53,080 bases of DNA, taken from the NCBI GenBank assembly GCA_021797815.1, contig JAJZYZ010000003.1:1-53080 (forward strand), written 5' to 3'. The stretch comes from Bacillota bacterium. Lineage in GTDB: Bacteria; Bacillota; Sulfobacillia; Sulfobacillales; JAIMBI01. The notes under the pieces were generated by a model. It saw only the letters and a program-made list of their open reading frames with translations, was not told the DNA's origin and ran no database searches. The translations under genes were made by a program, and so were the position numbers. Below are positions 1 to 53,080 of the stretch, piece by piece; the first letter of the stretch is position 1; each line of letters opens with the position of its first letter.

Positions 1-271
1 GCAGGGCCATGACCTGGTCGCCCTTGTCGCGGTCCGCCCGCACAAAGTACAGCGTCTGGCCGTCAGACGAGAAAGCCGGATGACTGTCAGACGGCCCGTG
101 CGTCAACTCCCGGGCGCCGGTCTCGTCCCCGTACAGGATGTGGAAGACATACCCCTCGCCGTCGGGCGCCACCCGCCGTACGACAAACGCCCCCCCGGAT
201 CGCCCGGGATGCAGACGCGGCGACGTCACCCCCACCACCCGGCCTAAATCGGAAAGCTTGATCCCTGCCAC
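1..271 (-). CDS. S9-family peptidase (acylaminoacyl-peptidase-like), N-terminal fragment
   Basis: The reverse strand is open from a GTG at 269-271 to the window edge. The first 90 residues begin with a KLSDLGRVVGVTSPRL-type segment and continue into a beta-propeller repeat containing the PAFSSDGQTLYFVR signature of TolB/PD40-like blades. That layout is known from the propeller of prolyl-oligopeptidase (S9) enzymes, which hydrolyse short or N-acylated peptides in the cytoplasm. The catalytic hydrolase domain would lie outside the window, so activity cannot be judged. A GGAGG lies 11 bases upstream of the chosen GTG; another in-frame GTG four codons earlier overlaps that site and is less likely. 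A TolB-like propeller protein without a peptidase domain is the alternative. Confidence 0.72.
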   Translation of the reverse strand, partial: MAGIKLSDLGRVVGVTSPRLHPGRSGGAFVVRRVAPDGEGYVFHILYGDETGARELTHGPSDSHPAFSSDGQTLYFVRADRDKGDQVMAL

Positions 272-1070
272 GACTCGGTGCACCTCCGTTAAAGGCTTTC
301 GCCGCCGCCTCGACCCTCCCTCCCACGCCCGAACCCAATCGCCTGCTTCCCGGTCTCCGTGGCGGGCGCGAGCCTCCCCGGCGCGCACACTCGAAGGAGG
401 GGGCCTAGACACGCCAGTCAGCAAACACTGTCAACCCTTGTCCGGACGGAATCGAGAGGCCGTATCTCTCGAAGCCCGCCGGGATCGCACCCGCGGCATT
501 GGCATGTGCAGTCGCTCGCCCACTCCCGCACCATAAGGGCACCCGATTACCGGCTTCACCGCGGCGGCCGCCGGCCCGCGCTCAGACCCGGGTCGTGGCA
601 TACGACCTCAAGCACGGCCGGGTGAAGGTGAACACGCTGGTTCTGGGCACAAACGAAGAAGCTTAGATCTCCGTCCCGAGCGCGACGTTCCGTACAAGCC
701 GCCGTACAAATAGGGATACCCGTCGATGCGGGGTTTTAGGTTCCGCTCCCGGTGGCCTGGCGCTGGACAAGGCACGACGCGCCCCCTGGCTCAGGCGGCC
801 ACCCCCGGCCGGATGCCCGCCCGGGTCGGTGCTCAGGGACTCATCTTCCTGATGAGGGTCTCGGCGCCGACCTGGAGAATGCCCCGCATGCCGCCCCGTC
901 GCTGATGTCGTATACTATCTTTAAGCATTTCCATTTTAATCCTGCTGAGTCCACGGCGCTCCAGTCAAGCCAGCGTCGGCTATGCGCGGGCACAGCATTC
1001 GGCATGCGCGTTCCGACGCCCCCGCTTGCGAGGGGCCGGGCCGCCGATCTATCAAGGGGGACCCTGGATC
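272..1070. other. 799-bp intergenic region, no convincing gene
   Basis: I see no ORF with a family signature here. Two short stretches resemble protein C-termini in different plus frames: one ends with the stop at 664-666 (reads ...VKVNTLVLGTNEEA) and one with the stop at 711-713 (reads ...RDVPYKPPYK). They may be the decayed tail of a gene. A TATACT at 911-916 could be a -10 element for the gene at 1071, but it has no clear -35. Confidence 0.4.
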
Positions 1071-1643
1071 ATGAAGCGCTTCGCGCGGATTGTCTCGGCT
1101 ATTTTCAATCCGGTCCTCTATATCGGCCTCTTCCTCCTGTATCTCATTGTCGGGAGCCACGGCCAGCTGTGGGGGCCGAGCCTCACCGCCTTCCTGTTCC
1201 TGGGAGCTCTGCCCGCGGGACTCCTCTTCTACGGCATCCACCGTGGCTGGTGGTCCGACATTGATATCTCGCGCTTGCATGAACGCCGCACGTACCTGCC
1301 CTGGGTGCTGCTGTCGGCGATCATCATGTTTGCCATCGCCCTCCTCTTTCACTACCCCCGGATCTTTCGCTTCACCCTGACGGGGATTCTGGCCTGGCTC
1401 GCCATTACGACCGTCGTGAGCTGGTATTGGAAAATCAGCATCCACGAAGGTGCGGCGGTGGGCGTCGTGGCCCTGATGTGGTTCTTGTACGGATCTTCCT
1501 GGGGACTCGGCCTCATCTGGACTCCCTTTCTGGTGGGTTGGGCACGGCTCGAGCTTCGTCGACACACGTTCGCCCAGCTTGCGGCCGGTGCGGGAGCGGC
1601 CCTCTTCAGCATGGGCGTGGCCTGGCTCTCCCTGCACGCCTGA
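1071..1643 (+). CDS. PAP2-like integral membrane phosphatase-family protein
   Basis: A 190-residue protein with about six hydrophobic segments. A cytosolic DIDISRLHERR segment near residue 50 and a WKISIHEGAAVG segment near residue 125 match the pattern of the unusual PAP2-like subfamily that has 'D..R..R' and 'WKxSxH' in place of the full classical phosphatase motifs. Members are thought to act on membrane lipid phosphates or isoprenyl diphosphates, but the substrate is not predictable here. The ATG at 1071 is preferred because AAGGGGG sits about ten bases upstream; an earlier in-frame ATG at 1026 has no such site. The gene stands alone, with no operon partner. Family assignment is moderate; activity is inferred. 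Confidence 0.7.
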   Translation: MKRFARIVSAIFNPVLYIGLFLLYLIVGSHGQLWGPSLTAFLFLGALPAGLLFYGIHRGWWSDIDISRLHERRTYLPWVLLSAIIMFAIALLFHYPRIFRFTLTGILAWLAITTVVSWYWKISIHEGAAVGVVALMWFLYGSSWGLGLIWTPFLVGWARLELRRHTFAQLAAGAGAALFSMGVAWLSLHA

Positions 1644-2010
1644 ACCGCCGCGTGCGGCGACCCGCGGGCGCGCAATCTGCCACCCCACGGCGCGTGCCGG
1701 CACCGTCCTGTGGCACGCATCGGGCTCCATTTGTCCGGCGCGAGCTCTTGTGCTTCACCTCCCCCCCGATGGGGATGCCGCCATGGATCGTGGCCATCTC
1801 GGCGCCGCCATATAGGCCGCCGGGCCCACGTCCATGTCTTGGACCGCGCCAACATTGGGGCGATCCTGTCTGCCGGGACACGCGAAGGGCTTCACATGTC
1901 TTCTCATCGAGCGGTCTGAGAGTCCTGTCCTGTTTGAGTCACGCGGTAACCGTCCGTCGCATAATGGGGTGACGAAAGCGGCGCCGTTCAAGGAGAGTGA
2001 AGAGACTTCG
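1644..2010. other. 367-bp intergenic region
   Basis: No gene seen. A TTGAGT (1934-1939) and CATAAT (1960-1965) lie upstream of the acetyltransferase, but their 20-base spacing is too long for a convincing sigma-70 promoter. Confidence 0.35.
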
Positions 2011-2523
2011 ATGCAAGATCTGACCGGCGTCGAGCTCCGGGTGTTGACCCCCGATGACTGGCGTCTTTGGCGCTCGCTTCGGCTCGAGGCGCTCCGGGAG
2101 GCGCCCTTCGCGTTTGGCAGCACGCTGGCCGATTGGGAGGGACCCCGGGACACGGAGAACGACTGGCGGCAGCGGCTCCTGCAAATCCCTTACAACGTCG
2201 TGGCCTTTCGTCGAGGCTCTCCGGCCGGAATGGTCAGTGGCGCCGTTCACGGTGACAAGACGGCCGAACTGCTTTCGATGTGGGTGGCCCCCGTGTCAAG
2301 GGGCCGCCGGGTAGGCGATGCGCTGGTGGAGTCGGTCAGGGAGTGGGCCGCGGCCGTGGCCGCCCATCAGCTGATGCTGAGTGTCAGGGCCGACAACATG
2401 GCCGCCATCGCGCTCTACCGCCGCCACGGCTTCCAGGACGCGGGCAAGAGCCCCGACGAGACGCCGGACGGTCCCGCGGAACGGCTCATGGTGCTGACGC
2501 TTGTCCCGACGCCGTGGCCCTGA
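2011..2523 (+). CDS. GNAT-family N-acetyltransferase
   Basis: A 170-residue single-domain GNAT protein. The segment SMWVAPVSRGRRVGDAL near residues 90-107 is the acetyl-CoA-binding motif A (R-G-x-G/A-type loop), followed by the beta5/alpha4 segment VRADNMAAIALYRRHGF near residues 127-143, a hallmark of the fold. The enzyme would transfer an acetyl group from acetyl-CoA to an unidentified amine in the cytoplasm. The ATG at 2011 is chosen because AAGGAGAGTG lies 11-20 bases upstream; the reading frame extends further upstream but without domain similarity. It is monocistronic and ends in a perfect hairpin terminator shared with the convergent lipoprotein gene. Confidence 0.88.
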   Translation: MQDLTGVELRVLTPDDWRLWRSLRLEALREAPFAFGSTLADWEGPRDTENDWRQRLLQIPYNVVAFRRGSPAGMVSGAVHGDKTAELLSMWVAPVSRGRRVGDALVESVREWAAAVAAHQLMLSVRADNMAAIALYRRHGFQDAGKSPDETPDGPAERLMVLTLVPTPWP

Positions 2524-2546
2524 GTTCGCCCCGAGGTGCCCAGCCC

Positions 2547-2580
2547 ATGGAACAGGGCGCCCGGAGGCGCCCTGTTCCAT
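2547..2580. terminator. Perfect 15-bp hairpin between convergent genes
   Basis: Arms 2547-2561 and 2566-2580 are exact reverse complements around the loop CGGA. It lies between the convergent acetyltransferase and lipoprotein genes and can fold on either strand. A T-tract is lacking, so bidirectional termination is inferred from position and stem strength. Confidence 0.7.
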
Positions 2581-2621
2581 CGTTATCGTGAATCGACCGT
2601 CGTCGTGGCCGCGGCTGGCTC

Positions 2622-3161
2622 TTACCAGCCACCGCCGGACGAAGAGGAGCTCCCGGCCGCGGCGCCTGCCGTCAGGGTCGGAGTAGCCACCCACCAGGTT
2701 CCGCCGTTCAGGTGAAGATCCTGTCCGTTGGCCTGGCCGGGGGCACTGTCGCCCGTGTACGTGTACAGAGGGTGGCCATTGTACGCCACCTGGCTGCCGT
2801 GGCTGTCCGAGATGACCGAGAATGAGCCAAGGCCGCTCGGGCTTGTGAGCTTGTGGGCATTAGTAGTGAGCGCCGGCCAGAGCGATGCACAGCTTCCCGT
2901 GCAGGCCGAGGTGGTCGACGTGTCCTTCGTGAAGTAGTAGAGGGTATACCCGCTCCTATTGGTGAGGACGGTATGGGTCTTGCCGCCCACAGTCACGCTC
3001 GCCGTCTTGACGGGCGCGACCACGACAGTTGCCGACGCCGCGGCGGTTTGCGCCTTCGATGACGATGACGCGCTGCCTTGGGCACTCGGTGCGGCCGTAC
3101 CACAGCCGACGAGGGCTGCCATCAGAAGCGTGAGCGCGGCTCCTCCTATGATGCGGGACAC
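2622..3161 (-). CDS. Secreted lipoprotein with two COG4315-type repeats
   Basis: A 179-residue lipoprotein. Residues 1-20 form a type-II signal peptide ending in the lipobox L-V-G-C20, so Cys20 should be lipidated and anchor the protein outside the membrane. A Ser/Ala-rich linker follows, then two repeats carrying the family's Yx(F/W/Y)xxD-type signature (TLYYFTKD and PLYTYTGD), a CTGSCASLWP segment, and a closing Gly/Ser-rich tail. The biochemical role of the family is unknown. The GTG at 3159-3161 is chosen because AGGAGG lies eight bases upstream; an earlier GTG overlaps that site. A consensus-like promoter precedes it. Confidence 0.85.
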   Translation of the reverse strand: MSRIIGGAALTLLMAALVGCGTAAPSAQGSASSSSKAQTAAASATVVVAPVKTASVTVGGKTHTVLTNRSGYTLYYFTKDTSTTSACTGSCASLWPALTTNAHKLTSPSGLGSFSVISDSHGSQVAYNGHPLYTYTGDSAPGQANGQDLHLNGGTWWVATPTLTAGAAAGSSSSSGGGW

Positions 3162-3195
3162 GAAAGGCACCTCCTTGACGGATCCGGTTGCTTGA

Positions 3196-3224
3196 ATTAC
3201 ATAAGCTCTTGATGATTCTGTCAA
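3196..3224 (-). promoter_or_regulatory. Sigma-A-type promoter of the lipoprotein gene
   Basis: On the minus strand a perfect -35 TTGACA (3219-3224) is followed after exactly 17 bases by TGTAAT (3196-3201), a 5/6 match to the -10 consensus. It sits about 35 bases upstream of the lipoprotein start, in a locally AT-rich patch, and is the best housekeeping-type promoter in the window. Confidence 0.78.
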
Positions 3225-3289
3225 CCTACCCGCAAGATCCTGACCGCCGAACGACCGCCCGTCACCGAAATCGTGGGGAGGTGATTTGC

Positions 3290-3559
3290 GTGCCGCATGG
3301 ACTTCGACGCGCCGACTACTGGCTTTATCCCTGGCAGATCCGTGCCGTCCAGCTAATCGCCGAACGTACCCACGCCACTCCGAGCGCCGTGGTGCGGGAC
3401 CTCCTGACTGCCGCCCTGCCCGAATCCCTGCGGCCGGAGCCTTTTCATACGACCGAACTCCCAAGGGGCGGGGACCCCAACGTGCCCGCCGTTCCTGAGA
3501 CCCGCGGGGAACCGGACCCTATCCTTAAACCGGCGACTCCTCCCGAACCGGTCCAATAG
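3290..3559 (+). CDS. Small ribbon-helix-helix-like DNA-binding protein
   Basis: An 89-residue protein. Residues 10-45 (YWLYPWQIRAVQLIAERTH followed by ATPSAVVRDLL) have the beta-strand/helix/helix pattern of CopG/Arc-type proteins, with the second helix introduced by 'TPSAVVRDLL'. Such proteins dimerise and bind operator DNA through a paired strand; they often act as autoregulators or antitoxins. No toxin gene is adjacent: the next gene is a tiny membrane protein. The C-terminal half is Pro/Glu-rich and probably disordered. The start is GTG at 3290 because GGGGAGGTGA lies just upstream. Regulatory function is inferred from fold pattern only. Confidence 0.65.
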   Translation: MPHGLRRADYWLYPWQIRAVQLIAERTHATPSAVVRDLLTAALPESLRPEPFHTTELPRGGDPNVPAVPETRGEPDPILKPATPPEPVQ

Positions 3560-3587
3560 GATCGAAAAGAGAGGGAGGCGAAGCGTC

Positions 3588-3716
3588 TTGTTGTACATCT
3601 CACCGGTCCTCGCCATCGTGGCCGGCGTCGTGATCCTGGTCTGGCCCCGGATCCTAAACTATGTCGTGGGTGCCTACCTCATCGTGGCGGGCCTCATCGG
3701 ATTCCTCCACCCGTAG
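3588..3716 (+). CDS. DUF3096-like 42-residue membrane protein
   Basis: A 42-residue protein that starts at TTG 3588 with GAGGGAGG nine bases upstream (a second TTG follows at 3591). It has two hydrophobic segments separated by WPRILNYVVGAYLIVAG, which matches the short DUF3096 family pattern of two helices with a central P-R-x-L-N motif. The function of this family is unknown. It begins 28 bases after the ribbon-helix-helix gene and is probably co-transcribed with it. The identification rests on motif and length, and the unusual start codon is supported by the ribosome binding site. Confidence 0.7.
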   Translation: MLYISPVLAIVAGVVILVWPRILNYVVGAYLIVAGLIGFLHP

Positions 3717-3789
3717 ACGCCAAGGGTGTTGCCCCCGCCCGCGTCCCGACGCATTATCGACAGTACGGGGACGAGCGGGGGGCTTAAAG

Positions 3790-4929
3790 GTGGACAGTGA
3801 CTGGCTTTCCGACGCCAGGCGGCAGATACCGGCCCTTCGGGCCTGGCATTATTTCAACACCGGGACGGCCGGCGCTATGGCGCATGCCACGGCGGACGCG
3901 ATGGGCCGGGCCTTCTTCGAGGAGATGTATCACGGGCGTATACGACCCGAGGCCTGGGAGGAAAGCGGTCACGCGCAGAACGAGTGTCGGGAGCGCTTGG
4001 GCCGGCTCTTTCACGTCCCCGCCGAGACCCTCGCGCTCACGCACCACACCACCGAGGGCATGAATCTTGCGCTGCTCGGAACGACGGCGCTCGGCCCGGG
4101 CGACGAGGTGCTGATGACGTCGCTGGAACACGCGGGCGCTGTCGCGCCGGCACGCCTGACCGAACTCCGGCGAGGCGTCAGCATCCGCACCGTGGACGTG
4201 GGCGAGGGCGGGGCCGGCACCGTCGGCGCCGTGACAGCTGCCTTTACGGAGAAGACCCGGCTCCTGGTGGTGTCGCACGTGGCGTACGGCACCGGCGCGG
4301 TCCTGGAGGTCGGGGCGCTCGTCGAGGCCGCCCACCGCCGGGGCATCGAGGTGGCTGTCGATGGCGCGCAGTCGGTGGGAGCCATCCCGGTCAACCTGTC
4401 TGAACTCCAGCCCGACTATTACGCGTTTCCGGCTCAAAAGTGGCTGATGGGCCCCGAGGGTCTCGGCGGTCTTTACGTTCGGCCCGATCGCCTCTTGACG
4501 ACGCTCCCGGTGATGGCAGGAGCCATGAGCTACGGTGTCGGAGACGATCTGTACCCCGATGCCCGCCGTTTTCACGTAAGCTCCATCTTCCGTCCGGGAC
4601 CGGTGGGGCTCGCGGCGTCCCTCGCGTGGCTTGAGGAGGACATCGGGTACGACCGGATTTTTGCCCGCACCCGGGAGGTGACCGCATCCCTCCGCGCCAT
4701 CATCGCCGGAATCCCCGGCGTGCGCATCGCCACCCCGCCCGACTCGGCCTCCGGCCTCCTGGTGTTCGAGGTGGAGGGCCGCCCGGCGGCCGACATCGTG
4801 CAGGACGCGGGCGCGCGGCGCATCCTTATCCGGACCGTTCCGGGCGACCGGGTGCGCGTGTCAGGCGCCTGGTATCTCGGGGATGAGGACTTAGACGCCT
4901 TCTCCCAGTTCGCCCGAAGCCTCGCCTGA
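3790..4929 (+). CDS. Class-V aminotransferase (cysteine desulfurase / isopenicillin N epimerase-like)
   Basis: A 379-residue PLP enzyme of fold type I. It opens with HYFNTGTAGAM, has THHTTEGMNLAL in the cofactor-binding region, VDGAQSVGAIPVNL with the PLP-pyridine aspartate near residue 195, and FPAQKWLMGPEGLGG carrying the Schiff-base lysine near residue 217. The set fits class-V aminotransferases, which include cysteine desulfurases, epimerases and serine/alanine aminotransferases. The cysteine-bearing loop of true desulfurases is not apparent, so the substrate is open. The GTG at 3790 follows a GCGGGGGG site. Its stop codon directly abuts the stop of the convergent helicase gene with no spacer. 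Confidence 0.86.
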   Translation: MDSDWLSDARRQIPALRAWHYFNTGTAGAMAHATADAMGRAFFEEMYHGRIRPEAWEESGHAQNECRERLGRLFHVPAETLALTHHTTEGMNLALLGTTALGPGDEVLMTSLEHAGAVAPARLTELRRGVSIRTVDVGEGGAGTVGAVTAAFTEKTRLLVVSHVAYGTGAVLEVGALVEAAHRRGIEVAVDGAQSVGAIPVNLSELQPDYYAFPAQKWLMGPEGLGGLYVRPDRLLTTLPVMAGAMSYGVGDDLYPDARRFHVSSIFRPGPVGLAASLAWLEEDIGYDRIFARTREVTASLRAIIAGIPGVRIATPPDSASGLLVFEVEGRPAADIVQDAGARRILIRTVPGDRVRVSGAWYLGDEDLDAFSQFARSLA

Positions 4930-6999
4930 CTACCGGCCCGCCTCGCGCTCCTCGATGCGGGAGATCCAGGGGGACGCAGGCTTTTCAGGTTCCAGTACGA
5001 AGTGCACGGCCCGGCGGGCGCGGGTCATGGCCGTGTACAGCCGCTCGGCCCCGACGGCCTCAGCGGGGTAGGCGGCCTCCCGGACGCCCGCCAGCACCAC
5101 CCAGTCAAATTCAAGGCCGCGGGCGGTTTCCATGGTGCCGACCGTAAGCCCGCCCGGGTAGGGCGCGCGGCCGTCAAGCCGCGTGAGAGGTCCCCGGCCG
5201 TTCAGCGCACCCGCGAGCCGGCCAGCCCCCTCTTCGTCCTCGGCCAGTACGGCGATGGCGGATACCCCCTCCTTTCGGGCCGCATCAATGAGCTGTTGGA
5301 CCCGATCGGCCAGATCCTCACCCGGCAGGAGCCTCCGCACCCGCACCTCACCCGGCACGGGATGCCAGGGCACGCTTTCGCTTGGCGGCGCCTCAGGGTC
5401 AAGCGCGTGGCGGAGGCGCTCAGCCACCCGGTGGATGCGTGGCGGCACCCGATAGTTCCGCCCGAGCCAGAGGGTCTGCACGGCGCCCCGGCGGATCTGC
5501 AGGGCTGCCCGCGCCTCATCCCAGGACGCCAGGCCATGTTCATACCCGCGCTGCATGAGATCTCCCGCCAGCACCACCGGAGCCGCGGGGTCAAGGAGGC
5601 GGCCGAGCGCCTCGTAGAGTCCGGGCGGCGCGGCCTGTGCCTCATCGACAATTACCCAGGCCGGTCGCCCGCCGGGCCAGGGCCGTTCGAGAATGGCGGC
5701 CAGCATCACGAGGCCGACGGGATGCAGTCCCCCATCAAGCCGCAGACGCCGCATTGATCGCCGATAGAGATTGTCGACGGCAGGCAGCCGGCCGGGGCCC
5801 ACGGCCGGCAGCGACGGCAATGATGGCAGGTCCCCTCGAAGCGTGCGGTACTGCTCAACCAGGGTTTCCGGGTGGTCGTAGCGGCCCTCCTTGCGCCAGC
5901 GGCGGATCCAGCCGAGCGCCACACCCGCGCGCGTGCCCGGGTCGGGGTGGGAGGCCTCTGCGCGACGCACCCCCTCATCCACGGCCTTCAGGAGCGGGGC
6001 CAGGCGGACCTCCTCGGACGACCGCATCTCCTGTTTGACGGCCTTCTCAAACTGACCGAGCGGCAGGGGAAAAGGTCCTCCCGTCAACGCGGCACCGTCG
6101 AGGGCCGGCCAGAACAGCCGTGCCAGGTCCTGCAGACTCAAGACCCGCACGCGGCTCCGCTCCAGCCCGAGCCGCGGCAGCGCCGGTCCTACATAGTCGC
6201 GCAGAGTGGCGCTCGGGGTCAGGTATACGCCGGCACTACCGGGCGGGGCCAGCACGGCCACCCGGTGCGCGGCCACCACGGTCTTGCCCGTGCCGGCGGG
6301 TCCGTCCAGTACCGTGAGTCGGAACCGCGGGTCGCGATCGTTGATGGCCTCATTCTGATGGCGGTCCAACACGTCTGCCAGGATGTCCAGCCCCGGCCGG
6401 GCGCTTTCCTGCAGCCGCCGTCTCACCCGGTCTTCAAACACGGCCCCGTATCGGGGCGCCACCCGGACGACACGGCCGCCGTCCAGCTCCACGTCTTCGA
6501 CGTCGGCCTCCAACACTTCGAGAAAGCCGCCCCTAAGCTCGGGCCAGCGCATCAGATCGGTCTCGGACAGGGACAGGCGCACCCGCCGTTCGGCCGGATT
6601 GCGCACGAGGTCGGCCAGCGCCGTGAGATGGCTGATGGCCAGCATCTCGTCGCCACGGTGCGCGAACGCCTCCGAGCGGGCGTACTTGTGCACACGCACA
6701 TCCAGCTGGAACAGATCCCCGCCCGCATCGCGGAGGCGTCCCTTGACACGGGCAAAGTAAGGCTCGCCGCCATGCAGCATCTCATCCAACTGGGCATAGC
6801 TCTGTTCCACGATCTCGGCATGCTGCCAGGCGGCCTCGTCGTTTGCCCGCAGCGCCCGCTCGCGTGCCTGGTCGGCGCGGCGCCGACGTCTTTCCTGCTC
6901 CGGTCCTGCCCAGGCCACAAACTCATCCAAGAGCTCCTGTTCGACACTGAGCGAGGCGGAATCGTGGTCCGGTGAAATACGGCTCGCCTCCCTCGACAT
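4930..6999 (-). CDS. UvrD/HelD-like superfamily 1 ATPase
   Basis: A 689-residue protein. An N-terminal charged helical region (residues 35-75) is followed by an insert, then Walker A GPAGTGKT (233-240), Walker B VIVDEAQ, a Q/R motif near GRNYRVPPRIH, and the C-terminal motif VI YTAMTRARRAVHFV. The long N-terminal coiled coil and the unusual first 220 residues resemble HelD, which releases stalled RNA polymerase, rather than classical DNA-repair UvrD. A DNA helicase role cannot be excluded. The ATG at 6999 is used because AAGGAG lies 11 bases upstream; an ATG at 7041 lies behind a GC-rich hairpin. The gene has its own promoter. Confidence 0.85.
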   Translation of the reverse strand: MSREASRISPDHDSASLSVEQELLDEFVAWAGPEQERRRRRADQARERALRANDEAAWQHAEIVEQSYAQLDEMLHGGEPYFARVKGRLRDAGGDLFQLDVRVHKYARSEAFAHRGDEMLAISHLTALADLVRNPAERRVRLSLSETDLMRWPELRGGFLEVLEADVEDVELDGGRVVRVAPRYGAVFEDRVRRRLQESARPGLDILADVLDRHQNEAINDRDPRFRLTVLDGPAGTGKTVVAAHRVAVLAPPGSAGVYLTPSATLRDYVGPALPRLGLERSRVRVLSLQDLARLFWPALDGAALTGGPFPLPLGQFEKAVKQEMRSSEEVRLAPLLKAVDEGVRRAEASHPDPGTRAGVALGWIRRWRKEGRYDHPETLVEQYRTLRGDLPSLPSLPAVGPGRLPAVDNLYRRSMRRLRLDGGLHPVGLVMLAAILERPWPGGRPAWVIVDEAQAAPPGLYEALGRLLDPAAPVVLAGDLMQRGYEHGLASWDEARAALQIRRGAVQTLWLGRNYRVPPRIHRVAERLRHALDPEAPPSESVPWHPVPGEVRVRRLLPGEDLADRVQQLIDAARKEGVSAIAVLAEDEEGAGRLAGALNGRGPLTRLDGRAPYPGGLTVGTMETARGLEFDWVVLAGVREAAYPAEAVGAERLYTAMTRARRAVHFVLEPEKPASPWISRIEEREAGR

Positions 7000-7355
7000 T
7001 CGGACGCCGTCTCCTTGCGCCTGCGTCGCGGCACAGTCCATCGCCCCCGAGGGCGGAGGCTCCGGGGGCGTCGACGAAAGGCTTATATTCTAGCGGAGCC
7101 GGATCATGGGGACAAGACGCCCGAAAAGATCAGGTGGCCCGCGGGCGTGAGTGGTTTTGGCGCCCGGGCGGATGCCCGCCGCCCGCAAAGTGGGTCAACG
7201 CGGCCCTTTGGCGGCTCCGCCCGGCCCCGCGCGGCCGACGTGGGGCCGCCTCTCGGGCACACAGCGGGCGTGAGCGGGGAGGCGTCTTTGCGGGGGACGC
7301 GTCCCACGAACAAAGGCCGCTCCCCGTCGGTCTTTCGTATGAGGTCGGCGATCTT
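7000..7355. other. Intergenic region with helicase leader and promoter
   Basis: It holds the helicase promoter (7087-7115) and, in its leader, a GC-rich hairpin between about 7042 and 7071. The rest, downstream of the oxidoreductase gene, is very GC-rich with several imperfect inverted repeats but no T-tract or ORF that I can support. Confidence 0.5.
7087..7115 (-). promoter_or_regulatory. Promoter of the HelD-like gene
   Basis: The minus strand reads TTGTCC (7110-7115), 17 bases, then TAGAAT (7087-7092). Both hexamers are 4-5/6 matches to consensus with ideal spacing, in an otherwise GC-rich region. The predicted leader is about 80 bases long and contains a strong hairpin. Confidence 0.6.
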
Positions 7356-8333
7356 TCAGCCAAGCCCGCCGGCCTGGCGGATGCGGTCTATCGTGACGGC
7401 GGTGGCGGCCGAGGTCTCAAGAGCCGTCAGGCGCGGCGCCTCCTCGCCGCGTGCTACCCGGCCGATATGGGCGATGTGGGCGGCAAACGACGGCAGGCCG
7501 TCTCCCGCCGACACGGTTGTGGTCTCCCCTTCCCGGTCGCGCGTCAGCGTGATCTGGTCGCGATCGCCGGGGTGAAAGGGATTCGTGACCGTGATGGAAC
7601 CGTCGTCGCCGACGATGCGCGTGAACGTATCTGACGGCGCGTTCAAGCTGGCGGAGAAGAGGAGCCGGCCCGTACCGAAGGCCACGGAGCCGGAGACGGT
7701 CTCGTCCACGCCTCCCGCGTGCCGGGTCACCAGGACCGCCGCCGACTCCCCGGCGCCGCCGAAGAGAAGGCTCGCGAAGTGCACCGGATAGCAGCCGACA
7801 TCGTAAAGCGCGCCCCCACCAAGCTCGGGGCGGAGCCGGATGTTTTCGGTGTGCCGCAGCCGGAAGCCAAAGCGCGAGTCGATTTCGCGGATCGTGCCGA
7901 TGGCGCCGTCGCGAACCCAGCCGGACATGGTCGCAAAGTGCGGCCGGAACATGAACACGAACGCTTCCCAGAGGGGGACACCGGTTCGCACGGAGGCCGC
8001 CGTCATCGTCTCCACCTGAGCTGCGTCCAGTCCGAGAGGCTTCTCGCATAAGACGGGCTTTCCCGCCTCCAGCGCTCTTACCGCCCACGCAAGGTGAAGA
8101 CTGTTGGGCAGCGGCACGTAGACCGCCTCCACCCGCGGATCGTCAAGCAAGGCTTCATAGCCTGTGAGCGCGTGGTCTATCTGGTTGTCGGCCGCCCAGG
8201 CGGCCGTGCGCGCTTCATCCCGCCCCGCCACCGCGTAAGGCCTTCCGCCCGCCGCCCGCAGTCCCGGCAAAAAGGACGCCCGGGCGATGTTGGCCGTTCC
8301 GAGGATCCCCCAGCGCACCCCACCCTCCGTCAT
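7356..8333 (-). CDS. Gfo/Idh/MocA-family oxidoreductase
   Basis: A 325-residue protein with an N-terminal Rossmann fold (WGILGTANIARASFLPGL, residues 8-25) and the conserved EKPLGL segment near residue 97, whose lysine is catalytic in this family. The C-terminal alpha/beta domain includes GGGALYDVGCYPVHF, where family members bind substrate. These enzymes oxidise or reduce sugars, polyols or related compounds with NAD(P); dihydrodiol/xylose dehydrogenase-like members share this layout. The ATG overlaps the stop of the upstream hydrolase gene as ATGA, so the two are translationally coupled. The substrate is unknown. Confidence 0.87.
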   Translation of the reverse strand: MTEGGVRWGILGTANIARASFLPGLRAAGGRPYAVAGRDEARTAAWAADNQIDHALTGYEALLDDPRVEAVYVPLPNSLHLAWAVRALEAGKPVLCEKPLGLDAAQVETMTAASVRTGVPLWEAFVFMFRPHFATMSGWVRDGAIGTIREIDSRFGFRLRHTENIRLRPELGGGALYDVGCYPVHFASLLFGGAGESAAVLVTRHAGGVDETVSGSVAFGTGRLLFSASLNAPSDTFTRIVGDDGSITVTNPFHPGDRDQITLTRDREGETTTVSAGDGLPSFAAHIAHIGRVARGEEAPRLTALETSAATAVTIDRIRQAGGLG

Positions 8334-9223
8334 GCCGGCGCCTCCTCTCCCAAAACGTCCGATGCGCCAATGAGGGTAACCAGCGTGCCGATGTGCTCGA
8401 TGGTGACCTCGAGCCGATCGCCCGGCTGAAGCCAGCGGCGCTCGCCGGCGGGCTTTCCGAGAATCACGCCGTCCGGAGTGCCGGTAAAGATGAGGTCCCC
8501 GGGACGCAGGGGGAGAATGTGGGAGAGGTACGCGATGAGGGTGGGCACGTCAAAGACCATCAAATCCGTCGATGAGTGCTGCACGCGTTCACCGTTGCGA
8601 TAAACCGCCAGGTCGAGCCCGGCCGGGTCCGACAGCTCCTCGCGCGTGACGACGACCGGTCCGATGGGGCCAAACCCGGGCAGACTCTTGCCGAGAAGCC
8701 ATTGACTGGTTCGGCTCTGCAAGTCGCGCGCCGAGAGGTCGTTGCCAACGGTGTAGCCGGCCACGTACGAAAGAGCATCGGCGGCGCTCACGTCGCGGGC
8801 CAGCCGCCCCATTACGACCACCAGTTCCCCCTCGTAATCGAGCTGCTCCGTGGCGGCCGGGTGCGGAACCGTCGCGCCTGAAGCCGTGAGCGTGCTCGGA
8901 AACTTATTGAAGACTATCGGAATGGTAGGGACATCGGAGCCCGTTTCGGCCGCATGCGCGCGGTGGTTCCGTCCGATGCACAAGACCTTTTCGGGCCGGA
9001 GAGACGACGGCCGCCAGGCGATGGCATCCTCGTCCACCGGCCGGGCCGCGGCAAAGGCCCGGCGGAGACTGGCCGGCATGTCCGGTCCTCCATCCCACAG
9101 CGCCCAGACATCATCAAGGTCGCCGAGGCGGTGACCCTCTACCTCATCGGCCACCAACCGGTAGCCGTCCGCCCAAATCGCCACCCGATCGGCGCCCCCG
9201 ACGCGTACGTTTGCAAGCCTCAC
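8330..9223 (-). CDS. Fumarylacetoacetate hydrolase-family protein
   Basis: A 297-residue protein. The C-terminal two thirds is a FAH domain: CIGRNHRAHAAE near residue 80, FNKFPSTLTASGATV, the metal ligands in LDYEGELVVVMG (near 130-140), GYTVGNDLSARD, and LRPGDLIFTGTPDGV near residue 250. The N-terminal 70 residues match the small cap domain of this family. Known members hydrolyse or decarboxylate beta-diketo acids or acylpyruvates with Mg2+ in aromatic or sugar acid breakdown. It starts at GTG 9223 with only a weak Shine-Dalgarno. It is coupled to the oxidoreductase downstream, which suggests a short catabolic operon for a sugar acid or ring-cleavage product. Confidence 0.87.
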   Translation of the reverse strand: MRLANVRVGGADRVAIWADGYRLVADEVEGHRLGDLDDVWALWDGGPDMPASLRRAFAAARPVDEDAIAWRPSSLRPEKVLCIGRNHRAHAAETGSDVPTIPIVFNKFPSTLTASGATVPHPAATEQLDYEGELVVVMGRLARDVSAADALSYVAGYTVGNDLSARDLQSRTSQWLLGKSLPGFGPIGPVVVTREELSDPAGLDLAVYRNGERVQHSSTDLMVFDVPTLIAYLSHILPLRPGDLIFTGTPDGVILGKPAGERRWLQPGDRLEVTIEHIGTLVTLIGASDVLGEEAPA

Positions 9224-9391
9224 GCTCGTCGCCCCACTTTCCCCGTGTGGCCGTCGCGGCTATCCCGCCGTGTCGGCCGAGTCTCCCCGAGTCTAGCAGA
9301 GGCCCGGGCTCCCGCGGCCTATCGCCCGCCCGCCAGAAAGCTATATCCTTAGGCCAGATGCGCGGCATCGTCAGGGAGGGAGGTTCGTCTT

Positions 9392-9892
9392 TTGGAACTA
9401 GAGCCGCTGGATTTGCTGCAGGCGGATGCTGAGACGGTCCTCTTGTACGTGGAAGGGCTGATGACAGGAGAGGCCAACTGGGTGGCCACGCTCGCCAACC
9501 TGTCCTCCGTCCTCCACGAGGCGCTCGGACGCGTCAACTGGACCGGGTTCTACATCACGTCGGACACCGGTCAGGAGCTTATCGTGGGACCCTTTCAGGG
9601 CAAGGTAGCGTGCACCCGCATCGCCGTCGGCCAGGGGGTGGTGGGGACGGCGGCCCGGACCCGAAGCTCCCTCATCGTTCCCGACGTGCACAAGTTTCCG
9701 GGCCACATCGCCTGTGACAGCGCGTCGCGCTCCGAAATCGTCGTGCCCATCACGGCCGGAGCAAGGCTCTTCGGGGTCATTGATGTCGACAGCCCGGAGG
9801 AGGACCGTTTCCAGAGCGCGGAATGCTCCCTCTTGGAGCAGGTCGCCAGTCGTGTGGCCGCGCGGTGGCCGGCGTCGTTTCACCAGACCTGA
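9392..9892 (+). CDS. msrC: Free methionine-(R)-sulfoxide reductase (GAF type)
   Basis: A 166-residue GAF-domain protein. VNWTGFYI near residue 50, VGPFQGKVACTRI (66-78) and FPGHIACDSASRSEIVVP (102-119) are the diagnostic segments of fRMsr, the enzyme that reduces free L-methionine-(R)-sulfoxide with thioredoxin. Cys74 and Cys108 correspond to E. coli Cys84 and the catalytic Cys118, but the residue matching Cys94 is Val84. The start is TTG 9392, with GGGAGGGAGG eight bases upstream. With MsrA about 2 kb away, the region holds two methionine-repair enzymes, though not in one operon. Confidence 0.9.
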   Translation: MELEPLDLLQADAETVLLYVEGLMTGEANWVATLANLSSVLHEALGRVNWTGFYITSDTGQELIVGPFQGKVACTRIAVGQGVVGTAARTRSSLIVPDVHKFPGHIACDSASRSEIVVPITAGARLFGVIDVDSPEEDRFQSAECSLLEQVASRVAARWPASFHQT

Positions 9893-10092
9893 CGACGACC
9901 TTCCCCTTGGGGGGAACGCCCTCTGGTCGTCGAACCGAGTGTTACGGGCCACCGCGGCGGTGCGGGCACATGGTCGTCAAGGCGCACGCGCCTCATCCGT
10001 GCGCGTCGGCTTAACGGCCGAGCCCATCGACGGACGTCAACGCGCGGCCAAGACAGCCCGTCTGTCCGGTGCGGCCGGGGCGTTCTTTTCGG

Positions 10093-10680
10093 TCAGAACA
10101 CCTTTCGCATGAGGGGCCTTGTGGGAGAGGGCCGGGCGGCCTCGCTGAAGCCGGCCGCCAGAAACATGGCCATAGTGCCCGTGTAGAGCGCGGATCCGGA
10201 TACTCGCGCCGCCTGAAGACGCGCCACGTCAACCGGGTAGCCTTCCAGGGCGCTTGCCCCATGGCCGCGCGCAAACTCGACTGCCCCTTGCAAGAGGGCC
10301 CGGCCCACGCCTGACCGTCGATGCCGGCTCTCCACGACAAAGCACGCGACCCACCACACCGTGCCGCCATCGTCCCCCAATGCCCGCGACAATCTAGGGT
10401 TGCCGACAACACCGGGGAACTGTCGCCGCGGCCCGACGCGCGTCCAGCCGACCGCTTTGTCGTCACGATAGGCCAGAAGCCCGGGCGGGGTCCGAGACTG
10501 TTCAATTTCACGGTAGAGCGCCTCCGGCTTGTTGGGAGGTGCGGGGGTCGACCGCTCGCCGGGCACGTCGACAAAGAGGCGGCACCAGCACCATGCGGGG
10601 TCCTCCCCACGCCGCCCGAACACCGACACCAAGTCGGGCCATCGTTCCACGGTGATGGGGCGCGTGACGACATCGTCCAC
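10093..10680 (-). CDS. GNAT-family N-acetyltransferase
   Basis: A 195-residue protein. WVACFVVESRHRRSGVGRALL near residues 107-127 is the acetyl-CoA pyrophosphate-binding loop (R-R-x-G-V-G-R/A), preceded by a beta-bulge strand and followed by a Y-T-G-T-M-A-M-F-L-A-A-GF segment near residue 170. The N-terminus has a WCWCRLF segment typical of a bacterial GNAT subgroup of unknown substrate. The start is GTG 10678-10680 with GGGAGG eight bases upstream. Both neighbours are intergenic sequence and no operon is evident. It is unrelated in detail to the GNAT at 2011. Confidence 0.85.
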   Translation of the reverse strand: MDDVVTRPITVERWPDLVSVFGRRGEDPAWCWCRLFVDVPGERSTPAPPNKPEALYREIEQSRTPPGLLAYRDDKAVGWTRVGPRRQFPGVVGNPRLSRALGDDGGTVWWVACFVVESRHRRSGVGRALLQGAVEFARGHGASALEGYPVDVARLQAARVSGSALYTGTMAMFLAAGFSEAARPSPTRPLMRKVF

Positions 10681-11538
10681 CGGTCCTGCCTCCCGACTCG
10701 TGCGGCCCTCCGGAACCTGCCGCTAGCATTTTAGCGCACGTGTCGGGCCGCCCGCGTGGGCCTGTACGTCAAGCAGCTTCGGCGCGGTGGCAGGCCCGAT
10801 GAGAAATCTCCCCGGATCGGCGCCCCAGCGAGGGCATGCCGGTCAGCCCGATGACCGTGCGGGCGATTGCCACGGCCCGTGGAGCGATGTGACGGTGGGA
10901 AGGCGCGAAGGCCCCAAGCGCATGCCACCTATAGAGGCGCCGCTTTGACAAAACGTACGCGCCACCCACGGAGGACATTCTGACCGGCACGCGAGAAAGC
11001 CCGGTGGGTGGCGTTAGGCGCCTTCCGTCCCGCACCTGCGCGGGGGGTCGTACGGGGCCCGGTCCCCGCCCGTCTCTTTCCCACAAAGGACACCGCCGCA
11101 CTGCCGCGGCCGCCGGGTCCCCTCCGCCGACCTCCTCTGATTGGCGCCCCACAACCCCATAGACGGATGGATTGAAAGGTTCTTTGGAAGGGCGCGGGCA
11201 CTGTCACGGGCCGCGGTGCTGGTCTGGCATCATGCGGCAGCAGGGCGATGCCGGAATCGGCTTCGCGATGGAGGAGATGCTCCGCGAAGCCGGACAGCAC
11301 CGGGCGGCTTTCAAACCTGCCGGCCGGCGGCGGTCGTTCCGGGACGGAGAAAACGGCGCGGCGCATGCCGCGCCCGCCAACCATCCCGGCCACTCCGGAT
11401 GCGGGGTTCAAACGGCCCGCCGGATCTTTTCCGCCGATGGCCGTCTTCGAGACCGCACTGAGACGCTCGCGCCGCCATTCCGCGTGGCACACCTGAGGAC
11501 GGGCCTCGCCGAGAAAAGCCGAGGCATCGCGCCCTCCG
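10681..11538. other. 858-bp region without a supported gene
   Basis: Several open frames cross this stretch on both strands, but none shows a domain, a good start site or plausible composition. One exact 10-bp inverted repeat (10960-10969 and 11004-11013, around the core CGCCACCCAC) could form an RNA hairpin with a 34-base loop. I see nothing else. Confidence 0.4.
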
Positions 11539-11700
11539 TCATCGATGGGCCTCGTCGTCTGGGCCATGCCCGTTACCGAGGTCGTCCTGCCTGAAGCGCT
11601 CGTCAAGCCGATGTCCGACCCGAAACATCACATAGTTCATCAAAAAGAAGAGGACGGCCGCCACCACCGCCGCCCCGATAATCCATCCTGGCGTCGCCAT
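11539..11700 (-). CDS. Small single-pass membrane protein
   Basis: A 53-residue protein with one strong N-terminal transmembrane helix (GWIIGAAVVAAVLFFLMNYVM, split around residues 5-25) followed by a charged cytoplasmic tail rich in Arg, Asp and His. An AAGGAGG lies 11 bases upstream of the ATG at 11698-11700. I do not recognise a family. The codon pattern, ribosome binding site and clear hydrophobic/charged partition support a real gene. It lies downstream of msrA's opposite-strand region but is separated from it by about 280 bases, so an operon link is uncertain: msrA is transcribed away from it on the same strand. Confidence 0.6.
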   Translation of the reverse strand: MATPGWIIGAAVVAAVLFFLMNYVMFRVGHRLDERFRQDDLGNGHGPDDEAHR

Positions 11701-11979
11701 GCTCCCGCGCGCCTCCTTACGTGCCGTCCCTGCCGTCCCTGCTTGGCCTCCGGTGCTATCACGCATGCCTTGGAGGCGCAGGGTCCGAGGGTCTTGGCGC
11801 ACCGGGACGCCATGTCCGGCCGGACGGGACAGCTAGCGACCGGTGGCCGCGGGTCTCACGGCGAGCCTGGGGCGCGCCGGTCGCGAAGATTCCAGGCACG
11901 CTCCGCCATCGGTCTGGCCCATCCCGCAGCGTCAGACGAGAGCTCGCCCGGCGGCCGGCCGCGTTCCGCGGCTGCCGGC

Positions 11980-12531
11980 TTATGGGCGGGACGGGGACGC
12001 GACCCAGTGCTCACGGATGAAGCGCTCACGGCCCGATCCGGCACGGTACCGTTCGTAGTGGGCGGCATTGGTCTTGTAGTAATCCTGATGATACGACTCG
12101 GCCGGCCAGAACCGACCCGCCGGAAGAATCTCGGTGACCACCGGGCGGGAAAAACGCCGGCTGGCGTCGATATTTTCTCGGGACGCCTCCGCGACCTGCC
12201 GCTGAACGTCGTCGTGGTAGAAGATGGCGGTCTGGTAGGACTCGCCCCGATCGAAAAACTGCCCACCGGCATCTGTGGGGTCTATCTCGCGCCAGAAGCG
12301 TTCGACGAGATCTGCATAGGAGACCTGGACGGGGTCGAACGTGACCTCCACCGCCTCCCGGTGTCCCGTGCCGCCCGCACACACTTCGGCGTAAGTCGGG
12401 TGCTCCGTAGTCCCGCCGGTGTATCCCGACACCACCTTCAGTACGCCAGGCCACGTGTCAAATGGGTGGACCATGCACCAGAAGCATCCCCCCGCAAATG
12501 TGGCCCGCTCGATTTTCTGGTCCTCCGCCAT
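11980..12531 (-). CDS. msrA: Peptide methionine (S)-S-oxide reductase MsrA
   Basis: A 183-residue protein carrying the MsrA active-site motif GCFWC near residue 15, followed by VVSGYTGG, the [20 protein letters not shown] segment (split around residues 43-62), a conserved FYHDD, and YHQDYY near residue 155. The enzyme reduces the S-epimer of methionine sulfoxide in proteins using the first motif cysteine and thioredoxin. I chose the ATG at 12529-12531: it is downstream of the predicted -10 element, whereas an in-frame TTG at 12559-12561 would lie upstream of the transcription start. GGGGGTGGAGG directly precedes the ATG. Confidence 0.93.
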
Positions 12532-12563
12532 CCTCCACCCCCGCCTTCGGTTGTAGTTCAACT

Positions 12564-12591
12564 ACTATACCTAACTTCTTTTCTCAACAAG
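12564..12591 (-). promoter_or_regulatory. Promoter of msrA
   Basis: On the minus strand CTTGTT (12586-12591), 16 bases, then TATAGT (12564-12569), in a conspicuously AT-rich island. The -10 matches consensus at 5 of 6 positions; the -35 is weaker. Its position leaves a leader of roughly 25 bases before the ATG. Confidence 0.55.
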
Positions 12592-12690
12592 CCTCGCGGC
12601 CCGACGCGGCGCATGGGGCGCCCGGGGCCGCCTCGGCATGCGCCATGCATGGGGACCGCTGCGGCCGGTTCGGGAGAAGAAAGAATCGGC

Positions 12691-12722
12691 GGACCGACGG
12701 ACCGACGGACCTACGGACGGAT
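12691..12722. repeat. Short tandem repeat, about four copies of an 8-mer
   Basis: Units GGACCGAC, GGACCGAC, GGACCTAC and GGACGGAT run head to tail. The repeat lies between msrA and the next plus-strand gene, just upstream of a possible extended -10 element (TGGTATAAG, ending at 12750). Confidence 0.75.
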
Positions 12723-12750
12723 GGAAGCGGGTCTATCCGAATGGTATAAG
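12722..12750 (+). promoter_or_regulatory. Possible extended -10 promoter
   Basis: TATAAG at 12745-12750 is preceded by TGG, resembling an extended -10 element; the sequence 17 bases upstream (TGGAAG) is a weak -35. It would drive the two small plus-strand genes starting at 12830. Confidence 0.35.
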
Positions 12751-12829
12751 GTGCCTCGTTGTATCGGCGCACCCCCGGCCGCCGGATCCAGCGGTCACGG
12801 CGGGTTGACGAAGTCAGGGAGGCGTGACG

Positions 12830-13072
12830 ATGAAACTTTTTGTGGACCTGCCCGAACGGCAGACTCGCTATGAGGCACCGGCCCGCGATGGCGGCCGGAG
12901 TCGGATGGCGACAGAGCAGCAGGTGGCGCTCTTCCTCCATCAGGCGCGCTGGGCTCTGGCGAGCCCCGAGGCAGATTCCATGCCGCCCGAGCGACGTCGT
13001 CGCTGGCTTTTCGTTCTGGCGGCGCTTGAGCGCGAGCTGCGGCGATTGAGGCAGAAGGACCATGCCGCCTAG
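12830..13072 (+). CDS. Hypothetical 80-residue protein
   Basis: I do not recognise this protein. It is 80 residues long, highly charged, with an alanine/leucine/arginine-rich helical second half (ERRRRWLFVLAALERELRRL near residues 53-72) and no signal peptide or membrane segment. AGGGAGG lies seven bases upstream of the ATG at 12830; a GTG two codons earlier is too close to that site. The stop overlaps the start region of the next gene by 11 bases, which indicates a two-gene operon. The helical, basic character would fit a small protein- or nucleic-acid-binding factor, but this is only a guess. Confidence 0.55.
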   Translation: MKLFVDLPERQTRYEAPARDGGRSRMATEQQVALFLHQARWALASPEADSMPPERRRRWLFVLAALERELRRLRQKDHAA

Positions 13073-13355
13073 AAGTCCTGAGAACGCCCGTACGACCCCG
13101 AGGCCCGGCGACCAGCCGGCTCGCGAGGTCCTGTGCAACATCTCCTCCGGGCTCGATCGGGTCACGGAAGAACTGCGGGAGGCGGTGCGTGCGCTGGGGC
13201 CGGGAGATCTGCCCCCGTATGCCCGCGATCAGCTGATGTGGGCCCTGGTTGATCTTGGCCGTGCCCGCACCCGGTGCGTGGGAGCCGCCCGAACGGTCAA
13301 GCCCGGCGCGCGCGCGCCGGGGGCCGGCGCTGACCGGGCAACCAAGCCCGACTGA
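13062..13355 (+). CDS. Hypothetical 97-residue protein
   Basis: I do not recognise this protein. A helical middle segment (ISSGLDRVTEELREAVRAL, residues 27-45, and a second helix at 51-70) is flanked by Pro/Arg-rich, probably disordered ends. It starts within the end of the preceding gene (11-base overlap) with AAGGA upstream, so expression is probably coupled. The central pair of amphipathic helices could mediate dimerisation. No homologous family is evident to me. Confidence 0.5.
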   Translation: MPPRSPENARTTPRPGDQPAREVLCNISSGLDRVTEELREAVRALGPGDLPPYARDQLMWALVDLGRARTRCVGAARTVKPGARAPGAGADRATKPD

Positions 13356-14025
13356 GAACGGTCCTATCGAACCCTGAAACAGGTGTCCCCAGGAGGAAGT
13401 ATCCGCCCCTCGTCTTACACCCCGTGCCGTGGGGCTCGCTGGCTTCCCGATTTGCCTGCTCGGCCACGGATGCAGCCCGACAAAAAACCTCGGTACCTCA
13501 CATCTCTTCGTCCGTGAGGCACCGAGGCGGCGGCGCATGTGCGCCACTAAGTCGTCGGAAGTCGCCGAATCCTTCCTGCACCGGTGCGACCCCGAAAGAA
13601 CGTGGGCGGCAATTTGCCCTTGGTTATGGTCACCGGCGGCTACGGAGCGCTCCCGCTAACGGGTGCGACGTTCGCACAGCCTCCCTGCACCCATGCACCT
13701 GCCCACGCCCCGGTACATTTCGACGACTCCCGACTCGCCGACATCTGACGGTTGCCCAAGGCCGTCCGATGCCAATGGGAGCGTAGCAAAACCAGAGGCT
13801 CGGCCGCAGGGCAGGAAGACCCGCAATCGCATGGCCCAACGGTCCTGCGCATCATGGACCGGCGGCCACCCCGGGGGCGGCGTCGGCGTCCTCCAGCCAT
13901 ATCCGGCCGTGGCCGCCCCGGGTCGTTTTGAACTTTAAGGCCCAATCGAGTGTGTCCCGCCGGGTACCCGCCGCGCGGACCGGATAGGGTCGCCTCACGG
14001 CCACCCTGCCATCGATACTAATGAC
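13356..14025. other. 670-bp region without a gene
   Basis: No ORF here looks coding on either strand. The one clear element is a minus-strand intrinsic terminator at 13482-13527. It either ends read-through from the membrane-protein gene (stop at 14026, 500 bases away) or marks the 3' end of an unannotated small RNA. Confidence 0.45.
13482..13527 (-). terminator. Intrinsic terminator on the minus strand
   Basis: Arms 13488-13501 and 13514-13527 pair over 14 positions with one mismatch around a 12-base loop. On the minus strand the stem is followed directly by six U (13482-13487). This is the only textbook hairpin-plus-U-tract in the window. Confidence 0.75.
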
Positions 14026-15696
14026 TTAAGGCCGGGATGCGCCTCGCGCCGCCGTTAGGGCGAGCCGCGCATATTCGTGCCGGTACCGGCGTAAATAGAT
14101 CTGGTCCCGATTGGGGTGAGTACCTTTTCTGACCCCCCAGGCCGCCAGTTTCTGAACGAAGGCGGGTGAGGAGGGCGGAAGCCGCCGGCGTTCGGCGGGG
14201 GTTTGTTCGTAGACAGCCCAAAGAACCTTCCAGGCCATGAGGGCCGCCGGATGACCGGTCAGCGCCTTTCGCGCGGCGGGCGGCACCACGAGCGGCAAAG
14301 AAAAGTAACCGAACGGCACGACGCCCAGCCGGGCAAAGCGGGCCCGGTCCGGTGAGGCGAAGGTGGAGAGGCGCTCGCGAACGAGAAGCGGGTATTCCCG
14401 TCTCACGTAGGCGGGGTCGGGCCAGAGTGTCTTTTGGATCAGCCGATTGGGAGCATGGGGCACATTCACCAGGATATCGGCTGCCCACTCGTTGTGGTGA
14501 TGCTCGATACCGGCCACCGGAAGCGCGATGGCCACGGCCGACGCCCACTCCATGGCTATGAGAAAAACCAGGGCCGCCGTCATCGCCCGGACCATGGGCC
14601 GGACCCCGGTCGTCCGACGGACGCCGAGCCAGTATAAGTACAGGGCGCCCAACACCAGCAGGTTGTACAGCGTGTAGCGCGACGCCAGCGCCTGGGTGGG
14701 ACCGAAGCCCACCCGCCCGATGACGACCGTCCCGTCAAACAGGAGACCGAATATGATAAGCGCCACCGGGAAGTTGAGGCCCTGCCGCCGCCCGCGGACC
14801 CAGTCGGCCAGGGTGTATGCGCATACCAGCAGCACGAGTCCGCCCAGAATCGATGCGCCCGCATAGCCAGGCTTCGTCCCTGTCTCGTACACGATCGTCC
14901 CCAGGAGAATGAGGAGGAAGTGCGCGTCGGCACCCAGGCGCCCCAGGCTGACAAGCGGCGACGGGCCGCCGGTATTGGACCAATGAAACCGATACAGGTA
15001 AACAATCATGCACATCAGACCGGTTGCTGCCCATGACCGCCAGCGGGCGCGGCGCGAGCCGCCTTCGCTCCACGCGAACAAGAACGCACCCGCCGGCCAG
15101 ACGATGAGGCCCTGGAGCGAGGAGAACGAGGCCACGACCGCGCACGCGAGGGCGATCCCATATGGAGCCCGAGAGGTTCGACCGAGGGCGGCCAGAGCGG
15201 TGATGACGAGCAGCAGGATAAGATACCAGGCGAGTTGGAAAGCCCACAGGGCATCCTGCCACTGGACGAGGCCGAACATGATCACCGGCACGGGAATCAG
15301 GAGATACGGACTCCCCGTGAACCTTCGCCCTGCGCGCATGAGGACGGCCACGGCGGCCATCAGGATCAAGGCCGACACAACCATTTCGGTCCGCGCGTTG
15401 AAGTGGTCGGCGCGACCCAAAACGTAGGTGATGAGATTGGGGACCAGCATGCGATTTTCGTTGTGCTGAGCCCACAGGCGCCCCAGCGTAAGGCGAGCGA
15501 ACAGAGGCACCTGGCTCCAGTCATCCCAGAACACGACGTTGACGCTAAAGCGGAGAACAAAGAGCCACAGGTAGGCCGCGCTGAACGCGACAAACGCCGC
15601 TGCCACGGCCACATGCGCCCAAAGGAGCCGGGCCCTCTCCATCATGCTCGCGGACCGTCCGTTACGACCGTCAGCCCGCGGCTCGACGTTGTCCAT
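14026..15696 (-). CDS. Polytopic membrane protein, possible GT-C-type glycosyltransferase
   Basis: A 556-residue protein with an N-terminal membrane helix, then a conserved-looking loop FWDDWSQVPLF and a WAQHNENRM segment near residues 55-80, then about ten further hydrophobic helices, and a soluble C-terminal tail of about 150 residues. An acidic pair in the first external loop is the usual catalytic feature of GT-C enzymes that use polyprenyl-phosphate sugars, which is why I suggest that class; it is not proof. The ATG at 15694-15696 is preferred, with GGAG 11 bases upstream, though a Met 22 codons later is possible. It begins about 60 bases after the NTP phosphatase gene on the same strand. 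Confidence 0.72.
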   Translation of the reverse strand: MDNVEPRADGRNGRSASMMERARLLWAHVAVAAAFVAFSAAYLWLFVLRFSVNVVFWDDWSQVPLFARLTLGRLWAQHNENRMLVPNLITYVLGRADHFNARTEMVVSALILMAAVAVLMRAGRRFTGSPYLLIPVPVIMFGLVQWQDALWAFQLAWYLILLLVITALAALGRTSRAPYGIALACAVVASFSSLQGLIVWPAGAFLFAWSEGGSRRARWRSWAATGLMCMIVYLYRFHWSNTGGPSPLVSLGRLGADAHFLLILLGTIVYETGTKPGYAGASILGGLVLLVCAYTLADWVRGRRQGLNFPVALIIFGLLFDGTVVIGRVGFGPTQALASRYTLYNLLVLGALYLYWLGVRRTTGVRPMVRAMTAALVFLIAMEWASAVAIALPVAGIEHHHNEWAADILVNVPHAPNRLIQKTLWPDPAYVRREYPLLVRERLSTFASPDRARFARLGVVPFGYFSLPLVVPPAARKALTGHPAALMAWKVLWAVYEQTPAERRRLPPSSPAFVQKLAAWGVRKGTHPNRDQIYLRRYRHEYARLALTAARGASRP

Positions 15697-15758
15697 ACTC
15701 TCCACGACTCCATGCAAACACACCCCCCGGTCGCGGACAACCGAGGGATAGTGCAGAA

Positions 15759-16343
15759 TTAACCCGCGCCCGCCGGGCCGGCGGCATAGAGATCCGGATG
15801 GAAGAGCGGCGCGGCCGCCGCTCCGAGCGCCACGACCCAGGAGGCTTCCCGGCTCACAAGTCCGCTCGTCAGCCACCCGATGGCACCGATGCCCGCTTTG
15901 GCTTCCGTGAGCCCCGACAGACGGTCGATAACGGGACCAAGCTCCTCTCCCGCCTCCACCGCGGCCACCGCGACCGGCGGCAAAAGAAGCCGGGGCCCGT
16001 ACCCGACGAGAACCTGGCCGTCAATGACAATGCACGCCACACCGATGAGCCATCCTGAACCGTCAGGAGCTCGTTCGACTCCCCCTTCCAGTCCCACTCC
16101 GACCGCCGTGTCGGTCCCCATGACCCCTCGGGCACGGCCCAGTTCCTGCGCGTGGAGCGCCCGCATGACGGCACCGCGACGCGTTTCCTCGACGCCGAGA
16201 GGTTGTACGGAAACGTCCGACGACACCTGCAGGCCCGCCACGCGATGGACGCCGAGACGCGCGAACACGGTTTCGGCGGCACCGACTTTCGTCGGGTTGG
16301 TAGAGCCAACCCACACGGCCATGTCCCGTTTAAGAGACCGCAT
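15759..16343 (-). CDS. Inosine/xanthosine triphosphatase (DUF84/YjjX-like)
   Basis: A protein of about 194 residues. WVGSTNPTKVGAAETVFARLG near its N-terminus (split around residues 10-30) is the nucleotide-binding signature of the DUF84 NTP-phosphatase family, followed by GVEETRRGAVMRA, GTDTAVGVGLEGGVE near residue 90 and a C-terminal SGLVSREASWVVAL. Members hydrolyse non-canonical purine triphosphates (ITP, XTP) to keep them out of nucleic acids. Start choice is uncertain: ATG at 16343 has GGATGAG seven bases upstream, while 16355 and 16322 are also in frame. The downstream membrane-protein gene is probably co-transcribed. Confidence 0.82.
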   Translation of the reverse strand: MRSLKRDMAVWVGSTNPTKVGAAETVFARLGVHRVAGLQVSSDVSVQPLGVEETRRGAVMRALHAQELGRARGVMGTDTAVGVGLEGGVERAPDGSGWLIGVACIVIDGQVLVGYGPRLLLPPVAVAAVEAGEELGPVIDRLSGLTEAKAGIGAIGWLTSGLVSREASWVVALGAAAAPLFHPDLYAAGPAGAG

Positions 16344-16798
16344 CGACAGGCTCATCCACCCTTTCACGTCTTCCGGGCATGGGTTTCCGAGAGTCCACTG
16401 CCACGCGCCCCCGCACGTCCCGCGTGGCGAGCGCCGCCTGCACCCTAAGTGTCGGTCCGTCTGTGCGCCGGCAGGCCGCCATCCCGGGGGCGCCGATCCC
16501 CCATTCCCGGCTCCAGTCTCAATCCATCGGAAGCCCGCCGGGATCAGGCACGCCCGCTTAGGGTCGAGGACCCGACCGACCTTGCACACCGTCTCCCCGT
16601 CGCGTACTTCTTCGACGTGGCCCTGGAGCCACCCCTGCGCCGGCGTCGCCGCGTCCTCAACCGGCCGTCCCTAACGAATGCCGCCTTACGCGCGGACAGC
16701 GAAAACCCAGAAGAAGCCCGCCTCGGAAGGGAGCCTCGAGGCATGCGGCAAAAGTGGTCGGACCTGATCCGAGACCTTTCTCCCTGTAACCGGTTCAG
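16344..16798. other. 455-bp intergenic region
   Basis: No gene or strong signal seen. It separates two minus-strand genes and contains only short palindromes such as AACCGGTT near 16790. Confidence 0.35.
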
Positions 16799-17887
16799 TC
16801 AGTCCCGCCTCACCTGAAATGCCGCCGTAAGGCCCCTGCCCTCGCGTTCAGCCGCATCGAAGACGGCCAGGGCGGCGTAGGCATCCTCCACCGCCAGTCC
16901 CACCGATTTGAAGAGGGTAATGGAGTCCGCGCCGCGGCGCTTAGGCGCCTTCATCGTGATTTCGGTGAGATCGCCCAGCACGTGGGAAGCTCCCACGACC
17001 CCCTCTTCAATGGGGATCCGGATGTCATCCGCCTCGCGCAAGGCGGCTTCCCGCCAGTCCACGTAGACGTCGGCCCGCCGGACCACTTCGGCGTCCAGTT
17101 CGCGAAAGCCGGGTACCGAGGCCCCGATGGCATTCACGTGGACTCCCGGCGTCAGCCAGGCCCCTTCGAGTATGGGGGTCCGAGCCGGGGTGAGGGTGAC
17201 GACGAGGTCGGCGTCCTGTACGGCCGCGCGGGCGTCGTCAGCCGCCTCACCCTCGATGCCTACGATGATGGCCTGCTGGGCCAGTGCCTCCCGATGGGCT
17301 GGTGTCGGGCTCCAGACCCGTACACGCCGCAGGGGGCGCACCTCGCGCAGGGCGGCCAGATGCAGATAGGCTTGTGTGCCCGAACCCAAGAGCGCCAGGC
17401 TGGAGGCGCTCTTGTCCGCAAGCAGGTCGGTGGCGACCGCCGTCACCGCCGCCGTGCGGATGGCCGTAAGCGGTGCGGCATCCACCACGGCCAGAAGCTG
17501 CCCCGACTCGGCATCAAAGAGCAGTACGGCACCCTGGTGGGATTCGAGACCCCGTGCTCGATTATTCGGGAATACCGATATGGTCTTCACCGCCATCATG
17601 GGGCGGCGGCGAGCGAAGGGCCGTCCCCAGGCGGGCATGAGGGCGAGAAGGCCGTCGCCGCCCGGCATCGCCATGACCGTTCGGGAAGGCTGTCCGGTGC
17701 GCCCGGATCCCAGATCCCGAAATACGTGCCGCATCGCCTCAATGGCCACGTCCCAGCTGAAGAGCCGCCGGACGTCGTCCGACAGCAGGATGCGCGCTCG
17801 GTCCTGATGCGTCACCGGTTTCCCGTCCTTCCCTGTTTCGTGTCCGGCAATGCCCTTGGGACTTTGGGATCCTTCTCCTCGGGTCAT
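16799..17887 (-). CDS. Ornithine cyclodeaminase / mu-crystallin family protein
   Basis: A protein of up to 362 residues with the OCD/mu-crystallin pattern: a helical N-terminus (LLSDDVRRLFSWDVAIEAM), KTISVFPNNRARGLESHQG near residue 110, LTAIRTAAVTAVATDLLA near 147, the Rossmann glycine motif LALLGSGTQAYLHL near 172, and VHVNAIGASVPGFRELD near 240. Family members include NAD-dependent ornithine cyclodeaminase, alanine dehydrogenase and ketimine reductases; the reaction cannot be assigned here. ATG 17887 overlaps the LysR stop as ATGA, but the first 24 residues look non-conserved, and a GTG at 17815 would give a more typical 338-residue protein. Confidence 0.87.
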   Translation of the reverse strand: MTRGEGSQSPKGIAGHETGKDGKPVTHQDRARILLSDDVRRLFSWDVAIEAMRHVFRDLGSGRTGQPSRTVMAMPGGDGLLALMPAWGRPFARRRPMMAVKTISVFPNNRARGLESHQGAVLLFDAESGQLLAVVDAAPLTAIRTAAVTAVATDLLADKSASSLALLGSGTQAYLHLAALREVRPLRRVRVWSPTPAHREALAQQAIIVGIEGEAADDARAAVQDADLVVTLTPARTPILEGAWLTPGVHVNAIGASVPGFRELDAEVVRRADVYVDWREAALREADDIRIPIEEGVVGASHVLGDLTEITMKAPKRRGADSITLFKSVGLAVEDAYAALAVFDAAEREGRGLTAAFQVRRD

Positions 17888-18792
17888 CGTTCCGGCGCCG
17901 ATGCCTGGTTTGCGGAGAGCGACCGGTCCGACAATGCCTCGCGAAGGTCTTCGACGAGCGCCAGGCGATCACTTTTTTGACCCGAAGTTGATGCCCACGC
18001 CAGATGCACACTCTGCTGAGGGGGGTCGAAAGCGGCCTCGAACGCGACCACGCGCACGGGCAGCAGGTTCCGATATGCGCCGGCCAGGCGCGCGTGGGTA
18101 AAGCCGAACAGGCCCCCCTGCACGATGAACCGGAAGAATCCATCGGCGTGGTCCACGCGCACCACCGACAGCTCGGCATCGGTCTCCGCCCGGCGCCAGG
18201 CCTCGAACTCGTCACTCCAGGACTCATAGACCAAGGGCAGGGAGCGCCACACGGACACGGGGCAGGGATCGGGCAGGCGACTCGACTCGGGCCCGACCAG
18301 GACCAACCGGTCCCGGTACAGCTCCAACGTGGTGAATGCGGGATGTCGGAGCGCGTAGTAGGTGATGGCCACGTCCAGGCTGCCCTCGCGCATCCAGCGC
18401 AGCACCTCCTCCGAGTGGCCCGTCCTGAGCCTTAACGGCAGATCGGGATGCGAAGCGTGAAAGCGGCGCAGAACGGGTTCAATGAGGATAGCCTGGGAGG
18501 TCGAGCATCCGATGCTCACCGTCTCCCCAAGGCCCGCCACCCGCTCCGCCATCTCCCGCACCTCCCCCGCCAGATCTTGAAGCCGCTGGAATCGATCGGC
18601 GAGCGCCCGTCCCGCCGGCGTCACGGCCACATGCCGGGCCGACCGGACAAACAGCCGGATGCCAAGCTCCTCTTCGAGGGTCCGGATCCGCGTGGTCACG
18701 GCCGATTGCGTCACGTGCAGCTCATCGGCGGCCTGGGAGAAACTCAGATCGCGCGCCACGGCGAGGAAGGTCCGCCACTGATCTTCGTGCAT
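17884..18792 (-). CDS. LysR-family transcriptional regulator
   Basis: A 302-residue LysR regulator. Residues 1-60 form the winged helix-turn-helix (FLAVARDLSFSQAADELHV, then TQSAVTTRIRTLEEELG and LFVRSARHVAVTPAG), and the rest is a periplasmic-binding-protein-like effector domain with VSIGCSTSQAILIEPVLRRF near residue 90. ATG 18790-18792 is chosen, with AGGTGATG six bases upstream. Its stop overlaps the ornithine-cyclodeaminase-like gene (ATGA), so regulator and enzyme are one transcript. It is divergent from the MFS gene across an AT-rich patch (about 18804-18835), the natural operator position for a LysR protein controlling both directions. Confidence 0.9.
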   Translation of the reverse strand: MHEDQWRTFLAVARDLSFSQAADELHVTQSAVTTRIRTLEEELGIRLFVRSARHVAVTPAGRALADRFQRLQDLAGEVREMAERVAGLGETVSIGCSTSQAILIEPVLRRFHASHPDLPLRLRTGHSEEVLRWMREGSLDVAITYYALRHPAFTTLELYRDRLVLVGPESSRLPDPCPVSVWRSLPLVYESWSDEFEAWRRAETDAELSVVRVDHADGFFRFIVQGGLFGFTHARLAGAYRNLLPVRVVAFEAAFDPPQQSVHLAWASTSGQKSDRLALVEDLREALSDRSLSANQASAPER

Positions 18793-18803
18793 GCTTTCAT
18801 CAC

Positions 18804-18835
18804 CTAACGCTATTAATACCATCAGATTTATGCGT
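18804..18835. promoter_or_regulatory. AT-rich divergent promoter/operator patch between LysR and MFS genes
   Basis: The run ATTAATACCATCAGATTTAT around 18812-18831 is the only AT-rich stretch between the two divergent genes. It contains interrupted T-N11-A-like dyads as used by LysR proteins and possible -10 elements in both directions. Exact promoter boxes cannot be fixed. Confidence 0.4.
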
Positions 18836-18909
18836 TTCTCTTCCCTCCGGCGATGCCGTACAGTCGAAGACAGCCGTCGGAGGCCACGCTGTGGAGAAGG
18901 GGTGCGACC

Positions 18910-20142
18910 GTGCAGCAAGACGAATCGGGCCGCCGACGGCCGTCTCCGGCCAGGCCGGCTGCCGATTCATCGGATGCGGGCCGATTTCTGGTGGGGACAG
19001 CAAGCCTCTACGGGGCCGACATGGCCCTTACCGTGGTGCTTACCTGGAGCGTCCTCCGGATTTCCCACTCGCCTCCACTGGCCGCCGTGGCCCTTATCCT
19101 GAACGGATTGCCCCAGGTGCTGACGGGAATTCTGGGCCCGGCCCGCATGGGAGCCGGACACCACCCGGCTCGACTGGTGCTCATTTGCGGAGCGCTTCTC
19201 CTCGGGCTTGGTGCCACGGCCGTCGCCACCGGCCGCCCGGAGTACCTCCTGGCGCTGTTGCTGCTGGCGGCGCTTATCGAGGGCCTTGGCAATGCGGCCG
19301 CGGTCCCGGTGGCGCAGGCCTGGTGGATGCGGCGGGCGGATCCCGGGGCCAAGGTGCGTGCCGCGCGGGACTACGAGATCGCCTCGCGGCTTCCCCGCAT
19401 TCTAGCCCCGGTCGCGGGCTCGCTGCTCCTCGTGGCGGGGCGTCTCGCACCGGCGCTGGCTGTCGTGGGACTGGGCTTCATGCTGGCCGGGTGGAGCTGG
19501 CGCGGACGGCTGACGATGGCGGGCGCCTCGTTCCGCCCGCTGGCGTGGTCGGAGGGCCGACGGGCCCTCGCTCGCGACCGCTGGCTCCTGTCTGCGCTCC
19601 TCCTGCGCGGTCTCTCGAATCTGCTCTGGCCCGCATACGCCATCGGCCTGCCCTGGCTCGTGATGACGCGGTTTCATCAGAGCCCGCTCACGTTCGGCCT
19701 TATCACCACTCTCTACGGTCTCTCCACGATTGCCCTCGCCTGGACGGCCGGCCGCCTGAAGCTCACGGCGCTCGGACGCGGATACATGGCGGCATGGGCT
19801 CTTACGGGCTTCGGTTTCGTCATGCTGGCTCAAAGTCCCGATATCATCTGGGTGTACCTCTCGGTGCTGTTCATCGGGCTCGGGTCTCCGTTCATTCACA
19901 TGGCCCTTGACGCCCACATCGGAAGCGCGATTCCCGGAGAACAGCAAGCGTCGGTCTTTGCCTTCCAGCGTTTCGTCATGGGAGTGGCGGGCCTCGTCGG
20001 CCTCTATGGCGTAGGATGGCTCCTTGAGAGCCAGGGCACGACAGCCGTGCTCACCGCGACGGGACTCGGGATTGTGGCGGCCACGATCATCGCCGCCATT
20101 TCGGCCGAGCGGGCGCGGGCGTCTTCGGTGCGACCGCTCTGA
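18910..20142 (+). CDS. MFS transporter
   Basis: A 410-residue polytopic protein with about 12 hydrophobic helices in two halves joined by a basic cytoplasmic loop (WRGRLTM...EGRRALARDRW near residues 195-220). The pattern fits MFS exporters of the enterobactin-exporter/macrolide-efflux-like group, including an internal GLGSPFIHMALD segment near residue 340. The substrate is unknown. GTG 18910 is chosen with AAGGGG seven bases upstream; the frame extends 19 codons further, but there is no ribosome binding site there. The divergent LysR gene suggests regulated expression. A small SMR-type transporter gene follows about 100 bases later. Confidence 0.85.
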   Translation: MQQDESGRRRPSPARPAADSSDAGRFLVGTASLYGADMALTVVLTWSVLRISHSPPLAAVALILNGLPQVLTGILGPARMGAGHHPARLVLICGALLLGLGATAVATGRPEYLLALLLLAALIEGLGNAAAVPVAQAWWMRRADPGAKVRAARDYEIASRLPRILAPVAGSLLLVAGRLAPALAVVGLGFMLAGWSWRGRLTMAGASFRPLAWSEGRRALARDRWLLSALLLRGLSNLLWPAYAIGLPWLVMTRFHQSPLTFGLITTLYGLSTIALAWTAGRLKLTALGRGYMAAWALTGFGFVMLAQSPDIIWVYLSVLFIGLGSPFIHMALDAHIGSAIPGEQQASVFAFQRFVMGVAGLVGLYGVGWLLESQGTTAVLTATGLGIVAATIIAAISAERARASSVRPL

Positions 20143-20245
20143 TGCCGCGTCGGCCAAGAGCTTCGGCCGGAAGACGTTGTCCGACTTCCGTCAGGTTGGT
20201 TTAATGGTAAGCGGTCAATATCTGTCGAAATGGAGTCGAACGGCC

Positions 20246-20611
20246 ATGGCCGGATCGGTGTCCGAGTCCCTGTCAGCGTGGGTGCCGTATGCCTTAGCGT
20301 TCCTGTCCATCTTTCTGAGCAGCATCGCCCAGGTCTCCCTGAAACTCTCCGTCCGCAACCGCGCTCCGGGGCTGCACCTGCTGCAGGAGCCCATTTTTTA
20401 TATGGCGTTTGCCCTCTATGGGGTGTCCGCCCTCCTGTGGCTCTTTGTTCTCTCGAAGCTGCCGCTGGTGGTCGCCTACCCGCTCGTCAGCCTGAACTTC
20501 ATTCTGGTGGCGCTCGGCGGGGCGCTCGTGCTGCACGAGCACGTGTCGTGGTACATGCTGGCCGGCCTCGTGCTTATCATCGGAGGCATCGTGCTCATCG
20601 TTCGCCGCTGA
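20246..20611 (+). CDS. Small four-helix transporter (SMR/EamA-like)
   Basis: A 121-residue protein with four transmembrane helices: FLSIFLSSIAQVSLKLSVRN near the N-terminus, a second containing FALYGVSALLWLFVL, a third PLVVAYPLVSLNFILVALGG, and a fourth LAGLVLIIGGIVLIVRR. The spacing and the 'PLxxAYP...N...V' segment match SMR-type proteins and the related ArnE/F-like lipid-sugar flippase subunits. The signature glutamate of multidrug SMR proteins in helix 1 is absent (helix 1 has S/Q at the relevant area), so a flippase-like or EamA-like role is at least as likely. ATG 20246 has TGGAG ten bases upstream; ATG 20204 is an alternative. Confidence 0.8.
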   Translation: MAGSVSESLSAWVPYALAFLSIFLSSIAQVSLKLSVRNRAPGLHLLQEPIFYMAFALYGVSALLWLFVLSKLPLVVAYPLVSLNFILVALGGALVLHEHVSWYMLAGLVLIIGGIVLIVRR

Positions 20612-20919
20612 CTTCTCGAAAACCACAGGCACAAAACCGCGTGCGGGGCCTCTGTGCCAGGACAGGTCAAGGGCTCGCCGCGGGCGGAGGCCCGAGCACA
20701 TCAGCCCCGGCGGGTCGGATCCGCAGTGCGCACCGGTCGGGCCAGCGAATGCGAAGGCGTGATCCGGACGAAGAGGCGCGGCGCCCGACGAAGGTCCGGC
20801 AACCCCGGCAAACGGCCGCGGTCGCAGCGTGACGACCGGGTCGAGCAAACCGTCGTCGTGGATTATGACAGTATTGTCATGATATATTGGTCGTATTAAA
20901 GGGGCCGGGGGTAGCGGGG
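20612..20919. other. 308-bp intergenic region with conserved operator
   Basis: No gene seen. The downstream end carries the 36-bp promoter/operator motif described separately (20864-20899); the upstream part is GC-rich without a clear terminator. Confidence 0.4.
20864..20899 (+). promoter_or_regulatory. Copy 1 of a 36-bp promoter/operator motif
   Basis: It begins TATGACA, contains a perfect dyad ATGACA-GTAT-TGTCAT (20865-20880) and ends TCGTATTAA. About 26 of 36 positions match copy 2 upstream of the DUF6671 gene, at identical internal spacing. It lies 20 bases before the winged-helix gene, so autoregulation is likely. GATATA/TATATT near 20881-20888 may be the -10. Confidence 0.7.
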
Positions 20920-21204
20920 ATGTCGGACTGGACGTTTCTCACCAATTACTCCCAGGTGCTGCTGTGCCTGTACCGCAACCGCGGCCGCATGACCGCCCGG
21001 GAAATCGCGGGTGTCGTCGGCATTACGGAGCGCGCCGTCCAGCGCATCCTGAACGATCTCGAAGATACTGGATACATCAGCCGCTTCCGCGACGGACGCC
21101 AGAACCGCTACGAACTTCATCCGGAGCTCCCGATGCGGCATCCGGCTCAGCGGGGCCGCGCCATCCGGGATCTGCTGGAACTTTTGGCCTTTCCCGACTG
21201 GTAA
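20920..21204 (+). CDS. Small winged helix-turn-helix transcriptional regulator
   Basis: A 94-residue single-domain regulator. MTAREIAGVVGITERAVQRI (residues 23-42) is the helix-turn-helix, followed by LNDLEDTGYISRFRDGRQNRY (43-63), a typical wing with a Gly-Arg turn. The rest is a short C-terminal helix (AIRDLLELLAF) that could dimerise. It resembles MarR/HTH_24-type regulators without an effector domain. The start ATG 20920 is the last plausible Met before the HTH. Its promoter region contains a perfect dyad and a longer motif repeated upstream of the DUF6671 gene, so it probably represses itself and that gene. Confidence 0.82.
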   Translation: MSDWTFLTNYSQVLLCLYRNRGRMTAREIAGVVGITERAVQRILNDLEDTGYISRFRDGRQNRYELHPELPMRHPAQRGRAIRDLLELLAFPDW

Positions 21205-21264
21205 TGGGTTTCGCGCAAGACCCCGGAGCCCGGGTCTGAACCTCCGTGCGGCAAGCGGGGCGTC

Positions 21265-21306
21265 TTGACATATGACATTTATATCGTGATACTAACGTCG
21301 TATTAA
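21265..21306 (+). promoter_or_regulatory. Promoter of the DUF6671 gene with copy 2 of the 36-bp motif
   Basis: A perfect -35 TTGACA (21265-21270), 17 bases, then GATACT (21288-21293). The shared 36-bp motif (21271-21306) starts immediately after the -35 and covers spacer and -10, so a bound repressor would block RNA polymerase. Confidence 0.72.
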
Positions 21307-21381
21307 CTTGGTGGTGACGCCGGGCCACACCGGCCGGCCGGTCCTCCTGCTCGAAACCAGTTACCGAAGGGGCGTCGCGCA

Positions 21382-22245
21382 ATGGGCACAGAGCCTCACT
21401 CATATGACGGGCGGACGGCCGCACTCGCCACCAAGCACCAGAAGGAGATCGTGCTGGAGCCTCCCCTGCATGCGGCAGTAGGCCTGAACGTGTGCGTTCC
21501 GGCGGATCTCGACACCGACCTCCTGGGAACCTTCACCGGCGAGGTCAGCCGGCCGGGCTCTCCCTTAGAGGTGGCGCTCCGCAAGGCGCGCTGGGGGATG
21601 GAACGCGCGGGGCTCCCGCTCGGTCTCGCCAGCGAAGGAAGCTTCGGGCCGGATCCCCGCCTGCCGTTTGTCGCCTCAGACTTCGAGCTGCTGGCTTTCG
21701 TCGATGAGGAGCTGGACATCGAGGTCGTGGAACGGGTGCTGAGCTCTCGCACCAACTTTGGCGCGGAGTCTGGTCGGACGGTGGAGGACGTGCAGGAGTT
21801 CCTGACGCGTGCGCAGTTTCCCTCGCACGGATTCGTCGTGCGGCCCAACTCGGGTCTGCAACCGGGTTTCGTGTTCAAGGGACTTACCACCATCGACGCG
21901 CTGCGGGACGCCTTCAGCCGCTGCACCGCCGTGTCCACGGATGGTTTGGCGCACATCGAGACCGACATGCGCGCCCATATGAATCCCACGCGCTGCGAGG
22001 TGCTTCGGGAAGTGGCCATAAAGCTCGGGCGGCGTCTGGCCGCACACTGCCCCGAATGCCAGTCGCCGGGATGGGGACTGGTGGACGTGGTCAAGGGGCT
22101 TCCCTGTGAACGATGCCATCGGGCGACCGACTTGGTACGCTTGGAGGTGCTGGCGTGTCCGCGCTGCGAGTATCGCACCAGCGCCGCCCGCAGTGACGGG
22201 TTAACTGAAGCGTCTGCCGGTGACTGCGTCTGGTGCAACCCATAG
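21382..22245 (+). CDS. DUF6671 family protein with C-terminal zinc ribbons
   Basis: A 287-residue protein. The N-terminal domain has ATKHQKEIVLEPPL near residue 16, then TDLLGTFTGEVSRPGSPLEV (residues 45-64) and GLPLGLASEGSFGPDP near residue 78, which I recognise as the DUF6671 pattern. The C-terminus contains four CxxC knuckles (CPEC, CERC, CPRC, CVWC), likely binding two zinc ions. The function of the family is not established. ATG 21382 has GAAGGGG nine bases upstream. Its promoter shares a 36-bp operator with the adjacent winged-helix regulator, suggesting control by that protein. Confidence 0.82.
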   Translation: MGTEPHSYDGRTAALATKHQKEIVLEPPLHAAVGLNVCVPADLDTDLLGTFTGEVSRPGSPLEVALRKARWGMERAGLPLGLASEGSFGPDPRLPFVASDFELLAFVDEELDIEVVERVLSSRTNFGAESGRTVEDVQEFLTRAQFPSHGFVVRPNSGLQPGFVFKGLTTIDALRDAFSRCTAVSTDGLAHIETDMRAHMNPTRCEVLREVAIKLGRRLAAHCPECQSPGWGLVDVVKGLPCERCHRATDLVRLEVLACPRCEYRTSAARSDGLTEASAGDCVWCNP

Positions 22246-22581
22246 GCGCCGGCAGCGCGCGGCTATGCGCCGGGCCGGCGACGCTCCCTTCGAAGCGTCG
22301 TCCGCGCCGCGTCACGATCAAAAGGGACCGCCGAAGGCGGAGCGTCTGGACTTATTCGCGCGAGACCGGCGCGCGGCACGGCATCCGTGGCGCCGCAAGC
22401 GGGCTCGGCCCGATCCTGGCGCCTCATCGCAGTCGCGCGTCAGGCGCGACTGCGATGAGGCGAGGCTGTCAGCCGCGGGAGGCAGCGTCGAGGGAGCCCG
22501 GCGCCCGGAACCCCGGTCCATACTTTGGGCCGCCGAGGGCGGGCAAAGCGTCACGTTGGGTACAGAGGAGAGAAACGTGTG
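22246..22581. other. Intergenic region with a long hairpin
   Basis: No gene seen up to 22581. The notable element is a 19-bp perfect inverted repeat at 22420-22462, listed separately. Confidence 0.4.
22420..22462. terminator. 19-bp perfect inverted repeat, terminator-like
   Basis: Arms 22420-22438 and 22444-22462 are exact reverse complements around a 5-base loop. It is 175 bases after the DUF6671 stop. No T-tract follows, so it may be a Rho-independent-like barrier, an RNA processing site or a protein-binding palindrome rather than a classical terminator. Confidence 0.55.
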
Positions 22582-22788
22582 ATGGATGATGGCACAGGCT
22601 TCGACACAAACGGAGGCGATGCGGCCTCTCCGGACGAGGGGACAAAGAGCCTCCCCATGTCCGGGACCGCCCCCCGGGTCCCCGCCTCAGCTGCCGCGGC
22701 GGGTCTGAACCGAGCCCGATTTGCGGCGGCAGCGATTATCAGGAGCAGTGCCGGTAGACAGACCCCCGGAAGGAGACTCGCACCATGA
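22582..22788 (+). CDS. Possible 68-residue ORF overlapping the icd start
   Basis: An open frame from ATG 22582 ends in a TGA that overlaps the icd ATG as ATGA. AGAGGAGAG lies about 11 bases upstream. The product is low-complexity, Ala/Arg/Gly-rich, and without a recognisable domain. It could be a leader ORF that couples translation to icd, or chance. Composition gives little support. Confidence 0.28.
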   Translation: MDDGTGFDTNGGDAASPDEGTKSLPMSGTAPRVPASAAAAGLNRARFAAAAIIRSSAGRQTPGRRLAP

Positions 22789-24230
22789 CAGCACCGATTC
22801 CCATCACGGTCGCCTATGGCGACGGCATCGGGCCGGAGATTATGAAGGCCACGCTGCGCGTCATTGAGGCCGCCGGTGCACCACTCGCGATTGAAACCAT
22901 TGAGGTTGGCGAGCAGGTGTACAAGCGCGGCGTCGAAACGGGCATGGAGCACCACGCCTGGGATTCGCTGCGACGCACCAAGGTATTTCTCAAAGCGCCC
23001 ATCACGACGCCTCAGGGCGGCGGCTACAAGAGCCTGAACGTGACGATTCGAAAGGCGCTGGGCCTTTACGCCAATGTCCGTCCGTGCATTTCTTACTACC
23101 CGTTTGTGGACACCAAGCATCCGGTCATGGACGTCGTCATCGTGCGGGAGAACGAAGAGGATCTGTATGCCGGCATCGAGCATCGGCAGACCGACCAGGT
23201 GTACCAGTGTCTGAAGCTCATCACGCGGCCGGGTTCCGAGAAGATTATCCGCTATGCCTTTGAGTACGCGCGCCGGCACCACCGTCGGAAAGTCACGTGC
23301 CTGGTCAAAGACAACATCATGAAGCTCACCGACGGCCTGTTTCACAAAGTGTTCGATGAGATAGCGGCCGGCTATCCCGAGATCGAGCATGAGACATGGA
23401 TTGTCGACATCGGGACGGCGAAACTGGCAGACACGCCCGAAGCGTTCGATGTCATCGTGACGCCCAACCTTTACGGGGATGTGCTGTCTGACGTGGCCGC
23501 CCAGATCGTCGGCTCCGTCGGCCTCGCCGGGTCGGCCAACATCGGCGACCAGGTCGCGATGTTTGAGGCGATTCACGGGTCCGCACCGCGCCTCGCGGGC
23601 CAGAATGCGGCGAATCCCTCGGGTCTTTTGCTGGCAGCTGTCATGATGCTGGAACACGTGGGCCAGACCGACGTGGCCGCGCGGGTCCACAACGCCTGGT
23701 TGAGGACGATGGAAGACGGTGTGCATACCCCCGACGTATTCAAGGACGGGATCAGTCGGGAGAAGGTCGGCACCGCGGAGTTTGCCGATGCCGTGATTGA
23801 GCGGCTGGGACAGATGCCTCGGGTGCTAAAGCCGGTCTCTTACCCCGCCATGGAGCCGATGGCGCTCTGGCGTCCGAATCCCGAGTCCAAGAAGGCGGTC
23901 AAAGACCTGCTCGGCGTCGACATGTTCCTCGACTGGGGACCGGAAGCGCCCGATGATCTGGGCGACGCGCTGCGGCAGGTCACGGCAGGTCCGCTTCGGC
24001 TCCGCGTCATCACCAATCGAGGGGTCAAGGTGTGGCCCGACGGCTTGCCGGAAACGTTCTGCACCGACCACTGGCGCTGTCGCTTTATGGCGGACGAGGG
24101 CCAGGATTTGAAGCCGGGTCACGTGGCGGAGTTGCTGCAAAATGCTCTCGCGGCAGGGTTTGAACCCATCAAGACCGAGAATCTGTATCTCTTTGACGGC
24201 GTGCCGGGATTCTCGGCCGTCCACGGCTAG
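22785..24230 (+). CDS. icd: NADP-type isocitrate dehydrogenase, long Thermus-like form
   Basis: A 481-residue beta-decarboxylating dehydrogenase. Substrate and metal motifs are clear: GDGIGPEIMK near residue 12, LKAPITTPQGGGYKSLNVTIRK (split around 68-90), RPCISYYPFVDT, VRENEEDLYAGIEHRQ near 125, NLYGDVLSDVAAQIVGSVGL near 228-247 and HGSAPRLAGQNAANPSG near 264. After residue 340 comes an extra domain of about 140 residues seen in the Thermus-type enzyme but not in E. coli Icd. It oxidises isocitrate to 2-oxoglutarate in the TCA cycle. ATG 22785 follows AAGGAGA. NADP rather than NAD use is inferred from the family. Confidence 0.93.
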   Translation: MTAPIPITVAYGDGIGPEIMKATLRVIEAAGAPLAIETIEVGEQVYKRGVETGMEHHAWDSLRRTKVFLKAPITTPQGGGYKSLNVTIRKALGLYANVRPCISYYPFVDTKHPVMDVVIVRENEEDLYAGIEHRQTDQVYQCLKLITRPGSEKIIRYAFEYARRHHRRKVTCLVKDNIMKLTDGLFHKVFDEIAAGYPEIEHETWIVDIGTAKLADTPEAFDVIVTPNLYGDVLSDVAAQIVGSVGLAGSANIGDQVAMFEAIHGSAPRLAGQNAANPSGLLLAAVMMLEHVGQTDVAARVHNAWLRTMEDGVHTPDVFKDGISREKVGTAEFADAVIERLGQMPRVLKPVSYPAMEPMALWRPNPESKKAVKDLLGVDMFLDWGPEAPDDLGDALRQVTAGPLRLRVITNRGVKVWPDGLPETFCTDHWRCRFMADEGQDLKPGHVAELLQNALAAGFEPIKTENLYLFDGVPGFSAVHG

Positions 24231-24719
24231 AGGAGCGACGCCACAAGGCTCGCCGGCAGGCCGGGACGCAGCCGCACGGGGGAGGACGCTGGCTTTCACG
24301 GCCCGTCTCGTTACCGTGGCCGCTCCCAGAGTCGTGGTGTGAGACCCAAGGAGACGGGCACCTCGCCTGATGCGCGGGGTGCCCGTCATCCCTGTTAGCC
24401 CGCAGCCGGTCGTGGCGTGGGGACGCACTCGGTCGGGCCGCGGCCGCGACGGCTGGCCGCACGCCCGCGCCGGGCACAGACGCGTGAGCCGCGCTTCGAT
24501 CATTTTCTGATGAGGTCCCGCGCGGCCCGGGTTGTGGCAGGATGATAGCCACCGGGGTCGGTTGTCCGCTGGCGTCTCGCCCTCGCGGCCGTCCATCACG
24601 AAAAGCGCGCGTGAGGACATCGTCTCGGGGTTCGCCCGGGGGATCTTGGCGCACACGCCGGCCCGCGCATCGGGCCGGCGACAGACGGCGCCCCGGGCAC
24701 GAGAAAGGATGCGCGTTTC
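24231..24719. other. 489-bp intergenic region after icd
   Basis: It contains the icd terminator-like hairpin (24353-24387). The remaining 330 bases upstream of lplA show no convincing gene or promoter. Confidence 0.4.
24353..24387 (+). terminator. Terminator-like hairpin after icd
   Basis: Arms 24353-24362 and 24378-24387 pair perfectly over 10 bp (GACGGGCACC type) with inner pairing possible in the loop. It is followed by ATCCCTGTT, a weak T-tract. Confidence 0.5.
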
Positions 24720-25736
24720 ATGCCAATGACCATTGTCGAAAATTCCTCGACCGACCCCTATTTCAACATCGCCCTTGATGCTTGGCTGGTCCGTCACGCC
24801 GGCCCCGGCCAGGAGTTTGTGATGCTGTGGCAGAACGAGCCGGCTGTCATCCTGGGCCGTTTCCAAAACACGTATGAGGAGGTCGATGTCGACTACGCCA
24901 CGGCCCACCACATCGCCATCGTGCGGCGAATCTCCGGCGGCGGAGCCGTATATCAGGACCTGGGCAATCTGAATTTCAGCCTGATCGCAGAGACCCGGCA
25001 GCACCCGTTTAGCGATTACCAGGCCTTCACGCGCCCCGTGCTGGACACGCTCGCCGAATTCGGAGTGGCGGCCGAGCTCACCGGCCGCAACGACATCACG
25101 ATCGGCGGCGCCAAGTTTTCGGGCAACGCCCAGTTCCGGAGCGGCACGCACATTCTTCACCACGGCACCATCCTGTTTGACGAGGACCTGGAGGTGGTGC
25201 CCCGGGTCCTCACCCCGCCGACCGACAAGATTGCCAGTAAAGGCATCAAATCTGTGCGAAGCCGCGTCACCAATATCCTTCCCCACCTGCCGACGGGCAC
25301 CAGCATGGCCGTCGTGTCCGAGCGTCTTCTGCACCACATCGGACGCCACAACCAGGGCATAAGCGGCACCCGCGTCCTCGGATCCGAGGAACGGGCCGAA
25401 GTGGAGCACGAGGTGGAGACTCGCTTCGGACAGTGGAGCTGGAACTTCGGGGCCTCCCCACCCTTTAACTTTCAAAACCGGGTGCGCTTTCCGAGAGGCG
25501 CCGTGGAGGTACGGATCGAGGCCCAGCAGGGACGGATCGCGTCGGCCAAGATTTACGGCGACTTTCTCGCCGACCGGGACATCGCGCCGGTGGAGGAGGC
25601 GCTCGTGGACATCCCCTTCTCCCGGCGCAGCATGGATGCGGCACTCGAACCGGTGGACGTGCCGCGCTATCTGGGCGGCATCACCCGCGAGGAACTTCTG
25701 GAGGTGCTGGCGGGGCTCGAGCCGCGGGCCGACTGA
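24720..25736 (+). CDS. lplA: Lipoate-protein ligase A
   Basis: A 338-residue protein. Residues 10-60 include DPYFNIALDAWLV and LWQNEPAVILGRFQNTYEEV; RRISGGGAVYQDLGNLNFS near 73-91 is the lipoate/ATP-binding motif, and DITIGGAKFSGNAQ near 126 carries the lysine that holds lipoyl-AMP. A C-terminal accessory domain (residues 240-335) is present, so this is a full-length ligase that attaches free lipoate to E2 and H proteins. ATG 24720 is preceded by AAAGGATG. Its TGA overlaps the start of the ammonia-lyase gene by one base (TGATG), a coupling that is not an obvious metabolic pairing. Confidence 0.92.
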   Translation: MPMTIVENSSTDPYFNIALDAWLVRHAGPGQEFVMLWQNEPAVILGRFQNTYEEVDVDYATAHHIAIVRRISGGGAVYQDLGNLNFSLIAETRQHPFSDYQAFTRPVLDTLAEFGVAAELTGRNDITIGGAKFSGNAQFRSGTHILHHGTILFDEDLEVVPRVLTPPTDKIASKGIKSVRSRVTNILPHLPTGTSMAVVSERLLHHIGRHNQGISGTRVLGSEERAEVEHEVETRFGQWSWNFGASPPFNFQNRVRFPRGAVEVRIEAQQGRIASAKIYGDFLADRDIAPVEEALVDIPFSRRSMDAALEPVDVPRYLGGITREELLEVLAGLEPRAD

Positions 25737-26935
25737 TGCTGGACTACGTGAAAAACCCCCTCCGGAGTCACGGAGCCGGGGCGCACCGGCAGGCGTTCGG
25801 GCTCGACGCGGCGCGGGCCGTCCTCGCGTTTCACCAGAGCTGGCCCGGCTATGCCGCGACCCCCGCGGTGTCCCTTTCGGCCCTCTCCGCCCACCTCGGC
25901 CTCGGAGCCGTCACAGTCAAAGATGAGTCGGGCCGCTTCGGACTGCACGCTTTTAAGAGTCTCGGAGGGACCTACGGCCTTGGCCGCCATCTGACGCGGG
26001 CCTGGGGTCTGCCGGATTCGGCCGCCTATCCGGCCCTTCGCGACCGGGCCGCCCTCGAGCCACCGGTCACCTTCGTAACCGCCACCGACGGCAATCATGG
26101 CGTGGGCATTTCGTGGGCGGCCCGCACACTGGGACAGCGCGCCCGCGTGTTCATGCCGGCCGGGTCGACGCCGGCGCGGGTCCGTGCCGTCGAAGCCGCC
26201 GGAGGCACGGTGACGGTCACGGACCTTCCCTACGATGAGACGGTCGTGCTTGCCGCCGAGTCGGCCGTCCGGGCGGGCCACGTTCTGGCGCAGGACACGG
26301 TGTGGGGCGACCGGCGCGAGATGCCGCTCGCCATCATGCAGGGGTATCTTACCCTGGCCGCTGAAATGTTCGTGGAAGGCAGGGAGGTGTCGCTTCCGCG
26401 GCCGAGCCATGTGATCCTGCAGGCGGGAGTGGGGTCTTTCGCGGCGGCCATCATGGCGTTTCTCGCGGAGCGGTTTCGCGCTGACCCGCCTGTTTTCGTG
26501 GTGGTCGAACCGACGGAGGCGGCCTGCTTTTACGCGTCGGCGCGGCGCGGCGACGGGCGGCTCGTGTCGACACCGGGGCCTTTTGCCACCGTCATGGCGG
26601 GCCTCTCCTGCGGGGTGGGCAATCCTCTGGCCTGGGACATCCTGAAAGAGCTGACAGACGTGTTCGTGCGGGTGGATGACCCGGTAAGCGCTCGCGGCAT
26701 GCGTATTCTGGGCCACCCCCTGGCCGGTGACCCCCGGGTGGTCGCTGGCGAGTCCGGGGCGGTGGGTCTCGGGCTTGTGAGCGTCGTCATGGAGGAGGGA
26801 CCAGACGGGAACCTCCGGGCCGCTTTGGGACTCGACGCCGCCTCACGGATCCTGGTCGTAAATACGGAAGGGGCGACCGACCCTCTCCGCTACCGGCAGA
26901 TTGTCTGGGATGGCCGCTTCCCCTGGGAGCCCTGA
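25736..26935 (+). CDS. dpaL: Diaminopropionate ammonia-lyase
   Basis: A 399-residue fold-type II PLP enzyme. VKDESGRFGLHAFKSLGGTYG (split around residues 60-80) contains the Schiff-base lysine, TATDGNHGVGISWAARTLG near 118-136 is the substrate-carboxylate loop, and AGVGSFAAAIMAF near 228 is the glycine-rich phosphate-binding loop. The 'KDES.RFGL.AFK.LGG' form is specific to diaminopropionate ammonia-lyases (YgeX-type), which convert 2,3-diaminopropionate to pyruvate and ammonia. It starts at ATG 25736, overlapping the lplA stop. Why it pairs with lipoate ligase is unclear; a threonine dehydratase-like role is less likely. Confidence 0.88.
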   Translation: MLDYVKNPLRSHGAGAHRQAFGLDAARAVLAFHQSWPGYAATPAVSLSALSAHLGLGAVTVKDESGRFGLHAFKSLGGTYGLGRHLTRAWGLPDSAAYPALRDRAALEPPVTFVTATDGNHGVGISWAARTLGQRARVFMPAGSTPARVRAVEAAGGTVTVTDLPYDETVVLAAESAVRAGHVLAQDTVWGDRREMPLAIMQGYLTLAAEMFVEGREVSLPRPSHVILQAGVGSFAAAIMAFLAERFRADPPVFVVVEPTEAACFYASARRGDGRLVSTPGPFATVMAGLSCGVGNPLAWDILKELTDVFVRVDDPVSARGMRILGHPLAGDPRVVAGESGAVGLGLVSVVMEEGPDGNLRAALGLDAASRILVVNTEGATDPLRYRQIVWDGRFPWEP

Positions 26936-26974
26936 GCCGACCATTCCGTCGAGCGGCCGTATGGCGAGGGCAGC

Positions 26975-27280
26975 TCAGCCGGGCGAGCGCTTCACGAGCG
27001 TCCCATTCGGCAGGGGAACGTACACCCGTTCCTGATTGATGGCCAGCTTATGGCGGACCTCGTGGTCGAGATCGACGCCCAGGATCTCGGCGAGTCCGGC
27101 CACGTAGATCAGGATGTCGGCCAGTTCCTCTCCCACGTCCTGGCCCCGATACCAGGCGTTGAACGCCTCCGACACCTCCGCCGTCATCAGTCCAAACTCG
27201 AGGGCCACGTCGGTGGTATTGAATCCCTGCCGGACCTTGTTGGCAAAAGCCTCCCGCTGGACGGCGCTCAGTTCGGGCAT
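26975..27280 (-). CDS. MazG-like nucleotide pyrophosphohydrolase
   Basis: A 101-residue all-helical protein with the MazG metal-binding pattern: FGLMTAEVSEAFNAWYRG (residues 29-46) supplies the first E-x-x-E-type pair and VGEELADILIYVAGLAE (49-65) the second E-x-x-D. Such proteins hydrolyse (d)NTPs or nucleotide analogues with Mg2+. ATG 27278-27280 has GAGGAGG six bases upstream. It is convergent with the diaminopropionate lyase gene and shares no operon with the DUF998 gene, whose stop lies about 75 bases upstream on the same strand; co-transcription with that gene is possible. Confidence 0.87.
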   Translation of the reverse strand: MPELSAVQREAFANKVRQGFNTTDVALEFGLMTAEVSEAFNAWYRGQDVGEELADILIYVAGLAEILGVDLDHEVRHKLAINQERVYVPLPNGTLVKRSPG

Positions 27281-27353
27281 GCGGCCCCTCCTCGCTCATC
27301 CTGCCTGTCTCCTGCATGATGCCACAACATACAGGGGTTAGGCGAGCGTCAGC

Positions 27354-28052
27354 TTACAAGATCGTGGGGTCGGGTACGCCGCGCCGTCGTCCGGCAGACA
27401 CGGCCAGCGCCTCTTGCCAGCCCATCGCCACCAGCGCCGCGGCGCGCTCCAGCCATCCGGAAGGGCCCCCCGTGCCCGCCACCGCCACAAATGCCGGCAG
27501 GAGCACGATGAGGAGGATGGCCGCGGCCCCGGAGATGACCCGAAACCCGCGTCCGCCAACCGGCGACGGCTTAAGCGCAGACGCCAGGGCAGCTCCAAAG
27601 AGCGAAGTGTAGAGGAGGAGGGCCGCCGCGATGTGCACCATGCCCACCCGTGACAGGTAGCCCCAGGGACTGGGCACGCGAAAGGCGCCGGGCGCTGGCA
27701 GATGCTGCTCGATGAACAACCCGGTCAGCGAGAGCCCCATCCCCACGCCCAACTCGGCCCACAAGAGTGCGCGCGGGGCGGCAGCACGACGGGAGAGCCC
27801 CCACGCGAACAGAAGCACGAGGAGACCCGCCAGCACTTCCCCCTCTCGCAGGAGCCCGCCCCGCGCGCCCTCGGAAAGGAGACTGATAGACTGGCGGCCG
27901 GCGCTGACGGCAGGCTCCCTCACCGTCTCCCAGGCGATCACGGCCGCCAGGAGCGGTGGTGCCAGAAGCCCGGACCACACCCACGCCCGGGGGCTGCCAC
28001 GGTGGGAAGCGCCGGTTCTGCCTGCCCGTCCCGGAAGGGATGTCCCCGTCAA
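27354..28052 (-). CDS. DUF998 family membrane protein
   Basis: A 232-residue protein with about six transmembrane helices. QSISLLSEGARGGLLREGEVLAGLL near residues 54-78 (split) matches the external loop and second helix pattern of DUF998 proteins ('ISxL...G'), whose function is unknown. The start is TTG 28050-28052, with GAGGTGA six bases upstream; a GTG at 28062 reads into another frame. It is divergent from the DHA2 exporter gene, separated by about 110 bases that contain an inverted repeat. The MazG-like gene follows on the same strand. Confidence 0.75.
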   Translation of the reverse strand: MTGTSLPGRAGRTGASHRGSPRAWVWSGLLAPPLLAAVIAWETVREPAVSAGRQSISLLSEGARGGLLREGEVLAGLLVLLFAWGLSRRAAAPRALLWAELGVGMGLSLTGLFIEQHLPAPGAFRVPSPWGYLSRVGMVHIAAALLLYTSLFGAALASALKPSPVGGRGFRVISGAAAILLIVLLPAFVAVAGTGGPSGWLERAAALVAMGWQEALAVSAGRRRGVPDPTIL

Positions 28053-28077
28053 TACCGGTCACCTCGATGCCCCATGA

Positions 28078-28149
28078 TAGAATGGGAAACCTTGAGATCT
28101 CCAGATTTGAATGCGTGGGGTCCGTGGAGTCCCTTCAGGGTTTCCCATT
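28078..28149 (+). promoter_or_regulatory. Inverted repeat upstream of the DHA2 exporter
   Basis: Arms 28081-28095 and 28135-28149 (AATGGGAAACCTTGA and its complement with one mismatch) flank 39 bases and end two bases before the CCGGAGG ribosome binding site. A possible -10 TAGAAT overlaps at 28078-28083. It could be a two-site operator or an RNA stem that exposes or hides the ribosome binding site. Confidence 0.55.
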
Positions 28150-28162
28150 TCCGGAGGCAATT

Positions 28163-29566
28163 GTGACGCGCCCCTACTCTGAGCAGACCACCGTCGCCAT
28201 CGCATACGTTGCGGCGATGTTCATGTCCATCATGGACAGCACCATCGTCAATACCGCCCTGCCCGCCATTGCCCGTCAGTTCCACACCACCCCCGAGCGG
28301 GCGGACTGGGTGGTCATCGGCTACCTATTGAGCCTGGCCATCTTCATTCCGGCCTCGGGCTGGCTCGGCGACCGGGTGGGCACCAAACGCACGTTTCTGG
28401 CGGCCCTCGTCATCTTTACCGGCGCGTCGGTGCTGGCGGCCCTGTCGTGGTCGCTCGGCGCGCTGGTCATATTTCGCGTGCTGCAGGGCATCGGCGGGGG
28501 CATGCTGGCCCCGGTTGGGCAGGCGATGCTGTGGCGCGCGTTTCCGCCCGCCCAGCGCGCACGCGCCTCGTCCGTTCTGATGCTGGGCACCATCATCGCG
28601 CCCGCCGCGGGACCGGTGCTGGGCGGGTGGCTGGTGACGTCTCTCACGTGGCGCTTCGTGTTCTACATCAACGTTCCCATCGGGATAGCCGCCTTCGCGT
28701 TCAGCCTCTTAAGACTGCCCGAATACCGCGAGCCCGGCACCGGGCGCTTTGACCTGCCCGGGTTTCTCCTGACCGGCATCGGGCTCTCTCTCGTCCTGTA
28801 CGCACTCAGTGAGGGGCCTCTCCTGTCGTGGACGGCGCGGCCGGTACTTCTGGCCGGACTCCTCGGTCTCGCGATGCTCGCCGCACTGGTGGCGGTCGAG
28901 TTTCGCCGGCCCCACCCGATGCTGAAACTGTCGCTCTTTCAAAACCGCCTCTTCCGGTCCACCAATGTGGTGTCGTTTCTCGGGACCGCAGCCTTTCTCG
29001 GGATCCTCTTCGTGATGCCCCAGTTCCTGCAGGTGGCCCGCCACGAGAGCGCCCTCACCTCGGGCCTCACCACCTTCCCGGAAGCGGTGGGGGTGCTGCT
29101 CGCGTCACGGCTGGCCGTACGGCTGTATCCCCGCGTCGGGCCCCGCCGGATGATGGTCGGCGGACTGGCCTTCATGACCCTCATCCTGCTTCTGTTCACC
29201 CGCCTGGAACTTACGACCAGCCTGTGGACGGTCCGGGGGCTCATGTTCTGCTGCGGAGTCGGCTGGGCGTACGTGATCCTGCCGCTGCAGGCGGCGTCCT
29301 TCGCCGGCATATCGCGCGCTGACACCGGCCGCGCCTCTTCCCTGTACAACACTCAGCGGCAGACCGCCGGGGCCGTCGGGGTGGCGGCGCTGTCCACCGT
29401 GCTGATCACGCTTTTGGGACCGACCGGGGGACATAGACTCCACGCCTATCACGCGGCGTTTTTGTGCGCCGCCATCCTAACGGTATTAGGCGCGTTCGGG
29501 GCCCTGGCGGTGCGCGACCGAGACGCGGCCAACACGATGACCGCGCGCCGCCAGGTGGCGCAGTAG
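28163..29566 (+). CDS. DHA2-type MFS drug exporter (EmrB/QacA-like)
   Basis: A 467-residue protein with about 14 transmembrane helices. Helix 1 carries SIMDSTIVNTALPAIARQF (residues 17-35), the DHA2 motif D1, and motif A follows as GWLGDRVGTKRTFLA near 66-80; motif C appears as APAAGPVLGGWL near 148. It would export hydrophobic drugs or toxic compounds by proton antiport. GTG 28163 is chosen with GGAGG five bases upstream; the longer frame lacks similarity. The inverted repeat directly before the ribosome binding site suggests ligand- or repressor-controlled expression. There is no linked TetR or MarR gene. Confidence 0.9.
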   Translation: MTRPYSEQTTVAIAYVAAMFMSIMDSTIVNTALPAIARQFHTTPERADWVVIGYLLSLAIFIPASGWLGDRVGTKRTFLAALVIFTGASVLAALSWSLGALVIFRVLQGIGGGMLAPVGQAMLWRAFPPAQRARASSVLMLGTIIAPAAGPVLGGWLVTSLTWRFVFYINVPIGIAAFAFSLLRLPEYREPGTGRFDLPGFLLTGIGLSLVLYALSEGPLLSWTARPVLLAGLLGLAMLAALVAVEFRRPHPMLKLSLFQNRLFRSTNVVSFLGTAAFLGILFVMPQFLQVARHESALTSGLTTFPEAVGVLLASRLAVRLYPRVGPRRMMVGGLAFMTLILLLFTRLELTTSLWTVRGLMFCCGVGWAYVILPLQAASFAGISRADTGRASSLYNTQRQTAGAVGVAALSTVLITLLGPTGGHRLHAYHAAFLCAAILTVLGAFGALAVRDRDAANTMTARRQVAQ

Positions 29567-29828
29567 CGCGCCCGCGAGCCAGACCTGCTGCCCAGCGGGT
29601 CGGGCCCGGAGACCGGAGCCGATGCGCTCGACCGGAACCCGGCGGGCCCCAAAACAACCGGGCGCCAGGGCAGTCTGGCGCGGCCGGCCCGGCGCATGGC
29701 CACGGTCCGGTCGTTCGTCGGGGGGCACAAGGGGAAGCGGATTGCCAACAGGACGCGGCATGGCGCGGGCGTCTCTTTCCCTAACGGCCGGATCTTATTG
29801 CTCGAGACGGAAGCACACGTATGCCCGC

Positions 29829-30137
29829 TCAGCCGCCCGGCCGCGCCTCCACCGCCGGCGACAGCAGGAAGCGTTCGCGGTCCAGGATCTTCGGACGGAT
29901 CCGGCCGGCCACCAGACGCTCGAAGTGCGGCGTCTTCATATGGGCCTCGAGACTGCCCGGACTGTCGTACGCCTCATAAAGCCACAGATGGTTCGGGTTC
30001 TCCTGGTCGCGGTGGATGCGGTACGTGACGCACCCAGGCTCCGCTTCGGCCACCGCCTCGCACATCTCCCGGAAGTCGGCCAGGATGCCGTCCATGTCCT
30101 CTGCCCGCACCGTGTAGTGAACCAAAAGGACTTCCAT
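29829..30137 (-). CDS. Antibiotic-biosynthesis-monooxygenase (ABM) domain protein
   Basis: A 102-residue ferredoxin-like alpha+beta barrel protein. The pattern VLLVHYTVRAEDMDGILADF (residues 3-22), EPGCVTYRIHRDQENP near 34, LWLYEAYDSPGSLEAHMKTPHF near 52-73 is the ABM/YgiN signature, which includes the conserved 'E.Y.....L..H..t.hf'. Such proteins act as small quinol monooxygenases, haem-degrading enzymes or sugar-lactone-related enzymes. ATG 30135-30137 has GAGGAG nine bases upstream. It is the last gene of a three-gene operon, 24 bases after the 2-hydroxyacid dehydrogenase. Confidence 0.85.
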   Translation of the reverse strand: MEVLLVHYTVRAEDMDGILADFREMCEAVAEAEPGCVTYRIHRDQENPNHLWLYEAYDSPGSLEAHMKTPHFERLVAGRIRPKILDRERFLLSPAVEARPGG

Positions 30138-30161
30138 GTTCACGCTCTCCTCTCCGGATTT

Positions 30162-31178
30162 TCAACGAGCGCCACCCCCGCCTGACCTTCTCACGTCCGG
30201 ATTGAGCGCCCCCACCGGGACCCGCCCGGCGAGAGCCTCCAGGGCATTGTCAACCGCCATGGCCACTACCCGCAGCCATGCCTCGTCGGTGAACGACGCC
30301 ACGTGCGGGGTCAGGATCACATTCGGCAGGCCGAGAAGCGGGTGCGCGGGCCCCACCGGCTCCACGGCCAGGACGTCCAACGCGGCCGCCCGCAGGTGTC
30401 CAGACGCAAGCGTGTCGTAGAGCGCCGCCTCGTCCACGAGTGCCCCGCGCGCGGTATTGATGAGGATGCTCCCGGGCTTCATGCGGCGCAGGAAATCCCG
30501 GCCGACAAACCGATCAAGCTCAGGCAGGAGCGGCAGGTGCAGGGAGACGATGTCGGCCGAGGCGGCCACCTCCATCCAGGTGGCCGCGAGGCTCACCTGA
30601 AGATTCTGGGCCGCCTCCCGATCCGGCTCCGGATCGTAGGCCAAGACGCGGAGGCCGAACGGCACCGCCCGCCGCGCCACCTCGCGGCCAATGCGGCCAA
30701 ACCCCAGGATCCCGAGACGCCGTCCCGCCAGCTCCCATCCCGATAACCTTTCCCAGCCCCCTTCATGGACGGCGTGATCCATGGGAAGGAGGCGGCGCAC
30801 GGCCGCCAGGATGAGCAGCAGGGTATGATCGGCGACGGATCCCTCCAGGGTCCCGGGGGTCGTCGCGACGTAAATGCCGCGGGCGCTGGCGGCCGCCAGG
30901 TCGATCTGGTCATAGCCCACGCCGGTGCGGGCCAGTACGCGAAGCCTGGACGCCGCCGCCAGCACCTCGGCCCCATATGGCTCGCGCCCGCCGGCAATCA
31001 CGGCGTCGGCATCTTTGATGTACTCGAAGACATCCTGCGCGGACCGGGGCGGCCGGTCCGGCCACACGAGGCGGTGACCGGCCGCGGTAATCCGCGCCGC
31101 CAGCGCCGGCATGGACCGGAGCGCCTGGGAAGCGTCGACGACCGTGGACGGAAGACCCCCTGGCGTCTCGCCCCTCAT
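30162..31178 (-). CDS. D-isomer-specific 2-hydroxyacid dehydrogenase
   Basis: A 338-residue NAD-dependent dehydrogenase of the phosphoglycerate-dehydrogenase family. The cofactor loop LGILGFGRIGREVARRA lies near residues 153-169. The catalytic residues are present: Arg in NTARGALVDE near 246, Glu in VLAVEPVGP near 275, and His in LTPHVASFTDEAW near 296. TGVGYDQIDLAAA near 86 binds substrate. It would interconvert a 2-oxoacid and its D-hydroxyacid. ATG 31176-31178 follows the aldolase stop by one base. The pairing with an HpcH-type aldolase suggests catabolism of a sugar acid or hydroxy-oxo acid. Confidence 0.9.
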   Translation of the reverse strand: MRGETPGGLPSTVVDASQALRSMPALAARITAAGHRLVWPDRPPRSAQDVFEYIKDADAVIAGGREPYGAEVLAAASRLRVLARTGVGYDQIDLAAASARGIYVATTPGTLEGSVADHTLLLILAAVRRLLPMDHAVHEGGWERLSGWELAGRRLGILGFGRIGREVARRAVPFGLRVLAYDPEPDREAAQNLQVSLAATWMEVAASADIVSLHLPLLPELDRFVGRDFLRRMKPGSILINTARGALVDEAALYDTLASGHLRAAALDVLAVEPVGPAHPLLGLPNVILTPHVASFTDEAWLRVVAMAVDNALEALAGRVPVGALNPDVRRSGGGGAR

Positions 31179-31179
31179 C

Positions 31180-31977
31180 TCAGGACGGCGGGCGGACGCG
31201 GCGCAGAAACTGCGTCATGCCCGCCAGCATGAAACTTAGCTCGCTCGTCACCCCGAAATACGTGAACCCCTCGGCGGCCCAGCGCTCGATATCCTCGAGC
31301 CCGGCCACCATGATGCCAGCCGCGACCCCGCTGCGACGGGCGGCGTCTCTCACCTCCCGCACCGCCTCGACAAACGCGCCATCAGTCTGCGAGAGAGTGG
31401 GCGGAAGGTGCATCGAGGCCGACAGATCACTCGGGCCGATAAACACCCCGTCGAGGCCGCTCACCGACAGGATGGCGTCTGCCCGCGCCACCGCGTCGAT
31501 ATGTTCGATCTGGATGAGGGTCAGGATTTCCCGGTTGGCCTGCGCGAAGTACTCGGGGGCGGTCACCCCGAAAGCCGTCGGTGCCCGGCCGCCTGCTACA
31601 CTGCGGTTGCCGTCGGGCGGGTAGCGCGTGGCCGCCGCCACCATCTCGGCCTCCGCCCGATCCATGACCATAGGCGCCAGGATGCCGAAAGCACCCGCAT
31701 CGAGCGCCCGTTTGATGTGATCGTGGGAGGCCCGGGGCACGCGGATGAGCGGGGTTGGCGCCGTCTCATCCTGCGGCATGCACGCCAGCATCATGGCGGC
31801 GGTAGACAGGTCTATCTGCCCATGCTCCATATCAATCAACACCCAGTCCCATCCCACCCGCGACACCCGTTCCGCGGCCAGCGGGTCGGGAAGACTGAGA
31901 AACGTGCCGTACTGAGCGCTGCCGGCCTTCAGGGCCTGCTTCAGGCGATTGGGGCGCAAGTCCCTCATCCTTTCCAT
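31180..31977 (-). CDS. HpcH/HpaI-family aldolase
   Basis: A protein of about 265 residues with the TIM-barrel class-II aldolase pattern: GWDWVLIDMEHGQIDL near residues 42-57, PLIRVPRASHDHIKRALDAGA near 77-97 (Arg for pyruvate enolate), metal ligand glutamate in LIQIEHIDAVARADAI near 154, and GVFIGPSDLSASM near 178. These enzymes cleave or form 2-keto-3-deoxy acids, often releasing pyruvate and an aldehyde. Start choice is uncertain: ATG 31977 and 31968 and TTG 31986 are in frame with weak ribosome binding sites. It is the first gene of the three-gene operon. Confidence 0.9.
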   Translation of the reverse strand: MERMRDLRPNRLKQALKAGSAQYGTFLSLPDPLAAERVSRVGWDWVLIDMEHGQIDLSTAAMMLACMPQDETAPTPLIRVPRASHDHIKRALDAGAFGILAPMVMDRAEAEMVAAATRYPPDGNRSVAGGRAPTAFGVTAPEYFAQANREILTLIQIEHIDAVARADAILSVSGLDGVFIGPSDLSASMHLPPTLSQTDGAFVEAVREVRDAARRSGVAAGIMVAGLEDIERWAAEGFTYFGVTSELSFMLAGMTQFLRRVRPPS

Positions 31978-32515
31978 GCCGTCCAAGGAGTCGAAGGCGG
32001 CTGACCCTGCCGTAAGGCAGCTCTGCCACCTCGTTGGTTCCGTCTTTCGCCGCCGCGGGCATGAGTCCTCCGGCCCGTGCGGCAGTCTCGGCCATCGTTG
32101 GAAGATGAAGAGACGGAAGAATCGACGCGCGTGACCGGACCGGGAGAGGAAGGCGGGCTTCGGGACATGGCGGCCTGTCGGAAGCGGGACGCCCTCTTCG
32201 ATCCGACCCCGGTCTCTTGTTTCCTGCCCCGCGCTGCTTATGGAGATCAGGCTTTGCAGGCACCGGGGCGGCGGTGAGCCTCCCGGCCAGCGTCAGGGGC
32301 GCGTCCCCTGCCGGCAACACGCCGTGTACAGCAGCGCCCGCGGGCCGCGGGCGGGATGTTCGCGAAAGGCTGGCGGCTCAGCCTGTCGGCCTTCTCATCC
32401 TGCGCGCGGCCCCGCGGCGCGGCTCGTTCAGCTCAAAAACCGTGTACGCAGTACAGGAATTCTTCGGGAGATGTCGTAATGGGGCCACTAGTCGTGTCGA
32501 AAGGCTGGCGAAATC
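31978..32515. other. 538-bp intergenic region between divergent transcripts
   Basis: It separates the minus-strand aldolase operon from the plus-strand pilin gene. I see no gene. Near the pilin there is a short palindrome GTAC-GCA-GTAC (around 32441-32451), but no consensus promoter for either direction. Confidence 0.4.
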
Positions 32516-32710
32516 GTGAGTGCTTCCCTCAGGCGCATTCTGAATCGGATGCGTCGGAGACTAAAAGACCGGAGCGGCCAGGCCCTCGTCGAATACGGAC
32601 TCATCCTGATCCTGGTCGCCATCGGAGCGATTGTGGGGCTGGGCTTTTTCGGCCACTCCGTCGGTCACAGCCTCAACAATTCGGGCCACATCCTCAACAA
32701 CCTGCCCTGA
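32516..32710 (+). CDS. Flp-family type IVb pilin
   Basis: A 64-residue prepilin. A basic leader of about 21 residues (with RRILNRMRRRLKDRSG) is followed by QALVEYGLILILVAIGAIVG, the mature N-terminus with Glu at +5 and Tyr at +6 after the predicted prepilin peptidase cut behind Gly. This is the Flp pilin arrangement; the protein is secreted and polymerised into thin adhesive pili. The start is GTG 32516 with AAAGG about 11 bases upstream. No Tad assembly genes (CpaF, TadB/C, prepilin peptidase) are in the window. A GT2 gene follows within 130 bases. Confidence 0.88.
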   Translation: MSASLRRILNRMRRRLKDRSGQALVEYGLILILVAIGAIVGLGFFGHSVGHSLNNSGHILNNLP

Positions 32711-32841
32711 CCGCCACCTTGCTGCCCACACCCGGCGGGGGAAGAACTTCTTGCGGCGCGCGCGCGTTTACCGAGATGGAGCGCAGAAATGCCAGTTCCT
32801 GTTATAGTGACGGCAGCGTGGCTGGGGATGGAGGGCCGGGC

Positions 32842-33612
32842 TTGAAAGTTTCCATATTGATTCCCGTATTTAATGAAGAGCGGACCCTTGACACCCTCCT
32901 CGACCGTGTGCGGGCGGCGGTGGCGGACCGGTGGCCCTATGAGATTGTCATTATCGACGACCAGTCCCAGGACACCAGCCCCGACATCATCCGGGCCCAG
33001 ATAGCGGCCCACGGCGACATTGTCGCGGTCCTGAAGCGCGTCAACCGCGGCAAGGGCCGGGCCATCCGCGAGGGTCTGAGGCAGGTCACCGGCGACGTCG
33101 TCCTCATTCAAGATGCCGATCTGGAATATTCCCCGGAGGACTATCCGCGCCTTCTCGCCCCCATCGAGGAGGGGCGGGCGCGGGTCGTGTTCGGCTCCCG
33201 CTTCCTCGACCGCACCGGGGCCATGACCATGACCAGCCGGGCCGCCAATCGGGCCCTGACGGCTCTGACGAATCTCCTGTTCCATGCCCACCTCACAGAC
33301 ATGGAGACGTGCTACAAGGCGTTTCGCGCCGACGTGATCCTCGATCTCCCGCTGACCGCGGACAGATTCGACATCGAAACCGAGCTGACGGCCAAGACTC
33401 TTGGACGCGGTGAGATGATTATCGAGGTGCCCATCAGCTACGACGCCCGCCGGAAATCTGAGGGCAAGAAAATCGGATGGCGGGATGGCGTGGCCGCCGT
33501 CTTCTCACTGGTCAAGCACCGTCTGTGGCCCGATCGCGGGGAGGCAGCCAGCGAAGTGACGGTGCTGGCGCCCTCAAGCGGAGAGGGGCAGCGGATAGCG
33601 GGGTCTTCCTGA
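32842..33612 (+). CDS. Family 2 glycosyltransferase (dolichol-phosphate-mannose-synthase-like)
   Basis: A 256-residue GT-A protein. VSILIPVFNEERTLDTLL (residues 3-20) binds the nucleotide, VIIDDQSQDTSPDII near 43-57, KRVNRGKGRAIREGL near 72, and DVVLIQDADLEYSPEDYP near 91 supplies the DxD motif. MTSRAANRALTALTNLLFHAHLTDMETCYKAF (split around 135-166) matches prenyl-phosphate sugar transferases, but the C-terminal membrane helices are absent. It likely transfers a sugar to a lipid carrier or pilus/surface glycan. TTG 32842 has GGAGG seven bases upstream. It converges with the c-di-GMP operon. Confidence 0.85.
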   Translation: MKVSILIPVFNEERTLDTLLDRVRAAVADRWPYEIVIIDDQSQDTSPDIIRAQIAAHGDIVAVLKRVNRGKGRAIREGLRQVTGDVVLIQDADLEYSPEDYPRLLAPIEEGRARVVFGSRFLDRTGAMTMTSRAANRALTALTNLLFHAHLTDMETCYKAFRADVILDLPLTADRFDIETELTAKTLGRGEMIIEVPISYDARRKSEGKKIGWRDGVAAVFSLVKHRLWPDRGEAASEVTVLAPSSGEGQRIAGSS

Positions 33613-33621
33613 CCGAGCCGG

Positions 33622-33648
33622 TCGCGGTTAGGCGGTTAGGCGATTAGA
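33622..33648. repeat. Short tandem repeat between convergent genes
   Basis: GCGGTTAG-GCGGTTAG-GCGATTAG: three near-identical 8-base units sit in the 31-base gap between the GT2 and TPR/HD-GYP-like genes and overlap the stop of the latter. No hairpin terminator is evident. Confidence 0.6.
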
Positions 33649-35149
33649 AGGTCTCGATGAGGTGTTTGTCGAGGAGGGAGCCGACCGCCAGGCGGAACCG
33701 CTCCCCGCCAGCGGGGTCAAGCTCTCCGCCGCGGCACGCCAGCGCGACCTCCGCCACCGCCGCCGAGTGGGTCTGGCCGCGCGCAAGGGCGCGGGCAAAA
33801 ACGTCCGCCACGCGAAACCACCGGGCCCAGGGGTGTATCGCCGCACCCGATTTTCCCGCCGGAAACCCCTGTCCGTTCCACCACTCATGATGGTCCAGGA
33901 TGGCCGCGCGCACGTCCGGTGAGAGGTCCATGTCTCGAAGGAGCCTGAGGCTCAGCTCGGGGTGCTTCGTGAAGCGGGCCCAGGCCGCGGGCGATCGGTC
34001 GGGCCGACTGGCCACATCCGGTTCCATGGCGCCGAGCCCCACATCCGCCAGCCGACTCACCCACACGAACCCGTCAGGGAAACGATCCTCACTCGAAGGC
34101 GCCCTGCCGCCTGCCTCCCCGTCCATCTCGCCCATCGTCTCCACCGTCTGGATGCGAAGATCGGAAATCAGCGAGGCACCCGGTTCTACCAGGTCCTGTG
34201 CCGCCATGAAGTCAATCAGGGTCAAAAACTCTCGCAACGCGTCTGCCTCGGCCGGCGCCTGTGACGGTGCTCCCGTGTCGAGGGAGCCTGCCCACTCTTC
34301 CATGCGCGTCGAAAGCCCGCGCCACTCTCGCCAGAGACTTGCCTGTCCGTACCGGATGAGGGCCCGCTCCCCCAGCCGACGGGAGAGGTCATGGTCGCCC
34401 AGATGGCGGGCCAGCATGGCCGCCACCTCACAGACGTACCCGAGCTCCACGCCATGAAAGGCAATCCAGGATGTCCAGAAGTGCTGGACTGCCAGCGTGA
34501 CCCAATCCATCCCCCGGGCCGCGTCTCCGACTCGGAACTCAAGCCGCGCCAGCTCCACCAGCACCCTCAGACGGTCGGCGTCATGGGCCCCCTCCAGGGC
34601 GGGCACCAACAGTGCACGGGCCGCGTCCAGTCGTTCCGTCTCGGCCAGGACTATGCCTCGATTCACCGACACGGCTCTCGCCACCGGGCCGCCAGCACCC
34701 CGGAGATGCCGTTCCGCGCGTTCGAGACTCCCTTCGGCCGACGGGAAGTAGTTGAGATTCAGCTGGCACACCGCCAGGTTGATCCAGTACTGGGCCACCA
34801 GCATGTCCGGTGAGGTCCGACAAAGCGGTTCCAGGGCACCCATGCCGCGAAGGGCGAGGTCATAGTGGCCCCGCTGCACTTCCACCATGGCCCGATTCAT
34901 GCCAATGCCAAGGGCCGCCCCCGGCGGGGCGTCCGTCGGCAGCGCTTCCTCCGCCCGCGCAAACCATCGAGCCGCCGTCTCCGGGTCCTCGCGGACCACG
35001 AAGCTCTTGGCCACCAGGTTCGATGAGCGCCAGGCCTGCCTGCCCCGAAACCCGCCGCTGCTCTCCACCAGCTCCCGGGCCGCCTCCGCCCAGCCACGGT
35101 TCAACAGCTCCTGTGCGCGATCGAGGACCTCGCTACCCGGGCGTGTCAT
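33644..35149 (-). CDS. TPR-like protein with degenerate C-terminal HD-GYP domain
   Basis: A 501-residue protein. Residues 1-310 are helical repeats of TPR type (for example ARELVESSGG, WFARAEEALP and SLERAERHLRGAGG). Residues 360-501 resemble an HD-GYP c-di-GMP phosphodiesterase: LADVGLG at 367-373 stands where LHDIGKI is expected (His replaced by Ala368; Asp369 kept; Lys replaced by Leu), then KHPELS near 395, HHEWWNGQGFP at 420-430 in place of HHExxDGxGYP, and VADVFARAL. Loss of the HD histidine suggests no or altered phosphodiesterase activity, so a binding or scaffold role is likely. ATG 35149 overlaps the kinase stop (ATGA). Confidence 0.78.
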   Translation of the reverse strand: MTRPGSEVLDRAQELLNRGWAEAARELVESSGGFRGRQAWRSSNLVAKSFVVREDPETAARWFARAEEALPTDAPPGAALGIGMNRAMVEVQRGHYDLALRGMGALEPLCRTSPDMLVAQYWINLAVCQLNLNYFPSAEGSLERAERHLRGAGGPVARAVSVNRGIVLAETERLDAARALLVPALEGAHDADRLRVLVELARLEFRVGDAARGMDWVTLAVQHFWTSWIAFHGVELGYVCEVAAMLARHLGDHDLSRRLGERALIRYGQASLWREWRGLSTRMEEWAGSLDTGAPSQAPAEADALREFLTLIDFMAAQDLVEPGASLISDLRIQTVETMGEMDGEAGGRAPSSEDRFPDGFVWVSRLADVGLGAMEPDVASRPDRSPAAWARFTKHPELSLRLLRDMDLSPDVRAAILDHHEWWNGQGFPAGKSGAAIHPWARWFRVADVFARALARGQTHSAAVAEVALACRGGELDPAGGERFRLAVGSLLDKHLIETF

Positions 35150-35820
35150 GCGCCGGGATCCCGAGGCCATCGAATGCTGACTACCGACCCGGATCCGGGC
35201 CGGGAACGGATGGCGAGGTCCCCGCCCACCCGCCGCAGGCGTTCACGCATGCCCTGCAGGCCAAAATGGTGCGTCGCGGACTGCTCTTCGGGAAACCCGC
35301 GACCGTCGTCCTCTACCTCGACCGAGAGGGCGTCGGGCGCACATCCCCAGCGGACCAGAATGTGACGCGCACCGGCGTGCTTGACCACGTTCGTGAGCGC
35401 TTCCTGCAAGAGCCGGAAAATCAACACCTGCTGCGCTCCGGAGAGGCTCATGGTGGCCGGCAGGTCGTGGTCGTCAATCTGAACCTCGATGCCGGCCTCC
35501 CGCTCGATGCCCTGGGCCACACTCTCGACCGCGCCCAGAAGCCCCACCTCGTCGATGGCGATGGGCTGGAGGTCAAAGATGAGCTGGCGGATCTCGTTCA
35601 CCGCCTGCACCACCCTCGTTGAGAGCAGGGTGAGTTCCCCCTCTACCGCCTCCGGCTCCGCTGTCAGGAGTCTTCGGGCGATCTCAAGCCGCATCGCCAC
35701 CTGGGTCAGGGTTTGCACCGGGCCGTCATGGAGGTCCCGCCCTATGCGGCGGCGCTCCTCTTCCATCATCATGATGGCGCGGTCGCCCAGGGCCTCGACG
35801 GTGGCCGTCTGCTCCTTCAT
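35146..35820 (-). CDS. Soluble sensor histidine kinase, DegS/NarX type
   Basis: A 224-residue kinase without sensor or membrane segments. EEERRRIGRDLHDGPVQTLTQ near residues 21-40 contains the phospho-accepting His31 of HisKA_3, and the C-terminal HATPase has EALTNVVKHAGA (N box) near 133, VEDDGRGF (G1) near 165 and FGLQGMRERLRRVGG (G2) near 184. Partners of this class are normally NarL-type regulators with DNA-binding output, but the only receiver in the operon is a CheY-like protein without one. GGGGGAG lies just upstream of ATG 35820. The next gene overlaps its stop by four bases. Confidence 0.88.
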   Translation of the reverse strand: MKEQTATVEALGDRAIMMMEEERRRIGRDLHDGPVQTLTQVAMRLEIARRLLTAEPEAVEGELTLLSTRVVQAVNEIRQLIFDLQPIAIDEVGLLGAVESVAQGIEREAGIEVQIDDHDLPATMSLSGAQQVLIFRLLQEALTNVVKHAGARHILVRWGCAPDALSVEVEDDGRGFPEEQSATHHFGLQGMRERLRRVGGDLAIRSRPGSGSVVSIRWPRDPGA

Positions 35821-35863
35821 CGCTCCCCCTTCTCACGGCACCGGCCTTGTGACCGGCGCGCGC

Positions 35864-36067
35864 TCAGTACCAGAGAATCATCCCGCGGCCCAGGCTGTGG
35901 CCCGACCAGGGAGCAGTCGTGGGCCGTTGCCCCGCGGCTGCGGCCATGAGCGTGGCCGTCCCGCTCCCGCTGGCCCCTATGATGGCCTGTCCCCCGGCCG
36001 CGAATCCTGCGGCCGACAGGGCCAGCACGGATATGCCGAGAGCTAGGGCGTTAATCCAGCTGCGCAC
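35864..36067 (-). CDS. Small secreted protein with signal peptide
   Basis: A 67-residue protein. GTG 36065-36067 lies eight bases after a very strong AAAGGAGG site; an earlier GTG overlaps that site. Residues 1-25 (basic start, LALGISVLALSAAGFAAGG) look like a Sec signal peptide or N-terminal membrane anchor. The mature part is short, Gly/Ala/Thr-rich and ends in MILWY. I do not recognise a family. It sits inside the c-di-GMP-riboswitch operon (32 bases after the FapA-like gene, 44 before the kinase), so it may be an exported signal or surface component. Confidence 0.65.
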   Translation of the reverse strand: MRSWINALALGISVLALSAAGFAAGGQAIIGASGSGTATLMAAAAGQRPTTAPWSGHSLGRGMILWY

Positions 36068-36098
36068 GTATCTCACCTCCTTTCAGTGGGTCCATGTG

Positions 36099-37928
36099 TC
36101 AGCCCTGGAGCTCTGCGACCCCGGACGCGGGCCGCGGGGCATCGTCTGCAGGAGCCATGTCCACATCCATGTCGTGGCGCACCACCACGCGGACGGCGTC
36201 CCCATCGATGCGGCGCGAGTGGTCGTGCACCCGCAGCACGGTGTTGGCCGAAAGCTTCTCCGCGCGGATTTCGCCCATGGGGTCGTGGACCCGCACGGTG
36301 GTCTCAATGCCCGTGTGGTGACCGATCTGGCGAGCCTGCACGCTGTGGCCGGCGATGGTGAAGCCGCCAATGAGCGATCCGCTTACCGCGATGCGGTCGC
36401 CCGCCTCCAGCGTGGATGCAAAGGCGCTCTGCACGGTTACGTCTCCGGTGGCCCGCACGAGCGATGTGTCCACGTGCCCCAGCACCGCGATGCCGGGCAC
36501 CAGACCGGGAAGCGCCCAGAAAGCCTCGCCCACGTCGTGCCAGGGATTTTGGAGGAAGTCCACCAGCAGATCGAGCGGTCCCAGCGACGGGAGACTTTGC
36601 AGGTAAGTCAGATCCGTCACCCGCTCCAGCTCCCGCAGCACGTCCCAGGCCGCCGGACTCAAGAGCAGGGTCGGATGCTCCAGCATGGAGCCGATCCAGG
36701 TCCTGTCCGCCTCCCAGTTCGGGTAGTGCTGCTGCACGAGCCGCACCACCAGGCGGCCGGGCTGCAGGCGCGCTGACAGGGGTGAGCGTCGGCCGGCCTC
36801 GCGGACGGTGCTCGCAATCTCGGACAAGGCCATGCCCCAACGCTGAAACCCTTCTTGGGCCTCTCGCGTGAGAACATCGTCAAGACCGGCTATGAGTGTG
36901 GTCCGTACAACGTCCCCCGTCATCTCCACACCATGTCCCGACACCACCAGCGCATCGGTGAGAGACCCCTCGACCACCACGCGGCCCTCGGCCACGATGC
37001 GCGCGTTCGCGAAGTCGCCGCGCAGGATCGCGTCGCCGCGAACATGCACCGGGTCGTCGGCGCCCGTCAGGTCATCCGGTGTCAGAACATGCTCCGGCAC
37101 CACACACAGGTAGTCTCCCCGGTAAAAGAACCGGCCCGCCCTGGAGGCGATGAGCTCACCCGGCTCCGGGCCGGGCTCGATGGCGCCAAGGGTTCGGAGC
37201 CTTGACGCCTCGGATTCCGCGGGGATGGTATCACCGAATACATTGACGCCGCCACGGGCCGACACGGCGGGCACGATGCGCCCTAGCCGCTGACCGGCCT
37301 CCACGCGTCCGGCCCCTGAGTCATTCGTGGTCCCATCCAGACTTGCGTCTGCGGACTCGAAGCGGGCGGCAATCGGCGGCACCGGCGTCTGCCCCTCCGC
37401 CACGAGCATCTGGCCGGTCTCGCATCGATCCAAGAAGGCGCGGATGTCTGCCAGGGAGACAAGGCCGAACCGGATGCCGAGGCGCTTCAGTTCTTGCAGC
37501 ACCAGGGCCACGGAGATGGGTGCGGGGGTCGTCGACTCGGCCTCCGTCGTGATGGTGAGCCGCGGACTCGGATCCGTCTCCCTGATCCGAACTCTGAGGC
37601 CCGGCTCATAAACGGCCACCAGATCGGCACGGAGCCCATCGTCAGACGTGTAGATGTCAAAGGCCGCCCGAGGCGGCACTCCTTCGGCCCGCACGGTCAC
37701 GAACTCCGACTCGGAGACGGTGACCTCGCCTTTCTTCTCTTTACCATTAACGAATATACGCACACGGCCGTCGGCTTCCGGGTCCACCCGGAGCGTTGCC
37801 GTGCCCTTCGGATAGCCGGCAGCGGCTCGCACGGTCAGCTGACCCTGGTCATCGACGCGGGCCGTGGCAGGCCGTCCCGTCATCTCGAGGCTCTCCTCTC
37901 GTGGGGGGGACCACGATGCATCGGCCAT
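36099..37928 (-). CDS. FapA/DUF342 family polymer-forming protein
   Basis: A 609-residue protein. The middle (residues 190-370) contains the FapA core: VEAGQRLGRIVPAVSARGGVNVFGDTIPA near 225-255, followed by beta-helix-type repeats (DPVHVRGDAILRGDFANARI, VVVEGSLTDALVVSGHGVEM). A helical region (about 390-490) interrupts the repeats, which resume near 500 (GIAVLGHVDTSLVRATGDV, VQSAFASTLEAGDRIAVSGS). N-terminal residues 20-110 form two small beta-rich domains. DUF342 proteins are linked to flagellar assembly or sporulation surface in other bacteria, but their activity is unclear. ATG 37926-37928 has GGAGG seven bases upstream and overlaps the receiver's stop by one base. Confidence 0.83.
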   Translation of the reverse strand: MADASWSPPREESLEMTGRPATARVDDQGQLTVRAAAGYPKGTATLRVDPEADGRVRIFVNGKEKKGEVTVSESEFVTVRAEGVPPRAAFDIYTSDDGLRADLVAVYEPGLRVRIRETDPSPRLTITTEAESTTPAPISVALVLQELKRLGIRFGLVSLADIRAFLDRCETGQMLVAEGQTPVPPIAARFESADASLDGTTNDSGAGRVEAGQRLGRIVPAVSARGGVNVFGDTIPAESEASRLRTLGAIEPGPEPGELIASRAGRFFYRGDYLCVVPEHVLTPDDLTGADDPVHVRGDAILRGDFANARIVAEGRVVVEGSLTDALVVSGHGVEMTGDVVRTTLIAGLDDVLTREAQEGFQRWGMALSEIASTVREAGRRSPLSARLQPGRLVVRLVQQHYPNWEADRTWIGSMLEHPTLLLSPAAWDVLRELERVTDLTYLQSLPSLGPLDLLVDFLQNPWHDVGEAFWALPGLVPGIAVLGHVDTSLVRATGDVTVQSAFASTLEAGDRIAVSGSLIGGFTIAGHSVQARQIGHHTGIETTVRVHDPMGEIRAEKLSANTVLRVHDHSRRIDGDAVRVVVRHDMDVDMAPADDAPRPASGVAELQG

Positions 37929-38371
37929 CAGTTGTCCTCCTCTAGGAGCCATGAAATGAGCTCGTCACCGGCCAGCACCCGGTCTGGTCGGATCTGAGCG
38001 TGCACCATGCTCATCAGCGCTCCCACCTGCGCGAGGCTGACCGGCTTGCCCAAAAAGGCCTGAATGCCTGCCCGGCCGGCGCGGTCGCGCACCAGCGGAT
38101 GGTCAAGCACCGTGATCATGGCGAGAAATACATCGGGATTGTTCCGGCGAATCTCCTCGGCGGCGGCGATCCCGTCCATGCCGGGCAGCTGATAGTCGAG
38201 AACGATGACGTCGGCCGGGGCCAACGCTTCGAGCGCGCTCTCGGCACTCCCGTAGGAGGCAACGATGCGCCCGCCGGCAAAGGCGACCAGGCGGCCCAGC
38301 GCCTCGCGCGTTGCCTGCGAGTCGTCAATCAGGACCGTGCGCACCTCAAGGGACGGCTCGGGCATAGTCAT
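37928..38371 (-). CDS. CheY-like response regulator receiver protein
   Basis: A 147-residue single receiver domain. Asp16/Asp17 (LIDDSQATRE) bind Mg2+, Asp59 (VIVLDYQLPGMDG) is the phosphorylation site, Thr87 (MITVLDH) and Lys109 (AFLGKPV) are the switch residues; all essential positions are present. A 25-residue tail (RPDRVLAGDELISWLLEEDN) has no DNA-binding domain. It presumably takes phosphate from the kinase in the same operon and acts on a protein partner, for example the FapA-like or HD-GYP-like product. ATG 38371 has GGAGG nine bases upstream, and a short leader ORF overlaps it as ATGA. Confidence 0.9.
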   Translation of the reverse strand: MTMPEPSLEVRTVLIDDSQATREALGRLVAFAGGRIVASYGSAESALEALAPADVIVLDYQLPGMDGIAAAEEIRRNNPDVFLAMITVLDHPLVRDRAGRAGIQAFLGKPVSLAQVGALMSMVHAQIRPDRVLAGDELISWLLEEDN

Positions 38372-38481
38372 GCGCCGTCACCTCCAGGGGGAAAGGCAGC
38401 GCACGTTCGGGCGGTGGCATCACCCGTCATATTTGCCGGCTTTGGCGGCGATACCGCGACGGGTGTGCATATGAGGTCCAT
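38368..38481 (-). CDS. Possible 37-residue leader ORF between riboswitch and receiver gene
   Basis: An ATG at 38479-38481, with GGAGG ten bases upstream, opens a frame of 37 codons whose TGA overlaps the receiver's ATG (ATGA). Its start codon lies inside one arm of an 8-bp inverted repeat whose other arm directly follows the aptamer. The peptide is Pro/Ala-rich with two cysteines and no family. It may serve for translational coupling rather than make a functional peptide. Confidence 0.35.
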   Translation of the reverse strand: MDLICTPVAVSPPKPANMTGDATARTCAAFPPGGDGA

Positions 38482-38533
38482 GAGCCAAGCGCCTCCGTGC
38501 ATTCCCGACGGTCAGACGCTGGTGTGCTCATGG
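38478..38533 (-). promoter_or_regulatory. Predicted expression-platform hairpin
   Basis: On the minus strand CCATGAGC (38526-38533) and GCTCATGG (38478-38485) are exact complements. The downstream arm contains the leader ORF's ATG; the upstream arm begins a few bases after the aptamer P1. Formation could be exclusive with the ligand-bound fold. No U-tract is present, so translational control is more likely than termination. Confidence 0.4.
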
Positions 38534-38536
38534 CAC

Positions 38537-38624
38537 TCCTGGCAGCCCGGCGGCCTTGGGGCTCTCACCCGTTAGGTCCGTAGCTTTGCGTCCTCGACTT
38601 TCGTCGAGTTTGCCCGTGCAGGAT
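38537..38624 (-). ncRNA. c-di-GMP-I (GEMM-I) riboswitch aptamer
   Basis: The minus-strand RNA has all main GEMM-I elements in order: P1 5' arm ATCCTG, the GGGCAAAC junction, P2 stem CTCGAC-GAAA-GTCGAG with the GAAA tetraloop that docks into P3, the invariant GGACGCAAAGC, CCTAA (tetraloop receptor side), GCCGGGCTGCC of P3, and the P1 3' arm CAGGA. The class binds cyclic di-GMP and controls motility, pili and biofilm genes. It lies about 165 bases upstream of a receiver/FapA/kinase/HD-GYP-like operon. Identification is from conserved sequence and pairing; the on/off direction is not determinable. Confidence 0.93.
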
Positions 38625-38654
38625 ATTGAAATCGAGGCCGGAGCCTCCGCGTTT

Positions 38655-38683
38655 ACTTTACGACGTCAATCCGGAAATGTCGA
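38655..38683 (-). promoter_or_regulatory. Promoter of the riboswitch operon
   Basis: On the minus strand TCGACA (38678-38683), 17 bases, then TAAAGT (38655-38660): 5/6 and 4/6 matches. Transcription would begin about 24 bases before the aptamer, as expected for a riboswitch leader. Confidence 0.55.
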
Positions 38684-38992
38684 CAGTTTGTGCAGTTTTT
38701 TTGTCTCGAAGTCAGTCTCACCGAAATTCGACCAGGAGAAACCTGGGCCAACTGCCGCTCCGGTCCCGCGCCACCGACTGGATGAGGGTCATCGGTCCGT
38801 CGGCGTCTTCCGGCCCGCGTCACCGACTTCCCTTACGTCGAACGCGCCGACGGGAGCCGACCGGCGTGTCCGAGCGCCGCCGGGCCGTCCATTGGCGTCA
38901 ATGCCCCGGTAAAGCAGGGAGGAGTCGGCTAGGACGGAGGCCCGGGGCCACCGGCAGGCACCTTGCCGGGCAGGTGCGCCCGCGCCGAATCG
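38684..38992. other. 309-bp region upstream of the riboswitch
   Basis: No gene seen. A plus-strand T7 tract near 38695-38702 lacks a good preceding stem. Otherwise unremarkable GC-rich sequence between the GT87-like gene end and the riboswitch promoter. Confidence 0.35.
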
Positions 38993-40114
38993 TCAGGGCG
39001 GCGCCGGCGCCTCCCGTGCTCCCCGGGGCTCCCGGCTCCTCATGAGCGCCAGCACCAGAACGCCGTAGCGCGCAGCGACGCCCGCCACCACGCCCACGGC
39101 TGCCGTTCGCGCCGCCCGAATCGCGCCCAGCCTGATGTCCCCTGGAATCTGCAGGGCGGCAAAGTGCGTCGCCCAATCGCCGATTCCTCCGAGCGTCAAA
39201 AGTCCCAGGGTGGCGGGCGTCCAGCCGGCCAGGACGCCGCTTGCGGCCATCCACAGCATGTATTGCGGCGAGAAGACTTTGTTGACGATGAAGAAGGCGG
39301 CCATAACGGCCGCGGTGGCCGCCGGCGCGCCCCATCCCGCCGCCATCCGCCGCAATGCCCACACGGTGGCTCCGCCCACGATAAAGAGAGAGAGACCGTC
39401 GATGCCTAGCCGCCCGAGCGCGTGGTTCAAGTGAAGGAGCCAGAATAGGTCGGTGCTCGAGGAGCGCGTGAAGTTGAAGACCCAGAACCAGGACCAGTTC
39501 CGCCACGCCCCGAGCATCTCCGGCGCGTTCAGCGCCACCCACACCGCGACCGCCCAGACGGTCATCCGCCCCGCATCCTGCCGGCGGCCATCTCGCCACC
39601 AGGCATAGGCCATGAACGGCCAGGCGATCACGGGGAAAAGCTTGGTGGCGGTGCCGACGGCCAGCCACACTCCCGTCCAGGCCGAACGCTCCCGCGTCCA
39701 CGCATCCCAGGCTCCGACCATGGCCAGGATACCCAGCAGATCCCAATTCACAAACGCGAACGCCGACAGGAGCGGGAAAACCGTCCACCACTGATGAAAA
39801 GCGGGACGGAGCCGGTGCACCAGCACCGTGATGCCGGCGGCCGCCAAAGACAGGCCGAGCACATTGGCGGCCAGATATCCACCGGGTCCCGGTACCCAGG
39901 CGGTCGCCCACATCCACCAGCCCAGCACGACCGGATACTCGATCCGCAGCTGAAAATAGGGAAGGCCATGCGTGTAGAGGTTCCGGGCCCGATAGAGAAA
40001 CGCAATATCGCTGCGCTCGAAGTGGGGCAGCACGGCCCCCCGAAGCACCAGGACACCAAGCCCCAGCCACACGACCAGTACGCCCAGCGCAAGGACCCAG
40101 GACCAGCGCTTCAT
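38993..40114 (-). CDS. GT87-like integral membrane glycosyltransferase
   Basis: A 373-residue protein with about nine transmembrane helices. The first extracytoplasmic loop reads FERSDIAFLYRARNLYTHGLPYFQLRIEYPVV (split near residues 33-64), where an acidic residue and the EYP segment match the GT87 polyprenyl-phosphate-mannose-dependent transferases. GTATKLFPVIAWPFMAYAWW near 150 and VFSPQYMLW near 280 are further family features. It would add a sugar to a lipid-linked glycan outside the membrane. ATG 40114 has AGGGGG six bases upstream; a GTG six codons earlier is possible. It follows the DivIVA-like gene on the same strand after 155 bases. Confidence 0.78.
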   Translation of the reverse strand: MKRWSWVLALGVLVVWLGLGVLVLRGAVLPHFERSDIAFLYRARNLYTHGLPYFQLRIEYPVVLGWWMWATAWVPGPGGYLAANVLGLSLAAAGITVLVHRLRPAFHQWWTVFPLLSAFAFVNWDLLGILAMVGAWDAWTRERSAWTGVWLAVGTATKLFPVIAWPFMAYAWWRDGRRQDAGRMTVWAVAVWVALNAPEMLGAWRNWSWFWVFNFTRSSSTDLFWLLHLNHALGRLGIDGLSLFIVGGATVWALRRMAAGWGAPAATAAVMAAFFIVNKVFSPQYMLWMAASGVLAGWTPATLGLLTLGGIGDWATHFAALQIPGDIRLGAIRAARTAAVGVVAGVAARYGVLVLALMRSREPRGAREAPAPP

Positions 40115-40270
40115 CCCCGGCCCCCTCGACACGCCGACCGACGCCTGCCAGAGCCCCTGTCGCGCATAAGAAAATCAAGGGGGCTTTCGTCCCTCCCGAT
40201 CGTGGATCCTGCCGGACCGGCGAGACATGAACCCGGGCTTGCCGTCTGAGGACGGGGCGCTCCGAAATCC

Positions 40271-41275
40271 CTACCCGGCCGATCGTGCGTGGCTCTTGCG
40301 CATCTCGGCGTCACGCAGCTCGTCGAGCCGCATCACGACCGCGTCCATCGGCGGGGGCAGCTTCGCATCCTCGGCGGCACTACTGGCGAGGATGCGTCCG
40401 GTTTCGTCGGAGAATCCTTCGAGGGCGCGGCCGATGCCGGTCACCTGCCGGCGGATCTCGTCAGCCATCGACTGTTTCAGAGCCGTCAGCTCCTCCCGCA
40501 GGCTGATGAGGGCCTCCCGCCGGCGCTCCATCTCACCTTCGGCCCGCTCAAGATACTGGGTAACCTGAACCTCGGCCTCTGATCGAAGCTGGGCCGCAAA
40601 CCGCTGCGCACTCAAGATGGCTTCCTGAATGAGATCCGCGTCGACCGCCCGCGACCCGGTCTGCCGCTCTTCCTTCAGCCGGGCAATTTCGCGTTCGTCT
40701 TGCTGATGAACCTCTTGCAGCTCCGCGTATTCGCGTTCGAGTCCGGTGAGCTCCTCGCGCACACTCTCCAGCGCCTGTTGGGCGAAGGCGCGTTCCGCCT
40801 CCCCCGACGGTTCCCGATTGTCCCCGGCCGCTTCCTTTTCCGCGAGCGCCGCGCGCAGCGCCTCTACCTCATCGCGCGCGTCGCGAAGCTCCCGGGCCAT
40901 GTCCGTGTCCGCCTTCACGGGCACACCCTGGCGGGCGTACTCGAGCTCCAACTGAACTGCGGAGCGCTCTTCCTCCAAGTTTGACACGGATTCGGTCAGG
41001 GAACTGATCCTCCGGTTGGCCTCCGCCAACACCCCCGAGGTGGTGGAGAGCTCCGAGCGCAGAAACGTAATAAGCTCCGCATACTGCTGCATGTCCGCCT
41101 GCCACTCCAGCAGGAGGGCTCTTGTTTCGGCGGGGTCGTACCCTCCCCGGCGGACCGTCTTCAGTGACGGCAGCTCCGACGGCTGCCCCATTTTGGCTGT
41201 CTGCTCGGCCAGCTTGCGCAGGATCTGGCTCGAAGGTACAAATCCTGCCGACGATGTCGATGGTGAAGACTCCAT
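40271..41275 (-). CDS. DivIVA-like coiled-coil protein
   Basis: A 334-residue protein, mostly predicted coiled coil (residues 70-290) with heptad-rich runs such as ESVREELTGLEREYAELQEV (near 165) and ERAEGEMERRREALISLREE. It opens with a low-complexity segment; RRGGYDPAETRALLLEWQAD near 40-60 resembles the DivIVA membrane-binding/N-domain pattern (R-G-Y-D/N...V/T...). A segment AILSAQRFAAQLRSEAEVQV near 215 is also typical of DivIVA-like proteins. Such proteins mark curved membrane and recruit cell-division or cell-wall machinery. ATG 41273-41275 has AGGGGG six bases upstream. Neighbouring genes are glycosyltransferase-like membrane proteins. Confidence 0.72.
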   Translation of the reverse strand: MESSPSTSSAGFVPSSQILRKLAEQTAKMGQPSELPSLKTVRRGGYDPAETRALLLEWQADMQQYAELITFLRSELSTTSGVLAEANRRISSLTESVSNLEEERSAVQLELEYARQGVPVKADTDMARELRDARDEVEALRAALAEKEAAGDNREPSGEAERAFAQQALESVREELTGLEREYAELQEVHQQDEREIARLKEERQTGSRAVDADLIQEAILSAQRFAAQLRSEAEVQVTQYLERAEGEMERRREALISLREELTALKQSMADEIRRQVTGIGRALEGFSDETGRILASSAAEDAKLPPPMDAVVMRLDELRDAEMRKSHARSAG

Positions 41276-41732
41276 GGTGAACCCCCTTTTCGACCTCTCC
41301 ATTCGTCCATGCGGCTCTGCATTTTGCTTTCTATGTTGTGTCCGCGTTGGGACGGCCCGTTGAGAAGCCATGATGATCGGGCCCAGTGGGCCCGAAGCGG
41401 CACGTATTGGCGGTCTACTTCGAAGACCCGCGCCCGGCCCCTTTATCTGTCGGGCTCTTTTTTCGGCGTCTTGGAGGTTGCTCCGGCGTCGTCCCGACCA
41501 CAAGGCGGCTCACTATGGTTAAATGGGGAACGATGCGGCGCTGTGCGGGCCGGACCCGTTGCGAGTCCCACCCGGAGGCCAAACGCATCGCGGCACAATC
41601 TGACGGCCGTCTCCCGGTATCTTGGGCATCCGCAGATGGGATGCGTTCGACACACGCTTGAGCTTGCCTGACTATCAATCCGGGCAGTCGAAGAGGAGCC
41701 AGACCGCAGGCATGGACACCCCGGAGTAGTCG
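41276..41732. other. 457-bp divergent intergenic region
   Basis: Between the DivIVA-like and GT-C-like genes. I see no gene and no consensus promoter. A plus-strand hairpin with U-tract at 41432-41463 is listed separately. Confidence 0.35.
41432..41463 (+). terminator. Weak terminator-like hairpin with T-tract
   Basis: GCCCG (41432-41436) and CGGGC (41451-41455) pair around a 14-base loop, followed by TCTTTTTT (41456-41463). No plus-strand gene ends nearby, so it would act in the leader of the downstream GT-C-like gene or on antisense transcripts. The stem is short. Confidence 0.35.
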
Positions 41733-43895
41733 GTGGAAGAAGACGGACGCCCGCGGGCCCGGCAGCCTGCCGCCCCCGAACATTCAGCCCCAAGCGCCGG
41801 CTCGGTGCGGCTCCTGTCCCTGGCCGCACTGGCGCTTTACGCGGTGCTGGCGTTCGTATACTGGGGTCTTCCGCTGGTCGGTCACTTCGGTACCCGGTAC
41901 ATCGGAACCGGAACGGATCCCTTGAATGTGTTCATGTGGTCGCTGGCGTGGTGGCCGCACGCGATCGCCGGGGGGCTTAATCCGCTCCGGCTTACCGGAG
42001 TCTGGGGCAGCACTCCCATCAACATGGGCTGGACTACGTCCATCCCTCTGCCGGCCCTTGTCCTGGCGCCGGTGACTCTGGCCTTCGGTCCGGTGGTCTC
42101 CTACAACGTCCTGACCCTGGCCGCTCCCGCGCTCACCGCCTATACGACGTTCATGCTCGCCCGCGAGCTGACGCGCGGGGCCTACCTGCCATCATTGGCG
42201 GCCGGGTATCTGACGGGCTTCTCGAGCTTCGAGATCGGGCAGACGCAGGCACACCCGTTTTTGACGCTCGCCTTTCTCATCCCGCTCATGGCGCTATTGG
42301 GGGTGCGGGTCTGGCGCCGCTACCCCGAACGCGTGGGAACGGCGCCCAAAGTCGCCCTCGGCGCGCTCCTCCTGGCCCAGTTCCTGATTTCCACCGAAAT
42401 CTTCACCACCGTGACGCTGTTTGGCGGCCTGTTTGTGCTGATCGCCCTCGTGGTCGTCCGTGACCGCAAGAAGATGCGGCCGCTTCTGACCACTATCGAG
42501 GTGGGGTACGGCCTAGCATTGGTGGTGCTGGCTCCCATCTTGTACACGCTGGTCGGGCACGCCCCGTTTGCCATCAACGCCACCACCCGCGCCGCGCTGT
42601 CGACCGACCTGTTGAATTTCGTGGTCCCGAGCACCCTCAACTGGACCGGAGCGGCCTTTGCTTCCGTGAGCCGCCTGTTTTCAACCGGCAATGTCGCCGA
42701 ACAGGCGGGGTATCTCGGGATCTTTCTGATAGCCTTGATGACGGTATCCGCCGTGCGTTTATGGAACGACCGCTGGGCGCGGGTGACCGCGTACACGCTG
42801 GCGTGTCTCGTAATTGCGACGCTAGGACCGGTGCTGCATGTGGATGGCCGGCCGCTGATACCGCTTCCCTGGAGCATCCTCGACCTCTATCCCATCCTGT
42901 CGTTTGCGCTGCCCGGGCGCTTCATGCTGTACGTGGCCCTCCTCGGCAGTCTTCTGATCGCGGTGTACCTGGCGCGCACGCCCGGCCGCGCGACCGTGGC
43001 CTGGGGTCTTCTGGCCGTTTCCATCGTGGCCTTGATCCCCGCTCCCTCCCTGGCCGCCGCCACCATCCGGGTGCCGTCCTTCTTCACCCCGGCCCAGATT
43101 GGCCGGCACCTCCACCCCGGGGAGACCATCTTTTACTTCCCGTTCAGCCGGGTCGGCGACGGCTCCTTCCTGCAGGCGGAGTCGCACTTCTATTTCCGGC
43201 TGGCAGACGGCTACCTCCCGCCGGAAGCTCCGGCTCCCTGGGGGGAACTTTCCCTGGTCGAACCCCTGGCATACGGCCTCACACCCACAGACGCCCTGGC
43301 CGCGGGCCAGCTTGACACCATGCTCCGCCTCGGCGGGGTGCGATGGGTGGTGGGGCCGGAGCGTCCATCCGCCGGCCTCAGGCTGCTGGCCGTCCGAAGC
43401 CGTCTTCGCTACCAGGGCACGGCGGGCGGCGTGTCGCTCTGGCGGCGGCCGGGTCCGAATCGCGGGCCGGCGGCCTCGCCTTCTGCGCTCGTGCTCCATG
43501 CCGAGCGACAGCTCTACCTCACGGAGACCGCCATGTTGATCCGCGCCGCCCGGACATATGTTGCGCGCGGTCTTTCTCTCGACTCACTGAGCGCCCGCAT
43601 CCTGGCCCGCGACCGTCTGCTGCCGCAGGACTTCGGGTGGACGCCGCTATGGCTGTCCCAGCCGGGGTGGACTATCTGGAACGGGTGGGTCGGGGCCTTC
43701 GGCCCGCACGACGTGGCCATAGGCCTGCAAGGGCCCTGGTCGGAGCTCGGTCCCGTGGCCGCCCGCTACGGCCACACCGCCAGCCGTGTCTACTTCCCCT
43801 ATCCAGCCCCCTCCGGCCCCGGCCCGAAGGCGGGGTCGGCTGCGGGAATCCTCCTCCTCGTGTTCAGCCTCCAGGGCCTTGGGAGTCCGAAGTAA
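41733..43895 (+). CDS. Large GT-C-like membrane protein
   Basis: A 720-residue protein: a short cytoplasmic start, about 12 transmembrane helices up to residue 450, and a soluble C-terminal domain of about 270 residues that would face outside. The first external loop contains GTRYIGTGTDPLNVFMW (residues 51-67), with an acidic residue at the position where GT-C transferases carry the catalytic Asp/Glu. The layout resembles YfhO/PMT-like or uncharacterised GT-C proteins that glycosylate surface polymers. GTG 41733 has GGAG six bases upstream. Its stop is six bases from the stop of the convergent giant kinase gene. No assembly partner is adjacent. Confidence 0.78.
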   Translation: MEEDGRPRARQPAAPEHSAPSAGSVRLLSLAALALYAVLAFVYWGLPLVGHFGTRYIGTGTDPLNVFMWSLAWWPHAIAGGLNPLRLTGVWGSTPINMGWTTSIPLPALVLAPVTLAFGPVVSYNVLTLAAPALTAYTTFMLARELTRGAYLPSLAAGYLTGFSSFEIGQTQAHPFLTLAFLIPLMALLGVRVWRRYPERVGTAPKVALGALLLAQFLISTEIFTTVTLFGGLFVLIALVVVRDRKKMRPLLTTIEVGYGLALVVLAPILYTLVGHAPFAINATTRAALSTDLLNFVVPSTLNWTGAAFASVSRLFSTGNVAEQAGYLGIFLIALMTVSAVRLWNDRWARVTAYTLACLVIATLGPVLHVDGRPLIPLPWSILDLYPILSFALPGRFMLYVALLGSLLIAVYLARTPGRATVAWGLLAVSIVALIPAPSLAAATIRVPSFFTPAQIGRHLHPGETIFYFPFSRVGDGSFLQAESHFYFRLADGYLPPEAPAPWGELSLVEPLAYGLTPTDALAAGQLDTMLRLGGVRWVVGPERPSAGLRLLAVRSRLRYQGTAGGVSLWRRPGPNRGPAASPSALVLHAERQLYLTETAMLIRAARTYVARGLSLDSLSARILARDRLLPQDFGWTPLWLSQPGWTIWNGWVGAFGPHDVAIGLQGPWSELGPVAARYGHTASRVYFPYPAPSGPGPKAGSAAGILLLVFSLQGLGSPK

Positions 43896-43900
43896 CCGCC

Positions 43901-46900
43901 TCAGCCGGCCTCCTCGACGCGATCCGGAACGAGCGGGAAGCGGAGGGTAAAAGTCGTGCCCTCCCCCGGCACGCTGTCGACCTCGATGGAGCCCTGGTGC
44001 CGCTCGATGATGCCGTACGTGATGGCGAGGCCGAGCCCCGTTCCCACACCCACGTCTTTGGTGGTGAAGAACGGCTCGAAAATGCGCTTTTTGACGTCTT
44101 CCGGCATCCCCTGCCCGCTGTCCGCGATCTGCACCTCCACCGCATCTTCGATTCCGCGCACCCGTATCCGGATGGTCCCCTGCCCGTGGATGGCCTGGAT
44201 GGCGTTTACGAGCAGGTTCATGAATACCTGATTCAACTGACCCGGAAAGCACATGACCTCCGGTGCCGGCTCGTATTCGCGCACGATCTCGATTTGCGGC
44301 TCATACTGCCGCCGCAGGAGGACCAGCGTCGATTCGATGCCCTCCGTGATGCTGACCGGTTTCAGGTCTCCTTCGTCGACGCGCGAGAAGCTTCGAAGTC
44401 CCTTCACGATTTCCGCCGTGCGCTTGCCGCCCTCCTCGATGCCGGTCAGAAGCTGCTTCACCTCGTCCATCACGTCATCCATCTGAACGTCTCGGCGGAT
44501 GCGCGCCACCGCGCCCTCCTGCCCGGAGGCGGCCAGCAGCTCTTCGTACCGCGCGACCGCGTCCAGGATGTCCTCCACATCGCGCCGCAGCGGTGCCGCG
44601 CTGGACACGACGAAGTTGACCGGGTTATTGATCTCATGCGCCACCCCGGCTGTCAGCTGGCCCAGGGAGGCCATGCGGTCCGATTCCACGATCTGCTGCT
44701 GGCTCCGTCTAAGGGCCTCGGTTCGCTCCTGGATCTGACGGTCCATGGTCTCGTACATGCGCGCGTTGTCGATGGAGATGGCGGCTTGTCCCGACAGGAT
44801 CTGGAGCACCTCCACCCGGTCGGATGTGAATGCGCCCACGCCCAGATTGTTCTCCAGGTACAACAGCGCCTCGGCCCTGCCCTGCTTCACCACCGGCAGG
44901 CACAGTACCGACCGCACCTCATGGCGGCGTACATACGGGTCCCGCGTGAAGCGGCCCGTCCGGCCAGCATCCGCCAGGATCACGGGCTCTTGGGTGCGCA
45001 GCACATACTGCGCGATGCCAAGTGACATGAACTCTCCGGCCTCGTCGATGGAGACGCCCTGCATGGTTTCCATGAGGCCGTGCACGTCACCCACGGCCTC
45101 CACCACCCAGGCCGCGTCCCGCAGGAGGACGAGGACGCCCCGCTCCGCCCCCGCGTTTTCGATGGCGAGGCGCAGCAGACGTGACAGCAGCTGGTCCAGG
45201 TGCACCTCCCCCGAGATAACCTGGGAGCTTCGGACCACCGTCTCGAGGTCGACCGTGCTGAGGTTGAGGCCGTCGGCAGCGGCCGCACCCGGGCCGATGT
45301 CCCGCCCCACGGGCAGATTGGCCTGCTCGGGCGGCAGCAGGTGGGCGTACAGCGCTTCCAGCCGTGCCGTTTTGGCGGCGGCACCCCACTGACGGTAGAG
45401 ATAGCGGGCCTCAACCAGATACATGCGCGCGAGACGCTCCTTGCCGCGCGAGAGGGCAAACTCCCCGGCCAGTTCGTTGGCGATGGCCTGGTTGTGGAGG
45501 AAGCCGTAACGCGCCGCGCCTTCGATGGCCACATCGTACTGGTCGATAAGACCGAAGGCCAGCGCCTCCTGGCCCCGCGGGCTCTGGACATGGCGGCGCA
45601 TCTCGGCGTCCAGGAGGTCGAGCTTGTGCTGATAGTTGGCCGGACTTGCCAGGGCCCATTCGCGGAACAGACGGCGGATGCGGCTTAAACGGGACCGCAC
45701 CTGCCGGCGTGTTTCCGCGTCGGCCGTCTGCTGGACCTGGGCGAGCGTCAGGCCATAGTAGAAGAGCGTTTCGGGGACCAGAAAGTCGATCATGTCGGCC
45801 CGGACGTCAAGCGCGGCCAGGGCGGTCGCGCCCGCGCCGGTGACATCGTCGAGATGGCCGAAGAGAAAGCCGAGGAGTGTGGTCAGGTAACAGTCGGCGA
45901 CGGTCGCGTCAGCGCCCACCACGCTTGCGATCGCACTGCTGAACTCGAAGGGAATACGCTCGTAAGGCGCGTGCGCGGTCAAAATGTCCAGCGCCTTGAT
46001 AACCGGCGGCAGCAGGAATTGGGCAATCATCACCTCAAGCTCGTGCGCCCGCTCGAGAACCGAGGCCGTCTCGTGATGAATGGCCGCCAGTGGAAAGCCG
46101 GCCGCCAGCTCCAGCAGCACGGGAGCGGGCGAGTGGAGGAGTGCGTGACCCTCTTCCCCCCCCACACGGCAGATGTTTTCGAACTCGCGCACGAGTTCAA
46201 GCGACTCCCGAAGTGGCCGCCGCCAGTGATTTATGTGCATGGAAAACGCCGACAGGCTGTTCATCTTGGAGCGCTGGTCGAAACGCCTGCTCACCTCTAA
46301 CCCGGTGAGCCCGAGCTCGTAGTTCTCCTCCAGAACCTCGTGGCGGCCGATGCCGGTCACGGACAGCGCTCCCATGAAGGACTCGCCGGTGGAGGCGCTG
46401 TACCCATGCCGCAGGGATAGCTCGGCGTTTCGCAGCGTCAGGTATCCGTACCAAAGCCGGTCATTGCCGGCGCCGTTGCCGAGAAGCGTCAAAAGCCGCA
46501 TAGCCGCTCTCAGGACGGGGTCTTCCAGCGCCGGCCCCGCCAGCAGATCCTCGCGCGTGCGCCCCGCCATCAGTGCCTGCACCACCTCGTACTGTTCCAT
46601 GGCCTGTCGGCGGGAGACGCGCCGCGGCACGTCTATCCCCACCTCGCGGAGGACCCGAAGACCCCTAAGGACCACCTCCTCGACTTCGTCCACCACCGCC
46701 GTGACGTTAGACAGGAGCGTGGCCGTTGCCTCGAGTTTGTCCTGCATACGGGGCGAGTGCGCGGCCACATGTGTCGCAACCGCACGTCGTTCCTGTGGCT
46801 GATTCGTGTTTCCCAGCATGTCCATCTGACCAAACAGCAGGTCCGCCGTGAGCTCGACGTCGTGCTCCCAGCGGTCCTCGGGGAGCCAGTCGGTGCCCGT

Positions 46901-49192
46901 TTCGAAATACATGAGAGCCGCGTTGTAGCGGCCGGCACCGGCGGCCACCCGCCCCGCCGCGAGGTTCGCGCGCGCGGCCACGCGTCGCTCATCCACATCG
47001 TCCACAAGGTCCAACGCCTGGTTCCAGTGGTCCGCAAGTTCGATGGCGCGCGACTGCCGTCCGTCGCCGAGCGTCTCTTCGAGGAAGCGTGCCACGGACA
47101 GATGCGCCGCCTCGCTCTCGTCCGGGCCCATGAGGCCGAGCGCAGCCTGAAGGACGATCGGGTGCGCGAACCGAAATCGCCGCACCTCTCCCGTCCCATC
47201 CGGCACCACCTCCACGAGTCGGCTCTGCAGGGCATCGGCCATGAGCGGGGGCAGGGCATCGTCGTCTTCGAGACCAAGCAGCCGCGCAAGCGCCGGAGCC
47301 TCGAACTCCCTCCCCAAAACGGCGGCGAGGCCCAGAAGCTGTCCGGTCGCCTCTGGCAGCGCCGCTACCCTTTCCACCAGGAATCCGGTGCCGTGCTCCA
47401 TACTGCCGGAGCGCTCCATGGCCTCGGTGTCCCAGATCCAGCCGGACTCCCCGGGGTCGGGCCGGAGTGCACCCTGCTGGTGCCAGAGCTCGAGAAGCTG
47501 CCGGGCGCCGAAGGGATTTCCCATCGTCTTTTTGTACACGATAGCCGTAACCGGCTTCGCTGCCCGTACGTCTATCCCGAGCGATTCGCTTACCATGCGC
47601 TCGATGTCGGCTTCCGCCAGCGGGGCGAGTTCCAACTCCGTGAGCGCCGCCGTCTCCTGTCGGATCGTGGTCATGACCTTCTCGACTCCGACAACGGGAG
47701 GGCCGTCGTCGGTGCGGAGCGATGTCACCACCAGAAAGTTCTCCGCCCGCGCATCCGTGATCAGGCGCCCGAGAAACTCCAGGGCCGGGGACTCGGCCCA
47801 CTGCAGATCGTCCAGGAGCAGAACCAGCGGAGCATCGGTCCGCGCAAGCCCGTCAGCCAGATGCGCGAGACCGGACTCGAGAGCCACCCGGCGTGCCTCG
47901 CCGGTTAAGTTGGCGGCTGGCGTCACGGCCAGAAGCTCGCCGAGATGGGGAACCAGGGCGGCCAGCACGGGAGCCGACGCACCGAGGACACTGACCAGGC
48001 GCCGGCGCCACCCCTCCACGTCCTGATCCGGAAGCTCCAGGAGTCCGCGGACCACGTCTCCCATGGCGCGCGCGAACGGCCCCAGGGGGCCGTCCGGATC
48101 CTCGTCCAGAAAGCGGCCGGACCCGAGACAGACAGGATTCTCCCGCAGTCGTTCCTCCACCTCGTGCAGGAACGCGCTCTTGCCGATCCCTTCCGGACCG
48201 GTGAAGGCCATCCATTGGACGCTGCCCGCCCGCGCCTGCCGGAAGGCTCCCTCGACCATCCTCCACTCAGCATCGCGGCCGTAGATCCACGGGGAAAAGC
48301 GAAGCCGGGCGGCACGATCCTGCGAACCGAGGACAAACGGTGCCACATCGCCGGTCGTAAGCAGTTCATCGAGACAGCGGTCGAGGTCGAAGAGCAGTCC
48401 CGTGGCCCGCTGGTAGCGATCGTCGGGATTTTTGGCGAGAAGTTTCTCCACGACGGCCCGCAGCATGTCCGGGACCTCACCGGCGGGACCCTCGGTGAGG
48501 GGCGGAGGAGCGAGGGCCAGCTGGGCGTGCAGTACCTCGAGCGGCGCCTGCGAGGGAAATGGCGGTGAACCGCCCAATAGTTCGTAGAATATGGCGCCCA
48601 GGGCGTAAAGGTCGGCGCGTTCATCCGGCTTTATCCCCGTGCGGCCGGTCGCCTCCGGAGCCAGATACCAGAAGCGATTTTCAAAGACATCGATGGAGAC
48701 GCGCGGCGCGTCTTTGTCGTCTGGACCGAGCGCAAGCCCCAGGTCCACGAAGGCGGCGCGCCCGCCCTCCCGGTGCACCAGCACATGCTCGGGGGTCAGG
48801 TTCCGGTGAACGACGCCGGCGCCGTGCAGGTCAGCTGCTGCCCGGGCCAGTTCCACCGCGCAGGTGACCCGTTCGGCCAGCGAGCGGCCGGCCTCCGCCA
48901 TCCATACGGAGAGGGGCAGGCCGCCCACATCTTCCAGCACCAGCACCGGTGCGTTCTGAAAGCGTATGAGTTCAAGCGCGCGCACGCTACCCCGCCCATC
49001 GAGCCGCGTCAAGATGGCGAACTCGTGGCGGTAGCGGGCGAGGATGCTCTCATCGGGATAGGGCAGCTGACACATCTTCAGGATGACGGCCCGTCCGTCG
49101 GATTTCGCCACCGCCCGCAAGATTTGCGTGTCATGGCTTGTGTGAACGGTGTCCTTGATGCGATATCCTTCGAGCTCCGTCATGCCGCTCAT
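43901..49192 (-). CDS. Giant hybrid: Ser/Thr (pseudo)kinase, AAA ATPase, GAF and histidine kinase
   Basis: A 1763-residue soluble protein. Residues 8-270: protein-kinase fold with Lys39 (VILK), D150-L-G and APE (178-180), but HRN at 129-131 where the catalytic HRD Asp is expected. Residues 300-470: ATPase with Walker A GPEGIGKS (332-339) and Walker B LVLLLDD (456-462). About 550-1250: helical TPR-like sensor region. About 1300-1470: GAF domain. Then a histidine kinase with His1519 (AHEINNP), N box near 1655 and G boxes DSGQGMP and GTGLGLAI. This is the HstK-like architecture of cyanobacteria and myxobacteria. It is the last gene of the NRPS operon, 18 bases after the PPTase. GAGGAGG precedes ATG 49192. 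Confidence 0.92.
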   Translation of the reverse strand: MSGMTELEGYRIKDTVHTSHDTQILRAVAKSDGRAVILKMCQLPYPDESILARYRHEFAILTRLDGRGSVRALELIRFQNAPVLVLEDVGGLPLSVWMAEAGRSLAERVTCAVELARAAADLHGAGVVHRNLTPEHVLVHREGGRAAFVDLGLALGPDDKDAPRVSIDVFENRFWYLAPEATGRTGIKPDERADLYALGAIFYELLGGSPPFPSQAPLEVLHAQLALAPPPLTEGPAGEVPDMLRAVVEKLLAKNPDDRYQRATGLLFDLDRCLDELLTTGDVAPFVLGSQDRAARLRFSPWIYGRDAEWRMVEGAFRQARAGSVQWMAFTGPEGIGKSAFLHEVEERLRENPVCLGSGRFLDEDPDGPLGPFARAMGDVVRGLLELPDQDVEGWRRRLVSVLGASAPVLAALVPHLGELLAVTPAANLTGEARRVALESGLAHLADGLARTDAPLVLLLDDLQWAESPALEFLGRLITDARAENFLVVTSLRTDDGPPVVGVEKVMTTIRQETAALTELELAPLAEADIERMVSESLGIDVRAAKPVTAIVYKKTMGNPFGARQLLELWHQQGALRPDPGESGWIWDTEAMERSGSMEHGTGFLVERVAALPEATGQLLGLAAVLGREFEAPALARLLGLEDDDALPPLMADALQSRLVEVVPDGTGEVRRFRFAHPIVLQAALGLMGPDESEAAHLSVARFLEETLGDGRQSRAIELADHWNQALDLVDDVDERRVAARANLAAGRVAAGAGRYNAALMYFETGTDWLPEDRWEHDVELTADLLFGQMDMLGNTNQPQERRAVATHVAAHSPRMQDKLEATATLLSNVTAVVDEVEEVVLRGLRVLREVGIDVPRRVSRRQAMEQYEVVQALMAGRTREDLLAGPALEDPVLRAAMRLLTLLGNGAGNDRLWYGYLTLRNAELSLRHGYSASTGESFMGALSVTGIGRHEVLEENYELGLTGLEVSRRFDQRSKMNSLSAFSMHINHWRRPLRESLELVREFENICRVGGEEGHALLHSPAPVLLELAAGFPLAAIHHETASVLERAHELEVMIAQFLLPPVIKALDILTAHAPYERIPFEFSSAIASVVGADATVADCYLTTLLGFLFGHLDDVTGAGATALAALDVRADMIDFLVPETLFYYGLTLAQVQQTADAETRRQVRSRLSRIRRLFREWALASPANYQHKLDLLDAEMRRHVQSPRGQEALAFGLIDQYDVAIEGAARYGFLHNQAIANELAGEFALSRGKERLARMYLVEARYLYRQWGAAAKTARLEALYAHLLPPEQANLPVGRDIGPGAAAADGLNLSTVDLETVVRSSQVISGEVHLDQLLSRLLRLAIENAGAERGVLVLLRDAAWVVEAVGDVHGLMETMQGVSIDEAGEFMSLGIAQYVLRTQEPVILADAGRTGRFTRDPYVRRHEVRSVLCLPVVKQGRAEALLYLENNLGVGAFTSDRVEVLQILSGQAAISIDNARMYETMDRQIQERTEALRRSQQQIVESDRMASLGQLTAGVAHEINNPVNFVVSSAAPLRRDVEDILDAVARYEELLAASGQEGAVARIRRDVQMDDVMDEVKQLLTGIEEGGKRTAEIVKGLRSFSRVDEGDLKPVSITEGIESTLVLLRRQYEPQIEIVREYEPAPEVMCFPGQLNQVFMNLLVNAIQAIHGQGTIRIRVRGIEDAVEVQIADSGQGMPEDVKKRIFEPFFTTKDVGVGTGLGLAITYGIIERHQGSIEVDSVPGEGTTFTLRFPLVPDRVEEAG

Positions 49193-49210
49193 GGCGCCTC
49201 CTCGACTGTA

Positions 49211-49966
49211 CTACCGCCCGGCCGCCGATGCGGTCGGGATGAAAGGGCTGAAAAGTTCGGTCCACGTCACCTGTTCACGGACAAGCGGAACGTCCGGGGT
49301 GGTGGTGGCGGCGGCCACTACCATTCCGGCCTGGCTCCACAAGAAAAAACGCACGCGTTCCCGCTCCTTCCCGCCGGTGGCCAGCCGCTGACGGCTGTCC
49401 ACGAGGCCGAAGGACTCGAACCGCGCCATGTCAAACGCGATGGTGCTCGGCTCGATTCCAAGTCCGGTCCCTGCAAGCTTCAGGTACGCTTCCTTAAGGG
49501 CCCACAGGCGGGCCATGAAGCGGCGGCGGTCCCCGTCCCCCGGTATGTCACGGAGCCGCTCGCGCTCGTCGCCGCTCAGCGCCGCCACCAGCAGCGGATC
49601 GTGAAAATCTTCCGGGTCCGCAATATCGAACCCCACCCGCCCTCTGGGCACGACGGCACATCCCACCAGGTCTCTGTGATGCGAGGCATTGAAGTCGCCC
49701 GCAAATCCGGCCGGCACCCTCAGGAAGGGCCGGTTGTACGGGTCCCGCCCGAGCCTCACGCCCTCGGGCGGGAGACGCAGGCACTTTCCTATGGCCAGCC
49801 GTGCGAGACGGTCCGTCCCGAGACTCCGATAGCGGTCGCGCCAGTCCCGGTATCGCGAAAGCCGGCCGGGATCGGCGGCACAGGCGCTGGCAGCCTGCCA
49901 GAAACGGCCGCCTAAAGATGCTTCCGGCAGGCGAGACGTCAGTACGATGACCGCATCTGTGCCCAT
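49211..49966 (-). CDS. Sfp-type 4'-phosphopantetheinyl transferase
   Basis: A 251-residue transferase. RLARLAIGKCLRLPP near residue 55, ASHHRDLVGCAVV near 95 and VGFDIADPEDF near 110 correspond to the CoA- and Mg2+-binding motifs, and FMARLWALKEAYLKLAGTGL near 150-169 contains the W-x-x-K-E-A signature. In Sfp the second motif reads G-I/V-D-I-E; here the Glu position is Ala (D-I-A-D), resembling the variant group of PPTases with a different metal ligand. It would convert the apo peptidyl-carrier domain of the adjacent NRPS to its holo form. ATG 49966 has GAGG eight bases upstream; it follows the cNMP-binding gene by 10 bases. Confidence 0.88.
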   Translation of the reverse strand: MGTDAVIVLTSRLPEASLGGRFWQAASACAADPGRLSRYRDWRDRYRSLGTDRLARLAIGKCLRLPPEGVRLGRDPYNRPFLRVPAGFAGDFNASHHRDLVGCAVVPRGRVGFDIADPEDFHDPLLVAALSGDERERLRDIPGDGDRRRFMARLWALKEAYLKLAGTGLGIEPSTIAFDMARFESFGLVDSRQRLATGGKERERVRFFLWSQAGMVVAAATTTPDVPLVREQVTWTELFSPFIPTASAAGR

Positions 49967-49976
49967 AAGATACGCC

Positions 49977-50474
49977 TCAGTCCTCCCGGGTTCCTTCAGG
50001 GCGCGCCGCGTACAGGGCGTTCATCACGGTCGTGGTGTTCCGGAGCCGCTCCGACACAATGCGGCCGAGATCCAGCAGCACCCGGTGCCCGAGCGACGGG
50101 TGGGCGTGGGCCAGCTGCTCCAGCCGTCGGAGCGACATCACCCGCAGCCGGCCTGCCGTCACCGCACGGATGTCGGCCGAGCGCGGCCGGCCATCCAGGA
50201 GGGACTGCTCACCGAAAATCGAGCCTTCGTCAATGAGCGCGATGCGCCGGGAGCCCTCCTCCTGGTCTCCGCTTGCCGAAATCGGAATGATGACCTCCAG
50301 CTGCCCCTCGGTCACGATGCAAAAAGAGCGGTCGGTGTCGCCCATCCGCACAATCACATCCCCGGGCCGGAACGGATAGGGCTCCGTGTACTGAAACAGC
50401 GTCTGCCATCCTTCGGCGTCCAGGTCGCGGAGAAATGCATTCCCGGCCTCTCTTGCGGACCCGGGCTGACTCAC
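49977..50474 (-). CDS. Cyclic-nucleotide-binding domain protein
   Basis: A 165-residue protein made of a single Crp-type beta-barrel: YPFRPGDVIVRMGDTDRSFCIVTEGQLEV (split near 33-61) and the phosphate-binding cassette GSIFGEQSLLDGRPRSADIRAV near 84-105 with G-E-x-S-L-x-x-x-x-R-S-A. The Crp helix-turn-helix is missing; a C-terminal helix (VLLDLGRIVSERLRNTTTVM) could mediate protein contacts. It may sense cAMP or c-di-GMP-like nucleotides and act on a partner enzyme. GTG 50474 overlaps the NRPS stop as GTGA, so it is translationally coupled to it. Confidence 0.87.
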   Translation of the reverse strand: MSQPGSAREAGNAFLRDLDAEGWQTLFQYTEPYPFRPGDVIVRMGDTDRSFCIVTEGQLEVIIPISASGDQEEGSRRIALIDEGSIFGEQSLLDGRPRSADIRAVTAGRLRVMSLRRLEQLAHAHPSLGHRVLLDLGRIVSERLRNTTTVMNALYAARPEGTRED

Positions 50475-53080
50475 GAGACCTCACCCCCCTGTCCTTCTTC
50501 GCCCAACGCCTGCCGGAGCCGTTCTTGAAGCGCGCGCGCCGCCACTTCCACGTGCGGCGGCCGGACCAGGGAGAGGTGAGTCCCCGGCACCGTCACCACC
50601 CGAAGCCCGCCCCGTGTCCGGTACTCCCAGCGTTCCCGGGCGATGGCCTCGGAGCTGTCGGACGCCTCGAAAAGTGTGATGGGCACATCGACCCGCCCGC
50701 CCGGCCGAAAGCTGGCGGTGGCCTCCGCATGCGCCTCCATAACCCGCACCTGCCGGGCAAGCGCCTGCGCCGCCCCTCTTTCGGGCATTATCCGGCGGGC
50801 GGACACCTCCTCGGCCAGCCGGGCGAGGCCCTCGTCCGGAGGCAGATCGCGGAGGATGCCCGGGTCGATGCCGAGCCGCTCGGCAATGCGGGAGAGGGCG
50901 CCCGGACGACCCCGCTCCGATAACGGCATCCCGTATCCGAAGGGGTGGGCGTCCAGCAATCCCAAGAACGCCACCCGCTCGCCGCGCGCCTCCAAGATCC
51001 GGGCCAGCTCAAACGCGACCAGTCCCCCGAAAGACCAGCCCACGAGGCTGTAGGGCCCTGGTGCGAACGCCTCGGTGACAGCTTGCGCGTAACGTTCTGC
51101 CAATGCCGTCACCGAACTCAGGGGAATTTCATCCGACTCGTAGCCGGGAGCCACAAGCCCGTAGACGGGACGCTCCTGGCCCACGAGATGCGCAAGGTCC
51201 AGATATTCCAGCACACCCCCGCTCACCTCGTGGATCAGGACGAGGGGCGCGCGACCGGAAGGACCGGAGGAAAGCGCGAGGAGCGCCGGCGGCACGGCCT
51301 GTTCGTGCGTGCGCACCCGTTCGGCCAGCGCTGCCGGCGTACCGTCCTCGAAGAGCGCGGCGATGGGCATCTCGACGCCCAGCTGATCCAAGATGGCCTG
51401 GCGAAGCACGACCGCCTTCAGGGAGTGTCCACCGAGCTCAAAAAAGTTGTCGTGAAGACCAATATCATGGAGGCCCAGAACCTCCTGCCAGATCTGCAGC
51501 ATCACCATCTCGAGAGTTGTGCGCGGCCCCTCCACGGGCATTTCCGGCAAGGCGGCGTCGGCCGCTTTCAGGGCGGCCAGCGCCTGTCGGTCCACCTTGC
51601 CGCTCGGCGTCAGCATGAGCGTCTCCATCGTCTTGATGGTGGCGGGAACCATGTACGCCGGCAGCTTCGCGCGCAGAGCCGCCCGCACCGCGCGCAGGTC
51701 CACTTGCTGTCCCTCTTCCGCCACCACGTAGGCGGCGAGCCGGCGATCTCCCCGTTCATCCTCCTGGACCACGACGGCTGCCTCGCGCACCCCCGCCGCC
51801 TCGTGAAACGCCGCCTCGATCTCTCCCAGTTCGATGCGAAAGCCCCGCACCTTCACCTGGTCGTCCGCCCGGCCCAGGTACTCAAGCGTCCCGTCGGTCC
51901 GCCATCGGACCAGATCCCCGGTCCGATACATCCGGGCCCCTGGCGTGTCCGCAAATGGATCCGGCAAGAAGCGGTCCGCCGTCAGATCCGGCCGGTTGAG
52001 GTAGCCGCGCGCCACCCCCACCCCGCCCACGTACAGCTCGCCCGCGACCCCCACGGGCGTCGGCTGCCCACCGGGACTTAAGACATACACCTGCACGTTC
52101 GGAAGCGCCCGGCCGATCGTGATGGCGGCGTCGCGCGTCATCCGCGCCACCGTACAGGCGACCGTGATCTCGGTCGGCCCGTACTCGTTGTAGAGCTCGA
52201 CCACCTCCGCCCATGTGCGCACGAGCTCCCGCGTCATCGGCTCCCCGCCCACCACCACCCCTCGCAGGGTGGGCATGGCCGAGGGCCGCACGATCGCGAG
52301 TGTCGACGGCGTCAGGGTCATGTGGGTCACGCCGTGCCCGGTCGCGTACGCCTCCAGGTCGGGCCCCGGCCGCAGGTGCTCCGCTGTCCCCAGCACCAGC
52401 GTCCCCCCGGCCAGAAGGGTGCTGACCAGCGGCACCACCGACGCGTCAAAGCTGAGCGAGGGGAACTGCAGATGCCGCGTGCCCGCTCCGCTCCCGAGGC
52501 GGGCAATGTGCTCCCACGCCAAATTCACGACCCCGCGGTGCTCCACCAGCACGCCTTTCGGCCGGCCGGTCGACCCCGAGGTGTAAATCACGTACGCCAC
52601 GTTCCCCGGACCCGCCACCGCCGGCAGCGCCGCCGCTCCCTCCCCCGCCACCACCGCCCACTCCGTGTCCAGTGCCAGCACCGGGGCCGCCCCCGCCGGG
52701 ATCGCATCCCGCAGATGCCCCTGCGTCAAGACCACCGCCGGCGCCGCGTCCGCCAGCATGTAGGCGAGCCGTTCCGCCGGATACCCCGGGTCCAGTGGCA
52801 CGTACGCCCCACCCGCCTTCCAGACCCCCACAATCGCAATAATCTGTTCCAGCGACCGGTCCAGCCACAGCGCCACCCGTGTGTCCGGCCCGACCCCCCG
52901 CGCCCGCAGATACCGCGCCAGCTGGTTCGCCCACGCGTCCAGCTCTCCGTACGTGAGCCGCCGGTCTTCCCACTCCACGGCCACCGCCTGCGGTGTCCGG
53001 GCGGCCTGCGCCTCCACCAGCTCCCCCAGCGTCGCCTCCGCCGGATACGCCGCCGCCGTCGCGTTCCAGGCCACCACCGT
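50471..53080 (-). CDS. Non-ribosomal peptide synthetase, terminal A-PCP-TE module (partial)
   Basis: The 870 codons are open to the right edge and begin with the VVAWNATAAAYP linker that normally follows a condensation domain, so the true start is outside. Adenylation domain: A2-A3 (YVIYTSGSTGRPKGV near 165), A4-A5 (SFDASVVP, NEYGPTE), A7-A8 (YRTGDLVRW, YLGRADDQVKVRGFRIELGEIE, split), A10 (PSGKVDR). Carrier domain: DNFFELGGHSLKAV near 550 with the phosphopantetheine Ser. Thioesterase: GWSFGG near 685, the catalytic Asp in LLDAHPFG, and His in PGTHLSL near 845. A terminal TE indicates product release. Co-directional cNMP, PPTase and hybrid kinase genes follow. Confidence 0.94.
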   Translation of the reverse strand, partial: TVVAWNATAAAYPAEATLGELVEAQAARTPQAVAVEWEDRRLTYGELDAWANQLARYLRARGVGPDTRVALWLDRSLEQIIAIVGVWKAGGAYVPLDPGYPAERLAYMLADAAPAVVLTQGHLRDAIPAGAAPVLALDTEWAVVAGEGAAALPAVAGPGNVAYVIYTSGSTGRPKGVLVEHRGVVNLAWEHIARLGSGAGTRHLQFPSLSFDASVVPLVSTLLAGGTLVLGTAEHLRPGPDLEAYATGHGVTHMTLTPSTLAIVRPSAMPTLRGVVVGGEPMTRELVRTWAEVVELYNEYGPTEITVACTVARMTRDAAITIGRALPNVQVYVLSPGGQPTPVGVAGELYVGGVGVARGYLNRPDLTADRFLPDPFADTPGARMYRTGDLVRWRTDGTLEYLGRADDQVKVRGFRIELGEIEAAFHEAAGVREAAVVVQEDERGDRRLAAYVVAEEGQQVDLRAVRAALRAKLPAYMVPATIKTMETLMLTPSGKVDRQALAALKAADAALPEMPVEGPRTTLEMVMLQIWQEVLGLHDIGLHDNFFELGGHSLKAVVLRQAILDQLGVEMPIAALFEDGTPAALAERVRTHEQAVPPALLALSSGPSGRAPLVLIHEVSGGVLEYLDLAHLVGQERPVYGLVAPGYESDEIPLSSVTALAERYAQAVTEAFAPGPYSLVGWSFGGLVAFELARILEARGERVAFLGLLDAHPFGYGMPLSERGRPGALSRIAERLGIDPGILRDLPPDEGLARLAEEVSARRIMPERGAAQALARQVRVMEAHAEATASFRPGGRVDVPITLFEASDSSEAIARERWEYRTRGGLRVVTVPGTHLSLVRPPHVEVAARALQERLRQALGEEGQGGEVS

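Follow-up and report, generated by a model that had tools for sequence, protein, structure and literature searches.

A c-di-GMP-I riboswitch ahead of a conserved kinase, receiver, TPR and peptide operon suggests c-di-GMP gating of a previously undescribed cell-to-cell peptide signal in Sulfobacillales

Research on c-di-GMP and on peptide quorum sensing has usually treated them as separate circuits whose paths cross far downstream. In c-di-GMP-I (GEMM-I) riboswitches, the base at position 20 (Vc2 numbering) sets ligand choice, with G for c-di-GMP and A (G20A) in cGAMP-binding variants (PMC6274999). In the Cd1-type OFF layout, a terminator arm pairs with the 3' strand of P1 (PMC9262584). Control of a two-component system by such an RNA has a precedent in C. 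difficile, where cmrRST lies behind a c-di-GMP riboswitch (PMC8844915); the original prediction for the present locus had called a riboswitch driving a kinase, a receiver and a polymer-forming protein without a diguanylate cyclase unusual. Among peptide systems, the RRNPP/RRNPPA group (Rap-Phr, NprR-NprX, PlcR-PapR; PMC10075063) is the closest comparison, and a Rap Asn that contacts the pheromone main chain is kept in every B. subtilis Rap (PMC3601965). In the locus described here, the genes for a putative peptide/receptor pair carry a c-di-GMP riboswitch of their own.

The locus lies in a 53,080-nucleotide stretch of DNA from a bacterium of the order Sulfobacillales (contig JAJZYZ010000003.1), referred to in full as the window. 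The original prediction placed a GEMM-I aptamer at 38537-38624 on the minus strand, with its own promoter and five closely spaced genes behind it. Our annotation of the region is as follows.

38655..38683, minus strand: candidate sigma70-like promoter, TCGACA-17-TAAAGT (pattern match only)
38538..38624, minus strand: c-di-GMP-I (GEMM-I) riboswitch aptamer (Rfam RF01051)
38478..38533, minus strand: long compound hairpin directly 3' of the aptamer, CCAUGAGC...GCUCAUGG, without a U tract (conservation against genome G001, and folding)
37928..38371, minus strand: single-domain CheY-like receiver with its phospho-acceptor residues present (PF00072, E 1.2e-16)
36099..37928, minus strand: FapA/DUF342 protein, its start overlapping the receiver stop (FapA_N, E 1.7e-10; FapA, E 7.8e-8)
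35864..36067, minus strand: small secreted-type peptide of 67 aa, start GTG 36067, SD AAAGGAGG, ending ...GRGMILWY (identified by operon slot)
35835..35863, minus strand: hairpin between the peptide and kinase genes (-20.8 kcal/mol, z -1.97)
35146..35820, minus strand: sensor-less soluble DegS/NarX-type histidine kinase (HisKA_3 and HATPase_c, alignment)
33644..35149, minus strand: TPR protein of 501 aa with a C-terminal degenerate HD-GYP domain, start 35149 (HD_5, E 2.3e-13; TPR_12, E 4.8e-6, below the Pfam cut-off)

The Rfam covariance model places the aptamer at 38538-38624, within one nucleotide of the prediction, scoring 75.8 bits (E 3.5e-13) where the gathering score is 35. The match spans the full RF01051 model (positions 1-87) and is the only one in this 2.9 Mb genome. 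All core residues are intact and position 20 is G. Covariance model and G20 together confirm a c-di-GMP-I riboswitch, with c-di-GMP as its predicted ligand. Evidence for the promoter is weak, a single sigma70-like match where 0.4 are expected by chance; the block that holds it is conserved in G001, a genome of the same genus.

Downstream of the aptamer, a stretch of about 75 nt differs from G001 by a single change that retains its pair (A-U to G-U). The compound hairpin within it forms in every folding state tested and is probably the expression platform. A terminator search of the window leader gave no candidate with both a credible stem and a U tract, and no P1-competing segment common to this leader and that of G001 exceeds 6 bp. 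When the leader was folded with and without the aptamer enforced, the ribosome site of the receiver was not clearly released, being paired in both modelled states; control may be translational. In relatives L061, L070, L071 and L077, the P1 3' strand can form an 8-bp pairing with a terminator arm (OFF-type). A short upstream ORF immediately 3' of the aptamer (SD AGGAG, ATG 38531) was rejected as a gene, since its frame is not kept between the two species and its changes show no synonymous bias (dS 0.17, dN 0.13 against G001).

The five genes themselves are real and closely spaced, as predicted, with junction overlaps at receiver/FapA (TGATG) and kinase/TPR-HD (ATGA) and with purifying selection in the comparison with G001. 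The latter genome carries, at locus L039, an aptamer and five genes identical in kind. For the receiver, dN/dS is 0.02 at dS 1.25. FapA_N and FapA (beta-solenoid) matches both exceed the Pfam cut-off, and the FapA start is most likely at 37928. A search with PADLOC gave no defence system match, and a defence reading was rejected.

The TPR/HD protein yields a structure model (pLDDT 87.5) with a confident N-terminal TPR superhelix and the HD-like domain last. Two groove residues, N124 and N163, are invariant (18/18), a third Asn is found in 12/18, and these residues occupy equivalent places of successive A helices. The closest structural neighbours include complexes of Rap with its pheromone and of NprR with NprX (Z 22-24, 282-286 residues, 3.5-5 A). 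Eukaryotic TPR proteins, LGN and TSK among them, tie with the Rap-like folds, and a Rap-specific match was rejected because the two groups could not be told apart. The C-terminal domain has an HD-GYP fold by both sequence and structure matches, PA4781 and the c-di-GMP-bound DvhD (Foldseek) among them. All family members have lost the HD histidine and the GK lysine, whereas the HHE and GFP motifs are invariant and RLxDxGL is found in 18/18. Of the features of an HD-GYP phosphodiesterase, then, the HHE...GYP motif and the fold are present and the HD..GK residues are missing. Overlap between the kinase gene and the TPR/HD gene, seen in the window, recurs at most loci checked. At L094 (genome G273) the two genes occur without peptide or riboswitch, which shows that this pairing can stand alone.

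In the operon, the window peptide stands where the other cassettes of the order have their family peptide. It scores E 0.78 against the family profile, within the random-ORF range of small-ORF controls, and its dN/dS against G001 is 0.36 (range for the peptides 0.04-0.36). Position, size and selection link it to the family, without recognisable sequence similarity. Peptide lengths are 67 aa in the window and 44-71 aa in relatives, inside the 10-100 aa of RRNPP propeptides, and the N terminus is signal-like in all of them. In the cassettes of the order the peptide gene always has the kinase on its downstream side and FapA, or the riboswitch, on its upstream side; 18 peptide genes were recovered, and each strong match adjoins kinase-TPR/HD genes. 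The window peptide gene is preceded by a strong SD, and hairpins equivalent to the one behind it are present in L055, L066, L067 and L071.

Across Sulfobacillales, the cassette (receiver, FapA, peptide, kinase, TPR/HD) has an identical gene order in several genera. As the original prediction had it, a c-di-GMP-I riboswitch leads the operon, and relatives bear out the tie to c-di-GMP: riboswitches front the cassette at 11 loci of the order, in three different positions, and EAL genes lie beside or inside the operon at L061, L062, L064 and L065. The riboswitch precedes the receiver in the window and L039; it stands between the peptide gene and a preceding FapA or receiver gene in L044, L052, L055, L056, L058 and L059; and it precedes an EAL or second kinase gene in L061, L070 and L071. 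Cassettes at L062, L064, L065 and L067 have none. In six relatives position 20 is A, U or C, and the ligand there may differ. The lack of a c-di-GMP enzyme does not hold as a general rule, since the operons of L061 and L070 include EAL and those of L106 and L118 GGDEF/EAL.

Two further families of the class carry a reduced form, at four loci (L104, L105, L106 and L118), where a c-di-GMP-I riboswitch is followed by a TPR protein and a directly adjacent peptide. These peptides match, at E 4e-17 to 3e-6, a profile trained solely on the core peptides of the order, and their mature parts alone also match. Their TPR proteins (431-460 aa in L104-L106) align over the full length with the TPR/HD family (hhalign probability 97.6, E 2.6e-12). 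The HD-like half is eroded further at all four loci, while peptide and TPR are retained; L104 and L105 have no FapA match. Riboswitch, TPR protein and secreted peptide are the common denominator. The constant slot in the order, and homologues that adjoin TPR genes behind riboswitches elsewhere, mark the putative secreted peptide as a core part of the cassette, not the accessory it was first taken for.

We tentatively favour, at a little under an even chance, an RRNPP-like peptide/TPR signalling pair that feeds a two-component output and stands under c-di-GMP gating. The aptamer would sense c-di-GMP and set the transcript level of a cassette that encodes a secreted peptide together with the components that would read it. 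The peptide would be exported, possibly trimmed, and re-imported via an Opp-type importer (the binding-protein family has 13 matches in the window's genome). Inside the cell it would bind the Asn-lined TPR groove, which is of a kind that binds extended peptides. The TPR/pseudo-HD-GYP protein could act as sensory subunit of the sensor-less soluble kinase, with which it is probably translationally coupled, and so alter receiver phosphorylation; FapA is a possible scaffold. c-di-GMP would then determine whether the cell participates. We infer the import, the peptide-TPR binding, the TPR-kinase complex and the sign of control in the window's genome. More doubtful is the stronger claim that this is a novel type of peptide quorum sensing: one c-di-GMP-I riboswitch would control both a secreted pheromone and its receptor (a TPR protein with a dead HD-GYP domain, serving a soluble histidine kinase as its sensory subunit), and the second messenger would decide on sending and listening alike.

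The peptide could instead be a structural or surface component that the cell secretes, for instance into a biofilm matrix, and whose dose c-di-GMP controls, while the two-component system monitors something else and no peptide signalling takes place. The strong SD and the hairpins after the gene suggest that the peptide is made in larger amounts than the kinase; large secreted proteins, one of them with a TIG domain, follow other c-di-GMP-I riboswitches of the order; and the mature peptides, at up to about 45 aa, exceed known RRNPP pheromones in length. However, the peptide invariably occurs together with the TPR protein, with the pair directly behind the riboswitch in four loci, and the cassette conserves nothing else for matrix export; we regard this reading as somewhat less likely. 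Less probable still is the 'c-di-GMP effector module' of the original prediction, where the degenerate HD-GYP domain would be a c-di-GMP receptor that directs the kinase and the receiver, with the peptide as accessory. Retention of HHE and GFP alongside loss of the HD histidine and GK lysine fits a binder better than an enzyme; the DvhD match and the EAL and GGDEF genes nearby also speak for this reading. Loss of a metal ligand is no demonstration of ligand binding, though, and peptide and TPR persist in the four reduced loci where the HD-like half is more eroded.

Two further readings are very improbable. A FapA-centred flagellar or polarity switch, with c-di-GMP shutting off flagellar assembly via FapA and the two-component genes, draws on the Pfam name of FapA and on the presence of flagellin in 38/42 genomes of the order. 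Yet flagellin was absent from the window's genome (G000), its sister G001 and G020, all three of which carry cassette genes, and the riboswitch-TPR-peptide unit does without a FapA match at L104 and L105. Because flagellin is absent, FapA does not appear to act on flagella in the window's genus, and a flagellar role was rejected here. Alternatively, the aptamer could be real but a relic in a rearranged leader that no longer regulates the operon in the window lineage. A leader with neither a terminator nor a P1-competing segment shared with G001 beyond 6 bp would agree with this, but the aptamer, like the 75 nt that follow it, is nearly unchanged between two species whose receivers have reached dS 1.25, and the core is intact.

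Our literature search found no peptide signalling of this kind described for these several Bacillota families. Under the favoured signalling reading, the idea is directly testable since the peptides are short and synthesisable, and the peptide family offers a handle for finding further such systems.

Like Vc2 and Cd1, the window has a full aptamer with G20, and the OFF layout of L061, L070, L071 and L077 is that of Cd1 (PMC9262584). Unlike in both, the probable platform of the window has a long hairpin that lacks a U tract, and the controlled genes form a peptide/TPR/kinase cassette. With CmrRST the locus shares a c-di-GMP riboswitch that sets expression of kinase and response-regulator genes; the description of CmrRST includes no secreted peptide, TPR protein or FapA, and it has two OmpR-family regulators in place of the bare receiver. 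The HD-GYP fold is that of the phosphodiesterases PmGH (4mcw) and PA4781 (4r8z), from which the family here differs in the loss of the HD histidine and GK lysine. By published criteria the window cassette is not an RRNPP member, because a kinase gene lies between the pair, as it does throughout the order, and the domain order is reversed: RRNPP receptors have an N-terminal effector domain and then TPRs, whereas here the TPR is N-terminal and the other domain, a degenerate HD-GYP, C-terminal. Riboswitch control is a further difference. At 501 aa the window protein is borderline for the receptor range (about 250-500 aa with TPRs). What the locus shares with RRNPP/RRNPPA systems is a small secreted-type peptide, a TPR protein of about 430-500 aa with an Asn-lined groove, a link to two-component output and, in L104, L105, L106 and L118, direct adjacency of the two genes.

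The c-di-GMP-I riboswitch that the original prediction placed ahead of a five-gene operon matches the Rfam model at full length (75.8 bits), and it is the sole match to this model in the 2.9 Mb window genome. Position 20, which distinguishes c-di-GMP binders from cGAMP binders, carries the G expected of a c-di-GMP aptamer. Pfam likewise recognised the receiver, FapA, kinase and TPR/HD genes of the predicted operon (TPR/HD, a TPR protein with a degenerate HD-GYP domain), and the sequence has stop-start codon overlaps at the receiver/FapA and kinase/TPR-HD junctions. The same-genus sister genome G001 also has this aptamer and all five genes. The window positions are:

38538-38624, minus strand: c-di-GMP-I aptamer
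32516-32710, plus strand: small ORF resembling Flp/Fap pilins (PF04964, E 4e-4, under the cut-off), converging on the operon and kept in G001

Other c-di-GMP-related domains in the window genome comprise six GGDEF, two EAL and one PilZ matches. Three GGDEF matches on contigs C72, C20 and C12 (loci L034, L035 and L036) resemble copies of one repeated gene, and two of these sit in open frames of 1219 aa.

Within the order Sulfobacillales, a profile search recovered about 20 long TPR/HD homologues, spread over 17 of the 42 genomes; beyond the order, where a sample of the phylum was searched, the profile matched only once (G273). The gene order receiver, FapA, small secreted peptide, kinase, TPR/HD recurs in the neighbourhoods L061, L062, L064, L066 and L067, and in L070 and L071 the contig stops in or near the last gene of the cassette. 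A peptide profile identified 18 peptide genes in the order at E < 1e-5, every one adjoining kinase-TPR/HD genes. These peptides are 44-71 residues long, begin with a signal-like segment and mostly carry Trp-Asp at the C terminus; a pairwise dN/dS of 0.04-0.36 marks the peptide as a real gene. Between L055 (1635-1766) and L056 (1340-1471), dS in the peptide gene is 0.03, versus 0.63-0.68 for both downstream genes, and such nearly frozen synonymous sites suggest RNA-level constraint. In L044 (4309-5064) and L052 (4650-5255), an HNH nuclease-like gene that somewhat resembles IscB lies 3' of the TPR/HD gene.

The window peptide is not recognised by the profile of order core peptides (E 0.78), and its strong scores in wider peptide-profile searches arise from its own sequence inside the alignments. 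It occupies the same slot and size class as the family, with a strong Shine-Dalgarno, a Trp at the C terminus and moderate constraint relative to G001 (dN/dS 0.36). It is linked to the family by operon slot, size class and constraint, rather than by recognisable sequence similarity. For the 44-aa peptides from g5 and g8 the matches are weak (E 0.003-0.013) and lose significance once the signal part is removed.

The riboswitch shifts position yet stays with the cassette. It lies upstream of the receiver in the window genus and directly before the peptide in L044, L052, L055, L056, L058 and L059, following FapA in L044 and the receiver in L055, L056 and L058. In L061 and L070 an EAL gene lies between the riboswitch and the receiver, FapA, peptide and kinase, and in L071 the first gene is a second kinase gene. 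All eleven cassette-associated riboswitches were confirmed with Rfam, and these placements are not due to chance, since by our count the 42 genomes of the order, each of about 3.5 Mb, together hold only about 65 c-di-GMP-I riboswitches. Cassette loci that lack the riboswitch also exist, three of which (L062, L064, L065) adjoin an EAL gene. In L065 (4203-5195), the EAL-domain gene that precedes the peptide gene contains a tract of about 20 G, possibly a phase-variable site. Many further c-di-GMP-I riboswitches of the order (L038, L043, L045, L047, L050, L057, L074, L075) stand in front of secreted-type proteins of about 660-930 aa, the majority of which share an NVFSYDSQ-like conserved region; a TIG domain was detected in L045.

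Outside the order, the peptide profile matched in G525, G504 and G048, and in G485 after these were added. The four loci recovered in this way (L104, L105, L106, L118) lie in two other families of the class and have c-di-GMP-I riboswitches (71.5, 71.4, 71.1 and 64.4 bits) directly before a TPR protein gene, which is itself immediately followed by the peptide gene. L106 and L118 continue with genes for FapA, for a STAS protein and for a GGDEF/EAL protein (in L118 read from sequence). A profile trained only on order core peptides recognised the outside peptides at E 4e-17, 2e-14, 1e-8 and 3e-6, with similar values for the mature parts alone, and did not recognise random small ORFs. The TPR proteins align with the TPR/HD family across 418 columns. 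This comparison was the decisive one: the shared core consists of riboswitch, TPR protein and peptide.

The structure of the window TPR/HD protein is predicted confidently (pLDDT 87.5), and residues 1-290 of the model resemble TPR superhelices, including several known to bind extended peptides. Rap-pheromone and NprR-NprX complexes are among the matches, but LGN and TSK match just as well; the less certain model of the L105 protein (pLDDT 68.9) gives a similar list with LGN on top. Two groove-type Asn are invariant in the 18 aligned sequences and a third is common. In the C-terminal HD-GYP-like domain every member has lost the HD histidine and GK lysine, and HHE and GFP are retained. The kinase lacks both a sensor and a membrane segment, and at most of the loci examined the kinase and TPR/HD genes overlap; the TPR/HD protein would accordingly be the sensory subunit of the kinase. 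The window genome encodes many Opp-type importers.

As to the direction of control, in L061, L070, L071 and L077 the P1 3' strand GGGUUGCC can pair over 8 bp with the terminator 5' arm, the same layout as in the OFF switch Cd1 (PMC9262584). A U tract follows the aptamer in L104 (2446-2533) and L105 (8312-8399), where AUCGCC...GGCGA might build a terminator incompatible with the aptamer; this would be an ON-type arrangement, the reverse of that in L061. In the window leader we found no terminator, and a conserved compound hairpin lies directly 3' of the aptamer. Where the aptamer immediately precedes the short peptide gene, position 20 is A in L055 (1511-1604), L056 and L058, U in L044 and L059, and C in L052; L053 and L077 also have A. 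The g5 and g8 relatives with A, U or C may respond to an altered ligand, and in aptamers with a non-G position 20 either ligand change or decay is possible.

A flagellar role of the cassette in the window organism is ruled out because flagellin is missing from the window genome, the sister genome and G020. A search of open-access full texts turned up no paper describing a c-di-GMP riboswitch ahead of a peptide/TPR pair; the RRNPP survey (PMC10075063) may list some of these pairs without a name. Judged by the five criteria published in that survey, the window pair falls outside the RRNPP family of peptide/TPR quorum-sensing systems, since its genes are not neighbours and its domain order is reversed. 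The cassette may work like RRNPP systems despite these differences, and cmrRST (PMC8844915) offers a precedent for a riboswitch that acts on a two-component system.
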